Shown piece after piece: positions 1 to 64,000 of a stretch of DNA of 64,000 nucleotides. The notes beneath the pieces were generated by a model, which saw only the letters and a list, made by a program, of their open reading frames with translations, was not told the DNA's origin and did no database searches. Source of the stretch: Lactobacillus sp. S2-2 (lineage in GTDB: Bacteria > Bacillota > Bacilli > Lactobacillales > Lactobacillaceae); assembly GCF_021698855.1 (NCBI RefSeq), contig NZ_WWFA01000002.1:1-64000 (forward strand), read 5' to 3'. Position 1 is the stretch's first letter, and each line of letters starts with the position of its first letter. The translations under genes were made by a program, and so were the position numbers.

Positions 1-20
1 AGGGTAGGACGTTGCCGCGC
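1..20 (+). rRNA. rrf: 5S rRNA, 3' end only
   Basis: The first 20 bases (ending gttgccgcgc) match the conserved 3' end of lactobacillus 5S rRNA, where the last bases pair with the gene's own 5' end. The rest lies before the window. A tRNA cluster follows at once, the usual layout at the end of a Firmicutes rrn operon. The exact 3' end is inferred. Confidence 0.75.
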
Positions 21-25
21 TATTT

Positions 26-98
26 GGGGGATTAGCTCAGTTGGGAGAGCATCTGCCTTACAAGCAGGAGGTCACAGGTTCGAGCCCTGTATCCCCCA
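26..98 (+). tRNA. tRNA-Val (TAC)
   Basis: Full cloverleaf: 7-bp acceptor GGGGGAT/ATCCCCC, anticodon loop CTTACAA, T-arm GGTTCGAGCC, discriminator A98. No encoded CCA. First of 19 tRNA genes after the 5S rRNA. Confidence 0.97.
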
Positions 99-100
99 TT

Positions 101-173
101 GAGCCGTTAGCTCAGTTGGTAGAGCATCTGACTTTTAATCAGAGGGTCGGCAGTTCGAACCTGCCACGGCTCA
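101..173 (+). tRNA. tRNA-Lys (TTT)
   Basis: Acceptor GAGCCGT/ACGGCTC, anticodon loop CTTTTAA, discriminator A. CCA not encoded. Two bases separate it from tRNA-Val. Confidence 0.97.
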
Positions 174-200
174 TTACTTTATAATAATAAAGCATATTAT

Positions 201-273
201 GCCGACTTAGCTCAGTTGGCAGAGCATCTGTCTTGTAAACAGAAGGTCGGAGGTTCGAATCCTCTAGTCGGCA
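201..273 (+). tRNA. tRNA-Thr (TGT)
   Basis: Acceptor GCCGACT/AGTCGGC, anticodon loop CTTGTAA, discriminator A. CCA not encoded. Confidence 0.97.
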
Positions 274-278
274 TAAAT

Positions 279-350
279 GCGGAAGTAGCTCAGGGGTAGA
301 GCACAACCTTGCCATGGTTGGGGTCGCGGGTTCGAATCCCGTCTTCCGCT
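279..350 (+). tRNA. tRNA-Gly (GCC)
   Basis: Acceptor GCGGAAG/CTTCCGC, anticodon GCC within the loop TTGCCAT, discriminator T. CCA not encoded. Confidence 0.96.
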
Positions 351-365
351 TGTGTCATTTCTTAT

Positions 366-451
366 GCCGGGGTGGCGGAATTGGCAGACGCACAGGACTT
401 AAAATCCTGCGGTTAGTGATAACCGTACCGGTTCGATCCCGGTCCTCGGCA
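366..451 (+). tRNA. tRNA-Leu (TAA)
   Basis: Class II tRNA with a long variable arm. Acceptor GCCGGGG/CCTCGGC, anticodon loop CTTAAAA, discriminator A. CCA not encoded. Confidence 0.97.
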
Positions 452-456
452 TATAT

Positions 457-530
457 GCACCTATAGCGCAACTGGATAGAGTGTCTGACTACGAATCAGA
501 AGGTTGTAGGTTCGAGTCCTACTAGGTGCA
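457..530 (+). tRNA. tRNA-Arg (ACG)
   Basis: Acceptor GCACCTA/TAGGTGC, anticodon loop CTACGAA. A34 would be edited to inosine by TadA to read CGU/CGC/CGA. Discriminator A. CCA not encoded. Confidence 0.97.
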
Positions 531-535
531 TTTTT

Positions 536-609
536 CGGGAAGTAGCTCAGCTTGGTAGAGCACCTGGTTTGGGACCAGGGGGTCGCAGGTTCGAATCCTG
601 TCTTCCCGA
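536..609 (+). tRNA. tRNA-Pro (TGG)
   Basis: Acceptor CGGGAAG/CTTCCCG, anticodon loop TTTGGGA, discriminator A. CCA not encoded. Confidence 0.97.
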
Positions 610-636
610 TTAAATATATTTTATATTTAATATTTT

Positions 637-710
637 CGCGGTGTAGCTCAGCTGGCTAGAGCGTCCGGTTCATACCCGGGAGGTCGGGGGTTCGATCCCC
701 TCTGCCGCGA
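637..710 (+). tRNA. tRNA-Met (CAT), elongator
   Basis: Anticodon loop TTCATAC with a fully paired first acceptor position (C1-G72), so not an initiator. The body resembles the usual Firmicutes elongator tRNA-Met. The neighbouring CAT tRNA at 719 is the better Ile2 candidate. Which of the two is Met and which Ile2 is my inference. Confidence 0.85.
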
Positions 711-718
711 TTGGACTT

Positions 719-792
719 GGACCTTTAGCTCAGTTGGTTAGAGCAGACGGCTCATAACCGTCCGGTCGTAGGTTCGAGTCCTACAAGGTCCA
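719..792 (+). tRNA. tRNA with CAT anticodon, probable tRNA-Ile2 (lysidine) or Met
   Basis: Acceptor GGACCTT/AAGGTCC, anticodon loop CTCATAA, discriminator A. A genome needs a CAT tRNA whose C34 is converted to lysidine by TilS to read AUA. Of the non-initiator CAT genes here, this one fits the Firmicutes Ile2 body best. Codon identity cannot be proven from the gene. Confidence 0.8.
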
Positions 793-860
793 TATAACAA
801 AAATAAAATCATTGTAGACATTGCTTTTATTTTTTGTTATAATAGTTATTGTATTCTTAT

Positions 861-950
861 GGAGGATTACCCAAGTCTGGCTGAAGGGAACGGTCTTGAA
901 AACCGTCAGGCGGGTCAAACCGCGCGAGAGTTCGAATCTCTCATCCTCCT
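861..950 (+). tRNA. tRNA-Ser (TGA)
   Basis: Class II tRNA with a long variable arm. Acceptor GGAGGAT/ATCCTCC, anticodon loop CTTGAAA. The base at the discriminator position is T, whereas G is more usual for tRNA-Ser. CCA not encoded. Confidence 0.95.
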
Positions 951-956
951 TATTAT

Positions 957-1030
<74 letters not shown>

Positions 1031-1032
1031 TT

Positions 1033-1106
1033 GGTCCGTTGGTCTAGCTGGTTAGGACGCCTGCCTGTCACGCAGGAGATCACGAGTTCGAGTCTCGTAC
1101 GGACCG
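1033..1106 (+). tRNA. tRNA-Asp (GTC), copy 1
   Basis: Acceptor GGTCCGT/ACGGACC, anticodon loop CTGTCAC, discriminator G. Identical to the gene at 1633. CCA not encoded. Confidence 0.97.
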
Positions 1107-1115
1107 CTTTTAAAT

Positions 1116-1188
1116 GGCTCGATAGCTCAGTTGGTAGAGCAACGGATTGAAGCTCCGTGTGTCGGCAGTTCGACTCTGTCTCGAGCCA
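1116..1188 (+). tRNA. tRNA-Phe (GAA)
   Basis: Acceptor GGCTCGA/TCGAGCC, anticodon loop TTGAAGC, discriminator A. The T-stem GGCAG/CTGTC includes one G-T pair. CCA not encoded. Confidence 0.96.
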
Positions 1189-1205
1189 TTAAATTTAATA
1201 ATTAT

Positions 1206-1276
1206 GCGGGTGTAGTTTAGTGGTAAAACCATAGCCTTCCAAGCTATTGTCGCGAGTTCGATTCTCGTCACCCGCT
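1206..1276 (+). tRNA. tRNA-Gly (TCC)
   Basis: Acceptor GCGGGTG/CACCCGC, anticodon loop CTTCCAA, discriminator T. CCA not encoded. Confidence 0.96.
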
Positions 1277-1283
1277 TTTTTAT

Positions 1284-1358
<75 letters not shown>

Positions 1359-1362
1359 TTAT

Positions 1363-1450
1363 GGAGAAGTACTCAAGTGGCTGAAGAGGCGCCCCTGCTA
1401 AGGGTGTAGGTCGCGTAAGCGGCGCGAGAGTTCGAATCTCTCCTTCTCCG
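1363..1450 (+). tRNA. tRNA-Ser (GCT)
   Basis: Class II tRNA. Acceptor GGAGAAG/CTTCTCC, anticodon GCT in the loop CTGCTAA, long variable arm, discriminator G. CCA not encoded. Confidence 0.96.
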
Positions 1451-1465
1451 TTTTTTATTGTCTAT

Positions 1466-1537
1466 GACCCGTTGGTCAAGCGGTTAAGACACTGCCCTTT
1501 CACGGCAGTAACATGGGTTCGAGTCCCATACGGGTCA
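1466..1537 (+). tRNA. tRNA-Glu (TTC)
   Basis: Acceptor GACCCGT/ACGGGTC, anticodon loop CTTTCAC, discriminator A. CCA not encoded. Confidence 0.96.
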
Positions 1538-1556
1538 TTTTTATTTTAGATATTAT

Positions 1557-1630
<74 letters not shown>

Positions 1631-1632
1631 TT

Positions 1633-1706
1633 GGTCCGTTGGTCTAGCTGGTTAGGACGCCTGCCTGTCACGCAGGAGATCACGAGTTCGAGTCTCGTAC
1701 GGACCG
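1633..1706 (+). tRNA. tRNA-Asp (GTC), copy 2
   Basis: Identical to the tRNA-Asp at 1033. Last tRNA of the cluster; the flanks diverge right after the discriminator G. Confidence 0.97.
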
Positions 1707-1710
1707 TATT

Positions 1711-1752
1711 AAAAAAGAAGGTAAGATATTAATTTATCTTACCTTCTTTTTT
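1711..1752. terminator. Bidirectional terminator after the tRNA cluster
   Basis: Long inverted repeat, AAAAAAGAAGGTAAGAT paired with ATCTTACCTTCTTTTTT. It ends the tRNA operon on the plus strand and can end the minus-strand gene at 1729, whose stop codon lies inside the hairpin. Confidence 0.9.
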
Positions 1753-2199
1753 GTATATATTATTATTCATATTAATAATATTCAAATCATCATAATTTTT
1801 TTTAATAATATTATATGATGATAAATTTTTCCAAGTTAAAATGAGAATTTTTTCTAAATTATTTTTTTTGAGATTTCCATAGTAATAACTTTTTAAATTA
1901 TCATTATTTTCTAAATTATTAATTAATCGATTTATCTTAGAATCAAAAACTTTAACTTGATCATTTCTTAATGAAAAAGAATCAAAGGTAAGATAATTTG
2001 ATTCAATAAAAATTGAAGATCTTTCTATATTAAAGTTTAAACCATTTTTAAATATTGAATTATTAGAATCTACATTTATAATAATATCGTTTTTATTATG
2101 TTCAATATTATTATAAATAACTAAATTATTATTCTTGTGATTCTTTTTTATATTTTTTAATAAATTATTGCTTCCGTAAGTAATTGATATATTTTTCAT
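1729..2199 (-). CDS. Hypothetical protein, possible remote ComK-like protein
   Basis: 156 residues, rich in Asn, Lys and Ile, without signal peptide or membrane segment. The ATG at 2199 has a good ribosome site (AGAGGA, read on the minus strand), so the gene looks real. I do not recognise it with certainty. By eye its middle follows the spacing of the competence activator ComK: an early YGS, then D-x-N-N-x-I-F, then I-F-I near residue 64, then V-x-V-F, with block lengths close to B. subtilis ComK, but ComK's signature W, C and Q/R residues are missing. It is divergent from a YhfI-like gene and coiA, a suggestive setting for a competence gene. Only 32 bp separate the two start codons, so each promoter must lie inside the opposing gene. 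The function is unproven; it could be an unrelated orphan. Confidence 0.7.
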   Translation of the reverse strand: MKNISITYGSNNLLKNIKKNHKNNNLVIYNNIEHNKNDIIINVDSNNSIFKNGLNFNIERSSIFIESNYLTFDSFSLRNDQVKVFDSKINRLINNLENNDNLKSYYYGNLKKNNLEKILILTWKNLSSYNIIKKNYDDLNIINMNNNIYKKEGKIN

Positions 2200-2231
2200 G
2201 TTATCCTCTTTATATGAAAGGTTGTGTTATT

Positions 2232-2975
2232 TTGAAATTAAATATTCTCGGATTTAATGGTGGATATCCAGGACCAAAAATAGGAACTAGTGGTTATCTA
2301 ATCTCTTCTGATGGTTTTAATTTATTAATTGATTGTGGAAGTGGAATTATGTCTAAATTAGAACAAGAAATTGATCCCTTTGATTTAAATGCTGTAATTC
2401 TTTCCCATTATCATGCTGATCATATCGCAGATGTTGGAGTTTTACAACATTATTGGCAAATTTTATATGATCAAAGAAAATATAATGATTTTTTACCAAT
2501 ATATGGCCATAAAGATGATTTAAGTAATTTTAATAAACTTGACTGGTTTAATTTTACTAAAAAGCATAGTTATAATGAGAAGACTGAATTGTTTATAGGA
2601 CCTTTTAAAATAACATTTAAAAAAGTTATTCATCCGGTTTCGTCATATGCAATAAGAGTAGAGGAAGTAAGAACTAAAAAGGTTTTAACTTATACTTCAG
2701 ATACAAAATTTTTTCCAGAATTAATTGATTTTTGTAAAAATTCTGATCTTTTAATTACTGATACAAATTTTGGTTCTGATAAAAAAGGTGAATTAGTTCA
2801 TATGACTTCAAAAGAATCTGGTATTCTTGCTAATGAATCAAATTCTAAAAAATTAATAATTAGTCATTTACCACAAACTTATAATTTAAATAATTTATTA
2901 GAAGAAACTGAATCTAATATTAATAAAAATATCAAAGTCTTATTACCTGATATTAATCAAGAGTATTATATTTAA
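2232..2975 (+). CDS. MBL-fold metal-dependent hydrolase, YhfI-like
   Basis: Metallo-beta-lactamase-fold protein of about 247 residues, related to B. subtilis YhfI and the RNase Z-like hydrolases. Visible are the N-terminal GFNGGYPG turn, the LLIDCGSG strand, the metal motif HYHADH (residues 59-64), a later TDTNFG aspartate and a C-terminal SHLP histidine. The substrate is unknown; ribonuclease or phosphodiesterase activity is a family-based guess. I chose the TTG at 2232 because GAAAGG at 2216-2221 is spaced correctly and the protein then starts at the conserved LGFNGG strand. Upstream in-frame ATGs at 2184 and 2214 lack a good site. coiA follows after 28 bp and is probably co-transcribed. 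Confidence 0.85.
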   Translation: MKLNILGFNGGYPGPKIGTSGYLISSDGFNLLIDCGSGIMSKLEQEIDPFDLNAVILSHYHADHIADVGVLQHYWQILYDQRKYNDFLPIYGHKDDLSNFNKLDWFNFTKKHSYNEKTELFIGPFKITFKKVIHPVSSYAIRVEEVRTKKVLTYTSDTKFFPELIDFCKNSDLLITDTNFGSDKKGELVHMTSKESGILANESNSKKLIISHLPQTYNLNNLLEETESNINKNIKVLLPDINQEYYI

Positions 2976-3003
2976 ACCCGTATTTATTTAAAGGGATTAA
3001 GAT

Positions 3004-4074
3004 ATGTTAGTTGCTCATGATAAGAATGAAAAAAGAATTTATGCTAATAGTATAAATAAACAAGGAAAATTTTATTGTCCTTGTTGTCATTCACAAGTTA
3101 GATTAAAAAATGGCTCAATTAAAATACCTCATTTTTCACACATAAGGAAAGCTAATTGTGAAAATAATGAATCGGAATCATATCTGCATTTAAAAGGTAA
3201 GAACGCTTTATATAAACAAATAAATGAATTATATTCTAGTACACAACTTGAGGTGTATTTAGAAAGTATAAAGCAGAGACCTGATATATATAATTATAAG
3301 TTTATAATTGAATATCAGTGTAGTCCAATTAAAGATAATACTTTAAATAAAAGAATTAATGGTTATCAAAAATTAAAAATAAAAAATTTATGGATATTAG
3401 GATTTAAATATTATAAAAGAAATAAAATTATTTTCTCTTCATTAAAATTTTTGAAATACAATGTTAATTATGGGTTTTATCTATTATTTTTTGACGCTCA
3501 GTATGAGGTTTTTAAAATGAAGTATCATATAAATCAGGACGATATAAATTATTATTTTATTGAAAAAAGTTTTAAAAATTTCAAAGAATTTATATTTTAT
3601 TTCAATTATTGTGATACTTTTATTGATAATAAAAGTAATATTATCAAAACAATTAAGATAATTAGTAATGAATTAAAATCAAAAGATAAGTATTGGTTAA
3701 ATTTGAATGATTTTTGTTATCAAAATCATAAAGTATTATTAGGTGTTCCATTAGCATGTCATTCTTTTACAAATGTTGCGCCAATTTTAGGTAAATATAA
3801 ACTTGAATTTTGTATACTAACAATCCTAATAATTGAATCATATAAAAAAGTGTCATATAAATTTTTATATGCTAAAATTGAAAAAAGTTTATTAGATCGT
3901 TTATTCATGCCAATGCTTGATTTAAAAATAATATTACAAAGTATACTTGTAAATTTTTTGCAATGTTTAGAAAATGCAAATGTAATTATTATAGAAAAAT
4001 CAACTATAACTATGATTAAAAGTTTTGAATGGTATGAAGATTATTTTGATAAATTAAATATTTATAATAAATAG
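3004..4074 (+). CDS. coiA: Competence protein CoiA
   Basis: 356-residue CoiA-family protein, needed for recombination of incoming single-stranded DNA during transformation in streptococci and bacilli. The N-terminus carries a zinc-ribbon-like CPCC (about residues 25-28) followed by PHFSH. Then comes a nuclease-like core with RPD and EYQCS, fitting the family's PD-(D/E)XK-type fold. The C-terminal half is Lys/Asn/Phe-rich and poorly conserved. AAGGGA at 2991 precedes the ATG by 7 bases. pepF follows after 13 bp, the usual coiA-pepF pairing in lactobacilli. The motif set is intact and the length is near the family's, so it may be functional. comEA, comEB and comEC lie at 50-53 kb. Confidence 0.9.
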   Translation: MLVAHDKNEKRIYANSINKQGKFYCPCCHSQVRLKNGSIKIPHFSHIRKANCENNESESYLHLKGKNALYKQINELYSSTQLEVYLESIKQRPDIYNYKFIIEYQCSPIKDNTLNKRINGYQKLKIKNLWILGFKYYKRNKIIFSSLKFLKYNVNYGFYLLFFDAQYEVFKMKYHINQDDINYYFIEKSFKNFKEFIFYFNYCDTFIDNKSNIIKTIKIISNELKSKDKYWLNLNDFCYQNHKVLLGVPLACHSFTNVAPILGKYKLEFCILTILIIESYKKVSYKFLYAKIEKSLLDRLFMPMLDLKIILQSILVNFLQCLENANVIIIEKSTITMIKSFEWYEDYFDKLNIYNK

Positions 4075-4087
4075 GAGAATGTTAACA

Positions 4088-5890
4088 ATGGAAAATCATA
4101 AAAAAACAATTACAAGAAATGATGTTCCAAAAGATTTAACTTGGGATTTAACAACAATTTTTAAAGATGAAGAAGAATTTGAATTATCTTTTAATCAAGT
4201 GTTTAAACAAGTAGAAAAATTGTCTGATTTAAAAGGTACATTATCAAATAGTGCCAATGATTTATTATTTGTAATAAAAAAAATATTTTCTGTTAATAGA
4301 TTATTTGAAAAGTTATTTGTTTATGCGGAATTAAAAAGTGATGTAGATACTTCTAATTCCAAAAATCAAGGTTTAGTATCAAGAGTAGAATCATTAGCTA
4401 CAAAAGTTGATGAAGCACAGTCATGGTTTGAACCTGAAATTTTAAAATTAAATGAAGATACTATAGAGTCATTCTATGATGACAATCAAGAATTAAAAGA
4501 ATATCAACAATTTATTAGTGATTTATTTGAATTAAAGGAACATACCTTATCTGATAACAAAGAAAAATTATTAGCACAAGCAGCTAATGTATTAAATTCT
4601 CCAGCTAAAATTTTTGGAATTTTAGATAGTTCGGACTTTAAATTTCCAAATGTTAAAAATGAAACAGGTGAAGAGACAGAATTAACTAATGGAATTTATA
4701 GTATATTACTTGAATCAACTAATGTAGAAGTTAGAAAGAATGCTTTTAAAAAGTTATATGAAGTATACAATCAATTTAATAATACACTTGCTACTACATT
4801 AAGTAGTCATGTTCAAAAACATAATTTTGAAGCTTCGATAAGAAAATATGACTCATCTAAGCAAGCATCAGTTAGTGCCAATCATATTCCCGAATCTGTG
4901 TATGATAATTTAATTAAAGTAGTTAATGATAATTTAAATCTTTTACACAGATATGTTGCTTTAAGGAAAAAAGTTCTTGGATTAAAAGAAATGCATATGT
5001 ATGATTTATATACACCTTTAGTTGGTGAGCCTAAATTAAAATATACTTATGATAGTGCTAAAAATGAAGCTTTAAAGGCTTTATCTGTTTTTGGAAAAGA
5101 GTATACTTCTGCTTTAAAACATGAATTTGATGATCGTTGGATTGATGTTGTTGAAAATAAAGGAAAGAGAACAGGAGCATATTCTTCTGGAACTTATGAT
5201 ACCAATCCTTATATTTTATTGAATTGGCAAGATAATTTAGATAACTTATACACTTTGGTACATGAATCTGGACATAGTATGCATAGTTATTTCACGACTA
5301 AAAATCAGCCATATCAATATGGTGATTATCCAATTTTCTTAGCAGAAATAGCTTCAACAACTAATGAAAATATTTTGACTGATTATTTATTAGAAAACAC
5401 TAATGATAAAGATGTTAAAAAGTACATTTTAAATTCTTATTTAGATGGATTTAAAGGTACAATTTTCAGACAAACTCAATTTGCTGAATTTGAATTATTT
5501 ATTCATGAGCAAGAACAAAAAGGGATTCCATTAACTGCTGAAATGTTAAATCGTGAATATAAAAAATTGAATCAAAAATACTATGGTGATTCAGTAATTT
5601 CAGATGATGAAATCGGACTAGAATGGTCAAGAATTCCACATTTTTATTATAATTTTTATGTTTATCAATATGCTACAGGATTTGCTGCTGCAATTAATTT
5701 AGCTAGAGGAATTAATAATAAGGATGAAAAACAAATTGAAAAATATTTAGAATTTTTAAAATCTGGGAGTTCAAAAAATCCAATCGAAGTTATGAAAAAT
5801 ACTGGTGTAGATATGACATCATCAAATTATTTAAGTGAAGCATTTAAAGAATTTGAAAATAGATTAGATCAATTGGAAAGTATGTTATAG
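4088..5890 (+). CDS. pepF: Oligoendopeptidase F
   Basis: M3-family cytoplasmic zinc metallopeptidase of 600 residues, the normal PepF length. It cleaves medium-length peptides such as those taken up by Opp. The helical N-terminal domain is complete and the zinc motif HESGH sits at residues 392-396, with the downstream glutamate in the FLAEIAST stretch. I chose the ATG at 4088 over the one at 4079 because AGGAG at 4073-4077 is too close to the latter. A strong terminator follows directly. In related bacteria yjbH and a CYTH gene often sit downstream of pepF; here the next gene is relQ. Confidence 0.96.
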   Translation: MENHKKTITRNDVPKDLTWDLTTIFKDEEEFELSFNQVFKQVEKLSDLKGTLSNSANDLLFVIKKIFSVNRLFEKLFVYAELKSDVDTSNSKNQGLVSRVESLATKVDEAQSWFEPEILKLNEDTIESFYDDNQELKEYQQFISDLFELKEHTLSDNKEKLLAQAANVLNSPAKIFGILDSSDFKFPNVKNETGEETELTNGIYSILLESTNVEVRKNAFKKLYEVYNQFNNTLATTLSSHVQKHNFEASIRKYDSSKQASVSANHIPESVYDNLIKVVNDNLNLLHRYVALRKKVLGLKEMHMYDLYTPLVGEPKLKYTYDSAKNEALKALSVFGKEYTSALKHEFDDRWIDVVENKGKRTGAYSSGTYDTNPYILLNWQDNLDNLYTLVHESGHSMHSYFTTKNQPYQYGDYPIFLAEIASTTNENILTDYLLENTNDKDVKKYILNSYLDGFKGTIFRQTQFAEFELFIHEQEQKGIPLTAEMLNREYKKLNQKYYGDSVISDDEIGLEWSRIPHFYYNFYVYQYATGFAAAINLARGINNKDEKQIEKYLEFLKSGSSKNPIEVMKNTGVDMTSSNYLSEAFKEFENRLDQLESML

Positions 5891-5938
5891 AAAAGTTATT
5901 GAAATTATTTATTATTAATAATTTCAATAACTTTTTAA
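5891..5938. terminator. Terminator after pepF
   Basis: Near-perfect inverted repeat of about 19 bp (AAAAGTTATTGAAATTATT and its complement) with a short AT loop and a T run. It ends the yhfI-coiA-pepF unit. Confidence 0.9.
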
Positions 5939-6028
5939 TTTAATTTGACAGATTTTATAATTAAAATAACTTTTTCAACTATGTTATTATGTAATTATAA
6001 TAATTAAGAGTATGGAGTGAATCATACA

Positions 6029-6643
6029 ATGAATACATTAAATAAAAATTGGAATGAATTCTTCTTTCCATATAATCAAGCTTCAGATGAATTAAAAGTT
6101 AAATTAAAAGGTATTAGAAAAGAATATCAACAAAAGAATAAACATTCACCAATTGAATTCGTTACAGGACGAATTAAATCGGTGTCAAGTATTCAAGAAA
6201 AAATGAAACGTCGATATATTGATGAAGATCGTTTAGAGCAAGATATGGAAGATATTTGTGGAATAAGAATTATGACTGAATTTATTGATGATATATATGA
6301 TGTTGTAAAATTGTTACGCCAAAGAAATGATATTAATATTATTAGTGAAAGAGACTATGTTAATAATGAAAAATCAAGTGGATATCGTTCTTATCATATT
6401 GTTTTAGAGTATCCAGTTCAATTAATTAAAGAAGAAAAAATAATTAATGTCGAAATTCAAATTAGGACCTTAGCAATGAATTTTTGGGCTACTTTAGAAC
6501 ATTCATTAAGCTATAAACATTCAGATGAATTTCCCCCTGAAATCCATGAAAAATTACAAAAATCTGCAGAACAAGCTTATGATTTAGATATTAGTATGTC
6601 TGAAATTCAAAAAGAGTTAAATAATCATGATAATTTAGAATAA
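6029..6643 (+). CDS. relQ: Small alarmone synthetase RelQ (GTP pyrophosphokinase, YjbM type)
   Basis: 204-residue synthetase-only member of the RelA/SpoT family, making (p)ppGpp from ATP and GTP or GDP. Visible are the ribosome/GTP-side motif GYRSYH (about residues 118-123), EIQIRT (142-147), the catalytic-region acidic residues DICGIRIM, and no HD hydrolase or TGS domain. The length fits SAS1/RelQ. I chose the ATG at 6029; the GTG at 6017 overlaps the GGAG ribosome site. nadK and an RluD-type gene follow, the classic relQ-nadK-rluD unit of Firmicutes. Confidence 0.94.
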   Translation: MNTLNKNWNEFFFPYNQASDELKVKLKGIRKEYQQKNKHSPIEFVTGRIKSVSSIQEKMKRRYIDEDRLEQDMEDICGIRIMTEFIDDIYDVVKLLRQRNDINIISERDYVNNEKSSGYRSYHIVLEYPVQLIKEEKIINVEIQIRTLAMNFWATLEHSLSYKHSDEFPPEIHEKLQKSAEQAYDLDISMSEIQKELNNHDNLE

Positions 6644-6668
6644 AAATATTTATTGGGGAGAAAAATGT

Positions 6669-7478
6669 ATGAAAGTTTCTATTTATAGTAATGATGGTGA
6701 ATCTTCATCTAAGGTTTCAAGAGAATTATATAATGCAATCAATAAATCTAAAGTACTTAAACTAGATAGCTTTAATCCAGAAATAGTTATTTCTGTTGGT
6801 GGTGATGGAACTTTATTGTCGGCTTTTCATCATTATGGCGATTTGATAAGTAAAATTAGATTTGTTGGAATACATACTGGTCATTTGGGATTTTATACAG
6901 ATTGGAGAGATTCTGAAGTTAGTCAGTTAATTAATAGTCTTGAACATGATAATGGACAAAGCGTTAGTTATCCTTTGTTAGATATTCAAGTAGATTATTC
7001 TGATAATGGAGAATCAGATCAACTATTTGCTTTAAATGAATCTACTTTAAAAAAATCAAATGGAACAATGGTCGCAAAAATGTATATCAAGGATCAATTA
7101 TTTGAAAATTTTAGAGGAGATGGACTATGTATCTCTACTCCAACTGGGTCAACAGCATATAATAAATCGTTTGGTGGAGCTATTATAAGTCCTAAATTTG
7201 ATGCTATTCAAATTGCTGAAATGGCATCAATCAATAATCGTGTTTTTAGAACTTTAGGATCTCCAGTAATAATACCTCCAACACAATGGGTAACATTAGT
7301 GCCTAGTGCATCTAAATATAATATATTAACTTGTGATCAATTAATGGTTTTAGATAGACCAATTAAATCTATTTCATATCGAATATCTGATAAGAGAATT
7401 TATTTTGCTAAATATCGTCATACTAATTTTTGGCAACGAGTAAGTAATTCATTTATTGGAGATAAAACTGATGATTAA
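6669..7478 (+). CDS. nadK: NAD kinase
   Basis: 269-residue ATP-NAD kinase making NADP. The GGDGTLL motif is at residues 44-50, with the downstream STPTGSTAYN and NES/D motifs of the family. GGGGAG lies 8 bases before the ATG. It sits 25 bp after relQ and overlaps the next gene by 8 bp, implying translational coupling. The length is normal for the short Gram-positive form. Confidence 0.96.
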   Translation: MKVSIYSNDGESSSKVSRELYNAINKSKVLKLDSFNPEIVISVGGDGTLLSAFHHYGDLISKIRFVGIHTGHLGFYTDWRDSEVSQLINSLEHDNGQSVSYPLLDIQVDYSDNGESDQLFALNESTLKKSNGTMVAKMYIKDQLFENFRGDGLCISTPTGSTAYNKSFGGAIISPKFDAIQIAEMASINNRVFRTLGSPVIIPPTQWVTLVPSASKYNILTCDQLMVLDRPIKSISYRISDKRIYFAKYRHTNFWQRVSNSFIGDKTDD

Positions 7479-8355
7479 TTTTTCATGGATTTTTACGCAA
7501 AATGTAAGAATGAAATTACGAACATTTTTGATGGATAAAGGAATTACTAGAACTTTATTAAAAAAATTAAAATTCAATGATGGTAAAATCTTAGTTAATA
7601 ATGTTGAACAAAATACTAATTATATTTTGCAATATAATGATGAGATAAAAATAATTTTGCCAGCAGAAGAAATAAATCCTAAATTAAATCAATCTAAAAA
7701 ACCAATTGATATTTTATATGAAAATGATAATTTTATTGTTATTAATAAGCCAATTGGATTAGCTTCAGTTCCATCACATTTATATTTTGATGATAATTTA
7801 GTATCACGTGTTCTGTATTACTATGTTAAAAATAATTATCCAAGTAAAAAGGTCCACATTGTAAATCGGTTAGACCGAGATACAAGTGGACCTGTTATTT
7901 TTGCAAAAAATCATTTTGCTCATTCAGTTTTAGATAAGCAATTAAAAGAAAAAACAATCAAAAAATACTATTATGCTTTGGTAAAAGGAAATATTGTTGA
8001 AAGAAAAGCAAAAATTATTTTACCAATTGGTAGAAAAGACGATTCATTTATTGAAAGAGAAGTTAGAAATGATGGAAAATATGCTGAAACTGATTTTACA
8101 AAATTAAAATCTAATAAGAATGTTACTTTTGTAAAAATTCAATTGCATACTGGAAGGACCCATCAAATAAGAGTTCATTTTTCAGCAATTGGGCATCCTT
8201 TATTAGGGGATTGGTTATATAATCCAAATAATCAGGATAAATTTAATTATCAAGCTTTGCATTGTTATCAAATTATTTTTTTTGATCCTTTTCAACAAAA
8301 AGAAATTAAAATTAATGCTCCTTTGCCACTATATTGGCGAGAAATGATAGGTTAG
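7471..8355 (+). CDS. RluA/RluD-family pseudouridine synthase
   Basis: 295-residue enzyme predicted to isomerise uridines in 23S rRNA or tRNA. An S4-like segment with about residues 15-60 precedes the catalytic domain, in which NRLDRDTSG carries the catalytic Asp135 and LHTGRTHQIRVH lies near the C-terminal third. The start is the ATG at 7471, 9 bases after GGAG inside the end of nadK. It corresponds to B. subtilis YjbO. Target positions cannot be told from sequence. Confidence 0.92.
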   Translation: MINFSWIFTQNVRMKLRTFLMDKGITRTLLKKLKFNDGKILVNNVEQNTNYILQYNDEIKIILPAEEINPKLNQSKKPIDILYENDNFIVINKPIGLASVPSHLYFDDNLVSRVLYYYVKNNYPSKKVHIVNRLDRDTSGPVIFAKNHFAHSVLDKQLKEKTIKKYYYALVKGNIVERKAKIILPIGRKDDSFIEREVRNDGKYAETDFTKLKSNKNVTFVKIQLHTGRTHQIRVHFSAIGHPLLGDWLYNPNNQDKFNYQALHCYQIIFFDPFQQKEIKINAPLPLYWREMIG

Positions 8356-8357
8356 AA

Positions 8358-8927
8358 TTATTTTTTAACGATTATAATATTTGCGTTATTAGATTCTTGG
8401 ATAGTTGCTATTTCTTCATTTGATGAAGCTAGTTGAACAATTTGGATATTTTTATTTAAATTAATTATATCTTCATTAACAGATTTGGTTAGTATTCTAT
8501 CAAATCCAGAAGTTATCATCCATTCAATATCATTTGGTGTGTATAGTAATTTATCAAATGAATTATCGTAATTAATTTCCATTCCACCACATGCAGCAAT
8601 TAGTGTATTCATAGATTCGATATCAATTTGGTTATCTTCAGTAGTAGCACTAATATAAACTCCATCAACACCCATTTCTTGGCATTGAAATAAGTCGTTT
8701 TCCATTATTTTAATTTCAATATCATTGTAAATTGAAGTTTGTTGATTTGAATTAATTAAAACGTCAATACTTAATTTCTTTTCATGTGCATATTTAGTTG
8801 CTTCAGCAATAAATCCTCGACTGGGAGTTGATCCATCAGCAGATCCAATTAAAACACGTCCTTGAGATTGTTTGATTAATCCTGTAAGTTCTCTGAAATT
8901 TGAAGCAAAAGGTTCGATCATTGCCAT
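8358..8927 (-). CDS. cutC: CutC-family copper homeostasis protein
   Basis: 189-residue TIM-barrel protein of the CutC family, linked to copper handling although its biochemical role is unsettled. Family signatures visible include GVDGVYISA, AACGGMEINYDNSFD and the TSGFDRILTK strand. It is shorter than many CutC proteins (200-250 residues), with an abbreviated N-terminus. The ATG at 8927 has GGAGGA 7 bases upstream; the GTG/TTG starts further out do not. Convergent with the RluD-type gene, with only 2 bp between stops and no clear terminator. Confidence 0.85.
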   Translation of the reverse strand: MAMIEPFASNFRELTGLIKQSQGRVLIGSADGSTPSRGFIAEATKYAHEKKLSIDVLINSNQQTSIYNDIEIKIMENDLFQCQEMGVDGVYISATTEDNQIDIESMNTLIAACGGMEINYDNSFDKLLYTPNDIEWMITSGFDRILTKSVNEDIINLNKNIQIVQLASSNEEIATIQESNNANIIIVKK

Positions 8928-8960
8928 TAAAAATTCCTCCAATATTTAAATATCATTACA

Positions 8961-8969
8961 TGTTATAAT
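8961..8969 (+). promoter_or_regulatory. Extended -10 promoter of trmL
   Basis: TGT-TATAAT about 40 bases before the trmL start, in the divergent gap with cutC. There is no good -35 box, as expected for an extended -10 promoter. Confidence 0.55.
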
Positions 8970-9008
8970 AATAACAAAATATTAGTGAAATTGTGTAGGA
9001 GGATTTTT

Positions 9009-9524
9009 ATGAGTAACCATATTGTTTTGTTTGAACCTCAAATGCCAGCCAATACTGGTAATATTGCAAGAACTTGTGCAGGAACGGATACTATTTTAGA
9101 TTTAATTGAACCCTTAGGCTTTTCAATTGATGATAAACATTTAAAAAGAGCTGGTTTGGACTATTGGGATAAGGTGGAGATACATAATCATAAAAGTTTG
9201 CCTGAATTTTTAAGAACAGTTAATAATAAAGAAAACTTATTTTTAGTTTCTAAATTTGCAAATAAAATTTATTCTGAACCTGATTATACTAATCCTAATG
9301 ATGAAGATTTTTATTTTTTATTTGGAAAAGAAACTACAGGATTACCCGAAGTCTTTATGAGAAACAATGAAGAAAAAGCAATTAGAATTCCACAAGATGA
9401 TAATAATATTAGATCATTAAATTTATCAAATACATGTGCTATTGTAATTTTTGAAGCTTTAAGACAACAAAATTTTAATAATTTACAACAAAGTAAAGTT
9501 TATGAAAACGATAAACTTAAGTAA
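9009..9524 (+). CDS. trmL: tRNA (cytidine(34)-2'-O)-methyltransferase TrmL
   Basis: 171-residue SPOUT methyltransferase that modifies the wobble ribose of tRNA-Leu isoacceptors in E. coli. Visible are the N-terminal LFEPQMPANTGNIART, the LFGKETTGLPE knot strand and the C-terminal SLNLSNTCAIVIFEALRQ knot. The length fits the TrmL subclass. Start at the ATG 7 bases after AGGAGG (8998-9002 region). ftsK follows after 14 bp. Confidence 0.93.
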   Translation: MSNHIVLFEPQMPANTGNIARTCAGTDTILDLIEPLGFSIDDKHLKRAGLDYWDKVEIHNHKSLPEFLRTVNNKENLFLVSKFANKIYSEPDYTNPNDEDFYFLFGKETTGLPEVFMRNNEEKAIRIPQDDNNIRSLNLSNTCAIVIFEALRQQNFNNLQQSKVYENDKLK

Positions 9525-9538
9525 AAGGATGATTTTTT

Positions 9539-11848
9539 TTGGTTCAAAAAAAGAAAAAGAGTAGCAAAAAAAAGAAAAATAATAAAGTAATTAAGCAAAT
9601 CATTAAATTTATCGTTGATTATCAAAATAATTTAATTGGTTTTTTTATTTCTTTACTATCAATTTTGGGTTATTTTAACCTAGGATTAATTGGAAACATA
9701 TTTGCAAATTCAATTAGATTATTTTTTGGAAATACGTATAGATTGATTTTAATTTTTACTTTATTATTTGGAATTTACTTTTTGTTTAATATTAAACAAA
9801 AAATTTTTAATAAAATCCATCCAAGGTATTATATTGGTTCATTTTTAATGTTTATAGGTTGGTTAATTTATTCTCAAGTTAAATTTGTCGAGTTAACAAA
9901 TCAGCATAGTGATTTTTTTATAAATACATGGAACATTGTTATAAATCAAATTAGATCTAATGGTATTGATAACAATGTTGGCGGTGGGTTAATTGGCTCA
10001 ATTTTTTTGACTATTTTTAGTGCTTTAATTTCAGTTGTTGGAACTAAAATATTTTCAATTTTAATTTTTATTTTTGGAATTATTATCTTTTTTAATATTC
10101 CTATTATTAAAATAATTAAACGTTGTTTTATATTAATTAATGAGTTCATTATTAATTTTATTAAACAGTTAAAAGATAGGTATGAGAATAAGCAAGAACG
10201 AGTTAAATATACACATGAACCGATTAAAAAAGAAACTAAAATTAAAAATAATGAAAACATAAAAGTAGAAGATAAAAAAGATTTAAATGAACCTTCATTA
10301 GACATAAATATTAATACTAACAATAATAAAATTAAAAACCAGCAATCAGAAGAAAAAGAAGAAAATTATCCAAATATTTCAGTTAATACTTTAAATCCAG
10401 ATTCTGATTATAAATTACCTAAGAGTGATTTATTAGTTAAAAAGAAAGAAAAAGATCAGTCTGATGATTATAAAGACATCCAAAATAATAGTATGATTTT
10501 ACAAAAAACATTGAGCAGTTTTGGTGTTGATGCAGAAGTAAAAAATGTTAATTTAGGACCTTCTGTAACTGAATATGAATTACATCCAGCAATTGGTGTT
10601 AAAGTAAGTAAAATTGTTAATTTAAGTGATGACTTAGCTTTGGCATTAGCTGCAAAAGATATTAGAATCGAAGCTCCTATTCCAGGTAAATCTTTAATAG
10701 GAATTGAGGTTCCAAACAAAAATGTTTCAACTGTTTCTTTTAGAGAAGTATTTGAAGCATCTTTTCAAAAAAATAAAACTAATGTTTTAGAAGTACCATT
10801 AGGAAAAGATGTTAATGGGGATGTAATAAGTAGTGATTTAACTAAAATGCCTCATTTATTAATTGCAGGATCAACTGGAAGTGGTAAATCGGTTGCGATT
10901 AATGGTATTTTAACTAGTATTTTATTAAAAGCATCACCAGATCAGGTTAAATTAATGTTAATCGATCCTAAAAAAGTAGAATTGGGGTCTTATAATGGGA
11001 TTCCTCATTTATTAAGTCCAGTTGTATCAGAACCTAAAAAAGCTGCAAGGGCTTTACAAAAAGTAGTTGCAGAAATGGAAAAAAGATATGAATTATTTGC
11101 TAAAACAGGGCAAAGGAAAATTGGAAGTTATAATGAGTTTGTAAAAAAACACAACCAAGATAATGAGGAACAATTACCATTACTACCATATATAGTAGTA
11201 ATTGTTGATGAACTTGCTGATTTAATGATGACGGTTTCTAATGATGTTGAAAGCTCAATTATTCGATTAGCACAAATGGGAAGAGCTGCTGGAGTTCACA
11301 TGATTTTAGCAACCCAAAGGCCTTCAGTAGATGTTATTACAGGATTGATTAAGGCGAATGTTCCTTCAAGGATTGCTTTTGCAGTTTCTAGTGGAATTGA
11401 TTCAAGAACAATATTAGATTCAAATGGAGCAGAAAAATTATTAGGTCGAGGAGATATGTTATATCAACCTATAGACAAAAATAAACCAGTTCGTATTCAA
11501 GGTGCTTTTGTACCGGATGACGATGTTGAAAATGTCGTAGATTTTGTAAAAGATCAACAAGAGGTCAAATATGATGATACGATGGTTGTTTCTGATGATG
11601 AAATAAAAGATGATTTGGATGAAAATAACGCTGAAGAAGATGAATTATTTAATGATGTATTAAATATTGTAGTAAAAGAACAAAAAGCAAGTACTTCAAT
11701 GATTCAAAGACATTTCAGAATCGGATATAATAGAGCGGCAAGAATTATTGATGATTTAGAAAATCGCGGATATATTGGACCACAACAGGGAAGTAAACCT
11801 CGAGAGGTTTATAAAAAAGATAATGAAAATAAAAAAGATGACTTTTAA
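9539..11848 (+). CDS. ftsK: DNA translocase FtsK/SpoIIIE
   Basis: 769-residue septal DNA pump that clears chromosome ends at division and aids XerCD dimer resolution. The N-terminus is Lys-rich, then four to five membrane segments lie in about residues 25-190, then a charged linker, then the RecA-like motor with Walker A GSTGSGKS from residue 444 and [12 protein letters not shown] as Walker B. The C-terminal winged-helix gamma domain ([17 protein letters not shown]) is present. TTG start 8 bases after AAGGATG. Terminator at 11831. Confidence 0.95.
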
Positions 11849-11861
11849 AGTCATCTTTTTT
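11831..11861. terminator. Bidirectional terminator ftsK / DUF4044 gene
   Basis: AAAAAAGATGACTTT pairs with AAAGTCATCTTTTTT. The ftsK stop codon lies in the loop and the stop of the minus-strand small gene overlaps the distal T run. Confidence 0.85.
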
Positions 11862-11979
11862 ATTGCATAAATTGAATTACTGCAGCCATAATAGTAGAAC
11901 CTACTATTCCAACAATCATAATCCAAGTAAAAATCATTATGATTTTTTGAAACTTTGATTTATCTTTCCATTTAGTCAA
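11860..11979 (-). CDS. Small membrane protein, DUF4044-like
   Basis: 39-residue protein: a basic N-terminus (MTKWKDKSKFQK) followed by one hydrophobic segment (about residues 13-35). This matches the short DUF4044 membrane proteins of lactobacilli in length, charge pattern and layout. Start is a TTG at 11979 with GGTGA 6 bases upstream. The function of the family is unknown. Convergent with ftsK and divergent from the DUF3397 gene. Confidence 0.75.
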   Translation of the reverse strand: MTKWKDKSKFQKIIMIFTWIMIVGIVGSTIMAAVIQFMQ

Positions 11980-12072
11980 AATTTTCACCGCTTTCAGATA
12001 AATTGATGATTATAATTTTAACGTTTATAATTAATAATTACAAGTTAGGCTATTAAAGAGAGGAAATTATTA

Positions 12073-12468
12073 ATGGATATTCTAAATAATGATTTTAGTT
12101 TTGGTAGTGTTTTTTTAGCAATTATAATACAATTTATTATTTTTTTTGGATTTTATTTGATTTTAAAGATTGTAAAATCACATTCTAAAAATAGATTTAT
12201 TCAAAAAATTAAATATTTTGATTTGCTACCAATACTGACTATTTTTTTTATTAAGTATTTAACAACTAATCAACATGGGTATTCTTTACTACCATATGTA
12301 ATATTAATATGGTCAATTTTTGGGATTGCGTTATTATTTATGATAACTAAAAATTATAAGGAGCTCATTCTAAGTCGCTTTTGGTTAGTTTTTTGGAGAT
12401 TTGGTGATTTATTGTTAGGTTTTTCATGGTTGTTTTCAATTATATATAGAATTATAAAAGTGTTATAA
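12073..12468 (+). CDS. DUF3397 membrane protein
   Basis: 131-residue membrane protein with about four hydrophobic segments (residues 13-35, 48-63, 73-92, 105-128) and a short basic C-terminus. Hydropathy, length and position just upstream of mraZ match the DUF3397 family of lactobacilli, whose function is unknown. Ribosome site AGAGAGG before the ATG. It has its own terminator, so it is not part of the dcw transcript. Confidence 0.82.
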   Translation: MDILNNDFSFGSVFLAIIIQFIIFFGFYLILKIVKSHSKNRFIQKIKYFDLLPILTIFFIKYLTTNQHGYSLLPYVILIWSIFGIALLFMITKNYKELILSRFWLVFWRFGDLLLGFSWLFSIIYRIIKVL

Positions 12469-12475
12469 AACTAAA

Positions 12476-12526
12476 CAAAAATAAAAGAACTTTAATTTTT
12501 TATTTTAAAGTTCTTTTATTTTTGTC
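12476..12526. terminator. Terminator between the DUF3397 gene and mraZ
   Basis: Long inverted repeat, ACAAAAATAAAAGAACTTTAA against TTTAAAGTTCTTTTATTTTTGT, with a short AT loop and T-rich ends. Likely active in both directions. Confidence 0.85.
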
Positions 12527-12540
12527 ATTAATAAGCTACT

Positions 12541-12570
12541 AAGTGGTGAAAAGTGGTGCATTGTGGTAGA
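12541..12570 (+). promoter_or_regulatory. MraZ operator: three 10-bp direct repeats
   Basis: AAGTGGTGAA, AAGTGGTGCA and TTGTGGTAGA follow each other with 10-bp periodicity directly upstream of mraZ. This is the form of the MraZ box (tandem GTGG-type repeats, one per helical turn) known from other bacteria. MraZ is thus expected to bind its own promoter and control the dcw cluster. Confidence 0.85.
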
Positions 12571-12572
12571 AT
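12564..12572 (+). promoter_or_regulatory. Extended -10 promoter of mraZ and the dcw cluster
   Basis: TGG-TAGAAT overlaps the third MraZ repeat, with the first repeat in the -35 region. Binding of MraZ would cover the polymerase site, consistent with autorepression. The ribosome site and ATG follow 32 bases downstream. Confidence 0.6.
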
Positions 12573-12603
12573 TTACTTATAAATCTATGCTTGGGGTGAT
12601 TAA

Positions 12604-13029
12604 ATGCTTATTGGAGAATATCGACATAATATTGATTCAAAAGGCAGATTAATTGTTCCTGCAAAATTCAGAAATATACTAGGTGATAATTTAATTGTGA
12701 CAAGAGGTTTAGATGGATGCTTATTTGGGTATTCTTTAGATCAATGGCAAAAAATTCAAACTAAAATTGAAGAATTACCAGTTAATAGAAAAGATGCTAG
12801 AACATTTACTAGATTTTTTTTCTCAGCTGCGACAGATTGTGATTTTGATAAACAAGGTAGAATTAATCTACCAGATTTATTGATTAATTATGCTGGATTA
12901 AATAAAAAGTGTGTTTTGGTTGGATTGTCTGATCGAGTAGAAATATGGAGTGAAGAAAAGTGGAATTCGTTTACTGAAGAAACTGAAAGTAAATTTGAAG
13001 ATATTGCTGAAGATTTATTAGATCTTTAA
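12604..13029 (+). CDS. mraZ: Transcriptional regulator MraZ
   Basis: 141-residue DNA-binding protein with two SpoVT/AbrB-type half-domains, starting [15 protein letters not shown], with a second copy around [12 protein letters not shown]. It forms a ring-shaped oligomer that reads tandem repeats and regulates the division cluster. Three such repeats lie 30-60 bp upstream. GGGGTG precedes the ATG. rsmH follows after 17 bp, the universal order. Confidence 0.97.
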
Positions 13030-13046
13030 AAAGAGGTGATTATTTA

Positions 13047-13991
13047 ATGGGAGAATTTAAACATGACACAGTTTTGTTAAATGAAGCTGTTGATGGATTA
13101 GATATAAAGCAAAATGGTAATTACGTTGATTGCACTTTAGGTGGGGGTGGTCATAGTTCAAATATTTTACAAAAATTAAAGCAGGGTCATTTGTACTCAT
13201 TTGATCAAGATCAAACAGCGCTGGATTATAATCAAGAACATTTAAGCAAATATTTAGAAAATAACGAAATAACTTTTATACATAGTAATTTCAGAAATTT
13301 AAAGCAAGAATTAAATGATATAAGCATTAATAATGTTGATGGAATTGTTTATGATTTAGGAGTTTCTTCACCTCAATTTGATAATGGTGATCGAGGCTTT
13401 AGTTATAATTATGATGCTAGATTAGATATGCGTATGGATCAAAGACAATCTCTAGATGCATGGGAAATTGTTAATGAATGGGATTATTCACAATTAGTTA
13501 GAATTTTTTTCCGTTATGGTGAAGAAAAATTTTCAAAGCAAATCGCTAGAAAAATAGAAAGTAAGCGAAAAGAAACAACAATTGATACAACTGGTGATTT
13601 AGTCGAAATAATTAAAGAAGCAATTCCTGCTGCTGCAAGAAGACATGGTGGACATCCAGCAAAAAAAGTTTTTCAAGCAATTAGAATTGCAGTTAATGAT
13701 GAATTAGGTGCTTTAGAAGAATCATTGGAACAGGCTTTTGAATTGGTTTCGGTTGGTGGAAGAATTAGTATAATAACATTTCAATCATTAGAAGATCGAT
13801 TGGTTAAAAGCATGTTTAAAGAGAAGTCAACAATTAAAGACCTACCATCTGGGTTACCAATTATTCCTGATGAATTAAAACCTGATTTTCAATTAGTAAA
13901 TAAAAAACCAATTTTACCTAGTGAATATGAGCAAAGCAAAAATAGAAGATCGCATAGTGCCAAGTTAAGAATAATTGAAAGGATAAAATAG
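13047..13991 (+). CDS. rsmH: 16S rRNA (cytosine(1402)-N4)-methyltransferase RsmH
   Basis: 314-residue SAM-dependent methyltransferase acting on C1402 in the ribosomal P site. Motif I is [11 protein letters not shown] near residue 27, with DLGVSSPQ near 108 and the C-terminal SRRxxSAKLR-type motif written here as [10 protein letters not shown]. Ribosome site AGAGGTGAT. Second gene of the dcw cluster. Confidence 0.97.
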
Positions 13992-14005
13992 AAGAGGTAA
14001 TTATT

Positions 14006-14389
14006 ATGTCAAATAATGCATTAGCCAAAAATTTACAACAAAGTTATCAGTCAGAATATAAAGAAAAGTCCAATCAAAATTTAAAATCAAGTTTAAGTCC
14101 GAAACCTGATTCAAAATTAAAAGTTTCTTTTTTTGAAAAAACCCTGATTTCTGTTGGGGGATTGGTAATCGCATTTTTGATGATTATTACAGTATCATCT
14201 AAAATTTCTTTAGGTGATTCTCAACAACAACTTCAAAATATTAATTCATCAGTAGTTCATGTACGTAATCAAAATAATAATTTGAGTCAAGAAAATGATG
14301 AGTTAAATAGTGGGGTAAGATTAAATAAAATTGCCAAAAAATCAGGATTATCATTAAATAGCAAAAATATAAGGAATGTTAACAGATGA
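14006..14389 (+). CDS. ftsL: Cell division protein FtsL
   Basis: 127-residue single-pass protein: cytoplasmic tail of about 45 residues, one membrane segment (about 47-68), then an external coiled coil with heptad-like Gln/Asn/Leu spacing. It joins DivIB and DivIC in the septal complex that activates FtsW-PBP2B. Identity rests on topology and position between rsmH and the division PBP; FtsL sequences are poorly conserved. Its end overlaps the next gene by ATGA. Confidence 0.88.
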   Translation: MSNNALAKNLQQSYQSEYKEKSNQNLKSSLSPKPDSKLKVSFFEKTLISVGGLVIAFLMIITVSSKISLGDSQQQLQNINSSVVHVRNQNNNLSQENDELNSGVRLNKIAKKSGLSLNSKNIRNVNR

Positions 14390-16536
14390 GTAAAAATGAA
14401 TTAATGGATAATTTAAAAAAGGCCAGCTCAAATAGGAAGAAAGTCGGGATATCGATTTTCTTCCTATTTATAGTGGCTTTTTTATTAGTTGCATTTAGGT
14501 TTTCTTATATTGCTATTTATAAAAATGTTCAACACGTAAATTTAAGTGAGCAAACCAAAAATTTATATACACAAAAAAGTGTTTTAAAAGCTCAAAGAGG
14601 AACAATTTATGATTCAAATGGGGATGCTTTAGCAAAAGATAATAGTACTTATTCGATTTATTTAATTCTTGATAAAAGTCAAAAGGATTTAAATGATAAG
14701 CCTTTATATGTAACGAATAAAAAAAGGACTGCAAAGATTTTATCCAAAAATTTACCAATAACATTTAAAAAGGCTTATAAAGCTCTTAATCCAAAAAATA
14801 AAACATTTCAAGTTGAACTTGGTAGTTCTGGCCAAAATATTTCTTTGACAAAAAAGCAAAAATTAGAATCTTATAAAATTTCAGGATTGAATTTTGTACA
14901 GCAACAATCCAGATTATATCCTAATGGTATTTTTGCGTCACATCTTATAGGATTAGCTTTACCAGAAAATGATAAAAATAATACAAGTTCATTAGTTGGT
15001 CAAATGGGATTAGAAAAGGCTTTTAATAGCACATTATCTGGTGAGAATGGTTATAAAGAAACAAAGTTAGATGGAAGCGGTTATGAATTTTCTGATGGTA
15101 AGCAAAAACAAAGAAAAGCTATTAATGGCAATAATTTACACACTACAATTGATTCAAGGTTACAAATTTTATTAGAAAATCAAATGAGTAAAGTTCAAGA
15201 ACAAGCTAATCCAGAAAATATGAATGCGGTATTAATGGAAGCTAAGACAGGTAAAATTGTTGCGGCTACTCAAAGACCAACATTTAATTCTACAACAAAA
15301 AAAGGGCTTGGAGATATTTGGAGAAATACACTTTATCAAGAATCCTATGAACCTGGTTCAACAATGAAAATATTTACTTTAGCTGCCGCAATTAATAGTG
15401 GAAATTACGATGGAAATGCAACTTATTTATCCGGTAAGAGATCAATTAATCAACAAATTGTACCAGATTGGAATACTAATGGTTGGGGAAGAATTACTTT
15501 TAATAAAGGATTTGCATTATCTAGTAATGTTGCAATGTCTTATTTGCAAACGCAAATGGGAGCAACAGTTTGGAAAAAATATATTGATGATTTTCATTTT
15601 TTGAAAAGCACAAATTCTATTTTTGATAATGAAGATAAAGGTAATATTAATTATAAATATCCAATTGAACAAGCTGATACCGCATTTGGTCAAGGAATCC
15701 AAGTAACAATTTTACAAATGATGCAAGCATTATCATCGATTTCTAATGATGGTAAAATGATAAAACCAAGATTTGTTAACGAAGTTACAAGTTATAATAA
15801 TAAAAAGGTATTAAAAAAATATAATAAACAAGTTATTGGTAATCCTATTACGGCTAAAACTGCTAAAAAAGTGCGTAAACGTATGGAAGATGTAGTTTAT
15901 AAGCCATATGGTATTGGTGCTGATTATAAAATTCCAGGATATCGAGTTGCTGCAAAAACAGGTACTGCTCAAGTAAGTAATGGAGCAGGTGGATATAGTA
16001 ATGGGGATGATTCGTATCTTTACTCTGTTGCCGGAATGGTTCCTGCTAAAAATCCGAAATATGTTATGTATATAACAATGAAAAAACCACAATTACCAGG
16101 TGGAAAAACTGCTACTCAATTAATGGCAGAAATTTTTAATCCGGTAATTAAAAGAGCGGTTCAACAAAGTAAATCTGGGAATACTAATTTATTAAATAAT
16201 GTACCTGATGTAAAAAATATGAAAGTTAAAAGCGCAAAAAATAAATTAAAACAACAAGGGTTTAATCCTGTTCTAATTGGTAATGGTAATAAAATAGTTA
16301 AACAATCACCAAAAGCAAATGCTGATGAAATTAATGGCAAAAGTATAATGCTTAGAACTAATGGTACTATTACGATGAAAAATCTAAAAGGCTGGAAAAA
16401 AGAAGATGTAAAAGCTTATGCTAAATTGGCAAATATTAAGCTTAAAACTATTGGTAATGGATATGCTTATCAGCAATCAATTACCAAAAATATAATAATC
16501 AAAAAAAATCAAAAATTATACGTTTATTTCAGATAA
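14386..16536 (+). CDS. Division transpeptidase, class B penicillin-binding protein (PBP2B/PBP2X type)
   Basis: 716-residue septal peptidoglycan transpeptidase. One membrane anchor lies at about residues 20-42, followed by the dimerisation domain, then the transpeptidase with Ser325 in STMK, SSN (379-381) and KTG (524-526). Two PASTA repeats close the protein (about 605-716), as in S. pneumoniae PBP2X. All catalytic motifs are intact. Translationally coupled to ftsL; mraY follows after 10 bp. Confidence 0.96.
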   Translation: MSKNELMDNLKKASSNRKKVGISIFFLFIVAFLLVAFRFSYIAIYKNVQHVNLSEQTKNLYTQKSVLKAQRGTIYDSNGDALAKDNSTYSIYLILDKSQKDLNDKPLYVTNKKRTAKILSKNLPITFKKAYKALNPKNKTFQVELGSSGQNISLTKKQKLESYKISGLNFVQQQSRLYPNGIFASHLIGLALPENDKNNTSSLVGQMGLEKAFNSTLSGENGYKETKLDGSGYEFSDGKQKQRKAINGNNLHTTIDSRLQILLENQMSKVQEQANPENMNAVLMEAKTGKIVAATQRPTFNSTTKKGLGDIWRNTLYQESYEPGSTMKIFTLAAAINSGNYDGNATYLSGKRSINQQIVPDWNTNGWGRITFNKGFALSSNVAMSYLQTQMGATVWKKYIDDFHFLKSTNSIFDNEDKGNINYKYPIEQADTAFGQGIQVTILQMMQALSSISNDGKMIKPRFVNEVTSYNNKKVLKKYNKQVIGNPITAKTAKKVRKRMEDVVYKPYGIGADYKIPGYRVAAKTGTAQVSNGAGGYSNGDDSYLYSVAGMVPAKNPKYVMYITMKKPQLPGGKTATQLMAEIFNPVIKRAVQQSKSGNTNLLNNVPDVKNMKVKSAKNKLKQQGFNPVLIGNGNKIVKQSPKANADEINGKSIMLRTNGTITMKNLKGWKKEDVKAYAKLANIKLKTIGNGYAYQQSITKNIIIKKNQKLYVYFR

Positions 16537-16546
16537 GGAGAAAATA

Positions 16547-17506
16547 ATGAAAGAGTGGCTATTACCGTTAATTGTAGGATTTGTTATTAGTTTTATATTA
16601 ACTCCAGTATTAATAACCTATTTTAGATCAAAAAAAGAAGGCCAAATGATTCGAGAAGAGGGGCCAAAATGGCATGAAAAGAAAAGCGGAACACCAACGA
16701 TGGGTGGACTCGCGTTTATCATTTCGGTTATTATTACAACTTTAATATGTACTTTCATATTAAAAACACAAAATTTAACAACAGTATTGTTAATTTTATT
16801 AATATTATCTTATGGATTAATTGGTATGTGGGATGATAGTATAAAAATTTTTAAGAGACAAAATGAGGGTTTTAAAGCATCTCAAAAGTTTTCTTTACAA
16901 GTATTAATTGCAATTGTCTTTGGATTTATTTTTATAGTAAGTGGTCAATCTACTGTAATATCAATATTTGGTCATAATTTATTTGATTTAGGATATTTAT
17001 ATATTATCTTTGTAGTATTATGGATTACTGGTTTTTCTAATGCTGTTAATCTAACTGACGGATTAGACGGTTTAGTTACAGGATTATCCATAATATCATT
17101 CTTTACTTATGGAATTATTGCTTATGTACAACATCAATATAATGTATTAATATTTTGCTTATCAATTGTTGGATCATTAATTGCATTCTTATTATATAAT
17201 CGAAAACCAGCTAAAATATTTATGGGTGATATGGGTTCATTAGCTTTAGGTGCTTCATTAGCAGGAGTATCAATAATTTTAAAGCAAGAGTTATCATTAA
17301 TATGGATTGGATTAGTATTTGTTATTGAAACACTAAGTGTTATGTTACAAGTGGGATATTTTAAATTAACTAAAAAAAGAATTTTTAAAATGACTCCAAT
17401 TCATCATCACTTTGAAATGTCAGGGTGGAGTGAATGGAAGGTTGTAACTGTTTTTTGGTTTGTTGGTTTAATTACATCAATCAGTTATTTATTATTGTAT
17501 AGATAG
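16547..17506 (+). CDS. mraY: Phospho-N-acetylmuramoyl-pentapeptide transferase MraY
   Basis: 319-residue polytopic membrane enzyme forming lipid I from UDP-MurNAc-pentapeptide and undecaprenyl phosphate. Visible are GTPTMGGLAF near residue 48, the catalytic-loop aspartates in WDDSIKIFKRQNEG, NLTDGLDGL and the HHHFE motif near residue 284. About ten membrane segments. Ribosome site AAGGAG. Confidence 0.97.
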   Translation: MKEWLLPLIVGFVISFILTPVLITYFRSKKEGQMIREEGPKWHEKKSGTPTMGGLAFIISVIITTLICTFILKTQNLTTVLLILLILSYGLIGMWDDSIKIFKRQNEGFKASQKFSLQVLIAIVFGFIFIVSGQSTVISIFGHNLFDLGYLYIIFVVLWITGFSNAVNLTDGLDGLVTGLSIISFFTYGIIAYVQHQYNVLIFCLSIVGSLIAFLLYNRKPAKIFMGDMGSLALGASLAGVSIILKQELSLIWIGLVFVIETLSVMLQVGYFKLTKKRIFKMTPIHHHFEMSGWSEWKVVTVFWFVGLITSISYLLLYR

Positions 17507-17522
17507 ATATGGGGTAATTATT

Positions 17523-18905
17523 ATGAATAAAGGTTTAGAAATTTATAAGAATAAGAAAATATTAGTTTTTGGTGCGGGATTAAGTGGTGTTAATGCAGCA
17601 CTTTTTTTACAATCTAATGGAGCTAAAGTTAGTTTGATTGATCAAAAAAAAGCAAATGAAATAAATGATTATCAAAGATTGATAGATAATGGCATTAAGG
17701 TATTTACTGAAAGTGATTCAGCAGATATTTTAGAAAATGAGTATGAATTAATTGTAAAAAATCCAGGTATTCCTTATACAGCACCTATTGTAAAAAAAGC
17801 TAAAGAAAAAAATATTCCAATAATTACTGAAGTAGAAATTGCTTCTGAAATGAATGTTGGAGGTTTAGTTGGAGTAACCGGAAGTAATGGTAAAACCACT
17901 ACAACAACAATGATTGATGAAATGCTTAGTCATAAAAAAGATGGAAAATCATTCAAAGCGGGAAATATAGGTATTTCTGCTACTCAAACAGCACAAAATG
18001 TTTCTGTTAATGATATTCTGATTTTAGAATTATCAAGTTTTATGTTATTAGGAATTACTGATTTAAAACCTCATGTTGCTGTTATTACTAATATTTTTTC
18101 AAATCATCTGGATTATCATTTAACACGAGAAAATTATATTAATGCAAAAATGAGAATTACTGAAAATCAAGATGAAAATGATTATTTAGTAATTAATTTC
18201 GATGAAAAAGAATGGGAAAATTTATCTAAGAAAACTAAAGCTCAAGTTGTTCCTTTTTCACGTTTAAAGAAAACGGAAAAAGGTGCTTATCAATCTGATG
18301 GAAAACTTTATTTTAAAGATGAATTCATTATTGATGTAAGGGATATTTTTGTTCCCGGTGAGCAAAATGTAGAGAATGCTTTAGCAGCAATTGCTACAGC
18401 TAAAATTTATAATATTAATAATGAAGATATTGCTAAAGTTTTAAAAACATTTAGCGGAGTTAGACATCGTGTTCAATATGTATTAACTGATAATAATGAT
18501 ATTTCATACTATAATGATTCAAAAGCTACTGATATAGAAGCTACACAAATGGCAATTAGAGGATTAGGTAAATCAATTGTGTTAATTGCTGGTGGTTTAG
18601 ATAGAGGATATAAATTTGATGGACTCGTCGATGATTTTAAAAATCATTTAAAGGGAATTGTTTTATATGGTCAAACAGCGCAATTAATGAAAGAAGCTGC
18701 TTTAGAAGCAGGATTATCAAAAATTGAAATAGTTAAGGATTTAAAAGAAGCAACAAAAACTGCTATATCAATTGCTGAAAGTAAGGATGTAGTTTTATTG
18801 TCTCCTGCTAATGCAAGTTGGGATCAATTTGATAATTTTGAAGATCGAGGAAATCAATTTATTAGTGAAGTTGAAAAAATAACTAAACAAAAGGAGAAAA
18901 TGTAA
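17523..18905 (+). CDS. murD: UDP-N-acetylmuramoylalanine-D-glutamate ligase MurD
   Basis: 460-residue cytoplasmic Mur ligase adding D-Glu to UDP-MurNAc-L-Ala. Rossmann start VFGAGLSGVNAA, ATP loop TGSNGKTT (residues 119-126), central SNHLDYH, and the C-terminal YNDSKATD and LSPANASWDQF motifs. Its stop is followed directly by the ATG of murG, with no spacer. Confidence 0.97.
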   Translation: MNKGLEIYKNKKILVFGAGLSGVNAALFLQSNGAKVSLIDQKKANEINDYQRLIDNGIKVFTESDSADILENEYELIVKNPGIPYTAPIVKKAKEKNIPIITEVEIASEMNVGGLVGVTGSNGKTTTTTMIDEMLSHKKDGKSFKAGNIGISATQTAQNVSVNDILILELSSFMLLGITDLKPHVAVITNIFSNHLDYHLTRENYINAKMRITENQDENDYLVINFDEKEWENLSKKTKAQVVPFSRLKKTEKGAYQSDGKLYFKDEFIIDVRDIFVPGEQNVENALAAIATAKIYNINNEDIAKVLKTFSGVRHRVQYVLTDNNDISYYNDSKATDIEATQMAIRGLGKSIVLIAGGLDRGYKFDGLVDDFKNHLKGIVLYGQTAQLMKEAALEAGLSKIEIVKDLKEATKTAISIAESKDVVLLSPANASWDQFDNFEDRGNQFISEVEKITKQKEKM

Positions 18906-19991
18906 ATGAAGATTATTGTTTCTGGTGGTGGAACAGGTGGCCATATCTATCCAGCATTATCTTTAATAGATCGTTTGTCTAAAAATGATGAAGTTTTATA
19001 TGTGGGTTCTGAACGTGGTTTAGAAAATAAAATTGTTAATGAAAAAAATATAAATTTTAAAGCATTAAAAATTCAAGGATTTGAAAGAAAATTATTTTCA
19101 ACACATAATTTAAAAACTGTTCATCTATTTTTAAAAAGTTTTAAGCAATCTAAAAAAATTATTAAAGAATTTAAACCAGATGTTGTAATTGGTACTGGAG
19201 GATACGTATCTGGAGCAGTTATTTTTGCAGCTGCGAAGTGCAAAGTACCAACACTAATTCATGAACAAAATAGTGTAGTTGGATTAACAAATAAATTTTT
19301 ATCTAAGTATGTTGATAAAATTGCCATTTCATTTGATGAAGTGAGAAGCCAATTTCCAAAAGATAAAATTATATTTACTGGTAATCCTAGAGCTCAAGAA
19401 GTTTTAAATGAAAAAAAACAATTTGATTTAACTCAATGGGGATTGAAGAATGAATTAAACACAGTATTGGTTTTTGGAGGTAGTCAAGGTGCACCAAAAT
19501 TAAATCAAGCAATGATTGATTCAATTGAACAATTAAATAAAAAAGATTATCAACTTGTTTTTGTTACAGGATCAAAAAGATTTGAAGAAGTATCTAAAGC
19601 ATTGAGTAATATCAATGTTAATAAAAATATTTATATCACACCATACATATCAAATATGACTGAAATACTACCTCAAATTTCATTAATAGTTGCAAGAGCT
19701 GGAGCTACAACAATTGCTGAAATAACTGCTTTAGGAATTCCATCAATTTTGATACCAAGTCCATATGTGACTGCTGATCATCAAACTAAAAATGCAATGA
19801 GTTTAGTTAATAATGAAGCAGGTTTGATTATTGAAGAAAAAAATTTAAACAGTTTAAATTTGGTACAAAAAATTGATCATGTTATGGATGATAATAAGAT
19901 TAGAGAAAAAATGAAAATTAATTCCAAAAAATTAGGAATTCCTGATGCTGCAGATCGGTTGTTTAATGTTGTAAAAGACTTATCTAAATAA
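18906..19991 (+). CDS. murG: Undecaprenyldiphospho-muramoylpentapeptide beta-N-acetylglucosaminyltransferase MurG
   Basis: 361-residue GT28 transferase producing lipid II from lipid I at the inner membrane face. Glycine-rich loop GGGTGGHIYPAL (residues 7-18), GTGGYVSGA, HEQNSVVGLTN, and the UDP-GlcNAc-binding VFGGSQGAPKLN and ARAGATTIAEI. The ribosome site lies in the end of murD. Confidence 0.97.
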   Translation: MKIIVSGGGTGGHIYPALSLIDRLSKNDEVLYVGSERGLENKIVNEKNINFKALKIQGFERKLFSTHNLKTVHLFLKSFKQSKKIIKEFKPDVVIGTGGYVSGAVIFAAAKCKVPTLIHEQNSVVGLTNKFLSKYVDKIAISFDEVRSQFPKDKIIFTGNPRAQEVLNEKKQFDLTQWGLKNELNTVLVFGGSQGAPKLNQAMIDSIEQLNKKDYQLVFVTGSKRFEEVSKALSNINVNKNIYITPYISNMTEILPQISLIVARAGATTIAEITALGIPSILIPSPYVTADHQTKNAMSLVNNEAGLIIEEKNLNSLNLVQKIDHVMDDNKIREKMKINSKKLGIPDAADRLFNVVKDLSK

Positions 19992-20004
19992 AGAGTGAGT
20001 ATTT

Positions 20005-20805
20005 ATGAAAAAATTATTTTTCAAAAAAAGGAATGCCGAATATTTTAGAAGAAAAAGAATTAACACTGAATTAGTTAAATTAAAAAAACAAAGAAGAAAT
20101 AATCTAGTTTTTAAAATGGTTCCATTACTTATTTTATTTTTTATAATTTTATTAGGTTCACTTTACTTTATATCTCCATTAAGTAAAGTGAGTGAAGTAA
20201 ATATAATTAATTCGAAAAATCAACAAAAAATAAATAATATTAATGGATTAGATTTTAATAAGAATGATTCACTTTTGTTTGTTAAAAAAAATTATAAATT
20301 TGCAAAAAAAACGTTATTAGACAAGAATCAAAACGTTAAAAATGTTAAATTTAGAATTAGTAATATAAATAAATTACAAGTAAATGTTACAAGAGAGAAT
20401 GTAAATGCATATTTATTAAAAAATAAAAAATATTTTGAAATATTTGCTAATGGTAAAATAGCTGATAAATCAATTCCTAAAGATAATTTAAAAAATTATT
20501 GCATACTTAAAAATTTTAATGATTCAAAAAATATTAGAGAAGTTGTAAAAGCTTATAAAGATATTCCAGATAAAATTAAACCTACTATTAATTATATTAA
20601 GAATAAATCTAATAAAAGTAATCCAAAAAGGGTGCTATTATCAATGAAGGATGGAAATTATATTATTGCTAATTATGATACTCTATCTAAAAAGATTGAG
20701 TATTACCCTAAAATTGCTTTTTCTCTTAAACAAAAGAGTATTATTAATATTGAAATAGGTGGATATTCATATCCTTTGAAACATAAGTTAAATCAGGATT
20801 CATAA
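20005..20805 (+). CDS. divIB: Cell division protein DivIB (FtsQ)
   Basis: 266-residue bitopic division protein with a very basic cytoplasmic tail (about residues 1-36), a membrane segment (37-58) and an external POTRA-like region starting SKVSEVNI. It partners FtsL and DivIC. The sequence is AT-driven (many Lys/Asn) and weakly conserved, so the call rests on topology and its place between murG and ftsA. Confidence 0.9.
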   Translation: MKKLFFKKRNAEYFRRKRINTELVKLKKQRRNNLVFKMVPLLILFFIILLGSLYFISPLSKVSEVNIINSKNQQKINNINGLDFNKNDSLLFVKKNYKFAKKTLLDKNQNVKNVKFRISNINKLQVNVTRENVNAYLLKNKKYFEIFANGKIADKSIPKDNLKNYCILKNFNDSKNIREVVKAYKDIPDKIKPTINYIKNKSNKSNPKRVLLSMKDGNYIIANYDTLSKKIEYYPKIAFSLKQKSIINIEIGGYSYPLKHKLNQDS

Positions 20806-20880
20806 GCTTTTTAATTATTTAATTGTCATGATAAAATAATTATGCAAATAAAAAGATAAGAAAGTTGAGGTTCCACAACT

Positions 20881-22200
20881 ATGGATGAATCAGAAATGTA
20901 TATTGGTTTGGATATTGGAACTACGTCGATAAAAGTGATTGTTGCTGAAAAAGTTAATGGACAAATGAATATAATTGGTGTTGGTAACGAAAAATCACAA
21001 GGAATTAGTCGAGGTGTAATTGTTGATATCGATAAAGCTAGTGCTTCAATAAAGAAGGCAGCTAATCAAGCAGAAGAAAAGACAAGCATAAAAATTGAAA
21101 ATGTAGTTGCCGGAATTCCAGCAAATATGATGAAGATTGATCATTGTAATGGAATGATTAATCTTTCCGATCAATCAAAAGAAATTGATAATAATGATGT
21201 TATTAAAGTTTCTAATGCCGCTATTGCAAGTAATATTCCTGCTGAACGTGAGATTGTTGATTTACTTCCAGAAGAATTTATTGTAGATGGATTCGATGGT
21301 ATCCAAGATCCAAGAGGGATGGTTGGAATAAAACTTGAAATGAAAGGCAGAGTTATTACAGGACCAAAAACAATTATTCATAATACAAAAAAAGCAATTG
21401 AAAAAGCAGGATTATCAATAAAATATTTAATATCTAATTCTCAAGCTGAAGGCGATTTTGTATTAAATGAGGCTGAAAAAGATTTTGGGACTATTTTAGT
21501 TGATTTAGGTGGAGGACAAGCATCAGTTTCGGTTTTTCATGATAATGAGCTGAAATATGCTGAAACAGAACAAGAAGGTGGAGAATATATTACTAAAGAT
21601 ATATCAGCCGTTTTGAATACTTCTATTATTAATGCTGAAAAGATAAAGCGAGAATATGGCTTTTCAGACGCTAGACAAGCACAAAATGAAAATGAATTTC
21701 CAGTAGAAGTAGTTGGACAGTCACAAACAGTAAATGTAAGTGAAAAATTTCTTGCTGAGATAATTCAAGCAAGAGTTGATCAAATATTTAGTAAGTTAAA
21801 AGATAAACTTGATAAAATTAGAGCATTAGATCTACCGGGAGGAATTGTTATTACTGGTGGATGTTCTTCATTACCTGGAATTGCACAGTTAGCTGCTGAA
21901 AGTTTTAACACTAATATAAGACCGTATATTCCAGATCAAATTGGATTAAGAGACCCATCATATTCATTAGTATTGTCAATTGTTGAATATACTTCAAAAA
22001 TAAGTGAAGTTGAGTTAATTGTCCGTTCAGTTGTTGATAAGAATTCAAATATAGTTGATAATGTTATACGATTAGAAAATAATAATGAAAAAAAAGGTAA
22101 TTCTGACAAAAAAAATAAAGAAAATAATGAAAAAAAGAAAAAAGAAGATGGAATTGTTAAGAAAGTATCAAAATTCTTTTCTGGATTTTTCGAAGAATAA
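20881..22200 (+). CDS. ftsA: Cell division protein FtsA
   Basis: 439-residue actin-like ATPase tethering FtsZ to the membrane. GLDIGTTSIKV phosphate loop near residue 9, DLGGGQASV second phosphate loop near 205, GIVITGGCSSLPG adenosine motif, and a C-terminal amphipathic helix (KKVSKFFSGFF) for membrane binding after a Lys/Asn-rich linker. The ATG at 20881 has GAGG 11 bases upstream; the in-frame ATG at 20896 is an alternative. Confidence 0.96.
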   Translation: MDESEMYIGLDIGTTSIKVIVAEKVNGQMNIIGVGNEKSQGISRGVIVDIDKASASIKKAANQAEEKTSIKIENVVAGIPANMMKIDHCNGMINLSDQSKEIDNNDVIKVSNAAIASNIPAEREIVDLLPEEFIVDGFDGIQDPRGMVGIKLEMKGRVITGPKTIIHNTKKAIEKAGLSIKYLISNSQAEGDFVLNEAEKDFGTILVDLGGGQASVSVFHDNELKYAETEQEGGEYITKDISAVLNTSIINAEKIKREYGFSDARQAQNENEFPVEVVGQSQTVNVSEKFLAEIIQARVDQIFSKLKDKLDKIRALDLPGGIVITGGCSSLPGIAQLAAESFNTNIRPYIPDQIGLRDPSYSLVLSIVEYTSKISEVELIVRSVVDKNSNIVDNVIRLENNNEKKGNSDKKNKENNEKKKKEDGIVKKVSKFFSGFFEE

Positions 22201-22219
22201 TTAACTGGAGGAAATTAAT

Positions 22220-23443
22220 ATGGATTTTTCAATTGATTCAGCTGAAAATCATGGAGCAAAAATAAAAGTAATCGGTGTTGGTGGCGGTGGAAGCAATGCT
22301 GTTAACCGTATGATTGATGAGGATGTTAAAGGTGTCGAATTTATTGTTGCTAATACTGATGTTCAGGCATTACAAATGTCAAAAGCAGAGACTAAAATTC
22401 AATTAGGACCTAAGTTAACTAATGGACTAGGAGCTGGTTCAACTCCTGATGTTGGAGCAAAAGCAGCTGAAGAAAGTGAAGAAGATCTTGCAAACGCTTT
22501 AGATGGTGCAGATATGGTTTTTGTTACTGCCGGAATGGGTGGAGGAACAGGTAATGGTGCTGCTCCAATTGTTGCTAAAATAGCTAAGGAATCTGGATCT
22601 TTAACCGTAGGGATCGTAACAAGGCCTTTTACTTTTGAAGGACCTAAAAGAACTAGATTTGCTAACGAAGGTGTATCAGCATTAAAGGAAAATGTTGATA
22701 CATTGGTAGTTATGTCAAACAATAGATTGTTAGAAATAGTTGATAAGAAAACACCAATGATGGAAGCATTTAAAGAATCAGATAATGTTTTAAGGCAAGG
22801 TGTTCAAGGTATTTCCGACTTAATTACAAGTCCAGGATACGTTAACTTGGATTTTGCCGATGTTAAAACTGTTATGCAAAATAAGGGTTCAGCGTTAATG
22901 GGAGTTGGTAGTGCAAGTGGTGAAAATAGAACTGCTGAAGCTACGAAAAAAGCTATTTCTTCTCCATTATTAGAAGTTTCAATTGATGGAGCTGAGCAAG
23001 TATTATTAAATATCACTGGTGGACCAGACTTATCATTATTTGAAGCTCAAGATGCATCAGAAATTGTGTCTCAAAATGCTACTAATGATGTAAATATTAT
23101 ATTTGGTACTTCAATTGATGAAAGCCTAGGAGACGAAACTAGAGTTACAGTGATTGCTACTGGAATTGATAAAAAGGATAAGTCTGTATCACCAAAGCAA
23201 GTATCACCTCAATCTTCTAGTTTTAATAATAGTTCTGAAACAATCATAAGACCAAGAGATAGTTCTGATGAATGGGATATTAGTAACCAAAATGAATCTT
23301 TAAATAGTAGAGAAAATCAAAGATTTGACAACGTTGAAAAAAAATCATTTGAACCATTCCAACCAGATAGCGAATCTGATAATGAAAACAATAATGATGA
23401 TTCAAATGATTTACCACCATTCTTTAAGCATCGTCGTAAATAA
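22220..23443 (+). CDS. ftsZ: Cell division protein FtsZ
   Basis: 407-residue tubulin-like GTPase that builds the Z-ring. [17 protein letters not shown] at the N-terminus, tubulin signature GGGTGNG at residues 107-113, T7-loop region [11 protein letters not shown], then a variable Ser/Asn linker and the C-terminal peptide DLPPFFKHR that binds FtsA and SepF. GGAGG ribosome site, strong. 19 bp after ftsA. Confidence 0.98.
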
Positions 23444-23466
23444 TTCTATTAAATGGGGTGTTTATT

Positions 23467-23859
23467 ATGTCTGAAAAATTTAGTTTAAGTAATTTTTTTG
23501 GTATGAATGAAGAGAATAATGATTCTGAAAATGTTCATTCTGATAATTATAACTCACATAAAATTGTCGGCTTAAATAGTGCCAAAAAAATAAGAGGAAC
23601 AGTATCAGTGTTTGAACCTCGAATTTTTGCTGATTCAAAGACAATTGTTAATAAAATTTCTAATGGAGATACTGTAATTATAAAATTTAAAGATTCAAGT
23701 AATGATTCAGTTAATCGTATTATTGATTTTATAAATGGGGCTGTTTATGCTTTAAATGGAAATATGAAGAAAATAGAAGATAACATATTTTTATGTACGC
23801 CACAGGGATTTGATATTGATGGTGATTTAAATTCCAATTTTGATGGGATTTTAAGTTAG
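23467..23859 (+). CDS. sepF: Cell division protein SepF
   Basis: 130-residue FtsZ-binding protein and alternative membrane anchor. Start MSEKFSLSNFFG gives the membrane-binding amphipathic helix; the FEPRIFADSKTIVNKI and VNRIIDFINGAVYALNG stretches are the DUF552 core. I chose the ATG at 23467, since the GTG at 23458 lies in the ribosome site. No ylmD or ylmE lies between ftsZ and sepF, unlike in Bacillus. Confidence 0.95.
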   Translation: MSEKFSLSNFFGMNEENNDSENVHSDNYNSHKIVGLNSAKKIRGTVSVFEPRIFADSKTIVNKISNGDTVIIKFKDSSNDSVNRIIDFINGAVYALNGNMKKIEDNIFLCTPQGFDIDGDLNSNFDGILS

Positions 23860-23869
23860 GAGAATATTA

Positions 23870-24157
23870 GTGTTTTTATATTTGATAATTAAATTATTAA
23901 ATCTGGTAATTTATGGATTACAGATTTATTCATTAGCAATTGTTGTACATGTTTTATTAAGTTGGTTTCCAGGAGCATATGAAACTAAATTTGGTCAAAT
24001 TTTGATTAAATTGGTAGAACCCATTGAGTCAAAATTATCCTTTATAAGAATTGGTATGATTAGTTTTGCACCAATTGCAGCACTATTTCTAATTCAACTA
24101 GCTATTAAGGGTGTTGAAGTTATACAATTAATTCTAGCAAGATTAATGGGTAGTTAA
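23870..24157 (+). CDS. YggT-family membrane protein (YlmG)
   Basis: 95-residue membrane protein with two hydrophobic segments (about residues 2-30 and 63-85) and the family motif LSWFPG. It is always found near sepF and divIVA in Firmicutes; the role is unclear, possibly envelope or division related. GTG start 6 bases after AGGAGA. Confidence 0.9.
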   Translation: MFLYLIIKLLNLVIYGLQIYSLAIVVHVLLSWFPGAYETKFGQILIKLVEPIESKLSFIRIGMISFAPIAALFLIQLAIKGVEVIQLILARLMGS

Positions 24158-24158
24158 A

Positions 24159-24944
24159 ATGAACCCAAATATTGAACAACATTTTCGAGAAAGTGAATTA
24201 CCATTCGCTAGAAAATCAAATGATTGGATTAACCAAGTAATTAATGAATATCGAGTTGTATTGACAGATTTTTTAAATTTAAGAGAACTAACTTTATTAA
24301 AAAAATTAGTTAATCGATATGAAGAAATCAATGTTTATTCATATGGTGGGTATGATAAAGCAGAATTAAAAAGAGCAATAATTGCACCAGGCTATTATAA
24401 ATTAGATAAATCTGATTTTGAAATTAGTTTAATAGAAATTAATTATTCTGATAAATTTATTAAATTATCTCATGGTAAAATTTTAGGTTCTATTTTAGGT
24501 AGTGGAATTGATCGATCAGTAATTGGTGATATTCTTAATCAAAAAAATCGCTGGCAAATTATTGTAAAATCAAATATAAAAGAATTTTTAATTAATTCTG
24601 TTGATAAAATTGGAAGAGATAAAATTAGGCTAAAAGAAATTGATATTTCACAAATTATTGATAATAAAAATGATTGGGAAACAACATATCAAGTATTACC
24701 ATCTTTTAGATTAGATGTTGTAATATCCAATGCTTTTAATTTATCTAGAAAAATAGCTAAAGATCTGATAACGCATGATCAAGTAAAGCTAAATTGGTTT
24801 GCAATAAATAAACCAAATGAAGAATTAAAACTTAACGATGTTATTTCAGTTAGGGGTTGTGGCAGAGTTCGAGTTAATAGTTATGAAGGTCAATCAAAAA
24901 AAGGTAAATTAAAAAGTAAATTGGATATTATTAAAAGCAAATAA
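24159..24944 (+). CDS. ylmH: S4-domain RNA-binding protein YlmH
   Basis: 261-residue protein with a YlmH-type N-terminal domain and a C-terminal S4 RNA-binding domain (about residues 184-245, with LPSFRLDVVISNAFNLSRKIA). Known homologues act on stalled ribosomes in quality control. One base separates it from the previous stop, so translation is likely coupled. Unlike its neighbours it has only a weak ribosome site. Confidence 0.92.
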   Translation: MNPNIEQHFRESELPFARKSNDWINQVINEYRVVLTDFLNLRELTLLKKLVNRYEEINVYSYGGYDKAELKRAIIAPGYYKLDKSDFEISLIEINYSDKFIKLSHGKILGSILGSGIDRSVIGDILNQKNRWQIIVKSNIKEFLINSVDKIGRDKIRLKEIDISQIIDNKNDWETTYQVLPSFRLDVVISNAFNLSRKIAKDLITHDQVKLNWFAINKPNEELKLNDVISVRGCGRVRVNSYEGQSKKGKLKSKLDIIKSK

Positions 24945-24956
24945 GGAGTGATTTAT

Positions 24957-25631
24957 ATGTTAAGTGCACAAGATATTCATTCAAAAAATTTTTCCACAAA
25001 ATTTAGAGGATATAATGTAGATGAAGTTAATGAATTCTTAAGTCAAGTTACAAAAGATTACCAAGTATTATCTGATGATAATGAACAATTAAAGAAAGAC
25101 TTAAAATCAACTCAAAAACAATTAGAATATTTTGATGATTTGAAGAATTCATTAAATCAATCCATTATCGTTGCTCAAGAAGCAGCAGATAAATTAAAGC
25201 AAGATTCTATTAAAGAAGCTGAACAAGTCAATGTAGAAGCCCAAAAACAAGCTGATGTAGTTTTGACTAACGCAACTGATAAAGCTAATGAAATTGTTAA
25301 GAATTCTTCCAATTATGCTGAAAAATTAGCTGTTTCTTCTGATGATTTCCGAGATAATATTAAAGTGTTCAGAGCTAAACTAATAAGTATGCTTGAAGGT
25401 GAATTAGATTTTGCTAAAAGTGAAGATTGGGATCAACTTCTAAGTGACAATAGTTATGAGGATTTTGAAAAGATAAAAAAATCATTAGATGATAAATTTG
25501 ACAAAAGTAATCATGACAGTGTAGAATCTTCTCAAGATGAAGTCAAAGCAGAAATTGTTAATGAACCAACTAATGGTGAAGAACCAACTGTTGAGATTTA
25601 TCCAAATGAGGATTTACATAAGAATAATTAA
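24957..25631 (+). CDS. divIVA: Division site/pole protein DivIVA
   Basis: 224-residue coiled-coil protein that binds curved membrane at septa and poles. N-terminal membrane domain MLSAQDIHSKNFSTKFRGYNVDEVNEFL, then long heptad repeats (about residues 35-125) and an acidic tail. I chose the ATG at 24957, 8 bases after AAGGAG (24943-24948). Last gene of the dcw cluster; the ileS T-box leader follows. Confidence 0.95.
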   Translation: MLSAQDIHSKNFSTKFRGYNVDEVNEFLSQVTKDYQVLSDDNEQLKKDLKSTQKQLEYFDDLKNSLNQSIIVAQEAADKLKQDSIKEAEQVNVEAQKQADVVLTNATDKANEIVKNSSNYAEKLAVSSDDFRDNIKVFRAKLISMLEGELDFAKSEDWDQLLSDNSYEDFEKIKKSLDDKFDKSNHDSVESSQDEVKAEIVNEPTNGEEPTVEIYPNEDLHKNN

Positions 25632-25830
25632 TGGGTTAGAGAACAGAAAGTTTTATAAAAGTATTTAAGCGAGTCGATGAATGGTGAAAGATCGATAATT
25701 AATTTTTGTATTACAGATCATCTCAAATTTTAACTCATATCTAATTAAGAGAATAATAGTTATTATTCAAAAATTTGGGTGGTACCACGATTTAATCGTC
25801 CCTTGCTTAAGGGGCGATTTTTTTATTAAG
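25632..25830 (+). promoter_or_regulatory. T-box riboswitch controlling ileS
   Basis: The T-box sequence TGGGTGGTACCACG is at 25776-25789. The stem I base GGGTTA (25633-25638) can pair with TAACTC (25731-25736), followed by an AGAGA element. A likely specifier codon ATC (Ile) sits at 25717-25719. The downstream terminator at 25794-25826 would be replaced by an antiterminator when uncharged tRNA-Ile binds. The tRNA type agrees with the gene downstream. Confidence 0.93.
25794..25826 (+). terminator. Intrinsic terminator of the ileS T-box
   Basis: AATCGTCCCTT pairs with AAGGGGCGATT (one G-T pair), followed by seven Ts. It competes with the antiterminator formed around the T-box sequence. Confidence 0.9.
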
Positions 25831-25841
25831 GAGGAAAATTT

Positions 25842-28640
25842 ATGCGTGTAAAAGATACTTTAAATTTAGGTAAAACTAAATTTAAAATGAGAGGTAATTT
25901 ACCTGTTAAAGAAGCTGAAAGAGAAACTCTTTGGGAAACTAATAATTTATATCAACAAAGACAAAAATTAAATGAAGGTAAGCCTTCGTTTGTATTACAC
26001 GATGGACCTCCATATGCTAATGGTGATATTCATATGGGCCATGCATTAAATAAAATTACAAAAGATATTATTGTTCGTTATAAATCAATGAGTGGATTTC
26101 GTGCACCATACGTTCCAGGTTGGGATACTCATGGATTACCAATTGAACAACAATTAAAAAAGGCTGGCTATAATCGTAAAGAAATGTCTGTGACAGAATT
26201 TAGAAAATTATGTCGTGATTATGCACTAGAACAAGTAGAAAAACAAAAGGCAGAATTTAAAAGACTTGGTGTTTCAGGTGATTGGGATAACCCATATATT
26301 ACATTGAAACCTGAATATGAAGCTGCTCAAGTCAAAACATTTGGTCAAATGGCTGAAAAAGGTTTGATTTATAAAGGATTAAAACCTGTTATTTGGTCAT
26401 CGTCTTCTGAATCTGCATTGGCTGAAGCAGAAATTGAATATCATGATGTAAAATCAAATTCAGTATTTTTCTCTGAAAAGGTTTCTGATGGACAAGGCGT
26501 ATTAGATGATAATACTTATATGCTTGTATGGACAACTACTCCATGGACAATTCCAGCATCAAGAGGAATTTCTGTTGAAAAGGATTTTGATTATTCTATT
26601 TTTAGTCATGATAATGATTCTAAAAAATATGTAATTGCAAGTGAATTATTAGAAAAAGATGCTGAAATGTTTGGTTGGAATGATATTAAAGTTGAAAAAG
26701 TTATTAAAGGAAAAGATTTAGAAAATGTAACAACTGAACATCCTTTTGATAAAGATACTAAAATTTTAACTATGTTAGCAGATTTTGTAACTGCTGATTC
26801 AGGAACTGGATTAGTTCATACTGCACCAGGATTTGGTGAAGATGATTACAATGTAGGAAAAGAATATGGATTAGATATTTTTGCACCAGTTGATAATAAG
26901 GGTTGCTTAACTAAAGATGCAGGATCAGATTTTGATGGTGTATTTTATCAAGATGCTGATGAAATTGCTTTAAATAAGTTAAAAGAGAATGATCGTTTAG
27001 TTCATTATTTAGAATATGAACACAGTTACCCATTTGATTGGAGAACTAAAAAACCAGTTATTTATCGTGCTACACCACAGTGGTTTGCATCAGTTGATAA
27101 AATTAGAGATCAAATTTTAAATGAAATTAATAATGTTACATTTAATCCAGAATGGGGACAAAAACGTCTTTACAATATGATTAAAGATCGTGGAGATTGG
27201 GTAATTTCTCGTCAACGTGTTTGGGGAGTTCCATTACCAATTTTTTATGGTGAAGATGGAGAAGCTATTTTTACAAAAGAAGTAACTGATCATGTTGCCG
27301 ACTTATTTAGAGAACATGGATCTGATATTTGGTTTGAAAAAGATGCTAAAGATTTATTGCCTGAAGGATTTACTAGTGAACATTCACCAAATGGTATTTT
27401 CACAAAAGAAAATGATATTATGGATGTATGGTTTGATTCAGGATCTTCTCATCAAGGAGTACTTGCTGAAAGAGATGATTTAACGTATCCTGCTGATTTA
27501 TACTTGGAAGGTTCTGATCAATATCGTGGTTGGTTTAATTCAAGCTTAATCACAAGTGTTGCTTATAGTGGTCATGCACCATATAAGAATCTTTTATCAC
27601 AAGGATTTACTCTTGATGGAAAAGGTCATAAAATGAGTAAGTCATTAGGAAATACAATTGCACCAAATGATGTTATTAAGCAAATGGGTGCAGATATTAT
27701 TAGATTATGGGTTACTTCTGTTGATTCATCAGCTGATGTTCGTGTATCAATGGGGAATTTTAAAACTGTTGGTGAAAGTTACAAAAAAGTTAGAAATACA
27801 ATGAGATATTTATTAGCTAATACAAGTGATTTTAATCCAATTGAAAATCGTGTTGATTACAGTGAAATGGAATCAGTTGATAAATATATGATGGTTAGAT
27901 TAAATCAAATGATTGAAAAAGTTAAAAATAATTTTGAAAAATATGAATTTTTAGAAATGAATCGTAACTTATTCCAATTTATTACTAATGATTTATCTGC
28001 ATTTTATTTAGACTTTGCTAAAGATATTTTATATATCTATTCAGAAGATTCTAAAGAAAGACGTTCAATGCAAACTGTATTATATGATATTGCAGTTTCA
28101 CTAACTAAATTATTTACACCAATTATTCCACACACAACTGAAGAAATTTGGGAATTTTTAAGTGAAAAAGAAGAATTTGTTCAACTTTCAGAAATGCCTA
28201 AGGTAGTTAATTATGAAGATCAAAATGAAGTTCTTAACGCTTGGAAAACATTTATGCAAATTAGAAAAAATGTTTTAAAAGCACTAGAAGAAGCACGTGA
28301 TAATAAAGTAATTGGTAAGCCTTCTGAAGCTAAACTGACATTATATGTTTCTGATCAATTAAAAGATTACTTCGATAATTTAAATACTGATATTGAACAA
28401 GTATTAATGGTTTCAAAATTAGATATTTTAAGTTTTAATGATAAAGTTAACGATAGTATTGAATTTAATAATGAATTAGCTATTAAAGTGGAACATGCAA
28501 ATGGAGATGTTTGTGAACGTTGTCGTTTAATTAAACAAGATGTTGGAAGTAATGAAAATTATCCAAGTTTTTGTGAACGTTGTGCAACAATTGTAGAACA
28601 AAATTATCCAGAAACAGCAACAGATGGTTTTGAAGAATAA
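25842..28640 (+). CDS. ileS: Isoleucine-tRNA ligase
   Basis: 932-residue class I synthetase. HMGH (residues 64-67, the HIGH signature), editing domain with [14 protein letters not shown] (597-601) and a C-terminal zinc site made of two CERC repeats. The length is normal. AAGGAGG precedes the ATG. Under T-box control, with a strong terminator after the gene. Confidence 0.98.
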
Positions 28641-28650
28641 TTAAATAAAA

Positions 28651-28683
28651 AAATAAAGCTGGGATTTTCCCAGCTTTATTTAT
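28651..28683. terminator. Terminator after ileS
   Basis: AATAAAGCTGGGA pairs with TCCCAGCTTTATT around a TTT loop. Confidence 0.9.
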
Positions 28684-28699
28684 TGGAAGGAATTAAATT

Positions 28700-28906
28700 A
28701 TGTTAGGTAAAATTGATTCATATGAAAAAAATAAAGGATTTGGATATATTAAAAGTAACTATGGTGAAATGGTATTTTTGCATATTACGGGAATTATTCA
28801 AGGTGATCCAAAAACAATTGAAATCGGACAAGAAGTTCAATTTGTAATTGCAGCAGGAGTAAAGGGACCTCAAGCAGCAAAAGTCAAATTATCAAATTTT
28901 GAATAA
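28700..28906 (+). CDS. Cold-shock-domain protein
   Basis: 68-residue single-domain CSD protein binding single-stranded RNA or DNA. RNP1 reads KGFGYI and RNP2 reads VFLHITG, slightly off the usual KGFGFI and VFVHFSAI, and an extra GEM stretch precedes RNP2. It is thus a divergent member; cold induction cannot be assumed. GGAAGG ribosome site. Confidence 0.85.
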   Translation: MLGKIDSYEKNKGFGYIKSNYGEMVFLHITGIIQGDPKTIEIGQEVQFVIAAGVKGPQAAKVKLSNFE

Positions 28907-28907
28907 A

Positions 28908-28936
28908 TTGCATAATTTATCATTTATCGGTAAAAT
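28908..28936 (+). promoter_or_regulatory. Promoter of nudF
   Basis: TTGCAT, 17-base spacer, TAAAAT, about 30 bases before the nudF start. Confidence 0.6.
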
Positions 28937-28966
28937 TTGAATTAAATAAAAAGTAGGTGATTTTTA

Positions 28967-29515
28967 ATGGATTTAGAAGAAAAGGTAGTATCTTCTGAAG
29001 ATATTTATCAAGGTGCTATTTTAGATGTAAAAAAACAAACCGTTAAATTGTCAAATGGTGAAATTGCACATCGTGAGGTTGTTTATCATTCAAAGTCAGT
29101 AGCAATGTTAGCTTTAACAGAAGATAATAAAATTATTTTAGAGAAGCAATGGCGTGCGCCAGTTGGAAAAGCGATGATTGAAATACCTGCTGGTAAAATG
29201 GATGAAAGAGATAATGAAAATCCAGAAAAAACGTTATCAAGAGAATTAAATGAAGAATTACGTTTGAAATCTGATGATTTTAAATTAATTCATGCAATTT
29301 ATCCATCTGTAGGTTTTACAGACGAATTTATGTATATTTATTTAGTAAAAAATTTAAAACCAGTTGAAAATGATTTAGATCGTGATCAAGGAGAATTTTT
29401 AGAAATTAATGAATATACATTAGATGAAGTCAAACTAATGATTAAAGAAGGTACCATTAACGATGGTAAAACCATTATAGCAATCCAATTTTGGGAATTA
29501 ATGCAAAGTAGGTAA
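28967..29515 (+). CDS. nudF: ADP-ribose pyrophosphatase, Nudix family
   Basis: 182-residue Nudix hydrolase predicted to cleave ADP-ribose to AMP and ribose-5-phosphate. The PAGK and RELNEEL elements of the Nudix box are present (about residues 78-103), but the box is two residues longer than the consensus and its last glycine is replaced by arginine (EELRL). The metal-binding glutamates remain, so activity is likely. AGGTGAT ribosome site. Confidence 0.88.
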   Translation: MDLEEKVVSSEDIYQGAILDVKKQTVKLSNGEIAHREVVYHSKSVAMLALTEDNKIILEKQWRAPVGKAMIEIPAGKMDERDNENPEKTLSRELNEELRLKSDDFKLIHAIYPSVGFTDEFMYIYLVKNLKPVENDLDRDQGEFLEINEYTLDEVKLMIKEGTINDGKTIIAIQFWELMQSR

Positions 29516-29518
29516 TTA

Positions 29519-29725
29519 ATGATGGATGATCAAGAAAATTTAACTAGAGAACAGTACCGAAAAGGAAAAATTAATATTGATAGTGAACATCAACCAGATC
29601 AAATTAATGAAGAAAAACGTAGAGAATTAAAAACAAAAAAATTAAAAAATCGATTAAACATAATAATTATTACACTTGTGGTATTAATTATTTGTGTATT
29701 GTTATTTATGAGATTTGTTAATTAA
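29519..29725 (+). CDS. Small membrane protein of unknown function
   Basis: 68 residues: a charged cytoplasmic part (about 1-45, starting MMDDQENLTREQYRKGK) and one C-terminal membrane segment (about 47-66). It sits between nudF and mtnN with 3 bp and 17 bp gaps, so it is part of that operon. Two adjacent ATGs (29519 and 29522) are possible starts. The function is unknown. Confidence 0.75.
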   Translation: MMDDQENLTREQYRKGKINIDSEHQPDQINEEKRRELKTKKLKNRLNIIIITLVVLIICVLLFMRFVN

Positions 29726-29742
29726 ATTTATGAGGTGAAGTA

Positions 29743-30441
29743 ATGAAAAAATTTGGAATTATTTGTGCAATGGAAGAAGAAATTAAAGAATTAAAAAATA
29801 ATTTATCTGATGTAGTGGAAAAAAATATATCTGGTGTTATTTTTTATGAGGGAAAAATAAATGGACAAACTGTTGTAATTGTAAGATCTGGAATTGGTAA
29901 AGTTGAAGCTGGAATTACTGCCATGATGATGATTACTAATTTTGATATTGATGTTTTAATTCATTCTGGTTCTTCAGCTGGAATTGGAGAAGGATTAGAA
30001 GTTGGTGATATTGTTCTTTCAACTGAAACCGCATATCACGATGTTAATGCAACCGCTGCTGGATATGTATGGGGACAAGTTCCAGACCAACCAGCTCGTT
30101 TTGAAGCTTCTAAAGAATGGGTTCAAAAAATAAAATTAGCATCAGAAGATAAAGGTGTAGAACCTAAAACCGGTTTAATTGTAACTGGGGATCAATTTAT
30201 TGCAGGGCAAGATATGATTAATGAAATTTTAAAGCATTTTCCTGAAGCTAAAGCAGCTGAAATGGAAGGAGCAGCCGTTGGACAAGTTGCTAATCAGTTC
30301 AAAATTCCATATGTAGTTGTTCGTGCAATGTCTGATGTTGGTGATGAAAATGCAAATCAAAGTTTTGATGAATTTATTATTGATGCGGGTAAGAGATCAG
30401 CTCATATTTTATTAGATTTATTTGAAAGTCAATCGAAATAA
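29743..30441 (+). CDS. mtnN: 5'-methylthioadenosine/S-adenosylhomocysteine nucleosidase
   Basis: 232-residue nucleosidase that removes adenine from methylthioadenosine, S-adenosylhomocysteine and 5'-deoxyadenosine. Start MKKFGIICAMEEEI, central SGSSAGIGEGLEVGDIV, TGDQFIA, and the substrate motif MEGAAVGQV with the catalytic aspartate in RAMSDVGDE. Length as for the family. Confidence 0.97.
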   Translation: MKKFGIICAMEEEIKELKNNLSDVVEKNISGVIFYEGKINGQTVVIVRSGIGKVEAGITAMMMITNFDIDVLIHSGSSAGIGEGLEVGDIVLSTETAYHDVNATAAGYVWGQVPDQPARFEASKEWVQKIKLASEDKGVEPKTGLIVTGDQFIAGQDMINEILKHFPEAKAAEMEGAAVGQVANQFKIPYVVVRAMSDVGDENANQSFDEFIIDAGKRSAHILLDLFESQSK

Positions 30442-30459
30442 AAATTAGAAGGTGTTTTT

Positions 30460-31620
30460 TTGAAAAAAGTATATTTAGATAATGCAGCGACAACGCCAGT
30501 TAGTGAATCAGTAATTAAAGAAATTACGGATAAGTTATCTAATTATTATGGTAATGCTTCAACTCTTTATGAGATTGGAAGATCATCGAAGAGTATTTTA
30601 GAAGATGTCAGGATAAAATTAGCTAATAGTATTAATGCAAAAGAAAATGAAATAATTTTTACTAGTGGTGGTACTGAAAGTGATAATAGTGCAATTATTA
30701 AAACTGCAGAAACTAGACAAAATTATGGTAAGCATATTATAACGACTAAAATTGAGCATGAAGCAGTCTTGAAACCAATGAAATATCTTGAAAATCACGG
30801 ATATGAAGTTTCTTATTTAGATGTTGATTCTAATGGAAATATTTCTATTGAAGACTTAAAGAATAATTTACGTGAAGATACAATTTTGGTTTCTATTATG
30901 ATGGGTAATAATGAAGTTGGAGTACAAAATCCAATTCATGAAATTGGTGAACTATTAAAAGATCATCAAGCATATTTTCATACTGATGCAGTTCAAGCTT
31001 ATGGATTAAAAGATATAGATGTTAATCGTGACAATATCGATTTATTATCAACTTCTGCACATAAAATTAACGGGCCCAAAATGACTGGATTTTTATTCAA
31101 AAGAGAAACAATTAAACTTAATAGTTTTGTTCTTGGAGGTGATCAAGAGCAAAAAAGAAGAGCTGGAACAGAGAATATTCCAAGTATTGCAGGTTTTGGT
31201 GTTGCAGTTAATAGTTTAACTAAAGATGAGAAAGAAAAAAGAATTACTAAGTATAACTCATTTAGGGAAAAAATTCTTACAGAATTAAATAATAATAATA
31301 TTGAATATGAAATCAATGGACCAAAAACAGAGCCTAGGTTAGAACATATTCTAAATATTTGGATTAAAGGGATTCCAACTGATTTGTTACAAATGAATTT
31401 AGATTTAGATGGAGTTGCAATTGCAGGTGGTTCTGCATGTACAGCTGGAAGTTTAGAACCATCTCATGTTTTATCTGCAATGTTTCCAACTAACCCTAAT
31501 CGCGTTAATGAGTCAATTAGAATTAGTTTTGGATCTTTTACTAGTGAAGATGATATTGATTTATTTATTGAAAGAATTGTCAAAGTTTATAATCGATTAA
31601 ATAAGAATAGGAGAGATTAA
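30460..31620 (+). CDS. Cysteine desulfurase (NifS/IscS type, MnmA partner)
   Basis: 386-residue PLP enzyme releasing sulfur from cysteine. VYLDNAATTP start, TGG-type TSGGTESDN, HTDAVQAYG, SAHKINGPK with the PLP lysine, and GGSACTAGS carrying the persulfide cysteine. TTG start after AGAAGG. With DUF1831 and mnmA next door it corresponds to B. subtilis YrvO, the dedicated sulfur donor for tRNA 2-thiouridine. Confidence 0.95.
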   Translation: MKKVYLDNAATTPVSESVIKEITDKLSNYYGNASTLYEIGRSSKSILEDVRIKLANSINAKENEIIFTSGGTESDNSAIIKTAETRQNYGKHIITTKIEHEAVLKPMKYLENHGYEVSYLDVDSNGNISIEDLKNNLREDTILVSIMMGNNEVGVQNPIHEIGELLKDHQAYFHTDAVQAYGLKDIDVNRDNIDLLSTSAHKINGPKMTGFLFKRETIKLNSFVLGGDQEQKRRAGTENIPSIAGFGVAVNSLTKDEKEKRITKYNSFREKILTELNNNNIEYEINGPKTEPRLEHILNIWIKGIPTDLLQMNLDLDGVAIAGGSACTAGSLEPSHVLSAMFPTNPNRVNESIRISFGSFTSEDDIDLFIERIVKVYNRLNKNRRD

Positions 31621-31621
31621 C

Positions 31622-31966
31622 ATGGCATTTTCTAAGGAAATTAAATTAAAAGGAGATATTAATAATTACGAATTATCTCCTGAAATAAAAAAATACACAC
31701 TAAGAGACTTAGGATTTACTACAACTAAATTAGGTAATTTTGTTTATAAAATTAATTTAGATCCCAATTCTCCATTTAATTCAAATAGTATTAAATTAAA
31801 AATAACAGTTAATGATGATCTAACAGCATTTAAAATGGCAATTTTAGATAGTAAAGAATTAAAAGAAGTAGATATTTTTAATAATGATAAATTTAATAAA
31901 ATTAAGGAACAACTAGATTTTAATTTAGAAAATATGATTACTAGAAAAGTTATTGTAAAAAAATAG
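31622..31966 (+). CDS. DUF1831 protein
   Basis: 114-residue soluble protein starting MAFSKEIKLKGD, with the YELSPEIKKYTLRDLGF stretch typical of DUF1831 in lactobacilli. It lies between the cysteine desulfurase and mnmA, which suggests a role in sulfur transfer or tRNA thiolation, but none is proven. One base after the previous stop, so co-translated. Confidence 0.85.
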   Translation: MAFSKEIKLKGDINNYELSPEIKKYTLRDLGFTTTKLGNFVYKINLDPNSPFNSNSIKLKITVNDDLTAFKMAILDSKELKEVDIFNNDKFNKIKEQLDFNLENMITRKVIVKK

Positions 31967-31986
31967 CTCCGGGTGTTTCTTTTAGC

Positions 31987-32016
31987 TTGCATTTATTACT
32001 ATTTGTAAGTTAATAT
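31987..32016 (+). promoter_or_regulatory. Possible promoter of mnmA
   Basis: TTGCAT, 18-base spacer, TAATAT, followed by a 60-base leader with a short AGATTC/GAATCT palindrome (32049-32063) before the ribosome site. mnmA may thus be transcribed separately from the desulfurase gene. Confidence 0.4.
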
Positions 32017-32022
32017 ATTTAG

Positions 32023-33204
<1,182 letters not shown>

Positions 33205-33212
33205 TAAATAAT

Positions 33213-33246
33213 AAAAAGCTAGGCATTAAATGCCTAGCTTTTTTTG
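33213..33246. terminator. Terminator after mnmA
   Basis: AAAAAGCTAGGCATT pairs with AATGCCTAGCTTTTT. Confidence 0.92.
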
Positions 33247-33272
33247 AAAAAAGATTGATAAACTGGCATAAT
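33244..33272 (+). promoter_or_regulatory. Promoter of the pgm-like/TPR/recD2 operon
   Basis: TTGAAA, 17-base spacer, CATAAT with an extended TGG, starting at the end of the mnmA terminator and 38 bases before the start codon. Confidence 0.6.
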
Positions 33273-33309
33273 AGACTTAATAACTGCTCAATAATGGAGG
33301 AATAAATTT

Positions 33310-33966
33310 TTGAAATTTTATTTTGTGCGACACGGTAAAACTGAATGGAATCTCGAAGGAAGATACCAAGGTTCTGGTGGTGATTCACCATTACTTGAAC
33401 AGAGTTATCAAGAAATTAAAGAAGTAGGTAAATATTTATCAAATGTGAAATTTGAACATATTTATTCAAGTCCAATTAAAAGGACAATGCTTACTTCATT
33501 TGGTATTAAAAGTAAATTAAAACATAAAGTATCAATTTCTTTTGATAGTAGATTAAAAGAATTTAATTTAGGTAAACTTGAAGGAATGAAATTTGAAGAT
33601 GCAAAACAAATTTATCCGGAAAGTTATATTAATTTTCGTGAACATCCTGATTTATTTAATCCAATCGATATTGAAGGAGAATCCTATTCAAATGTAATTA
33701 ATCGTATGAATAATGCGATTAGTCAATATGCTATGTATCATGATAATGATAGTAATATTTTGATTGTGAGTCATGGAGCGGCATTAAATGCGATTATAAA
33801 TACAATTCTAGGGATTCCAATGAAGGATTTAAGAGCTAAGGGTGGAATTGCTAATACTAGTACAACAATTTTGGAAACTAACGATGATGGACAAACATTT
33901 AAATTAGTTGACTGGAATAATACAAGTTATTTAAATAAAAAGTTAGATAAAACAGATTTAATTTAA
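33310..33966 (+). CDS. Histidine phosphatase (phosphoglycerate mutase) family protein
   Basis: 218-residue protein starting FYFVRHGKTEWNLEGRYQG, where RHG holds the phospho-accepting histidine. The second conserved histidine is in IVSHGAALNAII. It resembles the broad cofactor-dependent phosphatases rather than glycolytic GpmA; the substrate is unknown. TTG start 9 bases after GGAGG. First gene of an operon with the TPR and recD2 genes. Confidence 0.88.
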   Translation: MKFYFVRHGKTEWNLEGRYQGSGGDSPLLEQSYQEIKEVGKYLSNVKFEHIYSSPIKRTMLTSFGIKSKLKHKVSISFDSRLKEFNLGKLEGMKFEDAKQIYPESYINFREHPDLFNPIDIEGESYSNVINRMNNAISQYAMYHDNDSNILIVSHGAALNAIINTILGIPMKDLRAKGGIANTSTTILETNDDGQTFKLVDWNNTSYLNKKLDKTDLI

Positions 33967-33979
33967 TGGAGGATTAATA

Positions 33980-34657
33980 ATGTCTGATAATAAACGTGAA
34001 GAAATCCAAAAAGAAGCAGAGGCCAATTTGCATAAATTAATTAAAGCGATTAATGAAAAGCCCGATAATTATGAGGCTTATTATGAACTTAGTTCTCTTT
34101 TAATTAAATTACAAAACTTTACTCAAGCAGAAGAATTATTAATGAAAGCACTTGGTATGTTTGCAGACACTAATAAAAAAGCAAAAGATTTATTAACTTA
34201 TGGATTAGGGAATGTTTATTATTCAGCTGGTGAATATGAAAAAGCGATTAAACAGTTTACTGAAGTTAAAGATAAAGAATTAAAAACGGATTCTTATATA
34301 ATGATGGCACAAAGCTATATAGCTAAAAGTGACTACAAACGTGCATTAGTTTTTTTATTAACAGCAAAAGACTATCGTAAGCAAGATCCAGAAATTAATC
34401 AAATGTTAGGAGAAAGTTTATTAGCATTAGGTGATTTTAAGCAATCTGCTGAATTTTATGATCAAATTTTAAATTATGATCCTAATAATGGAAAGGCTAA
34501 TTTTGATCGAGGATTAGTAGCGATGGTATTAGGTGAACATTATGCAAATTATTTTTCTAAGGCAGAAAAATATGATAAAGATAATTATGATCGTAAGCAA
34601 AGTAGAATTCAGGATATTGAAAAACTAATGAAAGACAAACAGGATAAAGAAAGCTAG
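33980..34657 (+). CDS. TPR-repeat protein
   Basis: 225-residue soluble protein with about four to five tetratricopeptide repeats (for example NYEAYYELSSLLIKLQNFTQAEELL and DLLTYGLGNVYYSAGEYEKAI). A protein-protein interaction scaffold of unknown partner. It is conserved just upstream of recD2 in lactobacilli, 11 bp before it here. Confidence 0.88.
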   Translation: MSDNKREEIQKEAEANLHKLIKAINEKPDNYEAYYELSSLLIKLQNFTQAEELLMKALGMFADTNKKAKDLLTYGLGNVYYSAGEYEKAIKQFTEVKDKELKTDSYIMMAQSYIAKSDYKRALVFLLTAKDYRKQDPEINQMLGESLLALGDFKQSAEFYDQILNYDPNNGKANFDRGLVAMVLGEHYANYFSKAEKYDKDNYDRKQSRIQDIEKLMKDKQDKES

Positions 34658-34668
34658 GAGCATATGTA

Positions 34669-37065
34669 ATGAGTCAAAACATTGATTTATTTCAAGATGA
34701 TCAAAATGAAGGAAATCATCAATATATAGTTGGTAAATTAAAAATGATTTTCTTTGAGAGTAATGACAATTTTTATAAAGTTATGTTAGTTACCGTTAGT
34801 GAAAGTTCATTTTCATGGAATGAAGAAGAAATTGTGGTTACTGGTAATTTTGCAGATATTGAAGAAGAAGTCAGTTATAAATTTATTGGATCAGTTGTTG
34901 ATCATCCAAAATATGGTCAACAATTTCAATCGATTAATTATCAAAGAGAAACTCCAACTTCAAAAAAAGGATTTATTAGTTATTTATCAGGAGAAGAATT
35001 CAAAGGAATTGGCGAAAAAACTGCTGAAAAAATATATGATGAGCTTGGTTCTGATGCTATAAACAAGATGTTAGATGATAAGACCATTTTATGTAAAATA
35101 GGTTTAAAACAAAAGCAGATTAGTACAATTAATGATGTAATAAGTAAAAATAATGGTGTTGAACAAACAATTGTTGGATTAAATAGTTATGGATTTAGCA
35201 GCAATATGGCGGGACGAATATTTAAAGAGTATCAAGATAACGCTTTAAAAACAATTCAAGAAAATCCTTATAAATTGGTTGAAGATATTGATGGGATTAG
35301 CTTTAAAAAAGCGGATCAAGTAGCAGTAGAAGTAGGAATTGGTAAACATTCTAGTGGAAGAATTAGAGCAGCTATTCTAACTGGGTTACAACAATTATCG
35401 ACTAGGGATGGTAATACTTATGCAACTTCTGATAACTTAGTTAAAATCACTGAAGATTTGTTGAATTTTAATAATCAAGAACTATCCGGTGAAGAAATTG
35501 GACAGCAATTGATTGAACTAGCTAAAGATGAAAAAATAATTGTTAAAAATAAAAATATTTATTTAAAAAAATTATATGATGCAGAAGTAATAATTGCACA
35601 AAGTATTAAGAGAATTAAAACTGATGATGTAGAAATAAAAGATGACGATTTAAAATTATCAATTAATAAAGTAGGACAAGAATTAAATATTGATTATGAT
35701 GAATCACAACAAGATGCCATTTTTAAAGCGATTAGTAATTCAATGTTTTTATTAACTGGTGGTCCAGGAACTGGTAAAACAACGATAATAAATGGAATTG
35801 TAAAAACATATGCCAAATTAAATAATTTATCTTTAGATATTAATAGTTATAAAGAAAAACCATTTCCAATTCTTTTAGCTGCACCAACGGGAAGAGCAGC
35901 AAAAAGAATGAGTGAATCAACTGGATTACCAGCTTCAACAATTCATCGTTTATTGGGATTAAATCGAAATGATGATGAACCAGTAAATGATTTAGATGGT
36001 GATATTTTAATTATTGATGAAATGTCTATGATAGATACTCCTCTTTTTAAAATGTTGTTAGAATCTATTCCAAGACATATGAAAGTAATTATGGTTGGCG
36101 ATAAAGATCAGTTGCCATCGGTAGGTCCAGGACAAGTTTTTCATGACTTATTAGAATCAGATTTAATTGTTTCAAAAGAATTAGATCAAATACATCGTCA
36201 AGAAGAAACATCGACAATTATTAGATTAGCTCATTCGATAAAAGATGGAAGGTTACCTGATGATTTTTATCAAAATCAACCTGATCGGAGTTTTATTAAA
36301 TGTAATGCTAATCAAATTGAATCAGTAATTAAACAAGTTGTTGCTAGAGCAAAACAAAAAGGATTTAATTCAAGTGATATTCAAATATTAGCACCAATGT
36401 ATCGTGGATCTGCTGGAATTAATAACTTAAACAAAATTGTTCAAGACATTATGAATCCAAAAACTAATGATAAACAAAAAGAAATTGAGTATAATAATAT
36501 TAAATATCGTATTGGTGATAAGGTATTACAACTAGTAAATAGTCCAGAAGATAATGTTTTTAATGGTGATATTGGTAAAATTGTAGGAATTGAATATGGT
36601 AAAAATCAAAAAAAATATGAAGATAAGTTAACAATTGCTTTTGATCAAACAGAAGTTGTATATTCTAGAAAAGATTTTAATAATTTAACTTTAGCTTATT
36701 GTACATCAATTCATAAAGCACAAGGAAGCGAATTTAAATTAGTAATAATGCCAGTTTTGCCACAATATCGAAGAATGTTAAAAAAGAATTTATTGTATAC
36801 TGGAATTACTAGAGCGTCATCAATGTTAATTTTATTAGGAGATCCTAATTCTATTTCTGAAAGTGTTAAGAGTGAATCTGATAATCGGTTAACGACTTTA
36901 AGGCAAAGATTATTTGAAGTATTTGATAAACAACCTTCTGAAGAAAAGATTATTAAAAATGATAATTTAAATAATACAAATGACTACATTTTAACAGAAA
37001 CAAAAATTTTAAATAATGAAATTGATCCTATGATTGGAATGGATAATGTTCGTTTAAATTATTAA
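34669..37065 (+). CDS. recD2: ATP-dependent DNA helicase RecD2
   Basis: 798-residue SF1B 5'-3' helicase of the RecD2 type, which works without RecBC in replication-fork and repair processes. N-terminal OB-like region, helix-hairpin-helix part (about residues 100-220), Walker A GGPGTGKTT (364-372), LIIDEMSMID as motif II and the C-terminal AYCTSIHKAQGSEF motif. Length is typical. Confidence 0.96.
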   Translation: MSQNIDLFQDDQNEGNHQYIVGKLKMIFFESNDNFYKVMLVTVSESSFSWNEEEIVVTGNFADIEEEVSYKFIGSVVDHPKYGQQFQSINYQRETPTSKKGFISYLSGEEFKGIGEKTAEKIYDELGSDAINKMLDDKTILCKIGLKQKQISTINDVISKNNGVEQTIVGLNSYGFSSNMAGRIFKEYQDNALKTIQENPYKLVEDIDGISFKKADQVAVEVGIGKHSSGRIRAAILTGLQQLSTRDGNTYATSDNLVKITEDLLNFNNQELSGEEIGQQLIELAKDEKIIVKNKNIYLKKLYDAEVIIAQSIKRIKTDDVEIKDDDLKLSINKVGQELNIDYDESQQDAIFKAISNSMFLLTGGPGTGKTTIINGIVKTYAKLNNLSLDINSYKEKPFPILLAAPTGRAAKRMSESTGLPASTIHRLLGLNRNDDEPVNDLDGDILIIDEMSMIDTPLFKMLLESIPRHMKVIMVGDKDQLPSVGPGQVFHDLLESDLIVSKELDQIHRQEETSTIIRLAHSIKDGRLPDDFYQNQPDRSFIKCNANQIESVIKQVVARAKQKGFNSSDIQILAPMYRGSAGINNLNKIVQDIMNPKTNDKQKEIEYNNIKYRIGDKVLQLVNSPEDNVFNGDIGKIVGIEYGKNQKKYEDKLTIAFDQTEVVYSRKDFNNLTLAYCTSIHKAQGSEFKLVIMPVLPQYRRMLKKNLLYTGITRASSMLILLGDPNSISESVKSESDNRLTTLRQRLFEVFDKQPSEEKIIKNDNLNNTNDYILTETKILNNEIDPMIGMDNVRLNY

Positions 37066-37085
37066 TATAAGGGAGTTAGCATTCA

Positions 37086-38030
37086 ATGCCAAATCAAAAA
37101 GTAAAATTGTTTTCACTAAGTTCAAATAAAGAATTAGTTGAAAAAATTTCTAATGAATTAAATGTTCCAATTGGTAAATCAACAGTTAAACATTTTAGTG
37201 ATGGAGAAATTCAAATTTCAGTTGATGAAAGTATTCGTGGGGATGATATTTATGTTGTTCAATCATTATCTGATCCAGTTAATACTAATTTGATGGAATT
37301 AATTATTATGGTTGATGCAATTCGTAGAACCAGTGCAGGAACAATTAACGTTGTGATTCCATATTATGGTTATTCAAGATCTGATCGTAAAGCACGTTCT
37401 AGAGAACCAATTATTTCTAAAATGATTGCTTCATTTATCGAAATGCAAAGAGTTGATCGAGTTATTACACTTGATTTACATGCAACACAAATTCAAGGAT
37501 TTTTCAATATTCCAGTGGACCATTTAAAACCAACTAATCTTTTTATTGAATATTTTAAAGATAATGGTTTATTAGATAATACTGTAATCGTTTCTCCAGA
37601 TCATACAACAGTAAACCGAGCTCGATTATTTGCTGATCGTTTGAAATTGCCCATTGCAATTGTTGATAATCGTAATCCTGATGATGAAACTAATATTCCA
37701 GATTCAGTTATCGGGGATGTTAAAGATAAAAATGTTATAATAACAGATGATATGATTGTTACTGGTAAAAAATTAGATATTTCAGCAAAAGCTCTAAAAA
37801 AAGCAGGTGCAAAAAATATTTATGTTAGTGCTACTCATCCTGTTTTCGCAGATGGAGCAATTGAAAGATTAAACAATTCACCAATTAACAAAATTATCGT
37901 TTCTGACTCAATTAATATAAAAACGAATCAAGATACTTCAAAAATTGATGTTGTTTCAGTTGGAAGTTTATTTGGAAAAGCAATTGATTTAATTGAAAAT
38001 AATAAATCAACCGGTAAATTATTTAAATAA
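37086..38030 (+). CDS. Ribose-phosphate pyrophosphokinase, divergent paralogue
   Basis: 314-residue PRPP synthase-family protein, full length. FSDGEIQISV, the flexible ATP loop YGYSRSDRKARSREP and DLHATQIQGFF are well kept. The usual HGGVTRAR is changed to HTTVNRAR (residues 173-180), and the PRPP loop, normally DDxIDTAGT, reads DDMIVTGKK (221-229). The loop Asp-Thr-x-Gly-Thr that grips the ribose-5-phosphate is thus lost. Lactobacilli often carry two prs genes; this looks like the second one and may be regulatory or of altered activity. 20 bp after recD2. Confidence 0.85.
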   Translation: MPNQKVKLFSLSSNKELVEKISNELNVPIGKSTVKHFSDGEIQISVDESIRGDDIYVVQSLSDPVNTNLMELIIMVDAIRRTSAGTINVVIPYYGYSRSDRKARSREPIISKMIASFIEMQRVDRVITLDLHATQIQGFFNIPVDHLKPTNLFIEYFKDNGLLDNTVIVSPDHTTVNRARLFADRLKLPIAIVDNRNPDDETNIPDSVIGDVKDKNVIITDDMIVTGKKLDISAKALKKAGAKNIYVSATHPVFADGAIERLNNSPINKIIVSDSINIKTNQDTSKIDVVSVGSLFGKAIDLIENNKSTGKLFK

Positions 38031-38053
38031 GATTTAGAAGGGATGATTATATA

Positions 38054-39046
38054 ATGTATAAAGCAAGTGATCAAAGATATGATGATATGTTAGTTAGAAG
38101 AGCTGGAAATACAGGATTACAATTACCAGCTATTTCGTTTGGAACTTGGCACAGTTTTGGTGATGATGCTAACTTTAAAGATAGTGAAGAAGTGATGCTT
38201 CACGCTTTTGATAAAGGAATCTTTAGTTTTGATTTAGCTAATAATTATGGGCCTGGATCAGGTGCAGCCGAAAGAATGTTTGGTCAAGTTTATAGACAAG
38301 ATTTAAAACCATATCGTGATGAATTAATTATAACCACTAAGGCAGGATTTCATATGTGGCCAGGTGTATATGGTAACTTTTCTTCTAAAAAGACTTTAGT
38401 AGCTGCTTTAGATAGAAGCTTAGAAAAAATGGGATTGGATTATGTTGATATTTATTATAGTCATCGATTCGATCCAAACACTAATTTAGAAGAAACTGCA
38501 GAAGCACTTGATCAAATTGTTAAATCTGGTAAAGCACTTTATATTGGAATTTCAAATTATGATGGTGAACAAACACGTAAGATGATTGATTTATTTAATG
38601 AAAAGCATACACCTTTTGTTGTCAATCAAAGTTCTTATAATATGTTAAATAGAACTGCTGAAAATGATGGTACAATTGATGAGCTTTCAAATAATGGAAA
38701 TGGATTTGTGCCATATGGACCATTAGCCGAAGGTTTATTAACAAGTAAATACTTAGATGGTATTCCAGATGATATTAAAATTCATCCAACGAACGATGGT
38801 ATTTTCAATGAAGGTAAAGATGTTGTAGTTCAAAGAATTAATCAATTGAATGATATTGCTAATAATAGAAATCAAAGTTTAGCTCAAATGTCTATTTCTT
38901 GGTTATTGAATAATCCAGTAGTGACAAGTATTGTTACTGGAGCTTCAACCGTTGATCATTTAGATAATAATTTAGATGCTTTAAATAATTTAGAATTTTC
39001 ATCAGAAGAATTAAAAATGATTGATGAGATTACTAAAGGTAAATAA
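38054..39046 (+). CDS. Aldo/keto reductase, YghZ (L-glyceraldehyde 3-phosphate reductase) type
   Basis: 330-residue NADPH-dependent AKR. FDLANNYGPGSGAAE holds the catalytic Asp and Tyr, TTKAG the lysine and YYSHR the histidine of the tetrad; GNTGLQLPAISFGTW and the C-terminal SIVTGAS nucleotide motif are present. The substrate is inferred from family likeness only. 23 bp after the PRPP gene, with a terminator after it. Confidence 0.9.
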   Translation: MYKASDQRYDDMLVRRAGNTGLQLPAISFGTWHSFGDDANFKDSEEVMLHAFDKGIFSFDLANNYGPGSGAAERMFGQVYRQDLKPYRDELIITTKAGFHMWPGVYGNFSSKKTLVAALDRSLEKMGLDYVDIYYSHRFDPNTNLEETAEALDQIVKSGKALYIGISNYDGEQTRKMIDLFNEKHTPFVVNQSSYNMLNRTAENDGTIDELSNNGNGFVPYGPLAEGLLTSKYLDGIPDDIKIHPTNDGIFNEGKDVVVQRINQLNDIANNRNQSLAQMSISWLLNNPVVTSIVTGASTVDHLDNNLDALNNLEFSSEELKMIDEITKGK

Positions 39047-39082
39047 AAAAGAAAGAAGTATTTTAATACTTCTTTCTTTTTT
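39045..39082. terminator. Bidirectional terminator aldo/keto reductase / lipid kinase
   Basis: AAAAAAGAAAGAAGTATT pairs with AATACTTCTTTCTTTTTT between convergent genes. Confidence 0.92.
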
Positions 39083-39965
39083 ATTTCGTTAAAGTGTAAT
39101 TAGTAATTGAAATGTTTACGTTGAAATATTCACTCATAAATTTTTCGTTGTCAAATTGACCGTATTCTAAAGAACTTGAAAATAATTTTAATGATTTAGT
39201 ACTAAAATTATTAGTATCATGATGAGCTTTTTTATTTTTACTCCATAATCTAAATAATTTATAAAGTAAATTAAATGAATTCTTTTTTTCTATAATTGTA
39301 AAATCTAACATTTGAGTTTTTTTATTTAATTTGATATATGCATAATATGCATCTTTAAAAACGTAATAAGTTGAATTTAAAGTAGCAGTTAAAGGAAAAC
39401 TATTGTAAGTATATAAAATTTCAAACATAACAAATATTTTTTTTATTTTACTTAGATATTTCTTTTGTTTAGTTGTCTTACTAATGTAAAGAGCGTCCAT
39501 TCCAATACTAAAATTATCAAAAAAATAATGGTATCTATTTTTTACATTATCTAGTGTTTTGCCAATATAAAATGTCTGTTTGGTTGGTTTTTCAAGTATA
39601 TTTTTAATAGCACTACTTGGATTAGTTGGAATATTATAATTATGAGCAAAGTTATTTTTTTTACCAGATGGTATTAATGATAATGGTATTATATAGTCTT
39701 TAGAATGATTTTCATAAAAAAGAGCAATAGAATTCATAACTTCTGTAAAAGTTCCATCGCCACCAATCACAATTAATGACATATTACGGTTATTATAATT
39801 ATTATTTATAAAATAATTTGCAATAATATTTGCTTGGTTTTCATATTTTGTTGTTCTAATGGTGTAATTAATGTTTTTATTATTTAAAGCTTCTTCAACT
39901 TTTAATTTTGCGTCTTTTCCTCGATAAGAAGAAGGATTGTAGATTATGAAATAATTATTTGTCAT
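39081..39965 (-). CDS. Diacylglycerol kinase-family lipid kinase
   Basis: 294-residue DAGK-catalytic-domain protein (DgkB/YegS fold). IYNPSSYRGK start, LIVIGGDGTFTEVMN nucleotide loop (about residues 64-78) and IPLSLIPSGKKNNFAHNY, where the common GTxND motif is altered to SGKKNNF. It may phosphorylate diacylglycerol for lipid recycling; the substrate is not certain. The C-terminal domain is Lys/Asn/Phe-rich. Downstream of rnjA on the same strand but separated by a terminator. Confidence 0.85.
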   Translation of the reverse strand: MTNNYFIIYNPSSYRGKDAKLKVEEALNNKNINYTIRTTKYENQANIIANYFINNNYNNRNMSLIVIGGDGTFTEVMNSIALFYENHSKDYIIPLSLIPSGKKNNFAHNYNIPTNPSSAIKNILEKPTKQTFYIGKTLDNVKNRYHYFFDNFSIGMDALYISKTTKQKKYLSKIKKIFVMFEILYTYNSFPLTATLNSTYYVFKDAYYAYIKLNKKTQMLDFTIIEKKNSFNLLYKLFRLWSKNKKAHHDTNNFSTKSLKLFSSSLEYGQFDNEKFMSEYFNVNISITNYTLTK

Positions 39966-39985
39966 TTCAATTTATCCTTTCATAT

Positions 39986-40024
39986 AAAAAGCGAATTCAA
40001 TAGTAAAATGGAATTCGCTTTTTT
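39986..40024. terminator. Terminator after rnjA (minus strand)
   Basis: AAAAAGCGAATTC pairs with GAATTCGCTTTTT, symmetric and so usable on both strands. Confidence 0.88.
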
Positions 40025-40027
40025 ATA

Positions 40028-41710
40028 TTAATTATTATTCATAATTAGCATTGGTAAAATAAGAGGGGACCTCTCAGTTTTATTATATAAGAAATCAGAT
40101 AAATCTCTTATAATTGATTTTCTAATTAAAGCTTCGTTAGCATTTTTATTATTCATAGCATGACGAATTGTTTTGAAAACTAATCTTCTACCTTCATCAA
40201 GTAATTCACCAGATTCTCTCATATATACAAATCCTCGTGAAAGTAAATCTGGACCAGATTGTATTTCTTTATCATTTAAATTGATAGTTGCAACAACAAC
40301 AACAAGACCTTCTTCTGATAATAATTGACGATCATTTAAAACAACTTCACCAATGTCTCCGACACCATTACCGTCAATATAAACATCATCAGCATTAAAT
40401 TCCCCAGCAAATCGTGCTGAATCTTTAGTTAGAGCTAAAACATCACCATTTTTTAGGATGAAGCTATTTTCTAAAGGAATTCCACATTGTTCAGCTAATT
40501 CAGTATGAATTTTTAACATTCTATATTCACCATGAATTGGAACAAAGTATTTAGGTTTCATAAGTCTTAACATTAATTTTTGTTCTTCTTGACCACCATG
40601 TCCAGAAGTATGAATGTTATTGACTTTTCCATGAATTACTTTAGCACCAGCTTCTTCTAGTTCGTTAATAACTCGGTTAACACTTAATGTGTTACCAGGA
40701 ATTGGATTACTAGAGAAAATAACAGTGTCATCTGGTTGAATTGATATTTGACGATGGGTACCATTGGCAATTCTTGATAAAGCAGCCATGGGTTCACCTT
40801 GTGAACCGGTACATAAAATCATAACTTGATTTGCTGGTAAATTTTTTAATTCGCTAGCATCAACAAATGAATTATCTGGAACTTGTAGATAACCGAGTTC
40901 ACGTCCATTTACAATAGCGGCTTCCATACTTCTACCGAAAACTGCAATTTTTTTATTATGCGCAAGTGCAGCATCAATTGCTGTCTTGATTCTTGAAATA
41001 TTTGAAGCGAAAGTAGCAAATATGATTCTTCCATTAACTTCTTCAAAAATCTTACGAACAGATTTACCAACCCATTTTTCAGATTTTGACCAAACAGGTC
41101 TTTCAGCATTAGTACTATCTGACATTAAGCAAAGAACACCTTCACGCCCTAATTTAGCCATTTCTTGTAAATCAGGAGCTTGATTATCAACAGGAGTTAA
41201 ATCAAATTTAAAATCTCCAGTTTCAACGATAACTCCAGATGGTGTGTGAACTGCAATTCCTAAAGCATCTGGAATTGAGTGAGTAGTTCTAAAAAAACTA
41301 ACGCTTGTTTTTTTGAATTTAATAATCGATTTGTCATTAATTTCATGTAGTTCTGCATCTTTTAGTAAATTATGTTCTTCTAATTTACTCTTAATTAAAG
41401 CTAACGCAAGTGGGCCAGCATAAATTGGAATATTTAAAACTTTCAAAAGAAAAGGGACCCCACCAATATGATCTTCATGACCATGGGTGATAATTAAAGC
41501 TTTAATTTTCTTTTGATTTTCAATTAAATATTGGTAATCAGGAATAACATAATCAATTCCAAGCAAATCATCTTCTGGAAATTTAATTCCTGCATCAATT
41601 AAAACAATTTCATCTTGGAATTGAACTCCGTAAGTATTTTTACCAATTTCTCCTAGTCCACCAACGCCATAAATAGCAGTTTCATTATTTTTGACGTTTA
41701 ATTTATTCAT
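40028..41710 (-). CDS. rnjA: Ribonuclease J1
   Basis: 560-residue MBL/beta-CASP RNase with 5'-3' exo- and endonuclease activity, central to mRNA turnover and rRNA maturation. Metal motif HGHEDH intact at residues 76-81, then [25 protein letters not shown] and [11 protein letters not shown] of the beta-CASP part, and the C-terminal domain. It starts 2 bp after rpoY, the usual rpoY-rnjA pair. The paralogue rnjB is at 55671. Confidence 0.96.
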
Positions 41711-41712
41711 AA

Positions 41713-41925
41713 TTATAACTCCGTAATTTTAAAGTTAGAACTTTGTTTTTCGTATTCAAGTTGACTTTCACTTAGTTCTTTAACGAATTCTAACGCATAT
41801 TCTGTTTTGTTATCCACTAAACTTCTTGCCTCTACTTCAGAATCAGCATTAATGTAAAGTGATTTTGTAGTCTCTCTTTTAGGTGTAATAACCTTATTTT
41901 CGTGATAAAAAACTTTATAAATCAA
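41713..41925 (-). CDS. rpoY: RNA polymerase epsilon subunit RpoY
   Basis: 70-residue auxiliary subunit of Gram-positive RNA polymerase. [30 protein letters not shown] is the family start and EARSLV and the EFVKELSE region match. TTG start with AAGGAGAGA 7 bases upstream. Operon with rnjA. Confidence 0.94.
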
Positions 41926-42092
41926 AATAATCTCTCCTTATATATTAATAAATAATTTAATATTTAATCGAACAATATACCTTTATGGTATATCTCTTGA
42001 TAGCTTGATTTTAACACAATGAAATTAATAAGTATATAAAACAAATTTAATCTTAATGTGTTATGATAAACGGAGATTAGGGGTGTTTTTTA

Positions 42093-42548
42093 ATGTTTAT
42101 TGTGTTAATTATTTTTTTGATTTTATTTGTTATTATCTTAATGAATTTATTGAGATATATTTTGATAGTCAAGCCTAATAAAGTTTATAGAGATGATATT
42201 CAATCAAAAATTGATGAAGTAGTCGATGACATTATTTTGGAATTAATTAAAGTATATCCTGAACTAAAAATTAATAAAAATAATCTTACTTGTAAATCTT
42301 TAGATGATATTTGGAAAAAAAGAATTATGGTGTTTGAATATTATTTAAAAATTGATTCAGATAGTATAAATTCAGAGGAATTAAAAAATTATATAAAAAA
42401 GATGGTTTTTGAGAAAACTAAAAATGATTCTGTAAAAATGGCAGTAACTGATTTTTGGATTAATAAAAATAAAATAAATTTTGATATTGCATATTTAATT
42501 AATGAAAAAACTAAAAATTATGTAAGTGATATTAGAAAAACAGAATAA
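42093..42548 (+). CDS. Membrane-anchored protein of unknown function
   Basis: 151 residues: one strongly hydrophobic N-terminal segment (about 1-24, then a basic KPNK) and a charged, helical remainder containing DEVVDDIILELI and DDIWKKRIMVFEYYLK. No motif I recognise. GGGGTG before the ATG and a strong terminator after the stop support a real single-gene unit between the rpoY-rnjA and def units. Confidence 0.75.
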   Translation: MFIVLIIFLILFVIILMNLLRYILIVKPNKVYRDDIQSKIDEVVDDIILELIKVYPELKINKNNLTCKSLDDIWKKRIMVFEYYLKIDSDSINSEELKNYIKKMVFEKTKNDSVKMAVTDFWINKNKINFDIAYLINEKTKNYVSDIRKTE

Positions 42549-42578
42549 AAAAAGTAAAGCGAAAGCTTTACTTTTTTT
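42547..42578. terminator. Bidirectional terminator between the 42093 gene and def
   Basis: AAAAAAAGTAAAGC pairs with GCTTTACTTTTTTT around a GAAA tetraloop. Confidence 0.92.
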
Positions 42579-43137
42579 ATTCAAAGAATAACTCATTATC
42601 TTCACGGTAAAATGGGTTATCTTTTTTTATATGGTCATAAAATAGAGTTCCATGTAAATGATCAATTTCATGTTGAACTACAATGGCAGGATAGTGCTTT
42701 AATCTTACTTTGTGTTCAACGCCATCAATATCCTGATATTTAACAGTAATTCTATCTGCTCGATGAACATATCCAGGAATATCTTTATCGACTGATAAGC
42801 ATCCTTCTCCAACCGTTAATGCACCTCTTTGAACAGAACTCGAAACAATAACTGGATTAATAATAACATCTTTAAATGGAGATTTTTCATCTTCGTATTC
42901 TGGTGGAACTAGTACGGATGCCATCATTTTATTTACACCAACTTGGGGTGCTGCCAATCCAACTCCAGGTCTTAAATTATATTTTTTATTTTCTTCTTCA
43001 TCTTGACTAATAACGAGGTAATCCATTAAATCTTTTGCTAGTTTTTTATCATCTTCGGAAAGTGGAAATTCTACTTTCTTAGATTGATTTCTAAGTACAG
43101 GATTACCGTCTCTGGTTATGTCCTTCATTAAAAACAA
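42577..43137 (-). CDS. def: Peptide deformylase
   Basis: 186-residue metalloenzyme removing the formyl group from nascent proteins. All three motifs are present: GVGLAAPQ (58-65), EGCLS (111-115) and HEIDH (156-160). The insertions mark the type 2 form of Gram-positives. TTG start at 43137, 7 bases from AGGAGG; the in-frame ATG nine bases further in is too far from the site. Confidence 0.95.
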   Translation of the reverse strand: MFLMKDITRDGNPVLRNQSKKVEFPLSEDDKKLAKDLMDYLVISQDEEENKKYNLRPGVGLAAPQVGVNKMMASVLVPPEYEDEKSPFKDVIINPVIVSSSVQRGALTVGEGCLSVDKDIPGYVHRADRITVKYQDIDGVEHKVRLKHYPAIVVQHEIDHLHGTLFYDHIKKDNPFYREDNELFFE

Positions 43138-43205
43138 AATAAAAACCTCCTATTTTTTGTTTTATTTAGTATAACTATAAAATACCATATAATTAAAAGT
43201 TTATC

Positions 43206-43234
43206 TTTGAATTTTTTGAAAAGTACATTATAAT
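43206..43234 (+). promoter_or_regulatory. Promoter of the dehydrogenase-like gene
   Basis: TTGAAT (43207-43212), 16-base spacer, TATAAT (43229-43234), 25 bases before the TTG start. Confidence 0.55.
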
Positions 43235-43258
43235 TTGTCCAAAAGGGGTTGATTATGC

Positions 43259-44182
43259 TTGAAACAACCAAAAATTTTGTTGTATGGTGACCAAAATAGA
43301 ATATATGAATTTTTAAAATTAGCAATTACAAGAGACTATAATTTAGAAGTTTCATTTGAAAAATTAAATGAAACTATGCAAAAAAAAATTAAGGAAGCAA
43401 ATTTATTTTGTAATAATTTTAATTATACCGATAATTTAAATTACGAAGAAATTGATTTATTAGTTTATTTGCCTAAGTTTGAATTAAATGAGAAAGAATC
43501 TATTTCAGATGTTGTTAAGCAGATTGTAACAATGTTGCCAGATTTTAGAGGCTTTTTAAATAAATCAATTTCCGATGGATTTAATGGTAAAATTTTTATT
43601 GATTCACAATATGATGCAATCATTGCATATTTTGCTGCTAGATTTTCAGGGTTTGATTCAAAAAAAATAGTTGGTATTGGATCACAAATTCAAAATGAAA
43701 TTTTAGTGAATTTTTTTGCTAATCAATTTAATATAGATCGAAAATTAGTAAACATTACAACATTAGGATATATTAATGATTATATAATTTCTTGGAGTCG
43801 ATCATATATTGGATCTATGCCAATTTTATCTTATTTAAACGATAAAAATAATAGTTATACAGTTGATATATTGAATAATGCACAAACTATGATTTATAGT
43901 CTATCTAAAAATAACGAGATTATACACAATAAAGTTATGGTTGATGTTATCTTTAATTTATTTTCAGATAAATCTAAATTATCGTTTGTAACAACTTTGG
44001 ATAAAACCAATGATAAAGTTCAGTTAAATTTTAATCCGGTATTTATTAATAAAAGTGGATATAATTTTTCTTTAGAATTACAAGTTTCTGATGAAGAAAA
44101 AAAAGAATTAGATAAAGTGATTAATGATAGTGAAATAATCATTAAAAATGTTATTGAAAATAGGGAGTCAGTTAATGGATAA
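43259..44182 (+). CDS. Lactate/malate dehydrogenase-like protein lacking catalytic residues
   Basis: 307 residues, close to LDH length. The middle follows the LDH fold: IDSQYDAIIAYFAARFSGFDSKKIVGIGS (residues 114-142) matches the region written NPVDxLTYxxxKxSGFPxxRVIGSG in LDH, and SWSRSYIGSMPI (178-189) matches VWSHANVAGVPL. The key residues are gone: no GxGxxG loop at the N-terminus (LLYGDQNRI instead), no substrate arginine after IGS (QIQNEILV), and LGYINDY where LDH has LGEHGDS. A dehydrogenase activity is thus unlikely. TTG start with AAGGGG 10 bases upstream. It overlaps the UPF0223 gene by 8 bp. The role is unknown. Confidence 0.75.
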   Translation: MKQPKILLYGDQNRIYEFLKLAITRDYNLEVSFEKLNETMQKKIKEANLFCNNFNYTDNLNYEEIDLLVYLPKFELNEKESISDVVKQIVTMLPDFRGFLNKSISDGFNGKIFIDSQYDAIIAYFAARFSGFDSKKIVGIGSQIQNEILVNFFANQFNIDRKLVNITTLGYINDYIISWSRSYIGSMPILSYLNDKNNSYTVDILNNAQTMIYSLSKNNEIIHNKVMVDVIFNLFSDKSKLSFVTTLDKTNDKVQLNFNPVFINKSGYNFSLELQVSDEEKKELDKVINDSEIIIKNVIENRESVNG

Positions 44183-44447
44183 AAATTTTTCGTATCCAAT
44201 TGTTGAGGATTGGACTAGAAAAGAAATGGTTGATGTAATTTCTTTTTTTACTGGAATTGAAGATGCTTATGAAAATGGAATTAAAAAAAATAATTTGATA
44301 AATCTTTATAATCGTTTTAAAGAGATTAATCCATCAAAGGTTGAACAAAGAAAACTGCAAAGAGATTTTGAAAATGAATCTGGCTATTCAGTCTATCCAG
44401 TTTTGAAAAAAATTGATGATGATAGTCAAAAAGTGATTAAAATGTGA
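44175..44447 (+). CDS. UPF0223 family protein (YktA-like)
   Basis: 90-residue cytoplasmic protein starting MDKNFSYPIVEDWTRKEMVDVISFF, a start and length typical of UPF0223; a small helical protein of unknown function. I chose the ATG at 44175 because GGAG at 44163 fits and the family starts there. Its start overlaps the end of the dehydrogenase-like gene, so the two are translationally coupled. Confidence 0.88.
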   Translation: MDKNFSYPIVEDWTRKEMVDVISFFTGIEDAYENGIKKNNLINLYNRFKEINPSKVEQRKLQRDFENESGYSVYPVLKKIDDDSQKVIKM

Positions 44448-44471
44448 GTATTATTAATATTTATTGTTAAG

Positions 44472-44500
44472 TTGCCATAAGCGCATATTTGTGCTAACAT
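44472..44500 (+). promoter_or_regulatory. Promoter of the typA leader
   Basis: TTGCCA (44472-44477), exactly 17 bases, TAACAT (44495-44500) with an extended TGC before it. Transcription would start near 44507, upstream of the terminator-like hairpin at 44567. Confidence 0.6.
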
Positions 44501-44506
44501 CTATCT

Positions 44507-44591
44507 TAGATTTAGTAGCGACAAAAAGAATAAATTAAGCTTAAATCACTGTTTTTTAGCAGTGTTACTGTGACTTGTTCACAGTTTTTTT
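44507..44591 (+). promoter_or_regulatory. Candidate attenuator leader of typA
   Basis: Between the promoter and typA lie two consecutive hairpins. CACTG/CAGTG is at 44547-44564. ACTGTGA/TCACAGT with a 5-base loop is at 44567-44585, followed by seven Ts. The TCAC at 44546 could instead pair with the GTGA of the terminator stem, allowing two exclusive folds. Regulation is inferred from layout only; the terminator may simply serve the upstream operon. Confidence 0.4.
44567..44591 (+). terminator. Intrinsic terminator upstream of typA
   Basis: 7-bp stem ACTGTGA/TCACAGT, loop CTTGT, seven Ts. It lies 120 bp after the UPF0223 stop and 73 bp before typA. Confidence 0.75.
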
Positions 44592-44663
44592 ATGTAAATT
44601 ATTTATTCACATTATTAATGTTTTTAGCTACCTATAACTGTTATTTTCAAGGAGGAAGAAATT

Positions 44664-46505
44664 TTGAAAACTAGAGACGATATTAGAAACATAGCTATTA
44701 TTGCCCACGTTGACCACGGTAAGACAACATTGGTTAACGAATTATTAAAACAATCAGATACATTGGATGAACACGCAACCATTGAAGATCGTGCTTTGGA
44801 TTCAAATGATATTGAACGTGAACGTGGAATAACGATTCTTTCAAAGAATACTGCTGTTAAATATGGTGATAGACAAATTAATATTTTGGATACTCCAGGA
44901 CATGCTGACTTTGGTGGAGAAGTTGAACGTATCATGAAAATGGTTAATGGTGTTCTTTTAGTTGTTGATGCAGCTGAAGGTACAATGCCACAAACTCGTT
45001 TCGTATTAAAGAAAGCATTAGAACAAAATCTTACACCTGCAGTTGTTATTAATAAAATTGATAAGCCAGGTGCAAGACCTTCAGAAGTTGTTGATGAAGT
45101 TCTTGACCTATTTATTGAATTAGGTGCAGATGAAGATCAACTTGATTTCCCAGTAGTTTATGCTTCAGCAATGAATGGTACATCTAGTTACGATCCTGAT
45201 TTATCTACACAAGAACATTCAATGAAGCCTGTTTTTGATACTATTGTTGATAATATTCCAGCTCCAGTAGATAATTCTGATGAACCTTTACAATTCCAAG
45301 TAGCAATGCTTGATTACAATGATTTTGTTGGACGTATTGGTATCGGTCGAGTATTTAGAGGTACTATTAAAGTTGGTGATAGTGTTGTTCTTATGAAATT
45401 AGATGGTTCAACTCAAAACTTTAGAGTTACTAAAATGATGGGATTCTTCGGTCTTAAAAAAGAAGAAATTCAAGAAGCTAAAGCCGGTGATTTGATAACT
45501 ATTTCTGGTATGGAAGATATTAATGTTGGTGAAACTGTTGTTGATCCTTCTGTTCAAGAACCATTACCATTACTTAGAATTGATGAACCAACTATGAGAA
45601 TGACATTTAGTACTAACACTTCACCTTTTGTTGGTAAAGAAGGTAAAATGGTTACTGCAAGACAAATCGATGATCGTTTACAACGTGAACTTCATACTGA
45701 TGTATCTCTTAAAATTGAAGATACTGATGAACCAGGTTCATGGTTAGTATCAGGTCGTGGTGAACTTCATTTATCAATCTTAATTGAAAACTTACGTAGA
45801 GAAGGTTATGAACTTCAAGTTTCAAGACCTGAAGTTATTTATAAAGATGTTGATGGGGTTAAATGTGAACCATACGAATCTGTTCAAATTGATACACCAG
45901 AAGAATATTCTGGTTCTGTTATTGATACACTTTCACAACGTAAAGGTGAAATGCAAAATCTTGAAAGTGTTGGTAATGGACAATCAAGAATTAGTTTCTT
46001 AGTTCCTTCAAGAGGTTTGATTGGATATCCAACTGAATTCCTTTCATTGACTCATGGTTATGGTATTATGAACCATACATTTGAAAAGTATGCACCTGCT
46101 GTTAAAAACTGGAATCCAGGTCGTCGTAATGGTACATTAGTTTCAATTAATTCTGGTAAAGTTACAACTTACGCAATTATGGCTGTTCAAGATCGTGGAC
46201 AAATTTTCACTGATCCTGGTACTGAAGTATACGAAGGTATGATTGTTGGTCAAAACTCACGTGATAATGATATTTCAGTTAATATTACTCGTGGTCGTAA
46301 CCAAACAAACGTACGTTCTGCAGGATCTGAAGATATTGCAAAAGTTAAGGAACCAGTTCACATGACATTAGAAGAATCATTAGAATTCTTAAATGATGAT
46401 GAATTATGTGAAGTTACTCCTGAAAATATCCGATTAAGAAAACGTACATTAGTAACTAATGAGCGTGAAAAAGAAGCTAAAAAAAGACGTACTAATAATA
46501 AATAA
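44664..46505 (+). CDS. typA: Ribosome-associated GTPase TypA/BipA
   Basis: 613-residue translational GTPase related to EF-G, involved in 50S assembly and stress or cold growth. G1 AHVDHGKTT (14-22), G2 ERERGITI, G3 DTPGHADFGG, G4 NKID, plus the BipA-specific C-terminal domain (NSRDNDISVNITRGRNQTNVR). TTG start 8 bases after AAGGAGG. Codon choice is richer in CGT than in its neighbours, consistent with high expression. Confidence 0.97.
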   Translation: MKTRDDIRNIAIIAHVDHGKTTLVNELLKQSDTLDEHATIEDRALDSNDIERERGITILSKNTAVKYGDRQINILDTPGHADFGGEVERIMKMVNGVLLVVDAAEGTMPQTRFVLKKALEQNLTPAVVINKIDKPGARPSEVVDEVLDLFIELGADEDQLDFPVVYASAMNGTSSYDPDLSTQEHSMKPVFDTIVDNIPAPVDNSDEPLQFQVAMLDYNDFVGRIGIGRVFRGTIKVGDSVVLMKLDGSTQNFRVTKMMGFFGLKKEEIQEAKAGDLITISGMEDINVGETVVDPSVQEPLPLLRIDEPTMRMTFSTNTSPFVGKEGKMVTARQIDDRLQRELHTDVSLKIEDTDEPGSWLVSGRGELHLSILIENLRREGYELQVSRPEVIYKDVDGVKCEPYESVQIDTPEEYSGSVIDTLSQRKGEMQNLESVGNGQSRISFLVPSRGLIGYPTEFLSLTHGYGIMNHTFEKYAPAVKNWNPGRRNGTLVSINSGKVTTYAIMAVQDRGQIFTDPGTEVYEGMIVGQNSRDNDISVNITRGRNQTNVRSAGSEDIAKVKEPVHMTLEESLEFLNDDELCEVTPENIRLRKRTLVTNEREKEAKKRRTNNK

Positions 46506-46512
46506 TTTTAAT

Positions 46513-46540
46513 AAAAAAGTCGCTTATGCGACTTTTTTTT
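46513..46540. terminator. Terminator after typA
   Basis: AAAAAAGTCGC pairs with GCGACTTTTTT around TTAT. Confidence 0.92.
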
Positions 46541-46572
46541 ATTTGTTTATAGACTAATTATTTAAGAATCAA

Positions 46573-46581
46573 TGTTATAAT
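46573..46581 (+). promoter_or_regulatory. Extended -10 promoter of ftsW
   Basis: TGT-TATAAT 33 bases before the ftsW start, after the typA terminator. The -35 region is weak. Confidence 0.5.
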
Positions 46582-46613
46582 TGGAATAATTTGAAACGGG
46601 AGATGTATATGTA

Positions 46614-47783
46614 ATGGTACAAAGATTAAAAAATATAGATTATCTATTATTTATACCTTTTTTGATTCTTTCAGTTTTCGGAATAATTATGGTATATTCA
46701 TCAAGTTCTAATGTAGCAGTTCAAAATGGTAGTTCACCAACAGGTTATTTAATTAAACAAACCATGTATGTTATTCTGGGGATTTTTATCTTATACATAA
46801 TGAATTTTGTAAGATTATCAGTTTTTAAAAGTAAATCAATGCTAACTTTTTCAATGGGAATTATGGCTTTTTTATTGGTTTTTGTTAAATTTTTTGGTTC
46901 ATCAGTTAATGGAGCAAATGGTTGGATTAATTTAGGCTTTATAAATTTACAGCCAGCAGAATTTGTAAAATTCTTTTTAATAATTTATCTTTCTTCTTAT
47001 ATATCTAATGCTAGTAGAAATATTGCTAATGTTGGTGTGATTGATGGAATAAAGAATTCTGGTAAGCCTTTATTAATTTCTTTTGGTTTAATTGGATTAG
47101 TTTTAATTGAGCCAGATACTGGTGGAGCTGCAATTAGTTTATTTATTGTAATGATGATTTTTCTTGGATCTGGAGCCTTAAATTTTAAAAAATCAGTTAC
47201 AATTCTATTAAGTGTTATTGGATCTGCTTATTTTATTATTTTTCCATTGATTAATCATGGAATTTTGTTTAAGGGAAAATATCAAGCACAAAGAATTGTT
47301 GCATTTATGGACCCGTTTAAGTATTTACATCAATCAGGACAGCAATTGGTTAACTCTTATTATGCTATTAGTAATGGAGGCTTATTTGGAGTTGGATTAG
47401 GAAATAGTATTCAAAAAACCGGATATTTACCAGAACCAAATACAGATTTTATTATGGCAATTGCAACTGAAGAGTTAGGAATGATTTTTGTTACTTTCAT
47501 ATTAGCTTTATTATTTTTTATTATTTTAAGATGCTTGATTATTGGTATTAGATCTAATGATATATCTAATACTTGTGCTTGCTATGGAGTTGCAGCATAC
47601 TTATTTATTCAATCTATGTTTAACTTTGGTGGAGTAACTGGTTTTTTACCAATAACGGGAGTCGCATTTCCATTTATTAGTTATGGTGGATCCAGTATGA
47701 TTGTCCTTACGTTAAGTTTAGGATTGGTAATGAATATTAGTAGAAGGCAAAAAAAATCAAAACAAATTGAAAAAAGTAGGTAA
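46614..47783 (+). CDS. ftsW: Peptidoglycan polymerase FtsW
   Basis: 389-residue SEDS glycosyltransferase with about ten membrane segments. IMVYSSSS in the first segment, LQPAEFVKFF, LIEPDTGGA and the C-terminal GVAFPFISYGGSS of the family are present. FtsW rather than RodA is chosen from the order typA-ftsW-ylbG. It polymerises lipid II at the septum together with the class B PBP at 14386. A basic tail follows the last segment. Confidence 0.9.
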   Translation: MVQRLKNIDYLLFIPFLILSVFGIIMVYSSSSNVAVQNGSSPTGYLIKQTMYVILGIFILYIMNFVRLSVFKSKSMLTFSMGIMAFLLVFVKFFGSSVNGANGWINLGFINLQPAEFVKFFLIIYLSSYISNASRNIANVGVIDGIKNSGKPLLISFGLIGLVLIEPDTGGAAISLFIVMMIFLGSGALNFKKSVTILLSVIGSAYFIIFPLINHGILFKGKYQAQRIVAFMDPFKYLHQSGQQLVNSYYAISNGGLFGVGLGNSIQKTGYLPEPNTDFIMAIATEELGMIFVTFILALLFFIILRCLIIGIRSNDISNTCACYGVAAYLFIQSMFNFGGVTGFLPITGVAFPFISYGGSSMIVLTLSLGLVMNISRRQKKSKQIEKSR

Positions 47784-47789
47784 GTGGTT

Positions 47790-48077
47790 ATGTCCAATTT
47801 AGATGATCGAGTTAGTTTGATTGTTTATTTGTATAATTTAAAACAAAATAGAAATTTAAAAAAATTTGGAAATATCGTTTATATATCAAAAAAAATGAAA
47901 TATATAGTCATTTATTTAGATAATAAAGATATTGATGAAAAAATTAGTGATATATCTAAAGTTAAAGGAGTTAGAAGAGTAATAAAATCTCCAATGGCTT
48001 CATTAGCTAGACAGTTTTTGGAAACACAAAAAGAATTAATTAGTAATGATTTAAATGATGAAAAAGGTGATGAATAA
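47790..48077 (+). CDS. YlbG family protein (DUF2129)
   Basis: 95-residue protein with a YlbG-type fold: SLIVYLYNLKQNRNLKKFGNIVYISKKMKYIVIYLD, and SPM near residue 75. The function is not known. Start chosen at the ATG 47790; a GTG at 47784 directly after the ftsW stop is possible. Its end shares one base with the start of rsmD, the usual pair. Confidence 0.88.
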   Translation: MSNLDDRVSLIVYLYNLKQNRNLKKFGNIVYISKKMKYIVIYLDNKDIDEKISDISKVKGVRRVIKSPMASLARQFLETQKELISNDLNDEKGDE

Positions 48078-48634
48078 TGCGAGTTATATCGGGGAAATTT
48101 GGCGGCAGAAAATTAAAACCTGTTTCAGGTAAACAAACTAGACCAACAACTGATAAAGTACGTGGAGCTTTATTTAATATGATTGGGCCTTATTTTGAAT
48201 CTAAAAATCATTTTTTGGATTTATATGCTGGTTCTGGAGCAGTTGCAATTGAAGCTATTTCTAGAGGTATGGGAAAAGCTACATTAGTTGATAAAAGTTA
48301 TTTAGCGATTAAATCAATAAATGAAAATATTCAAATTGATCAAAATTATAATGAGCATTTTGAAATTTTAAAACTTGATTCTAAACAAGCTTTAAAAAAA
48401 TTTAGTCAAAATAATGAAAAGTTTGATTATGTATTTTTGGATCCACCTTATCAAAAGCAAAAAATGGTTGAAGAATTAAATAATCTATATTCATTAAAAT
48501 TATTAAATCAAAATGCTTATGTAATTTGTGAAACTGATAATCAAGTTAATTTAAAAGATGACATAGAACATTTTGAATTAGTTAAGCAAAAAGATTATGG
48601 ATTAACTATTGTTTCAATTTACCAATTAAAATAG
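48077..48634 (+). CDS. rsmD: 16S rRNA (guanine(966)-N2)-methyltransferase RsmD
   Basis: 185-residue SAM methyltransferase. MRVISGKFGGRKL start, RPTTDKVRGALFN, motif I DLYAGSGAVAIEAISRG and catalytic motif DPPY. The length and order (rsmD-coaD) are canonical. Confidence 0.95.
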   Translation: MRVISGKFGGRKLKPVSGKQTRPTTDKVRGALFNMIGPYFESKNHFLDLYAGSGAVAIEAISRGMGKATLVDKSYLAIKSINENIQIDQNYNEHFEILKLDSKQALKKFSQNNEKFDYVFLDPPYQKQKMVEELNNLYSLKLLNQNAYVICETDNQVNLKDDIEHFELVKQKDYGLTIVSIYQLK

Positions 48635-48644
48635 GAGTTTTTAT

Positions 48645-49118
48645 ATGACTAAAATAGTATATCCTGGTAGTTTTGATCCAATTACTAACGGACACTTAGA
48701 TATTATCAAAAGATTAAGTCGGCAATTTGATCAAGTTATTGTTGGAGTTGCAGTTAATTCGGATAAAAATCCTTTATTTACAATTGATAAAAGAGTTAAT
48801 TTGATTAATGAAGTTACTGATTCTTTAGATAATGTAAGTGTTGAATCGATTAATGGATTAACAGTAGATTTTGTTAAATCTAAAAATGCTAGTTTGATTG
48901 CTAGAGGAGTTCGAAATATTAATGATTTTAATGATGAAAAAGTATTAGCAAATACAAATAAATTTTTAGAAAATAATATTGAAACAATGTTGATTTTTTC
49001 AAGTCCAAAATTTGAAAATTTATCATCAACTTCGATTAAGCAATTAGTAAACTTTAAAGTTGATATTTCTAGTTTAGTTCCTAAGAAAGTTTTGAAGGAG
49101 TTAGATTATAATGAATAA
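48645..49118 (+). CDS. coaD: Phosphopantetheine adenylyltransferase
   Basis: 157-residue CoA synthesis enzyme making dephospho-CoA. YPGSFDPITNGHLDII nucleotidyltransferase start, RGVRNINDF, and SSTSIKQ near residue 126. AGGAG ribosome site. Its end overlaps the next gene by 8 bp. Confidence 0.97.
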   Translation: MTKIVYPGSFDPITNGHLDIIKRLSRQFDQVIVGVAVNSDKNPLFTIDKRVNLINEVTDSLDNVSVESINGLTVDFVKSKNASLIARGVRNINDFNDEKVLANTNKFLENNIETMLIFSSPKFENLSSTSIKQLVNFKVDISSLVPKKVLKELDYNE

Positions 49119-50139
49119 AAAAATGCTAAAACGAGTTTTATATTCACTAATTTTATTGTTTGCATTTTGGTTTTTGTTTTGGCCATTAAATTTAGTTGTT
49201 GAACAACCAGGTGATGCAACCAATATTCAACCGATGGTTAAAATAGACGGTAAAAAGGATTTAAAAAAGAATCAATTTATGGTTACATCAGTAAAAATTG
49301 GTCAATTAAGACCTTTTTCTTTTTTATTAGCTAAGTCTAATCAACATGCAACGATTGTTAATAAAAAAGATATTTTTGGTAATCAAAATAATTCAGAATA
49401 TAATAATGTTCAAAAAATATATATGAATAATTCGATAAATAATGCAATCATTAATGCTTATAAAAAAGCTAAACAGCCAGTTAAAATAAAAAATAATGGT
49501 GTATATGTTTTACAAGTTTATAATAATTCAAATTTTAATAATAAAATAAAACCAGGAGATTTAATAAAATCAATTAATGGTGTTAGTTTAGATGAAAGTA
49601 AAAGCTATATTAAATATGTAAAATCATTATCTAAACACGCAAAGATGAAAATCCAAATTAAAAGAGATGGACATCTAATAAGTGTTTCTGGTAAAAAAGC
49701 AAAAATAGCAAAAGACTTTTATGGAATTGGAATTGGAATGATTGACGATATTTCAATTAAAGAAAATCCCAAAATAAAAATCAATCCTGGAGATTTAGGT
49801 GGACCATCAGGAGGATTAATGTTTTCTCTACAGGTATTTTCACAATTAACTAATCAACAATATTCTTATAATAAAATTGCTGGAACAGGAATAATTGATG
49901 CTAAGGGAAATGTTGGTGAAATTGGTGGGATTGATAAAAAGATAATTGCTGCTAATAATAGCGGGGCCAAAATATTTTTTGCTCCATATGTTAAACCAAC
50001 TAAGTCAGTTTTAGCCTTAGAAGAAAATCATCAAACTAATTATCAAACAGCAGTTAAAACTGCAAAAAAATATGCACCAAATATGAAAGTGATTCCAGTC
50101 AAAAATTTTAATGAGGCAATTAATTATTTAAAAGAGTAA
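49111..50139 (+). CDS. PDZ and Lon-type protease, YlbL/SepM family
   Basis: 342-residue membrane-anchored protease: N-terminal membrane segment (about residues 9-28), PDZ domain (about 128-200, with GVYVLQVYNNSNFNNKIKPGD) and a Lon-type serine protease domain with Ser233 in GGPSGGL and a lysine near 277 in GGIDKK. In streptococci SepM trims the competence peptide; in Bacillus YlbL is linked to cell-cycle control. A role next to com genes is tempting but unproven. Confidence 0.9.
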   Translation: MNKKMLKRVLYSLILLFAFWFLFWPLNLVVEQPGDATNIQPMVKIDGKKDLKKNQFMVTSVKIGQLRPFSFLLAKSNQHATIVNKKDIFGNQNNSEYNNVQKIYMNNSINNAIINAYKKAKQPVKIKNNGVYVLQVYNNSNFNNKIKPGDLIKSINGVSLDESKSYIKYVKSLSKHAKMKIQIKRDGHLISVSGKKAKIAKDFYGIGIGMIDDISIKENPKIKINPGDLGGPSGGLMFSLQVFSQLTNQQYSYNKIAGTGIIDAKGNVGEIGGIDKKIIAANNSGAKIFFAPYVKPTKSVLALEENHQTNYQTAVKTAKKYAPNMKVIPVKNFNEAINYLKE

Positions 50140-50164
50140 TGCATTCGTGCTTTGCTCTTTTTTT
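50131..50164 (+). terminator. Terminator after the YlbL-type gene
   Basis: AAAGAG...TGCA, loop TTCG, TGC...GCTCTTT, then Ts. The stem has an internal mismatch, so strength is moderate. Confidence 0.65.
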
Positions 50165-50195
50165 CGTATTTTAATTTAAGAAGGTGAGGTGAAAA

Positions 50196-50879
50196 ATGGA
50201 CAGAATAAAAGAGATATATTATGAATATAAAAATCAAATTTTAATTGGAGCAATTATTTTATTGATGTTTTTAATTTTATTTTTACTATTTTTTATAAGT
50301 AATGATAAACAAGGTACTAATGATGAATATTTTTCTAGTAGTTTAAGTTCAAATTCAAGTGAGATTACTAATACTAAAGTGGAAACTAATGAAGTCAATG
50401 AATCTAAAGATGATAATAAAATTTATGTTGATATTAAAGGTGCAGTTAAATCACCAGGGATGTATGAAGTTACTTCTCAAATGAGATTATCTGATACTAT
50501 TGAATTAGCTGATGGATTTAATAAATCTGCTGATGTTAAACATGTTAATCTTTCTAAAAAATTAGTTGATCAAGAGGTTATCTATATTCCCATAAGAGGT
50601 GAAATTAAAGGATCACCTAATGATTTGAATGTAACTAGTAATGATACTGACAATCAGCAAGATAGTAGTAATAATAAATCTGACTCAACTAAAGTGAATC
50701 TTAATTCAGCAGAAAAAAGTTCATTAACAACTTTAAATGGAATTGGTGATAAAAAAGCCGATCAGATAATTGATTTTAGAAAGCAAAATGGTCCATTTAA
50801 TTCAGTCGATGATTTAAAAAAAGTACCAGGATTTGGTGATAAGACAGTTGATAATTTAAGAGAATTTGTTTCTGTTTAA
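50196..50879 (+). CDS. comEA: DNA uptake protein ComEA
   Basis: 227-residue membrane-anchored DNA receptor of the transformation machinery. One membrane segment (about residues 14-34), a Ser/Asn linker, an SLBB-type domain (about 74-140, IYVDIKGAVKSPGMYEV) and a C-terminal double helix-hairpin-helix (VNLNSAEKSSLTTLNGIGDKKA and KVPGFGDKTVDNL) that binds DNA. Complete. Preceded by AAGGTGAGGTG. Confidence 0.96.
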   Translation: MDRIKEIYYEYKNQILIGAIILLMFLILFLLFFISNDKQGTNDEYFSSSLSSNSSEITNTKVETNEVNESKDDNKIYVDIKGAVKSPGMYEVTSQMRLSDTIELADGFNKSADVKHVNLSKKLVDQEVIYIPIRGEIKGSPNDLNVTSNDTDNQQDSSNNKSDSTKVNLNSAEKSSLTTLNGIGDKKADQIIDFRKQNGPFNSVDDLKKVPGFGDKTVDNLREFVSV

Positions 50880-50893
50880 TTATCTAGTATAAT
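50866..50893 (+). promoter_or_regulatory. Possible promoter of comEB
   Basis: TTGTTT, 16-base spacer, TATAAT, partly inside the end of comEA and 39 bases before comEB. comEB may be transcribed apart from competence control. Confidence 0.5.
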
Positions 50894-50931
50894 TACTCTA
50901 AAGATTTAAACGATAAAAGGGAGTATTTATA

Positions 50932-51411
50932 ATGAATAAAGAAAGAATTGAGTGGGATCAATATTTTATGCTTCAAGCAATATTGTTATCAACTAGAAGT
51001 ACATGTAATCGCCTCTCAGTTGGATCAGTTTTAGTTAGAGATAAGAGAATTATTGCAGGTGGTTATAATGGATCCGTTTCAAAGGATGATCATTGTATTG
51101 ATAAGGGATGTTATTTAGTAGACGGCCACTGTGTCAGAACCATTCATGCAGAAATGAATGCAATTTTACAATGTGCGAAGTTTGGAGAAATAACTAATGA
51201 TGCAGAAATTTATGTGACAGATTTTCCTTGTTTACAATGTACTAAAATGCTTGTTCAAGCAGGAGTTAAAAAAATTAATTATTTAAGAAATTATAATAAT
51301 GATGATTACGCTTTAAAACTACTAGAAAAAATGAATATTAAAATTAATCAAATTAAAATTGATGATGAAACGATTAAAAAAATACCTTTTGATAATTTTC
51401 TGTCTAATTAA
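50932..51411 (+). CDS. comEB: dCMP deaminase family protein ComEB
   Basis: 159-residue zinc deaminase, predicted to turn dCMP into dUMP for dTTP synthesis. The HAE motif (72-74) and PCxxC (about 99-102, in DFPCLQCTKML) supply the zinc ligands. It lies between comEA and comEC as in Bacillus, where it is dispensable for transformation. GGGAG ribosome site. Confidence 0.94.
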   Translation: MNKERIEWDQYFMLQAILLSTRSTCNRLSVGSVLVRDKRIIAGGYNGSVSKDDHCIDKGCYLVDGHCVRTIHAEMNAILQCAKFGEITNDAEIYVTDFPCLQCTKMLVQAGVKKINYLRNYNNDDYALKLLEKMNIKINQIKIDDETIKKIPFDNFLSN

Positions 51412-51458
51412 AAATCGAAAAAAACTTTTTTATATTTAATGCTATTTTATGGTGCTTT

Positions 51459-53642
51459 TTGAGTATTATATTTTTTCATAATATTGTATTAGGTACTATT
51501 CTATTATTTATTTGGTTAATAAGAATTTATTTCTTAAGAATAAAAAAATTTACTATAAAAAGTATTATTTTTTTACTAATTCCTTTAGTTATTTTTGGGA
51601 TTAAAATAAACATGTTAAATAAAATACCTAAGTTTAAGGATATGAATCAAGAAATAACCTTAAAAATTAATCCTGATAATTTAAAGATTAAAAATGATAG
51701 TTATTATGGAATTGCATATGTAAGTGAATTTAATCAAAAAATTATTTTTCATGGATATTTTAAGAATGATAGTGAAAAAGAATTTATTAATAATATTAAT
51801 AAGACAACTTTTTTTAATATTTATGGTGATTTAAATGAAATAAATGAAGCAACTAATTTTGGTGTTTTTGATTCAAAAATGTACTATCGTCAAAAAAATA
51901 TTATTAATGAAGTTAAAATCAATGATATAAAATTTAATTCTAAAATTATAAAAGCTAATTTTTTTGATAAAATTCATGATTTACGATATAAGTTAATTGA
52001 ACGTAATCGTAAATTGCCTAAATCTTTAAGAATATATATTAATAGTTTGATATATGGAGAAATGGATGAAGAATTTAACGATGAGATGAATGGAGTTAAA
52101 CAATTGGGATTAATTCATTTGTTTAGCATCTCAGGATTTCATATTTATTATTTAATTAGTCTAATTACTTTTGTTTTTACAATTTTTAGAATTAGAATTG
52201 AAAGAATTAATTTATTTATTTTCTTGTTTTTACCGGTTTATTTTATAATTGCTGGTTCAGCTCCTAGTTTAGTAAGATCTATTTTACTTAGTGAAACAAG
52301 AATTATAATTGATAAGTTATCAATTAGTTTAAATTCATTAGATTTATGGTCAATTTCGTTAATGATCAATTTATTAATAAATCCAATGATAATTTTTCAA
52401 TTAGGTGGACAATTATCCTATATACTTTCGTTTGCTTTAATTTATACAAAAAAGTCTAAATTTATTCAACAAACTATTTTAATGAATTTAGTTGGTTTGC
52501 CAATTATAATATTTCATATTTATGAATGGCATTTTTTATCATTAGCAATTAATTTAATTGTTTTACCAGTATTTTCGATTATTATTTTACCGATTGTTAT
52601 ATTTGGATATCTAGGTTCCTTTTTTGTTTCATTTCCAATATATATATCTGATTTTTTATTAGGTATATTTGATAACACTTTAGACTTTATTAGTAACTTA
52701 CCTGGAAATATTGTTTTTGGAAAACCAAGTTTTTATGTGGTTATACTACTTTTAATAATTACATTATTCTGTTTACAAAAACTTTCAAAATTTAAAGTTA
52801 CTTTATTACTTTTGCTTTATTTTACAACCTTTATTTGGATTCATTATCCGATTAAAGGAGAGGTAACGTTTATAGATGTTGGACAAGGAGATTCAATTTT
52901 TATTCGTGAGCCATTTAATAAATCTGTTTCTTTAATTGATACTGGTGGTAAATTAAACTTCAATAAGAGAAAAGAAAGTAAAGAAAAATTTCAAGCAGAT
53001 CGAATTGGCATCAGGTATTTAAAAAGTATTGGAATTAATAAAATAGATAATATTTATCTTACGCATCAAGACACAGATCATGTTGGAGATATATCTGCTT
53101 ATTTAAAAAGTATGATCGTTGATAAAATAATTATTCCAAGTGGGATGCAGCAAAATTCAAATTTTATGAAGAAAATTGTTTTATTTAAAAATAAGTTCAA
53201 ATTAATTCCAGTTAAATCTGGACAAAATATAGTAAATAGTCCATTAAAAGTTTTACATCCTTTTGACCCCGGACTTGGAACTAATGAAGATTCCATGGTT
53301 TTATATGGTGATTTTGGCAATCATTCTTTTCTATTTATGGGAGATTTAGATCGTAGAGGGGAACTTGATGTTTTAAATCATTATCCTAAATTGAAATCAG
53401 AAATTTTAAAATTAGGTCATCATGGAAGCAAAACATCAAGTGATCCTTCTTTTATAAAACAAATTCAACCTAAATTGGCAATTATATCTGCTGGTAGAAA
53501 TAATCGATATAATCATCCTAGCGAGGAAACAATTGAAATATTGAATCAACAGAATATAAATTTTATAAGTACTCAAACTAAAGGAATGATTAAATTTGTT
53601 TATTATTTGAATAAAAATAAATTGGTTACAAAAATAAATTAA
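51459..53642 (+). CDS. comEC: DNA internalisation protein ComEC/Rec2
   Basis: 727-residue membrane channel for single-stranded DNA uptake. About ten membrane segments surround the Competence domain (LFSISGFHIYYLISLITF and APSLVRSILLSE), and a C-terminal MBL domain (from about residue 470: DVGQGDSIFIRE, THQDTDHVGD, LGHHGSKTSS) matches the family layout. All parts look intact. The TTG start at 51459 has only a weak ribosome site, so the N-terminus is uncertain. Confidence 0.94.
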   Translation: MSIIFFHNIVLGTILLFIWLIRIYFLRIKKFTIKSIIFLLIPLVIFGIKINMLNKIPKFKDMNQEITLKINPDNLKIKNDSYYGIAYVSEFNQKIIFHGYFKNDSEKEFINNINKTTFFNIYGDLNEINEATNFGVFDSKMYYRQKNIINEVKINDIKFNSKIIKANFFDKIHDLRYKLIERNRKLPKSLRIYINSLIYGEMDEEFNDEMNGVKQLGLIHLFSISGFHIYYLISLITFVFTIFRIRIERINLFIFLFLPVYFIIAGSAPSLVRSILLSETRIIIDKLSISLNSLDLWSISLMINLLINPMIIFQLGGQLSYILSFALIYTKKSKFIQQTILMNLVGLPIIIFHIYEWHFLSLAINLIVLPVFSIIILPIVIFGYLGSFFVSFPIYISDFLLGIFDNTLDFISNLPGNIVFGKPSFYVVILLLIITLFCLQKLSKFKVTLLLLLYFTTFIWIHYPIKGEVTFIDVGQGDSIFIREPFNKSVSLIDTGGKLNFNKRKESKEKFQADRIGIRYLKSIGINKIDNIYLTHQDTDHVGDISAYLKSMIVDKIIIPSGMQQNSNFMKKIVLFKNKFKLIPVKSGQNIVNSPLKVLHPFDPGLGTNEDSMVLYGDFGNHSFLFMGDLDRRGELDVLNHYPKLKSEILKLGHHGSKTSSDPSFIKQIQPKLAIISAGRNNRYNHPSEETIEILNQQNINFISTQTKGMIKFVYYLNKNKLVTKIN

Positions 53643-53703
53643 TTCAATTTTAAAAATAAAAAAATGATAATATGTAGTTATGACTCATAAAGGATGTGAA
53701 ATA

Positions 53704-54732
53704 TTGAATCCAGAAAAATTTATTAAACAAATAGATGAAATTAATGATCAAATTTATTTAATAATTGGAAAAAATGAATATTGGTCTCAAAAATTTAGAA
53801 AGCAATTTGAAAAAATAATTCCTGATGAAGAAAAAACAATGAATTTAGGTTTTTTTGATTTACAAGAAAATGGTTTAGATGAAGTTATTAATGATGCTAA
53901 TTCAATTCCTTTTTTTGGTGAAAAACGACTAGTTATAATCAATAACCCCGGTTTTCTAACCAGTGATAAAAAAAGTGATGAAAATGAACAAAATATTTCC
54001 GATTTTATTAATTATATTGATAATCCTTCTTTAGAAACTGTATTGTTGATTTTTGCACCATATGAAAAATTAGATGCAAGAAAAAAAGTGGTAAAAAAAT
54101 TAAAAAAGAAAGCTAATATTTTTGATTTTAATCAAATGAATGAATCAGATATAAAAAAATATGTATTAAATTATATTCATCAAAATAATTTTAAAATAAA
54201 TTCTGATGATTTTGATTTTTTGTTTAATCGTTTAGCTGGCGATTTATCAAGTCTAATGAATGAATTAAATAAATTATTTATTTATGCAAATGAAAAAATA
54301 ATTACTAAAAATGCAATTGAAGAGTTAGTTCCTAAATCATTAGAACAAAATGTTTTTAATTTAGTTAACTATGTTTTATCTGATAATACTTTTAAAGCAA
54401 TTCAATTGTATAAAGAACTATTATTACAAAAGTATGAACCTTTACAGTTAAATGCTATTCTAGTTAGCCAATTTAGATTATTATTGCAAGTTATGATTTT
54501 ATCTAATAATGGGTATAGCCAAGGTAGTTTGGCTAGTGTTTTAAAAGCACATCCTTATCGAATTAAATTAGCAATGCAAACTATCAAAAATTTAAATATT
54601 GATTATTTAAGATCAGGTTATTTAGGATTAGTTGAAATTGAAGATCAATTAAAAACTGGAAATCGTAATCCTGAGTTATTATTTGAAATGTATGTAATTA
54701 AATTATCTGACAAAAAAAAGAAACCAGTTTAA
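53704..54732 (+). CDS. holA: DNA polymerase III delta subunit HolA
   Basis: 342-residue clamp-loader delta subunit (YqeN type). LIIGKNEYW near the N-terminus, FFGEKRLVIINNPGF, then a helical collar domain (about residues 220-335, ALLLQKYEPLQLNAILVSQFRLLLQVM region). The TTG at 53704 is preferred over the ATG at 53680: AAAGGATG sits about 9 bases before it, and homologues begin near here. Confidence 0.92.
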   Translation: MNPEKFIKQIDEINDQIYLIIGKNEYWSQKFRKQFEKIIPDEEKTMNLGFFDLQENGLDEVINDANSIPFFGEKRLVIINNPGFLTSDKKSDENEQNISDFINYIDNPSLETVLLIFAPYEKLDARKKVVKKLKKKANIFDFNQMNESDIKKYVLNYIHQNNFKINSDDFDFLFNRLAGDLSSLMNELNKLFIYANEKIITKNAIEELVPKSLEQNVFNLVNYVLSDNTFKAIQLYKELLLQKYEPLQLNAILVSQFRLLLQVMILSNNGYSQGSLASVLKAHPYRIKLAMQTIKNLNIDYLRSGYLGLVEIEDQLKTGNRNPELLFEMYVIKLSDKKKKPV

Positions 54733-54747
54733 CTGGTTTCTTTTTAT
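54713..54747. terminator. Bidirectional terminator holA / rpsT
   Basis: AAAAAAAGAAACCAGTT pairs with AACTGGTTTCTTTTTAT; the holA stop is in the loop. Confidence 0.92.
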
Positions 54748-55010
54748 TTGTTCAATTCAGCATATTTTTTAGCTAATTGAGATTTTCTACGGCTAGCAGT
54801 GTTTTTCTTGATTAAGCCTTTTGATTTGGCATGATCAACAGCGGAAACTGCATTACGATAGATGTTTTGTAATTCTTCAGAACTTTCAGCTGATTCTAAT
54901 TTATGAAATCTTTTAACAGCAGTTCTCATTTGGTTTTTTTGAGAAATATTTCTTTGATGAGCTTTCTCATTAGTTCTCATACGTTCAATAGCAGATTTAA
55001 TAATAGGCAT
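54744..55010 (-). CDS. rpsT: 30S ribosomal protein S20
   Basis: 88-residue S20, starting MPIIKSAIERMRTNEKAHQRN and ending in a basic helix (KGLIKKNTASRRKSQLAK). I chose the ATG at 55010, since GGAGGTG lies 7 bases upstream on the minus strand and S20 begins at this methionine. Minus strand between holA and rpsO, as usual in lactobacilli. Confidence 0.97.
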   Translation of the reverse strand: MPIIKSAIERMRTNEKAHQRNISQKNQMRTAVKRFHKLESAESSEELQNIYRNAVSAVDHAKSKGLIKKNTASRRKSQLAKKYAELNK

Positions 55011-55073
55011 AAAATTCACCTCCAGTTCTAAAATCTTTATTTAAAAATAAATCACACTTTTATGACATCATTA

Positions 55074-55102
55074 ATTATACAAAATAGATAAAATAAATGC
55101 AA
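55074..55102 (-). promoter_or_regulatory. Promoter of rpsT
   Basis: Read on the minus strand: TTGCAT, exactly 17 bases, TATAAT, about 65 bases before rpsT. Confidence 0.65.
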
Positions 55103-55141
55103 TACTACGTATAAAAAGTCATGTATTATAAAAGAGTAAGG

Positions 55142-55170
55142 TTGATTTAATTTAAAAAATAATGTATATT
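55142..55170 (+). promoter_or_regulatory. Promoter of rpsO
   Basis: TTGATT, exactly 17 bases, TATATT. It gives an 85-base leader before the rpsO start. Confidence 0.6.
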
Positions 55171-55176
55171 ATTCAT

Positions 55177-55262
55177 GTTGTTAACTTAATCTTAGTTGGA
55201 CGATACTCACTAACGTTTTACTCAGATTAAGGGATTATATATAATTGAAAGGTGAGAATATA
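55177..55262 (+). promoter_or_regulatory. Structured leader of rpsO, candidate S15 binding site
   Basis: CTTAATCT (55185-55192) pairs with AGATTAAG (55224-55231). Inside it TTAGT (55192-55196) and ACTAA (55209-55213) offer a competing pairing. S15 is known to repress its own mRNA through leader structures in several phyla; that this leader does so is inference. Confidence 0.45.
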
Positions 55263-55532
55263 ATGGCTTTAACTAAAGAACGTAAAAATGAAATAATCAA
55301 AGAATTTGCACAACATGATGGAGATACTGGTTCAACAGAAGTACAAATTGCTGTATTAACTGCTGATATTACTGAAATTAATGAACACATGAAAGAACAT
55401 AAAAAAGATTATCACTCACAACGTGGTTTAATGAAAAAAATTGGTCACAGAAGAAACTTATTAAGTTACTTGCGTAAAAACAATGTACAAAGTTACCGTG
55501 AATTAATTCAAAAATTAGGTCTACGTCGTTAA
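55263..55532 (+). CDS. rpsO: 30S ribosomal protein S15
   Basis: 89-residue S15: [33 protein letters not shown] start, HxxDxHS-type [11 protein letters not shown] and the C-terminal [13 protein letters not shown] chose the ATG at 55263 after AAAGGTGAG rather than the upstream ATG at 55245, which overlaps that site. Confidence 0.98.
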
Positions 55533-55533
55533 T

Positions 55534-55576
55534 AAAAATAAAAGCGAAACCAATTATGGTTTCGCTTTTATTTTTA
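55534..55576. terminator. Terminator after rpsO
   Basis: AAAAATAAAAGCGAAACCA pairs with TGGTTTCGCTTTTATTTTT. Confidence 0.93.
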
Positions 55577-55670
55577 TTAAATATTATAAAATATTATTGT
55601 AATTGTGTTACACTATACATAGCTTATTGTCCGAGTTTAAGTTAAAAAAGATTTATAATTGAGGTGTATT

Positions 55671-57371
55671 ATGGATAAAAATATAAAAATTATTCCGCTT
55701 GGTGGAGTAAGAGAAAATGGGAAAAATTTATTTGCTATAGAAGTCAACGACGAAAAAATATTTATTTTTGATAGTGGATTAAAATACCCCCAAAATGAAA
55801 TGTTAGGAATTGATTATGTAATTCCTGATTTCACTTATTTGATGGAAAACAAAGATAAAGTTGTCGGAGTTTTCTTAACTCATGGTCACTCAGACGCGAT
55901 TGGTTCTTTACCATATTTATTAAATAAAATAGATGTACCTGTATTTGGTTCTGAATTAACAATTGAATTAGCTAAATTTAATACTAAAAAGAATGAACAA
56001 ACAAAATCATTTGATGATTTTCATATTATTGATAGTAATAGTGAAATTGTGTTTGATGATGATAAAGTTAGTTTCTTTAGTACTACACATTCAATTCCTG
56101 ATTCAATGGGAATTGTTTTATCAACAGAGTTCGGTGAAATTGTATATACAGGTGATTTTAAATTTGATCAAACTGCAAAAGGTGATTATAAAACTGATTA
56201 TGGATTATTAACTGATTTAGGTCGAAAAAATGTTCTTGCATTGTTAAGTGATTCTAGAAACTCTGAGAGTATTTCTGGTAATAGTAATGAACAAGAAGTA
56301 ACTAAATATTTATCTGAATTATTTAATTATGAAAAGGGAAGAATAATTACTGCTTGTGTTGCAAATAATATTCTTCGTATTCAAGAAATAATTGATGCAG
56401 CAGAGATAGCTGGAAGAAAAATATACTTAAATAATAAAAACTTAAAAGATATTATAAATATTGCTTTAAAGAACCAAAAATTAACTGTTTCTTCAGAAAA
56501 TATTTTTATTAATGATTTAAGAGAATTAGAAAAGTTAGAAAAAAGTGAAGTAGTAGTATTACAAACTGGTGAAACTGGAGAACCAATTGTTTCATTACAA
56601 AAGATGGCAGCACATAAAAATAAAGATATTAATATTGAAGAGGGCGATACTGTCCTTATTGCAACTACTCCATCTTATGCAATGGAAACAAAGTTAGCTA
56701 AGACAAGAGATATGATTTATCGTGCAGGTGCCGAAGTTATTACACTATCAAGCGAAATAAATGTTTCAGGTGATGCTAGTAAAACCGATTTACAATTATT
56801 GATAAATCTTTTAAATCCTAAATACTTAATTCCAGTTCAAGGTGAATATCGTTTGCTTCAATCACATAAAGAATTAGCAATGGAAGTGGGAATTCCTAAA
56901 GAAAATATTATAATTCCTACTAAAGGTGACATCATTGAGTATAATGGTAAAGACATGTATTTATCAGGATCAGTTCCAGCTGTAGATACTATGATTGATG
57001 GAATCGGAATTGGTGATATTGGAAATATTGTTTTAAGAGATAGAAAAGTTTTATCTGAAGATGGAGTATTTGTTTCTGTTGTAACAATTGATCGTAAGAA
57101 AAAGAAAATTGTTTCTTCTCCAAAAATCACTTCTAGAGGTTTTATTTTTGTTAAGTCTAATAAAAACTTAATGAATGAAAGCTCAAAAATTGTTGAACAA
57201 GCAGTTAAAGATAATTTAGAAAATAAGGAATTTGACTGGGGGCATTTAAAACAAGATGTACGTGATAAACTTATGTCATTTTTATTTGATAAGACTAAAA
57301 GACGACCAGTTATTTTACCAGTTATTATGGAAGTAAACCAACATCATCGAAGAAGTAGAAATAATAAGTAA
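55671..57371 (+). CDS. rnjB: Ribonuclease J2
   Basis: 566-residue paralogue of RNase J1 (rnjA at 40028). The metal motif reads HGHSDA (residues 71-76) in place of HGHEDH, so the last histidine is lost. This degeneration is typical of RNase J2, which has weak activity and acts in a complex with J1. SDSRNSES and the beta-CASP part are likewise altered (VSGDASK where J1 has TSGHGG). The ATG at 55671 follows GAGGTG. Own unit after the rpsO terminator. Confidence 0.95.
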   Translation: MDKNIKIIPLGGVRENGKNLFAIEVNDEKIFIFDSGLKYPQNEMLGIDYVIPDFTYLMENKDKVVGVFLTHGHSDAIGSLPYLLNKIDVPVFGSELTIELAKFNTKKNEQTKSFDDFHIIDSNSEIVFDDDKVSFFSTTHSIPDSMGIVLSTEFGEIVYTGDFKFDQTAKGDYKTDYGLLTDLGRKNVLALLSDSRNSESISGNSNEQEVTKYLSELFNYEKGRIITACVANNILRIQEIIDAAEIAGRKIYLNNKNLKDIINIALKNQKLTVSSENIFINDLRELEKLEKSEVVVLQTGETGEPIVSLQKMAAHKNKDINIEEGDTVLIATTPSYAMETKLAKTRDMIYRAGAEVITLSSEINVSGDASKTDLQLLINLLNPKYLIPVQGEYRLLQSHKELAMEVGIPKENIIIPTKGDIIEYNGKDMYLSGSVPAVDTMIDGIGIGDIGNIVLRDRKVLSEDGVFVSVVTIDRKKKKIVSSPKITSRGFIFVKSNKNLMNESSKIVEQAVKDNLENKEFDWGHLKQDVRDKLMSFLFDKTKRRPVILPVIMEVNQHHRRSRNNK

Positions 57372-57401
57372 AAAAGATTGAGTTATTGCTCAGTCTTTTT
57401 T
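57370..57401 (+). terminator. Terminator after rnjB
   Basis: AAAAAAGATTGAG pairs with CTCAGTCTTTTTT (one T-G pair) around TTATTG. Confidence 0.85.
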
Positions 57402-57424
57402 ACTTATTATTAAATGAGGAAATT

Positions 57425-58372
57425 ATGGACAGTATTGAAGAAATAATTAATCAGGCAAATATATTATATAATCAAGGAAATTATAGTGGAGCTAAAAAAC
57501 TATTAAATCCTTTATTAGAAGAAAATATGTCAGAAGTTATAATTAAATTATATTTAAAAATTCTATTTGGTTTGCAAGAGTACGAAGAAGGGACAACTTT
57601 TTCTGAAGAACATATCAGTTTATTAGAATTTGATAATGAATTTACTGAATTATTTATTGATGTTCACTTAAAAAATGAAATTTTTTTGGGAATATTACCT
57701 TTTATTAAAGATAAAGTTTTAAATTCAAAAAAATATGTTGATTATGTTCTTACTCAACAAAAAGTTTATATAAAAAATAACCAAGACAAAATTAATAAAA
57801 TAGTAAAAAAATTAAAGCATCTTTCTAATTATGATGATTTTTTTGAAGTACAAAGAATTATTGAATCAATGCAACAGTTATCCTATAAACTATTAAAAGA
57901 TGCTTTATCAATTACTCTAGTAGATGAAGATTTAAATCTATTGATAAGAAATATAATTTTAATAAAATTACGAACTTTTTATTTTGACGATAATTTGAAT
58001 GTTTTGAGTTATTATAATGAGATTGTTACAGTAAATCCAAATAAGTTATCGGGATATACAAATTCTAAATTTATGATCAAATTAAATAATTATCTTGATG
58101 AAAAAATAGTACAAGGTGAATTAATTTATTCAGATGTTAAAGAATTTTTGAATGAAGAAATGAAACTTTTTTATCCTTTTTTTGATTTTGATTTAATGAC
58201 ATTAATTGATGTTACAAAACGACAAGTTGTTTATGGTGATGCGATTGAATATATTAAAATTTTAAAAAGCCAAGAGAATAATGTAGACAAAATAAATAAA
58301 CTTGATAAAATAGAATCAATCTTTCAGATTATTGAAGAAACTAAAAATAATTTGATAAAACAATTTGATTAA
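57425..58372 (+). CDS. TPR-like repeat protein
   Basis: 315-residue soluble helical protein. The N-terminus MDSIEEIINQANILYNQGNYSGAKKLLNPLL is a clear tetratricopeptide unit, followed by less regular helices. A TPR gene at this place, before tuf, is common in lactobacilli; the partner is unknown. I chose the ATG at 57425 after TGAGGA; the longer reading would start inside the rnjB terminator. Confidence 0.85.
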   Translation: MDSIEEIINQANILYNQGNYSGAKKLLNPLLEENMSEVIIKLYLKILFGLQEYEEGTTFSEEHISLLEFDNEFTELFIDVHLKNEIFLGILPFIKDKVLNSKKYVDYVLTQQKVYIKNNQDKINKIVKKLKHLSNYDDFFEVQRIIESMQQLSYKLLKDALSITLVDEDLNLLIRNIILIKLRTFYFDDNLNVLSYYNEIVTVNPNKLSGYTNSKFMIKLNNYLDEKIVQGELIYSDVKEFLNEEMKLFYPFFDFDLMTLIDVTKRQVVYGDAIEYIKILKSQENNVDKINKLDKIESIFQIIEETKNNLIKQFD

Positions 58373-58387
58373 ATTAGGTTTTTATTG

Positions 58388-58416
58388 TTTACAAATATTT
58401 TTTTAGTAGCTATAAT
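58388..58416 (+). promoter_or_regulatory. tuf promoter P1
   Basis: TTTACA, exactly 17 bases, TATAAT: near-consensus. Confidence 0.7.
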
Positions 58417-58445
58417 TAAGATTGAATTCTGTATTGGCAACTTGG

Positions 58446-58473
58446 TTGTTTTTTGCAGAAAATGTAGTATAAT
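58446..58473 (+). promoter_or_regulatory. tuf promoter P2
   Basis: TTGTTT, 16 bases, TATAAT, 57 bases after P1. Two strong promoters in tandem fit the very high expression expected for EF-Tu. Confidence 0.6.
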
Positions 58474-58538
58474 AAACAATAAAGAGTCCTTGTTATAATT
58501 AAGGATAATCTTTCGAAATTTACAGGAGGTTTTCATAA

Positions 58539-59726
58539 ATGGCAAAAGAACATTATGAAAGAACAAAAGACCACGTTAATATTGGTACTATTGGACATAT
58601 TGACCACGGTAAAACAACATTAACTGCAGCTATCTCAAAAGTTTTATCTGACAAAGGTTTAGCTGAAGTAGAAGATTTCTCAAAAATCGATGCTGCTCCA
58701 GAAGAGCAAGAACGTGGTATTACTATTAATACTTCACATATCGAATACTCAACTGAAAAGCGTCACTATGCTCATATTGATGCTCCAGGACATGCTGATT
58801 ACGTTAAAAACATGATTACTGGTGCTGCTCAAATGGATGGTGCCATTCTTGTAGTTGCTGCTACTGATGGTCCTATGCCACAAACTCGTGAACATATCTT
58901 ATTAGCTCGCCAAGTTGGTGTTGAAAAGCTTATTGTTTTCTTAAACAAAACAGATATGGTTGACGATGATGAATTAGTTGACTTAGTTGAAATGGAAGTA
59001 CGTGAATTACTTTCAGAATATGACTACGATGGTGATGATATTCCAGTTATCCGTGGTTCAGCTCTTAAAGCACTTGAAGGTGACAAAGAACAAGAAGCTG
59101 TTATCATGAAATTAATGGATACTGTTGATGAATATATCCCAACTCCAGAACGTGATGAAAGTAAACCATTCTTAATGCCTGTTGAAGATGTATTTACTAT
59201 CACTGGTCGTGGTACTGTTGCATCTGGTCGTGTTGATCGTGGTGTTATTAACGTTGGAGATGAAGTTGAAATCGTTGGTTTATTTGAAGAAACAAGTAAA
59301 ACAACTGTAACTGGTCTTGAAATGTTCAGAAAAACTCTTGACTCAGGTCAAGCAGGTGATAACATTGGTGCATTACTTCGTGGTGTTAACCGTGAACAAG
59401 TTGTCCGTGGACAAGTTCTTGCACAACCAGGTTCAATTAAAACTCATCTTAAATTTAGTAGTGAAGTGTACGTACTAAGTAAAGATGAAGGTGGACGTCA
59501 TACTCCATTCTTCTCAAACTACCGTCCACAATTCTACTTCCATACTACTGATGTTACTGGTGTTATTTCACTAGAAGACGGTGTAGAAATGGTTATGCCT
59601 GGTGATAACGTTACATTCAACGTTGAATTAACTAAACCAGTTGCTATTGAAGAAGGACTTAAATTCACTATTCGTGAAGGTGGTCATACTGTTGGTGCTG
59701 GTGTTGTTACTCGTATCGATGACTAG
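58539..59726 (+). CDS. tuf: Elongation factor Tu
   Basis: 395-residue EF-Tu delivering aminoacyl-tRNA to the ribosome. G1 GHIDHGKT (19-26), [25 protein letters not shown] (the usual NKxD), and the C-terminal GGRHTPFF and RTTDVTG-like FHTTDVTG. Codon use differs strongly from the surroundings (GGT, CGT, CCA, AAC), as in highly expressed genes. AGGAGG ribosome site; monocistronic with its own terminator. Confidence 0.99.
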
Positions 59727-59744
59727 TACTAATTAAATAATTAG

Positions 59745-59772
59745 GTCTGAAGATTATTCTTCAGGCTTTTTT
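59745..59772 (+). terminator. Terminator after tuf
   Basis: GTCTGAAGA pairs with TCTTCAGGC (one T-G pair) around TTAT, then six Ts. Confidence 0.92.
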
Positions 59773-59793
59773 ATTTGTTTTTATCTACAAAGA

Positions 59794-59822
59794 TTTACAT
59801 TTCATAGACTTTAAGTTAAACT
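59794..59822 (+). promoter_or_regulatory. Promoter of tig
   Basis: TTTACA, exactly 17 bases, TAAACT, about 65 bases before the tig start. Confidence 0.5.
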
Positions 59823-59886
59823 AAGTAATGTAGAAAATTACATGAAAAATTATGTTAATCTAATTTTTTCATTTGGAGGAAGTAGA

Positions 59887-61176
59887 ATGGCAAATTGGGA
59901 AAAAAAAGAAGCTAATAAAGGTGAATTAACTTTTGAAATTAGCGTAGAACAAATTAATGATGGTTTAGATAAAGCATTTAATAAAACTAAAAAAGATTTA
60001 CGAGTACCTGGCTTTAGAAAAGGTAAAGTAAGTCGTCAAGTATTTAATAAAATGTATGGTGAAGAATCTCTATACCAAGAAGCTTTGAACTTTATGTTAC
60101 CAGAAGCTTATGCTGAAGCATTAAAAGAAACTAACGTTGACGCAGTTGATCAACCTGAAATTAGTGTTGAATCAATGGAAAAGGGTCAACCATGGGTTAT
60201 TAAAGCTACTGTAAGTGTTAAACCAGAAGCTAAATTAGGTCAATACAAAGATCTTACTGTTGAAAAGCAAAATACTCGTGTTTACGCAAAAGATATTGAT
60301 GCAAAATTAGAAGAAAAACAAAAATCACAAGCTGAACTTGTTTTAAAAGATAAACCAGCTGAAAATGGTGATACTGTTGTTATTGATTTTGAAGGTTTTG
60401 TTGATGGAAAAGCTTTTGAGGGTGGACAATCAAATAATTATTCACTTGAATTAGGATCAAATTCATTTATTCCTGGATTTGAAGACCAATTAGTAGGTAA
60501 AAAAGCTGAAGATGAAACTGATGTAAAAGTAACTTTCCCAGAAGAATACCAAGCTAAAGAATTAGCTGGTAAAGAAGCAACATTTAAAGTTAAGGTACAT
60601 GAAGTTAAACAACAAGAATTACCTGAACTTGATGATGAATTTGCAAAAGATGTTGATGAATCAGTTGATAATTTAGAAGAATTAAAAGCTAAAATCAAAG
60701 AAGAATTAAAAGAAGAAAAAACTAACGCTGCAAAAGAAGCAATTGAAAATGATGCAATTACTCAAGCTGTTGATAATGCAGAAGTTAATGATATTCCTCA
60801 ATCAATGATTGATTCAGATATTCAAAGACAAATGGATCAATACCTTGCAAGTATGCAACAACAAGGTATTAATGAAGAAATGTTCTTCCAATTAACTGGA
60901 ACTTCAAGAGACGATTTGAAAAAACAATTTACTGATGGTGCAGATCGTCGTGTTAAAACAAATATTGTACTTGAAGAAATTGTTAAAGCTGAAAAAATTG
61001 AACCTTCACAAGAAGATATTGATGCAGAAATTAAAAATCTTGCTGGTCAATATGGAATGGAAGAATCAGCAATTCGTGGAGCTTTAACTGATGATATGTT
61101 AAAACACGATATTGGTGTTCAAAAGGCTGTTCAATTGATTACTGATAGTGCAAAACAAGAAAGTAAATCAAAATAA
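59887..61176 (+). CDS. tig: Trigger factor
   Basis: 429-residue ribosome-bound chaperone and prolyl isomerase. The N-terminal ribosome docking signature is [11 protein letters not shown]; the FKBP-type domain (about 160-245) has [19 protein letters not shown] and the long helical C-terminal domain is complete. I chose the ATG at 59887 after TTTGGAGGA; the upstream ATG at 59842 has no ribosome site and adds an atypical hydrophobic stretch. Confidence 0.97.
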
Positions 61177-61193
61177 TTTTTAATTATTGATTG

Positions 61194-61229
61194 AAAAACC
61201 CGCTTCATTTAATGATCGGGTTTTTTTTA
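61194..61229 (+). terminator. Terminator after tig
   Basis: AAAACCCG pairs with CGGGTTTT; TCAT and ATGA extend the stem inside; T run after it. Confidence 0.9.
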
Positions 61230-61308
61230 ATAAAAGTAATTTCTTTTATTAAATTTATTTTTATGGTATATTTTTTTAACAATTAGAAATAAAAAAGAGG
61301 TGTATTTT

Positions 61309-62556
61309 ATGTTTGATGACACTGATGAAAAAGAAGTGATTACTTGTTCTTTTTGTGGTAAGACACAAGACCAAGTTAAAAAAATTGTTGCTGGACCAGG
61401 GGTTTATATTTGTAATGAATGTATTGAGTTATGTCAACAAATAATCGATGAAGAACTTTCAGAATCAAAATCTAATGAAAAAATTAATGTATTAACTCCA
61501 TCACAAATTGTTGATAATCTTAATGATTATGTAATCGGTCAAGGTGATGCTAAAAAAACTTTGGCTGTAGCTGTTTATAATCATTATATGAGAATTAATG
61601 AATTAGCTGATGAAAATCATGATGAAAATGATACACAGATTCAAAAAAGTAATATTTCGGTAATTGGACCAACGGGATCAGGTAAAACTTATTTAGCACA
61701 AACACTTGCAAGAACTTTGAATGTTCCTTTTGCGATCGCTGATGCTACTACTTTAACTGAAGCTGGTTATGTTGGTGAAGATGTCGAAAATATCATTTTG
61801 AAATTACTTCAAAGTGCTGATTACGATGTGGAAAAAGCCGAAAAAGGAATCATTTATATTGATGAAATTGATAAGATTGCTAAAAAGTCTGAAAATGTAT
61901 CAATAACTCGTGATGTTTCTGGTGAAGGTGTACAACAATCTCTTTTAAAAATTTTAGAAGGAACAGTTGCAAGTGTTCCGCCAAAAGGTGGAAGAAAACA
62001 TCCTCAACAGGAATTAATCAAAGTTGATACTAAGAATATTTTATTTATTGTTGGTGGAGCATTTGATGGTATTCAAAATATTGTAAAAAATCGTTTAGGT
62101 AATAAAGTAATTGGTTTTGGTAATAATCAAAAAACCACTGCTAATGATTTAAATGATGATGATGTTATGAGACATGTTATTCCTGAAGATTTAATGCAAT
62201 TTGGTTTAATACCTGAATTCATTGGACGTTTACCAATACTAACTGCTTTAGATAAATTAAGTGAAAATGATTTAGTAAGAATTTTAACTGAACCTAAAAA
62301 TGCTTTGGTTAAGCAGTACCAAAAATTACTTAGTTTAGAAGGCGTTAAATTAACTTTTGAAAAAGAAGCATTACAAACAATGGCTCAATTAGCAATTTCA
62401 AGAAATACTGGAGCTAGAGGACTTAGATCTATTATTGAAGATGTTATGAGAGATATCATGTTTGATTTACCTAGTCGTAAAGATGTTCAAGAAGTTATTG
62501 TTACAAAAGATTCAGTCGAAAATAATGCTGAACCAAAATTAGTATTAAAAAAGTAG
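61309..62556 (+). CDS. clpX: ATP-dependent Clp protease ATP-binding subunit ClpX
   Basis: 415-residue AAA+ unfoldase for ClpP. Zinc-binding domain with Cys13, 16, 35 and 38, Walker A GPTGSGKT (120-127), Walker [11 protein letters not shown], sensor-arginine region, and the ClpP-binding IGFG loop in [15 protein letters not shown] before the ATG at 61309. clpX next to tig and engB is the canonical order. Confidence 0.98.
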
Positions 62557-62579
62557 ACTAACTTAGTCTACTTTTTTTA
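62547..62579. terminator. Terminator after clpX
   Basis: AAAAAAGTAGACTA pairs with TAGTCTACTTTTTT. The stem begins in the last codons of clpX; engB follows after 17 bases, so some readthrough is likely. Confidence 0.85.
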
Positions 62580-62595
62580 TCTATAAGGAGATAAT

Positions 62596-63180
62596 ATGCA
62601 AGTAAAAAATGTTGAATTAGTTATGAGTGCTGTAGATCCAAAGCAATATCCAACCACTGGTTATCCAGAAATAGGATTAATTGGTCGTTCTAATGTTGGT
62701 AAGTCATCTTTAACTAATGTATTAATTAATCGAAAAGACTATGCTTATACATCTGGTCAACCCGGTAAAACACAAACATTAAATTTTTATAATGTTGATG
62801 ATTTATTGTATTTTGTAGATGTCCCTGGATATGGATACGCTAAAGTTTCAAAATCAGAAAGAGAAAAATGGGCTGAAATGATTGAAACTTATTTGACTAA
62901 AAGGGATAAGTTAAAAGGTGTTGTTAGCTTAATCGATGGTCGTCATAAACCATCAGAATATGATTTACAAATGCGTGATTGGCTTGATTATTATGAAATT
63001 CCAGTTTTATATGTAGCTACTAAAGTTGATAAGGTTTCCAAAAGTCAACGAAAGAATCAAGAAAATATGTTGAGAACCGAATTACAATTAGAGCAAGACG
63101 AAACGTTAATTATGTTTTCTGCGAAGACTAAATATGGTAAAGATGAAGTTTGGAAATGGATAGAAAATCAAATTAAATAA
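62596..63180 (+). CDS. engB: Ribosome biogenesis GTP-binding protein YsxC/EngB
   Basis: 194-residue GTPase required for 50S assembly. G1 GRSNVGKSS (about 34-42), G2 region QPGKTQTLNFYN, G3 DVPGYGYAKVSK and G4 TKVDKVSK. Ribosome site AAGGAG. Length typical. Confidence 0.97.
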   Translation: MQVKNVELVMSAVDPKQYPTTGYPEIGLIGRSNVGKSSLTNVLINRKDYAYTSGQPGKTQTLNFYNVDDLLYFVDVPGYGYAKVSKSEREKWAEMIETYLTKRDKLKGVVSLIDGRHKPSEYDLQMRDWLDYYEIPVLYVATKVDKVSKSQRKNQENMLRTELQLEQDETLIMFSAKTKYGKDEVWKWIENQIK

Positions 63181-63226
63181 AATAAGTCTTTATAGTTAAT
63201 TTTATTTAACTATAAAGACTTATTTT
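63180..63226. terminator. Bidirectional terminator engB / small minus-strand gene
   Basis: AAATAAGTCTTTATAGTTAA pairs with its complement ending in ACTTATTTTT; one of the longest stems in the window. Confidence 0.93.
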
Positions 63227-63234
63227 TCTAACTA

Positions 63235-63402
63235 TTATTTATTTTTATTTCGTTTAAAAAATCCTTTAGATTTTTTCTTTTTAGTTTCTTTTTTATCATC
63301 ACGTTTTAAGAATTTATCTCTATTAGGATCTTCAGGACTATCTTGTGCAAATTTACCAAACATTGAATCTAAATCATCATTACGTTGTACTTTTAATCCC
63401 AT
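63235..63402 (-). CDS. Small basic protein, probably SPJ_0845-like
   Basis: 55 residues, MGLKVQRNDDLDSMFGKFAQ at the start, then a very Lys/Arg-rich tail. AGAGGAGATG on the minus strand gives a strong ribosome site before the ATG. The RNDDLDSMF-KFA start resembles small conserved proteins of lactobacilli and streptococci labelled SPJ_0845 family; this assignment is from memory. Function unknown. Divergent from uvrC and convergent with engB. Confidence 0.7.
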   Translation of the reverse strand: MGLKVQRNDDLDSMFGKFAQDSPEDPNRDKFLKRDDKKETKKKKSKGFFKRNKNK

Positions 63403-63483
63403 AAAATCATCTCCTCTTTAAATTATATCTTAGCAAAAAAAGTATTTTATTGCATTCGTTTTAATGAAAAATTTAAGAATCCT

Positions 63484-63511
63484 TTGTTATATTGGTTTAC
63501 CATAGTATAAT
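63484..63511 (+). promoter_or_regulatory. Promoter of uvrC
   Basis: TTGTTA, 16 bases, TATAAT, 37 bases before the uvrC start. Confidence 0.6.
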
Positions 63512-63547
63512 TAAAAAAGAAGTTTTTATCGAAAGGTGGTCTTGATT

Positions 63548-64000
63548 GTGGCATCAGAATTGATTGAAAATAAATTAGCTTTATTACCAGATCTACCTGG
63601 TTGTTACATGATGAAAGATAAAGATGAAAACATTATTTATGTTGGTAAGGCTAAGAATCTAAAAAATCGTGTTCGTTCATATTTTAAAAGTCATCATACT
63701 GGTAAAACTGCTAAACTAGTTTCGACGATTGCTAATTTTGAAACGATTATAACAACTAATGATAAAGAAGCTTTTTTATTAGAAATTACTTTAATTCAAA
63801 AACATCGACCATATTTTAATATTAGATTAAAGCAAGGTAATGGTGGATATCCATATATTAAAATAACAAATGAAAAAGATCCTCAGATAATGATATCAAG
63901 TGTAATAAAAAAGGATGGGGCTTATTATTTTGGACCTTATCCCAATGTTTATGCAGCAGATGAGACTTTGAATTTTTTACAAAAAACATATCCATTACGT
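63548..64000 (+). CDS. uvrC: UvrABC system protein C, N-terminal part (cut by window end)
   Basis: The first 151 codons are visible and open to the end of the window. They form the GIY-YIG nuclease domain: LPDLPGCYMMKD, IIYVGKAKNLKNRVRSYF, KEAFLLEITLIQKHRPYFN. UvrC makes both incisions in nucleotide excision repair. I chose the GTG start at 63548, 7 bases after AAAGGTGG; a TTG at 63542 region is less likely. uvrC after engB is the normal order; the gene is not broken, only cut off. Confidence 0.95.
   Translation, partial: MASELIENKLALLPDLPGCYMMKDKDENIIYVGKAKNLKNRVRSYFKSHHTGKTAKLVSTIANFETIITTNDKEAFLLEITLIQKHRPYFNIRLKQGNGGYPYIKITNEKDPQIMISSVIKKDGAYYFGPYPNVYAADETLNFLQKTYPLR

Follow-up and report, generated by a model that had tools for sequence, protein, structure and literature searches.

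A catalytically degenerate second PRPP synthase in Lactobacillaceae as a candidate inactive partner of the canonical enzyme

The window, a 64,000-nucleotide stretch of a Lactobacillus sp. S2-2 contig (NZ_WWFA01000002.1), carries a paralogue of class I PRPP synthase genes, here called prs2, which lies between recD2 and an aldo/keto reductase gene on the same strand (Table 1). Its frame is open throughout, from ATG to TAA; when the sequence of the entire window was shuffled 20 times, the longest stop-free run reached 186 aa. GC content by codon position is 0.432, 0.321 and 0.095 for the first, second and third positions. A promoter/terminator scan returned 45 promoter-like sites against 40.5 expected. 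Further downstream, at 39081-39965 on the minus strand, lies a divergent homologue of YegS/BmrU-type lipid kinases, which matches ten NCBIfam models far under every cut-off (at best 51 bits against 118.65).

Table 1. Features of the prs2 locus, in window coordinates, with residue equivalents in human numbering
Feature	Position	Strand	Remarks
recD2, upstream neighbour	34669..37065	+	20-nt gap to prs2
AAGGGAG, ribosome-binding-site-like	37069..37075	+	10 nt before prs2 ATG; spotted by eye
prs2, catalytically degenerate class I PRPP synthase paralogue	37086..38030	+	314 aa
FLAG region FSDGE (F35, D37, E39 equivalents)	37194..37208	+	fully kept
RF (ATP/regulatory) loop YSRSDRKARSREPI	37371..37412	+	R96 equivalent kept, Q97 -> S
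SPDHTT, canonical SPDHGG	37593..37610	+	metal/R5P Asp kept; both Gly gone
Catalytic flexible loop DNRNPDDE, canonical DKRRPxxN	37665..37688	+	K194, R196, N200 equivalents gone
R5P/PRPP loop DDMIVTGKK, canonical DDMIDTAGT	37746..37772	+	D224, G227, T228 gone; D220, D221, T225 kept
Aldo/keto reductase gene, downstream neighbour	38054..39046	+	23-nt gap; adjoins 27/71 Lactobacillaceae Prs2 loci

The encoded protein has both the fold and the length of a class I PRPP synthase, and the conserved length that a sequence-only reading had described holds for a full-length homologue of 314 aa. Its best relative in the PDB is the B. subtilis PRPP synthase (E 9.9e-95), whilst chains of the eukaryotic PRPP synthase-associated proteins (PRPSAPs) are more distant (E 6.9e-52 at best). 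An AlphaFold2 single-chain model built from 41 sequences (pLDDT 87.9, pTM 0.87) superposes on 1dkr_B with a TM-score of 0.91 and 48% identity in the structural alignment, with low confidence at residues 99-107, which belong to the RF loop. Prs2 passes the general NCBIfam models; with 419 bits it falls short of the equivalog NF002618, whose cut-off is 460, and with 344 bits it does not reach NF002686 either (cut-off 506).

The protein departs from an active enzyme above all in the ligand motifs. With human residue numbering assigned by motif, the window Prs2 carries K194N, R196N, N200E, D224V, G227K, T228K, G173T, G174T and Q97S, and retains F35, D37, E39, R96, H130, D171, D220, D221 and T225. 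Thus the FLAG residues and the RF-loop arginine of an active enzyme are in place, whereas the Lys/Arg pair of the catalytic loop has become Asn and Asn, and the loop DDxxDTxGT reads DDMIVTGKK. The sequence-only reading had seized upon this altered PRPP loop and on the changed HGG motif (SPDHTTVNRAR), both of which stand in the translation; its conserved ATP loop holds for most of GYSRSDRKARSREPI, the exception being the serine at Q97. The damaged ribose-5-phosphate (R5P)/PRPP site that it proposed is borne out, and extends to the K194/R196 pair, which it had overlooked. The loss of this pair is stronger evidence than the PRPP-loop and HGG changes. In human PRPS1, K194A and R196A each leave activity undetectable, in agreement with K197A/R199A of the B. 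subtilis enzyme (PMC4363470). Considering that these published mutants lie at the same positions, we infer with good support that the window Prs2 would be without normal PRPP synthase activity.

The sequence-only reading also supposed that a true Prs exists elsewhere in the genome. Indeed, in the 1.35 Mb assembly of 14 contigs two genes match the PRPS N-terminal family, prs2 and a canonical copy (G000:C4:17842-18771), so prs2 is not the only prs. This second protein, Prs1, has canonical loops, adjoins glmU and passes equivalog NF002618 with 554 bits (cut-off 460). The same arrangement of one canonical and one divergent copy occurs in 10/10 genomes of the genus, where the divergent copies all read DNRxP in the catalytic loop and VTG[RKDH]K in the PRPP loop. 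To look further afield, we drew on samples of 101 genomes from the family (among the matches listed; 40 re-searched), 70 from the order and 91 from the class, and took part of their Prs loci to give a final set of 274 distinct proteins. Copies were called canonical where K194 and R196 are both present, which leaves only the other columns (G227, T228, G173 and the FLAG residues) as independent tests.

Among the 139 Lactobacillales genomes with Prs loci in this set, 108 pair one canonical with one non-canonical copy and 31 have the canonical copy alone, five of the latter (G062, G076, G080, G092 and G106) having further Prs matches outside the set; two canonical copies were found in none of the 139. 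A canonical Prs1 therefore accompanies the non-canonical copy in 108/108 cases. Counted by genome, a second prs copy is present in 41/70 from the order, where one of these copies is broken, and in 30/40 of the selected Lactobacillaceae, whilst no second prs was found in the remaining 29/70 and 10/40, suggesting that Prs2 is dispensable on evolutionary time scales. The best 80 named loci include 15 non-canonical ones, 11 in Lactobacillales genera and four in other Bacilli. Streptococcus- and Enterococcus-type families (f4 and f3, respectively) were assigned as such by motif match with named loci; family f8 we take to be Listeriaceae, and f12 is presumably Paenibacillus-like. The second copies of class families f12 and f37 are of a different kind, as they keep the catalytic pair.

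Several further Prs proteins stand out. Non-canonical Prs outside the Lactobacillales occur in a Bacilli MAG (L249), Neobacillus kokaensis (L279), Bacillus sp. T33-2 (L285) and Gracilibacillus massiliensis (L296). Two Phycisphaerae MAGs (L289 and L302) have the catalytic Lys/Arg pair together with a D224 to T change (DDMITTAGT and DDMITTGGT). Canonical streptococcal Prs1 proteins (L151, L152 and L201 of f4; L263 and L270) have two extra residues following the catalytic Lys/Arg (KRRSVDKMNT). In genus g29, the sole prs found (L176, L177) is itself unusual, with the loop DTGHT, the insertion KRRPVDKKNT and RES in place of REP; no second full-length prs was found in these two genomes.

Comparing 136 distinct canonical Lactobacillales proteins with the non-canonical ones, 75 from Lactobacillaceae and 33 from other families, separates what has been lost from what has been kept. 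K194 is retained in 17/75 and 4/33 of the non-canonical copies (21/108), R196 in 3/75 and 0/33, and both are gone in 84/108, the window Prs2 included. As for the columns that play no part in the definition, G227 persists in 4/75 and 0/33, G173 in 3/75 and 0/33, and T228 in 3/75 Lactobacillaceae and 25/33 others, amongst them all nine distinct Streptococcus-type (f4) proteins; G227 or T228 is gone in 108/108, and the two are never kept together (0/108). On the other side of the ledger, F35, D37 and E39 are kept in 75/75 Lactobacillaceae and 32/33 others (107/108), the exception being the broken frame of G120. R96 and D221 are kept in all 108, D220 in 74/75 and 33/33, and T225 in 74/75 and 31/33; H130 is also kept among the non-canonical copies. 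Across Lactobacillaceae, 131 columns are at least 95% conserved in Prs1 and 19 of these fall below 50% in Prs2; such lost columns concentrate in the four ligand motifs (11/19, against 17/112 of the others; Fisher p = 1.6e-4). With a smaller sequence set, 17/122 columns were lost in Prs2, and the window Prs2 keeps 89/122. S310 near the C-terminus, which we take to be an allosteric-site residue, is also lost in most Prs2. In three proteins the RF loop is rewritten too, as STKKTEARAPI in L009 (the F. sanfranciscensis-type genome G009) and as HSAKKRERKAI and YSAKKRERKPI in genus g24 (L047 and L049), which takes them still farther from an enzyme.

Could these replacements mark a new specificity, in which Prs2 binds, or transfers diphosphate to, another small molecule? 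The loop replacements are consistent within lineages, as with the VTG[RKDH]K motif throughout the genus and the asparagine at position 194 in 38/75 Lactobacillaceae Prs2, and this counts in favour of the idea. However, the missing Lys/Arg pair acts on ATP and R5P whatever the acceptor, and the PRPP loop takes 50 different sequences among the 108 proteins, a variety that relaxed constraint fits better than one new substrate does. We regard a new specificity as very unlikely. The loop changes picked out in the window differ in their reach: T228 is replaced by a basic residue (K or R) in most Lactobacillaceae copies (64/75), whereas D224V is confined, within the same 75, to the ten proteins of the window genome's own genus, Fructilactobacillus.

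Prs2 is under purifying selection, with dN/dS from 0.030 to 0.305 for same-genus pairs with estimable dS, as the sequence-only reading had expected of a frame kept by selection. In the closest useful pairs Prs2 comes close to Prs1, with 0.033 against 0.024 for G006/G008 and 0.030 against 0.025 for G005/G001; the very close pair G001/G002 gives 0.122 against 0.005, and the window genome and G007 give 0.268 against 0.108, with dS above 1. These values indicate a protein that is constrained but faster-evolving. A decaying duplicate without function could be invoked from the one broken copy and from the absence of a second copy in several lineages. We consider such decay barely credible, since dN/dS is at or below 0.31 in every estimable same-genus comparison, frames are full-length across the family and the proteins form one clade in the tree; in the lineages compared, a pseudogene is contradicted by dN/dS. 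The broken copy itself is the f8 Prs2 at G120:C8:43702-44505 (L140), interrupted by a TGA; seven other distinct f8 second copies have no internal stop.

The history of these copies was traced with a quick tree of thinned sequences, built with the catalytic motif columns removed, and with neither bootstrap nor eukaryotes. All 39 Lactobacillaceae Prs2 rows, the window protein included, fall in one clade (SH-aLRT 98), and the free tree sets the f7, the f8 and the Streptococcus/Enterococcus-type Prs2 clades apart from it. Topology-test groups were named after inspection of the tree, so that the following p-AU values serve only as a guide. A shared origin of all bacterial pseudo-copies is rejected where the tandem copy in G251 (L212) is concerned (0.0002), and weakly for the one in G138 (L131b; 0.04). 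For the remaining 49 Lactobacillales non-canonical rows a single origin is not rejected (0.53), nor does the free tree, with its separate clades, lend it support. In both these genomes a canonical and a non-canonical prs stand in tandem on the same strand (L131 in family f5, L212 in f11), and the tree pairs each tandem copy with its neighbour, so that they look like independent pseudoenzyme births. The L212 copy, which comes from outside the Lactobacillales, appears to have arisen separately, and the L131 copy probably did so too.

The neighbourhood of prs2 bears on both its ancestry and its possible role. recD2 adjoins Prs2 in 39/71 Lactobacillaceae loci and the canonical prs in 0/54, which supports the orthology of the window gene with Lactobacillaceae Prs2. 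Perhaps, then, Prs2 works independently of any Prs1 complex, as a sensor or in some moonlighting role, possibly together with RecD2. We find this improbable, as recD2 went undetected at the other 32/71 Lactobacillaceae loci and at 27/27 non-canonical loci of other families (within flanks of 1.5-2 kb, some of them cut by contig ends), and as the kept FLAG residues and the unfailing presence of Prs1 point instead to assembly with Prs1. A link with purine synthesis was also considered. With a second prs, purF is present/absent in 21/14 Lactobacillaceae genomes and, without one, in 5/5 (45 genomes, p = 0.72); in other families the counts are 30/3 and 17/11 (p = 0.007 over 61 genomes), kinship being left out of account in both comparisons. 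Also taken as purF-positive were three long matches that score below the curated threshold and one purF interrupted by the end of a record. We draw no inference from these counts, which give no association in Lactobacillaceae and, with kinship uncorrected, some elsewhere.

What could a protein with a ruined catalytic loop and an intact FLAG region be doing beside an active Prs1? In the E. coli enzyme, F35 and D37 reach the active site from the neighbouring chain, whereas R5P is bound within the same chain by D170, D220, D221, T225 and T228 (PMC9232217). The ATP pocket is likewise reported to be shared between subunits, E39 of the FLAG region coming from one and R96 of the RF loop from the adjacent one (PMC13252144). 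Prs2 thus keeps the residues that serve a neighbour and loses some of those that serve itself, suggesting the role of a partner; a kept FLAG region has been used for a similar argument in PRPSAPs (PMC12238573). We therefore lean, with rather more confidence than doubt, towards Prs2 as a putative PRPP synthase pseudoenzyme, a non-catalytic subunit that would assemble with Prs1 and tune it, and whose bacterial origin would be separate from that of PRPSAPs. Such a subunit would insert into hexamers or filaments of canonical Prs1 and complete the ATP site of Prs1 from the neighbouring position; it would contribute no turnover of its own, and would change the amount, the assembly or the ADP/Pi response of the active enzyme. 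The losses, retentions, co-occurrence and purifying selection can be read directly in the sequences, and it is from them that we infer inactivity, co-assembly and regulation. At least one species does produce its Prs2: the pneumococcal protein, SP_1095, appears in a mass-spectrometry table of a biofilm study with counts of 0 and 3, the columns being probably planktonic and biofilm (PMC3216281).

The same retained residues can be read in favour of an enzyme. Prs2 might still be a low-activity or differently regulated PRPP synthase held as a back-up isozyme, considering that H130, D220, D221 and T225, along with the FLAG and RF elements, have mostly survived, and that NCBIfam names the streptococcal-type family (NF002686) a ribose-phosphate diphosphokinase. 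Indeed, H130, D220, D221 and T225, with D171 in 68/75 Lactobacillaceae, would allow ligand binding or slow turnover, and the K194 kept in 21/108 and the T228 kept in 25/33 from other families count against inactivity. The main contrary fact comes from S. suis, in which a transposon screen lists prsA1 among the genes needed in pigs, and in which prsA1 insertions, as the same report leads us to suppose, appear viable in vitro (PMC7239030). Their survival would mean either that PRPP is bypassed in that medium or that Prs2 has some activity. The Prs2 of streptococci, in which T228 is retained, may thus have residual activity. On the other hand, the loss of either the Lys or the Arg is by itself reported to abolish detectable activity of human PRPS1, and most non-canonical proteins have lost both; moreover, a non-canonical copy stands alone in 0/139 Lactobacillales genomes with Prs loci in the set. 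On balance we hold a back-up isozyme to be unlikely, and the interpretation put forward by the sequence-only reading, a regulatory partner of the true Prs, to be partly supported.

Should Prs2 be an inactive partner, the implications reach beyond a single genome. PRPP feeds the synthesis of purines, pyrimidines, NAD, histidine and tryptophan, and a mis-annotated regulatory subunit of its synthase would be present in many well-known bacteria: among the best 80 named loci, such copies occur in Fructilactobacillus, Secundilactobacillus, Ligilactobacillus, Lacticaseibacillus, Loigolactobacillus, Leuconostoc, Weissella, Streptococcus and Enterococcus. In UniProt, proteins of this kind presumably go by the name 'putative ribose-phosphate pyrophosphokinase 2'. 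The broader proposition is that PRPP in Lactobacillales is commonly the product of a mixed complex, with an active and a dead subunit, which originated independently of its eukaryotic counterparts and on more than one occasion within Bacilli; here we would place the chances evenly. If it holds, the picture of bacteria with one homomeric PRPP synthase would be wrong for a large and well-studied group, and simple bacterial systems would be at hand in which to ask why evolution repeatedly makes dead PRPP synthase subunits. In the PRPS surveys of 2025-26, inactive partner subunits are discussed as a feature of eukaryotes (PMC12238573, PMC13252144). According to the earlier one (2025), bacteria as a rule express only one PRPS, and it is from Amorphea that PRPSAPs and PRPSAP-like proteins are described (PMC12238573). 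The later one, a 2026 preprint, surveys more than 35,000 PRPS sequences, counts 37 pseudoenzyme events among its eukaryotic sequences and finds the catalytic residues retained across major prokaryotic classes (PMC13252144). Its main text contains none of the terms Lactobacill-, Streptococc-, Bacilli, Firmicutes, Bacillota and lactic, a mention in its supplements being possible. Within the open-licence PMC literature, a bacterial PRPP synthase pseudoenzyme is absent from the titles and abstract openings among the matches listed, and the co-expressed prs1/prs2 of PMC11681623 are listed there as human genes.

Set against known systems, the window Prs2 shares with the B. subtilis enzyme (PDB 1DKR/1DKU/1IBS) its fold, length, FLAG region, H130, D220/D221/T225 and most of the RF loop, whilst its catalytic Lys/Arg, N200, PRPP-loop Gly/Thr and SPDxGG glycines are replaced. 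NCBIfam NF002686 (PRK02458) describes the second Prs of a streptococcal-type genome; our sample contains a member (L121, 610 bits against 506) which, like the window Prs2, is a degenerate second copy, with differing loops (NRN and VTGKK in the window protein, YEQ and NTGKT in the streptococcal type). The closest parallel in kind is with the human PRPSAP1 and PRPSAP2 and the PRPSAP-like pseudoenzymes, as the sequence-only reading had guessed: like them, Prs2 has lost the equivalents of K194, R196 and N200, keeps the FLAG region and coexists with an active PRPS (PMC12238573, PMC13252144). Of the residues lost in PRPSAPs (D171, K194, R196, N200 and T225; PMC12238573), the window protein keeps D171 and T225, unlike PRPSAP2, which has lost both. 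PRPSAPs, moreover, carry a non-homologous insertion in the catalytic loop (PMC12238573), whereas that of the window Prs2 is free of one, and a few Lactobacillaceae relatives (L044, L045, L050 and L056) have four extra residues there. PRPSAPs descend from eukaryotic PRPS1, whilst the window Prs2 is nearest to bacterial enzymes and sits among Lactobacillales in our tree, from which eukaryotes were absent. Without the insertion, and with bacterial descent, it is not a member of the PRPSAP family; by analogy, it may nevertheless work like one.
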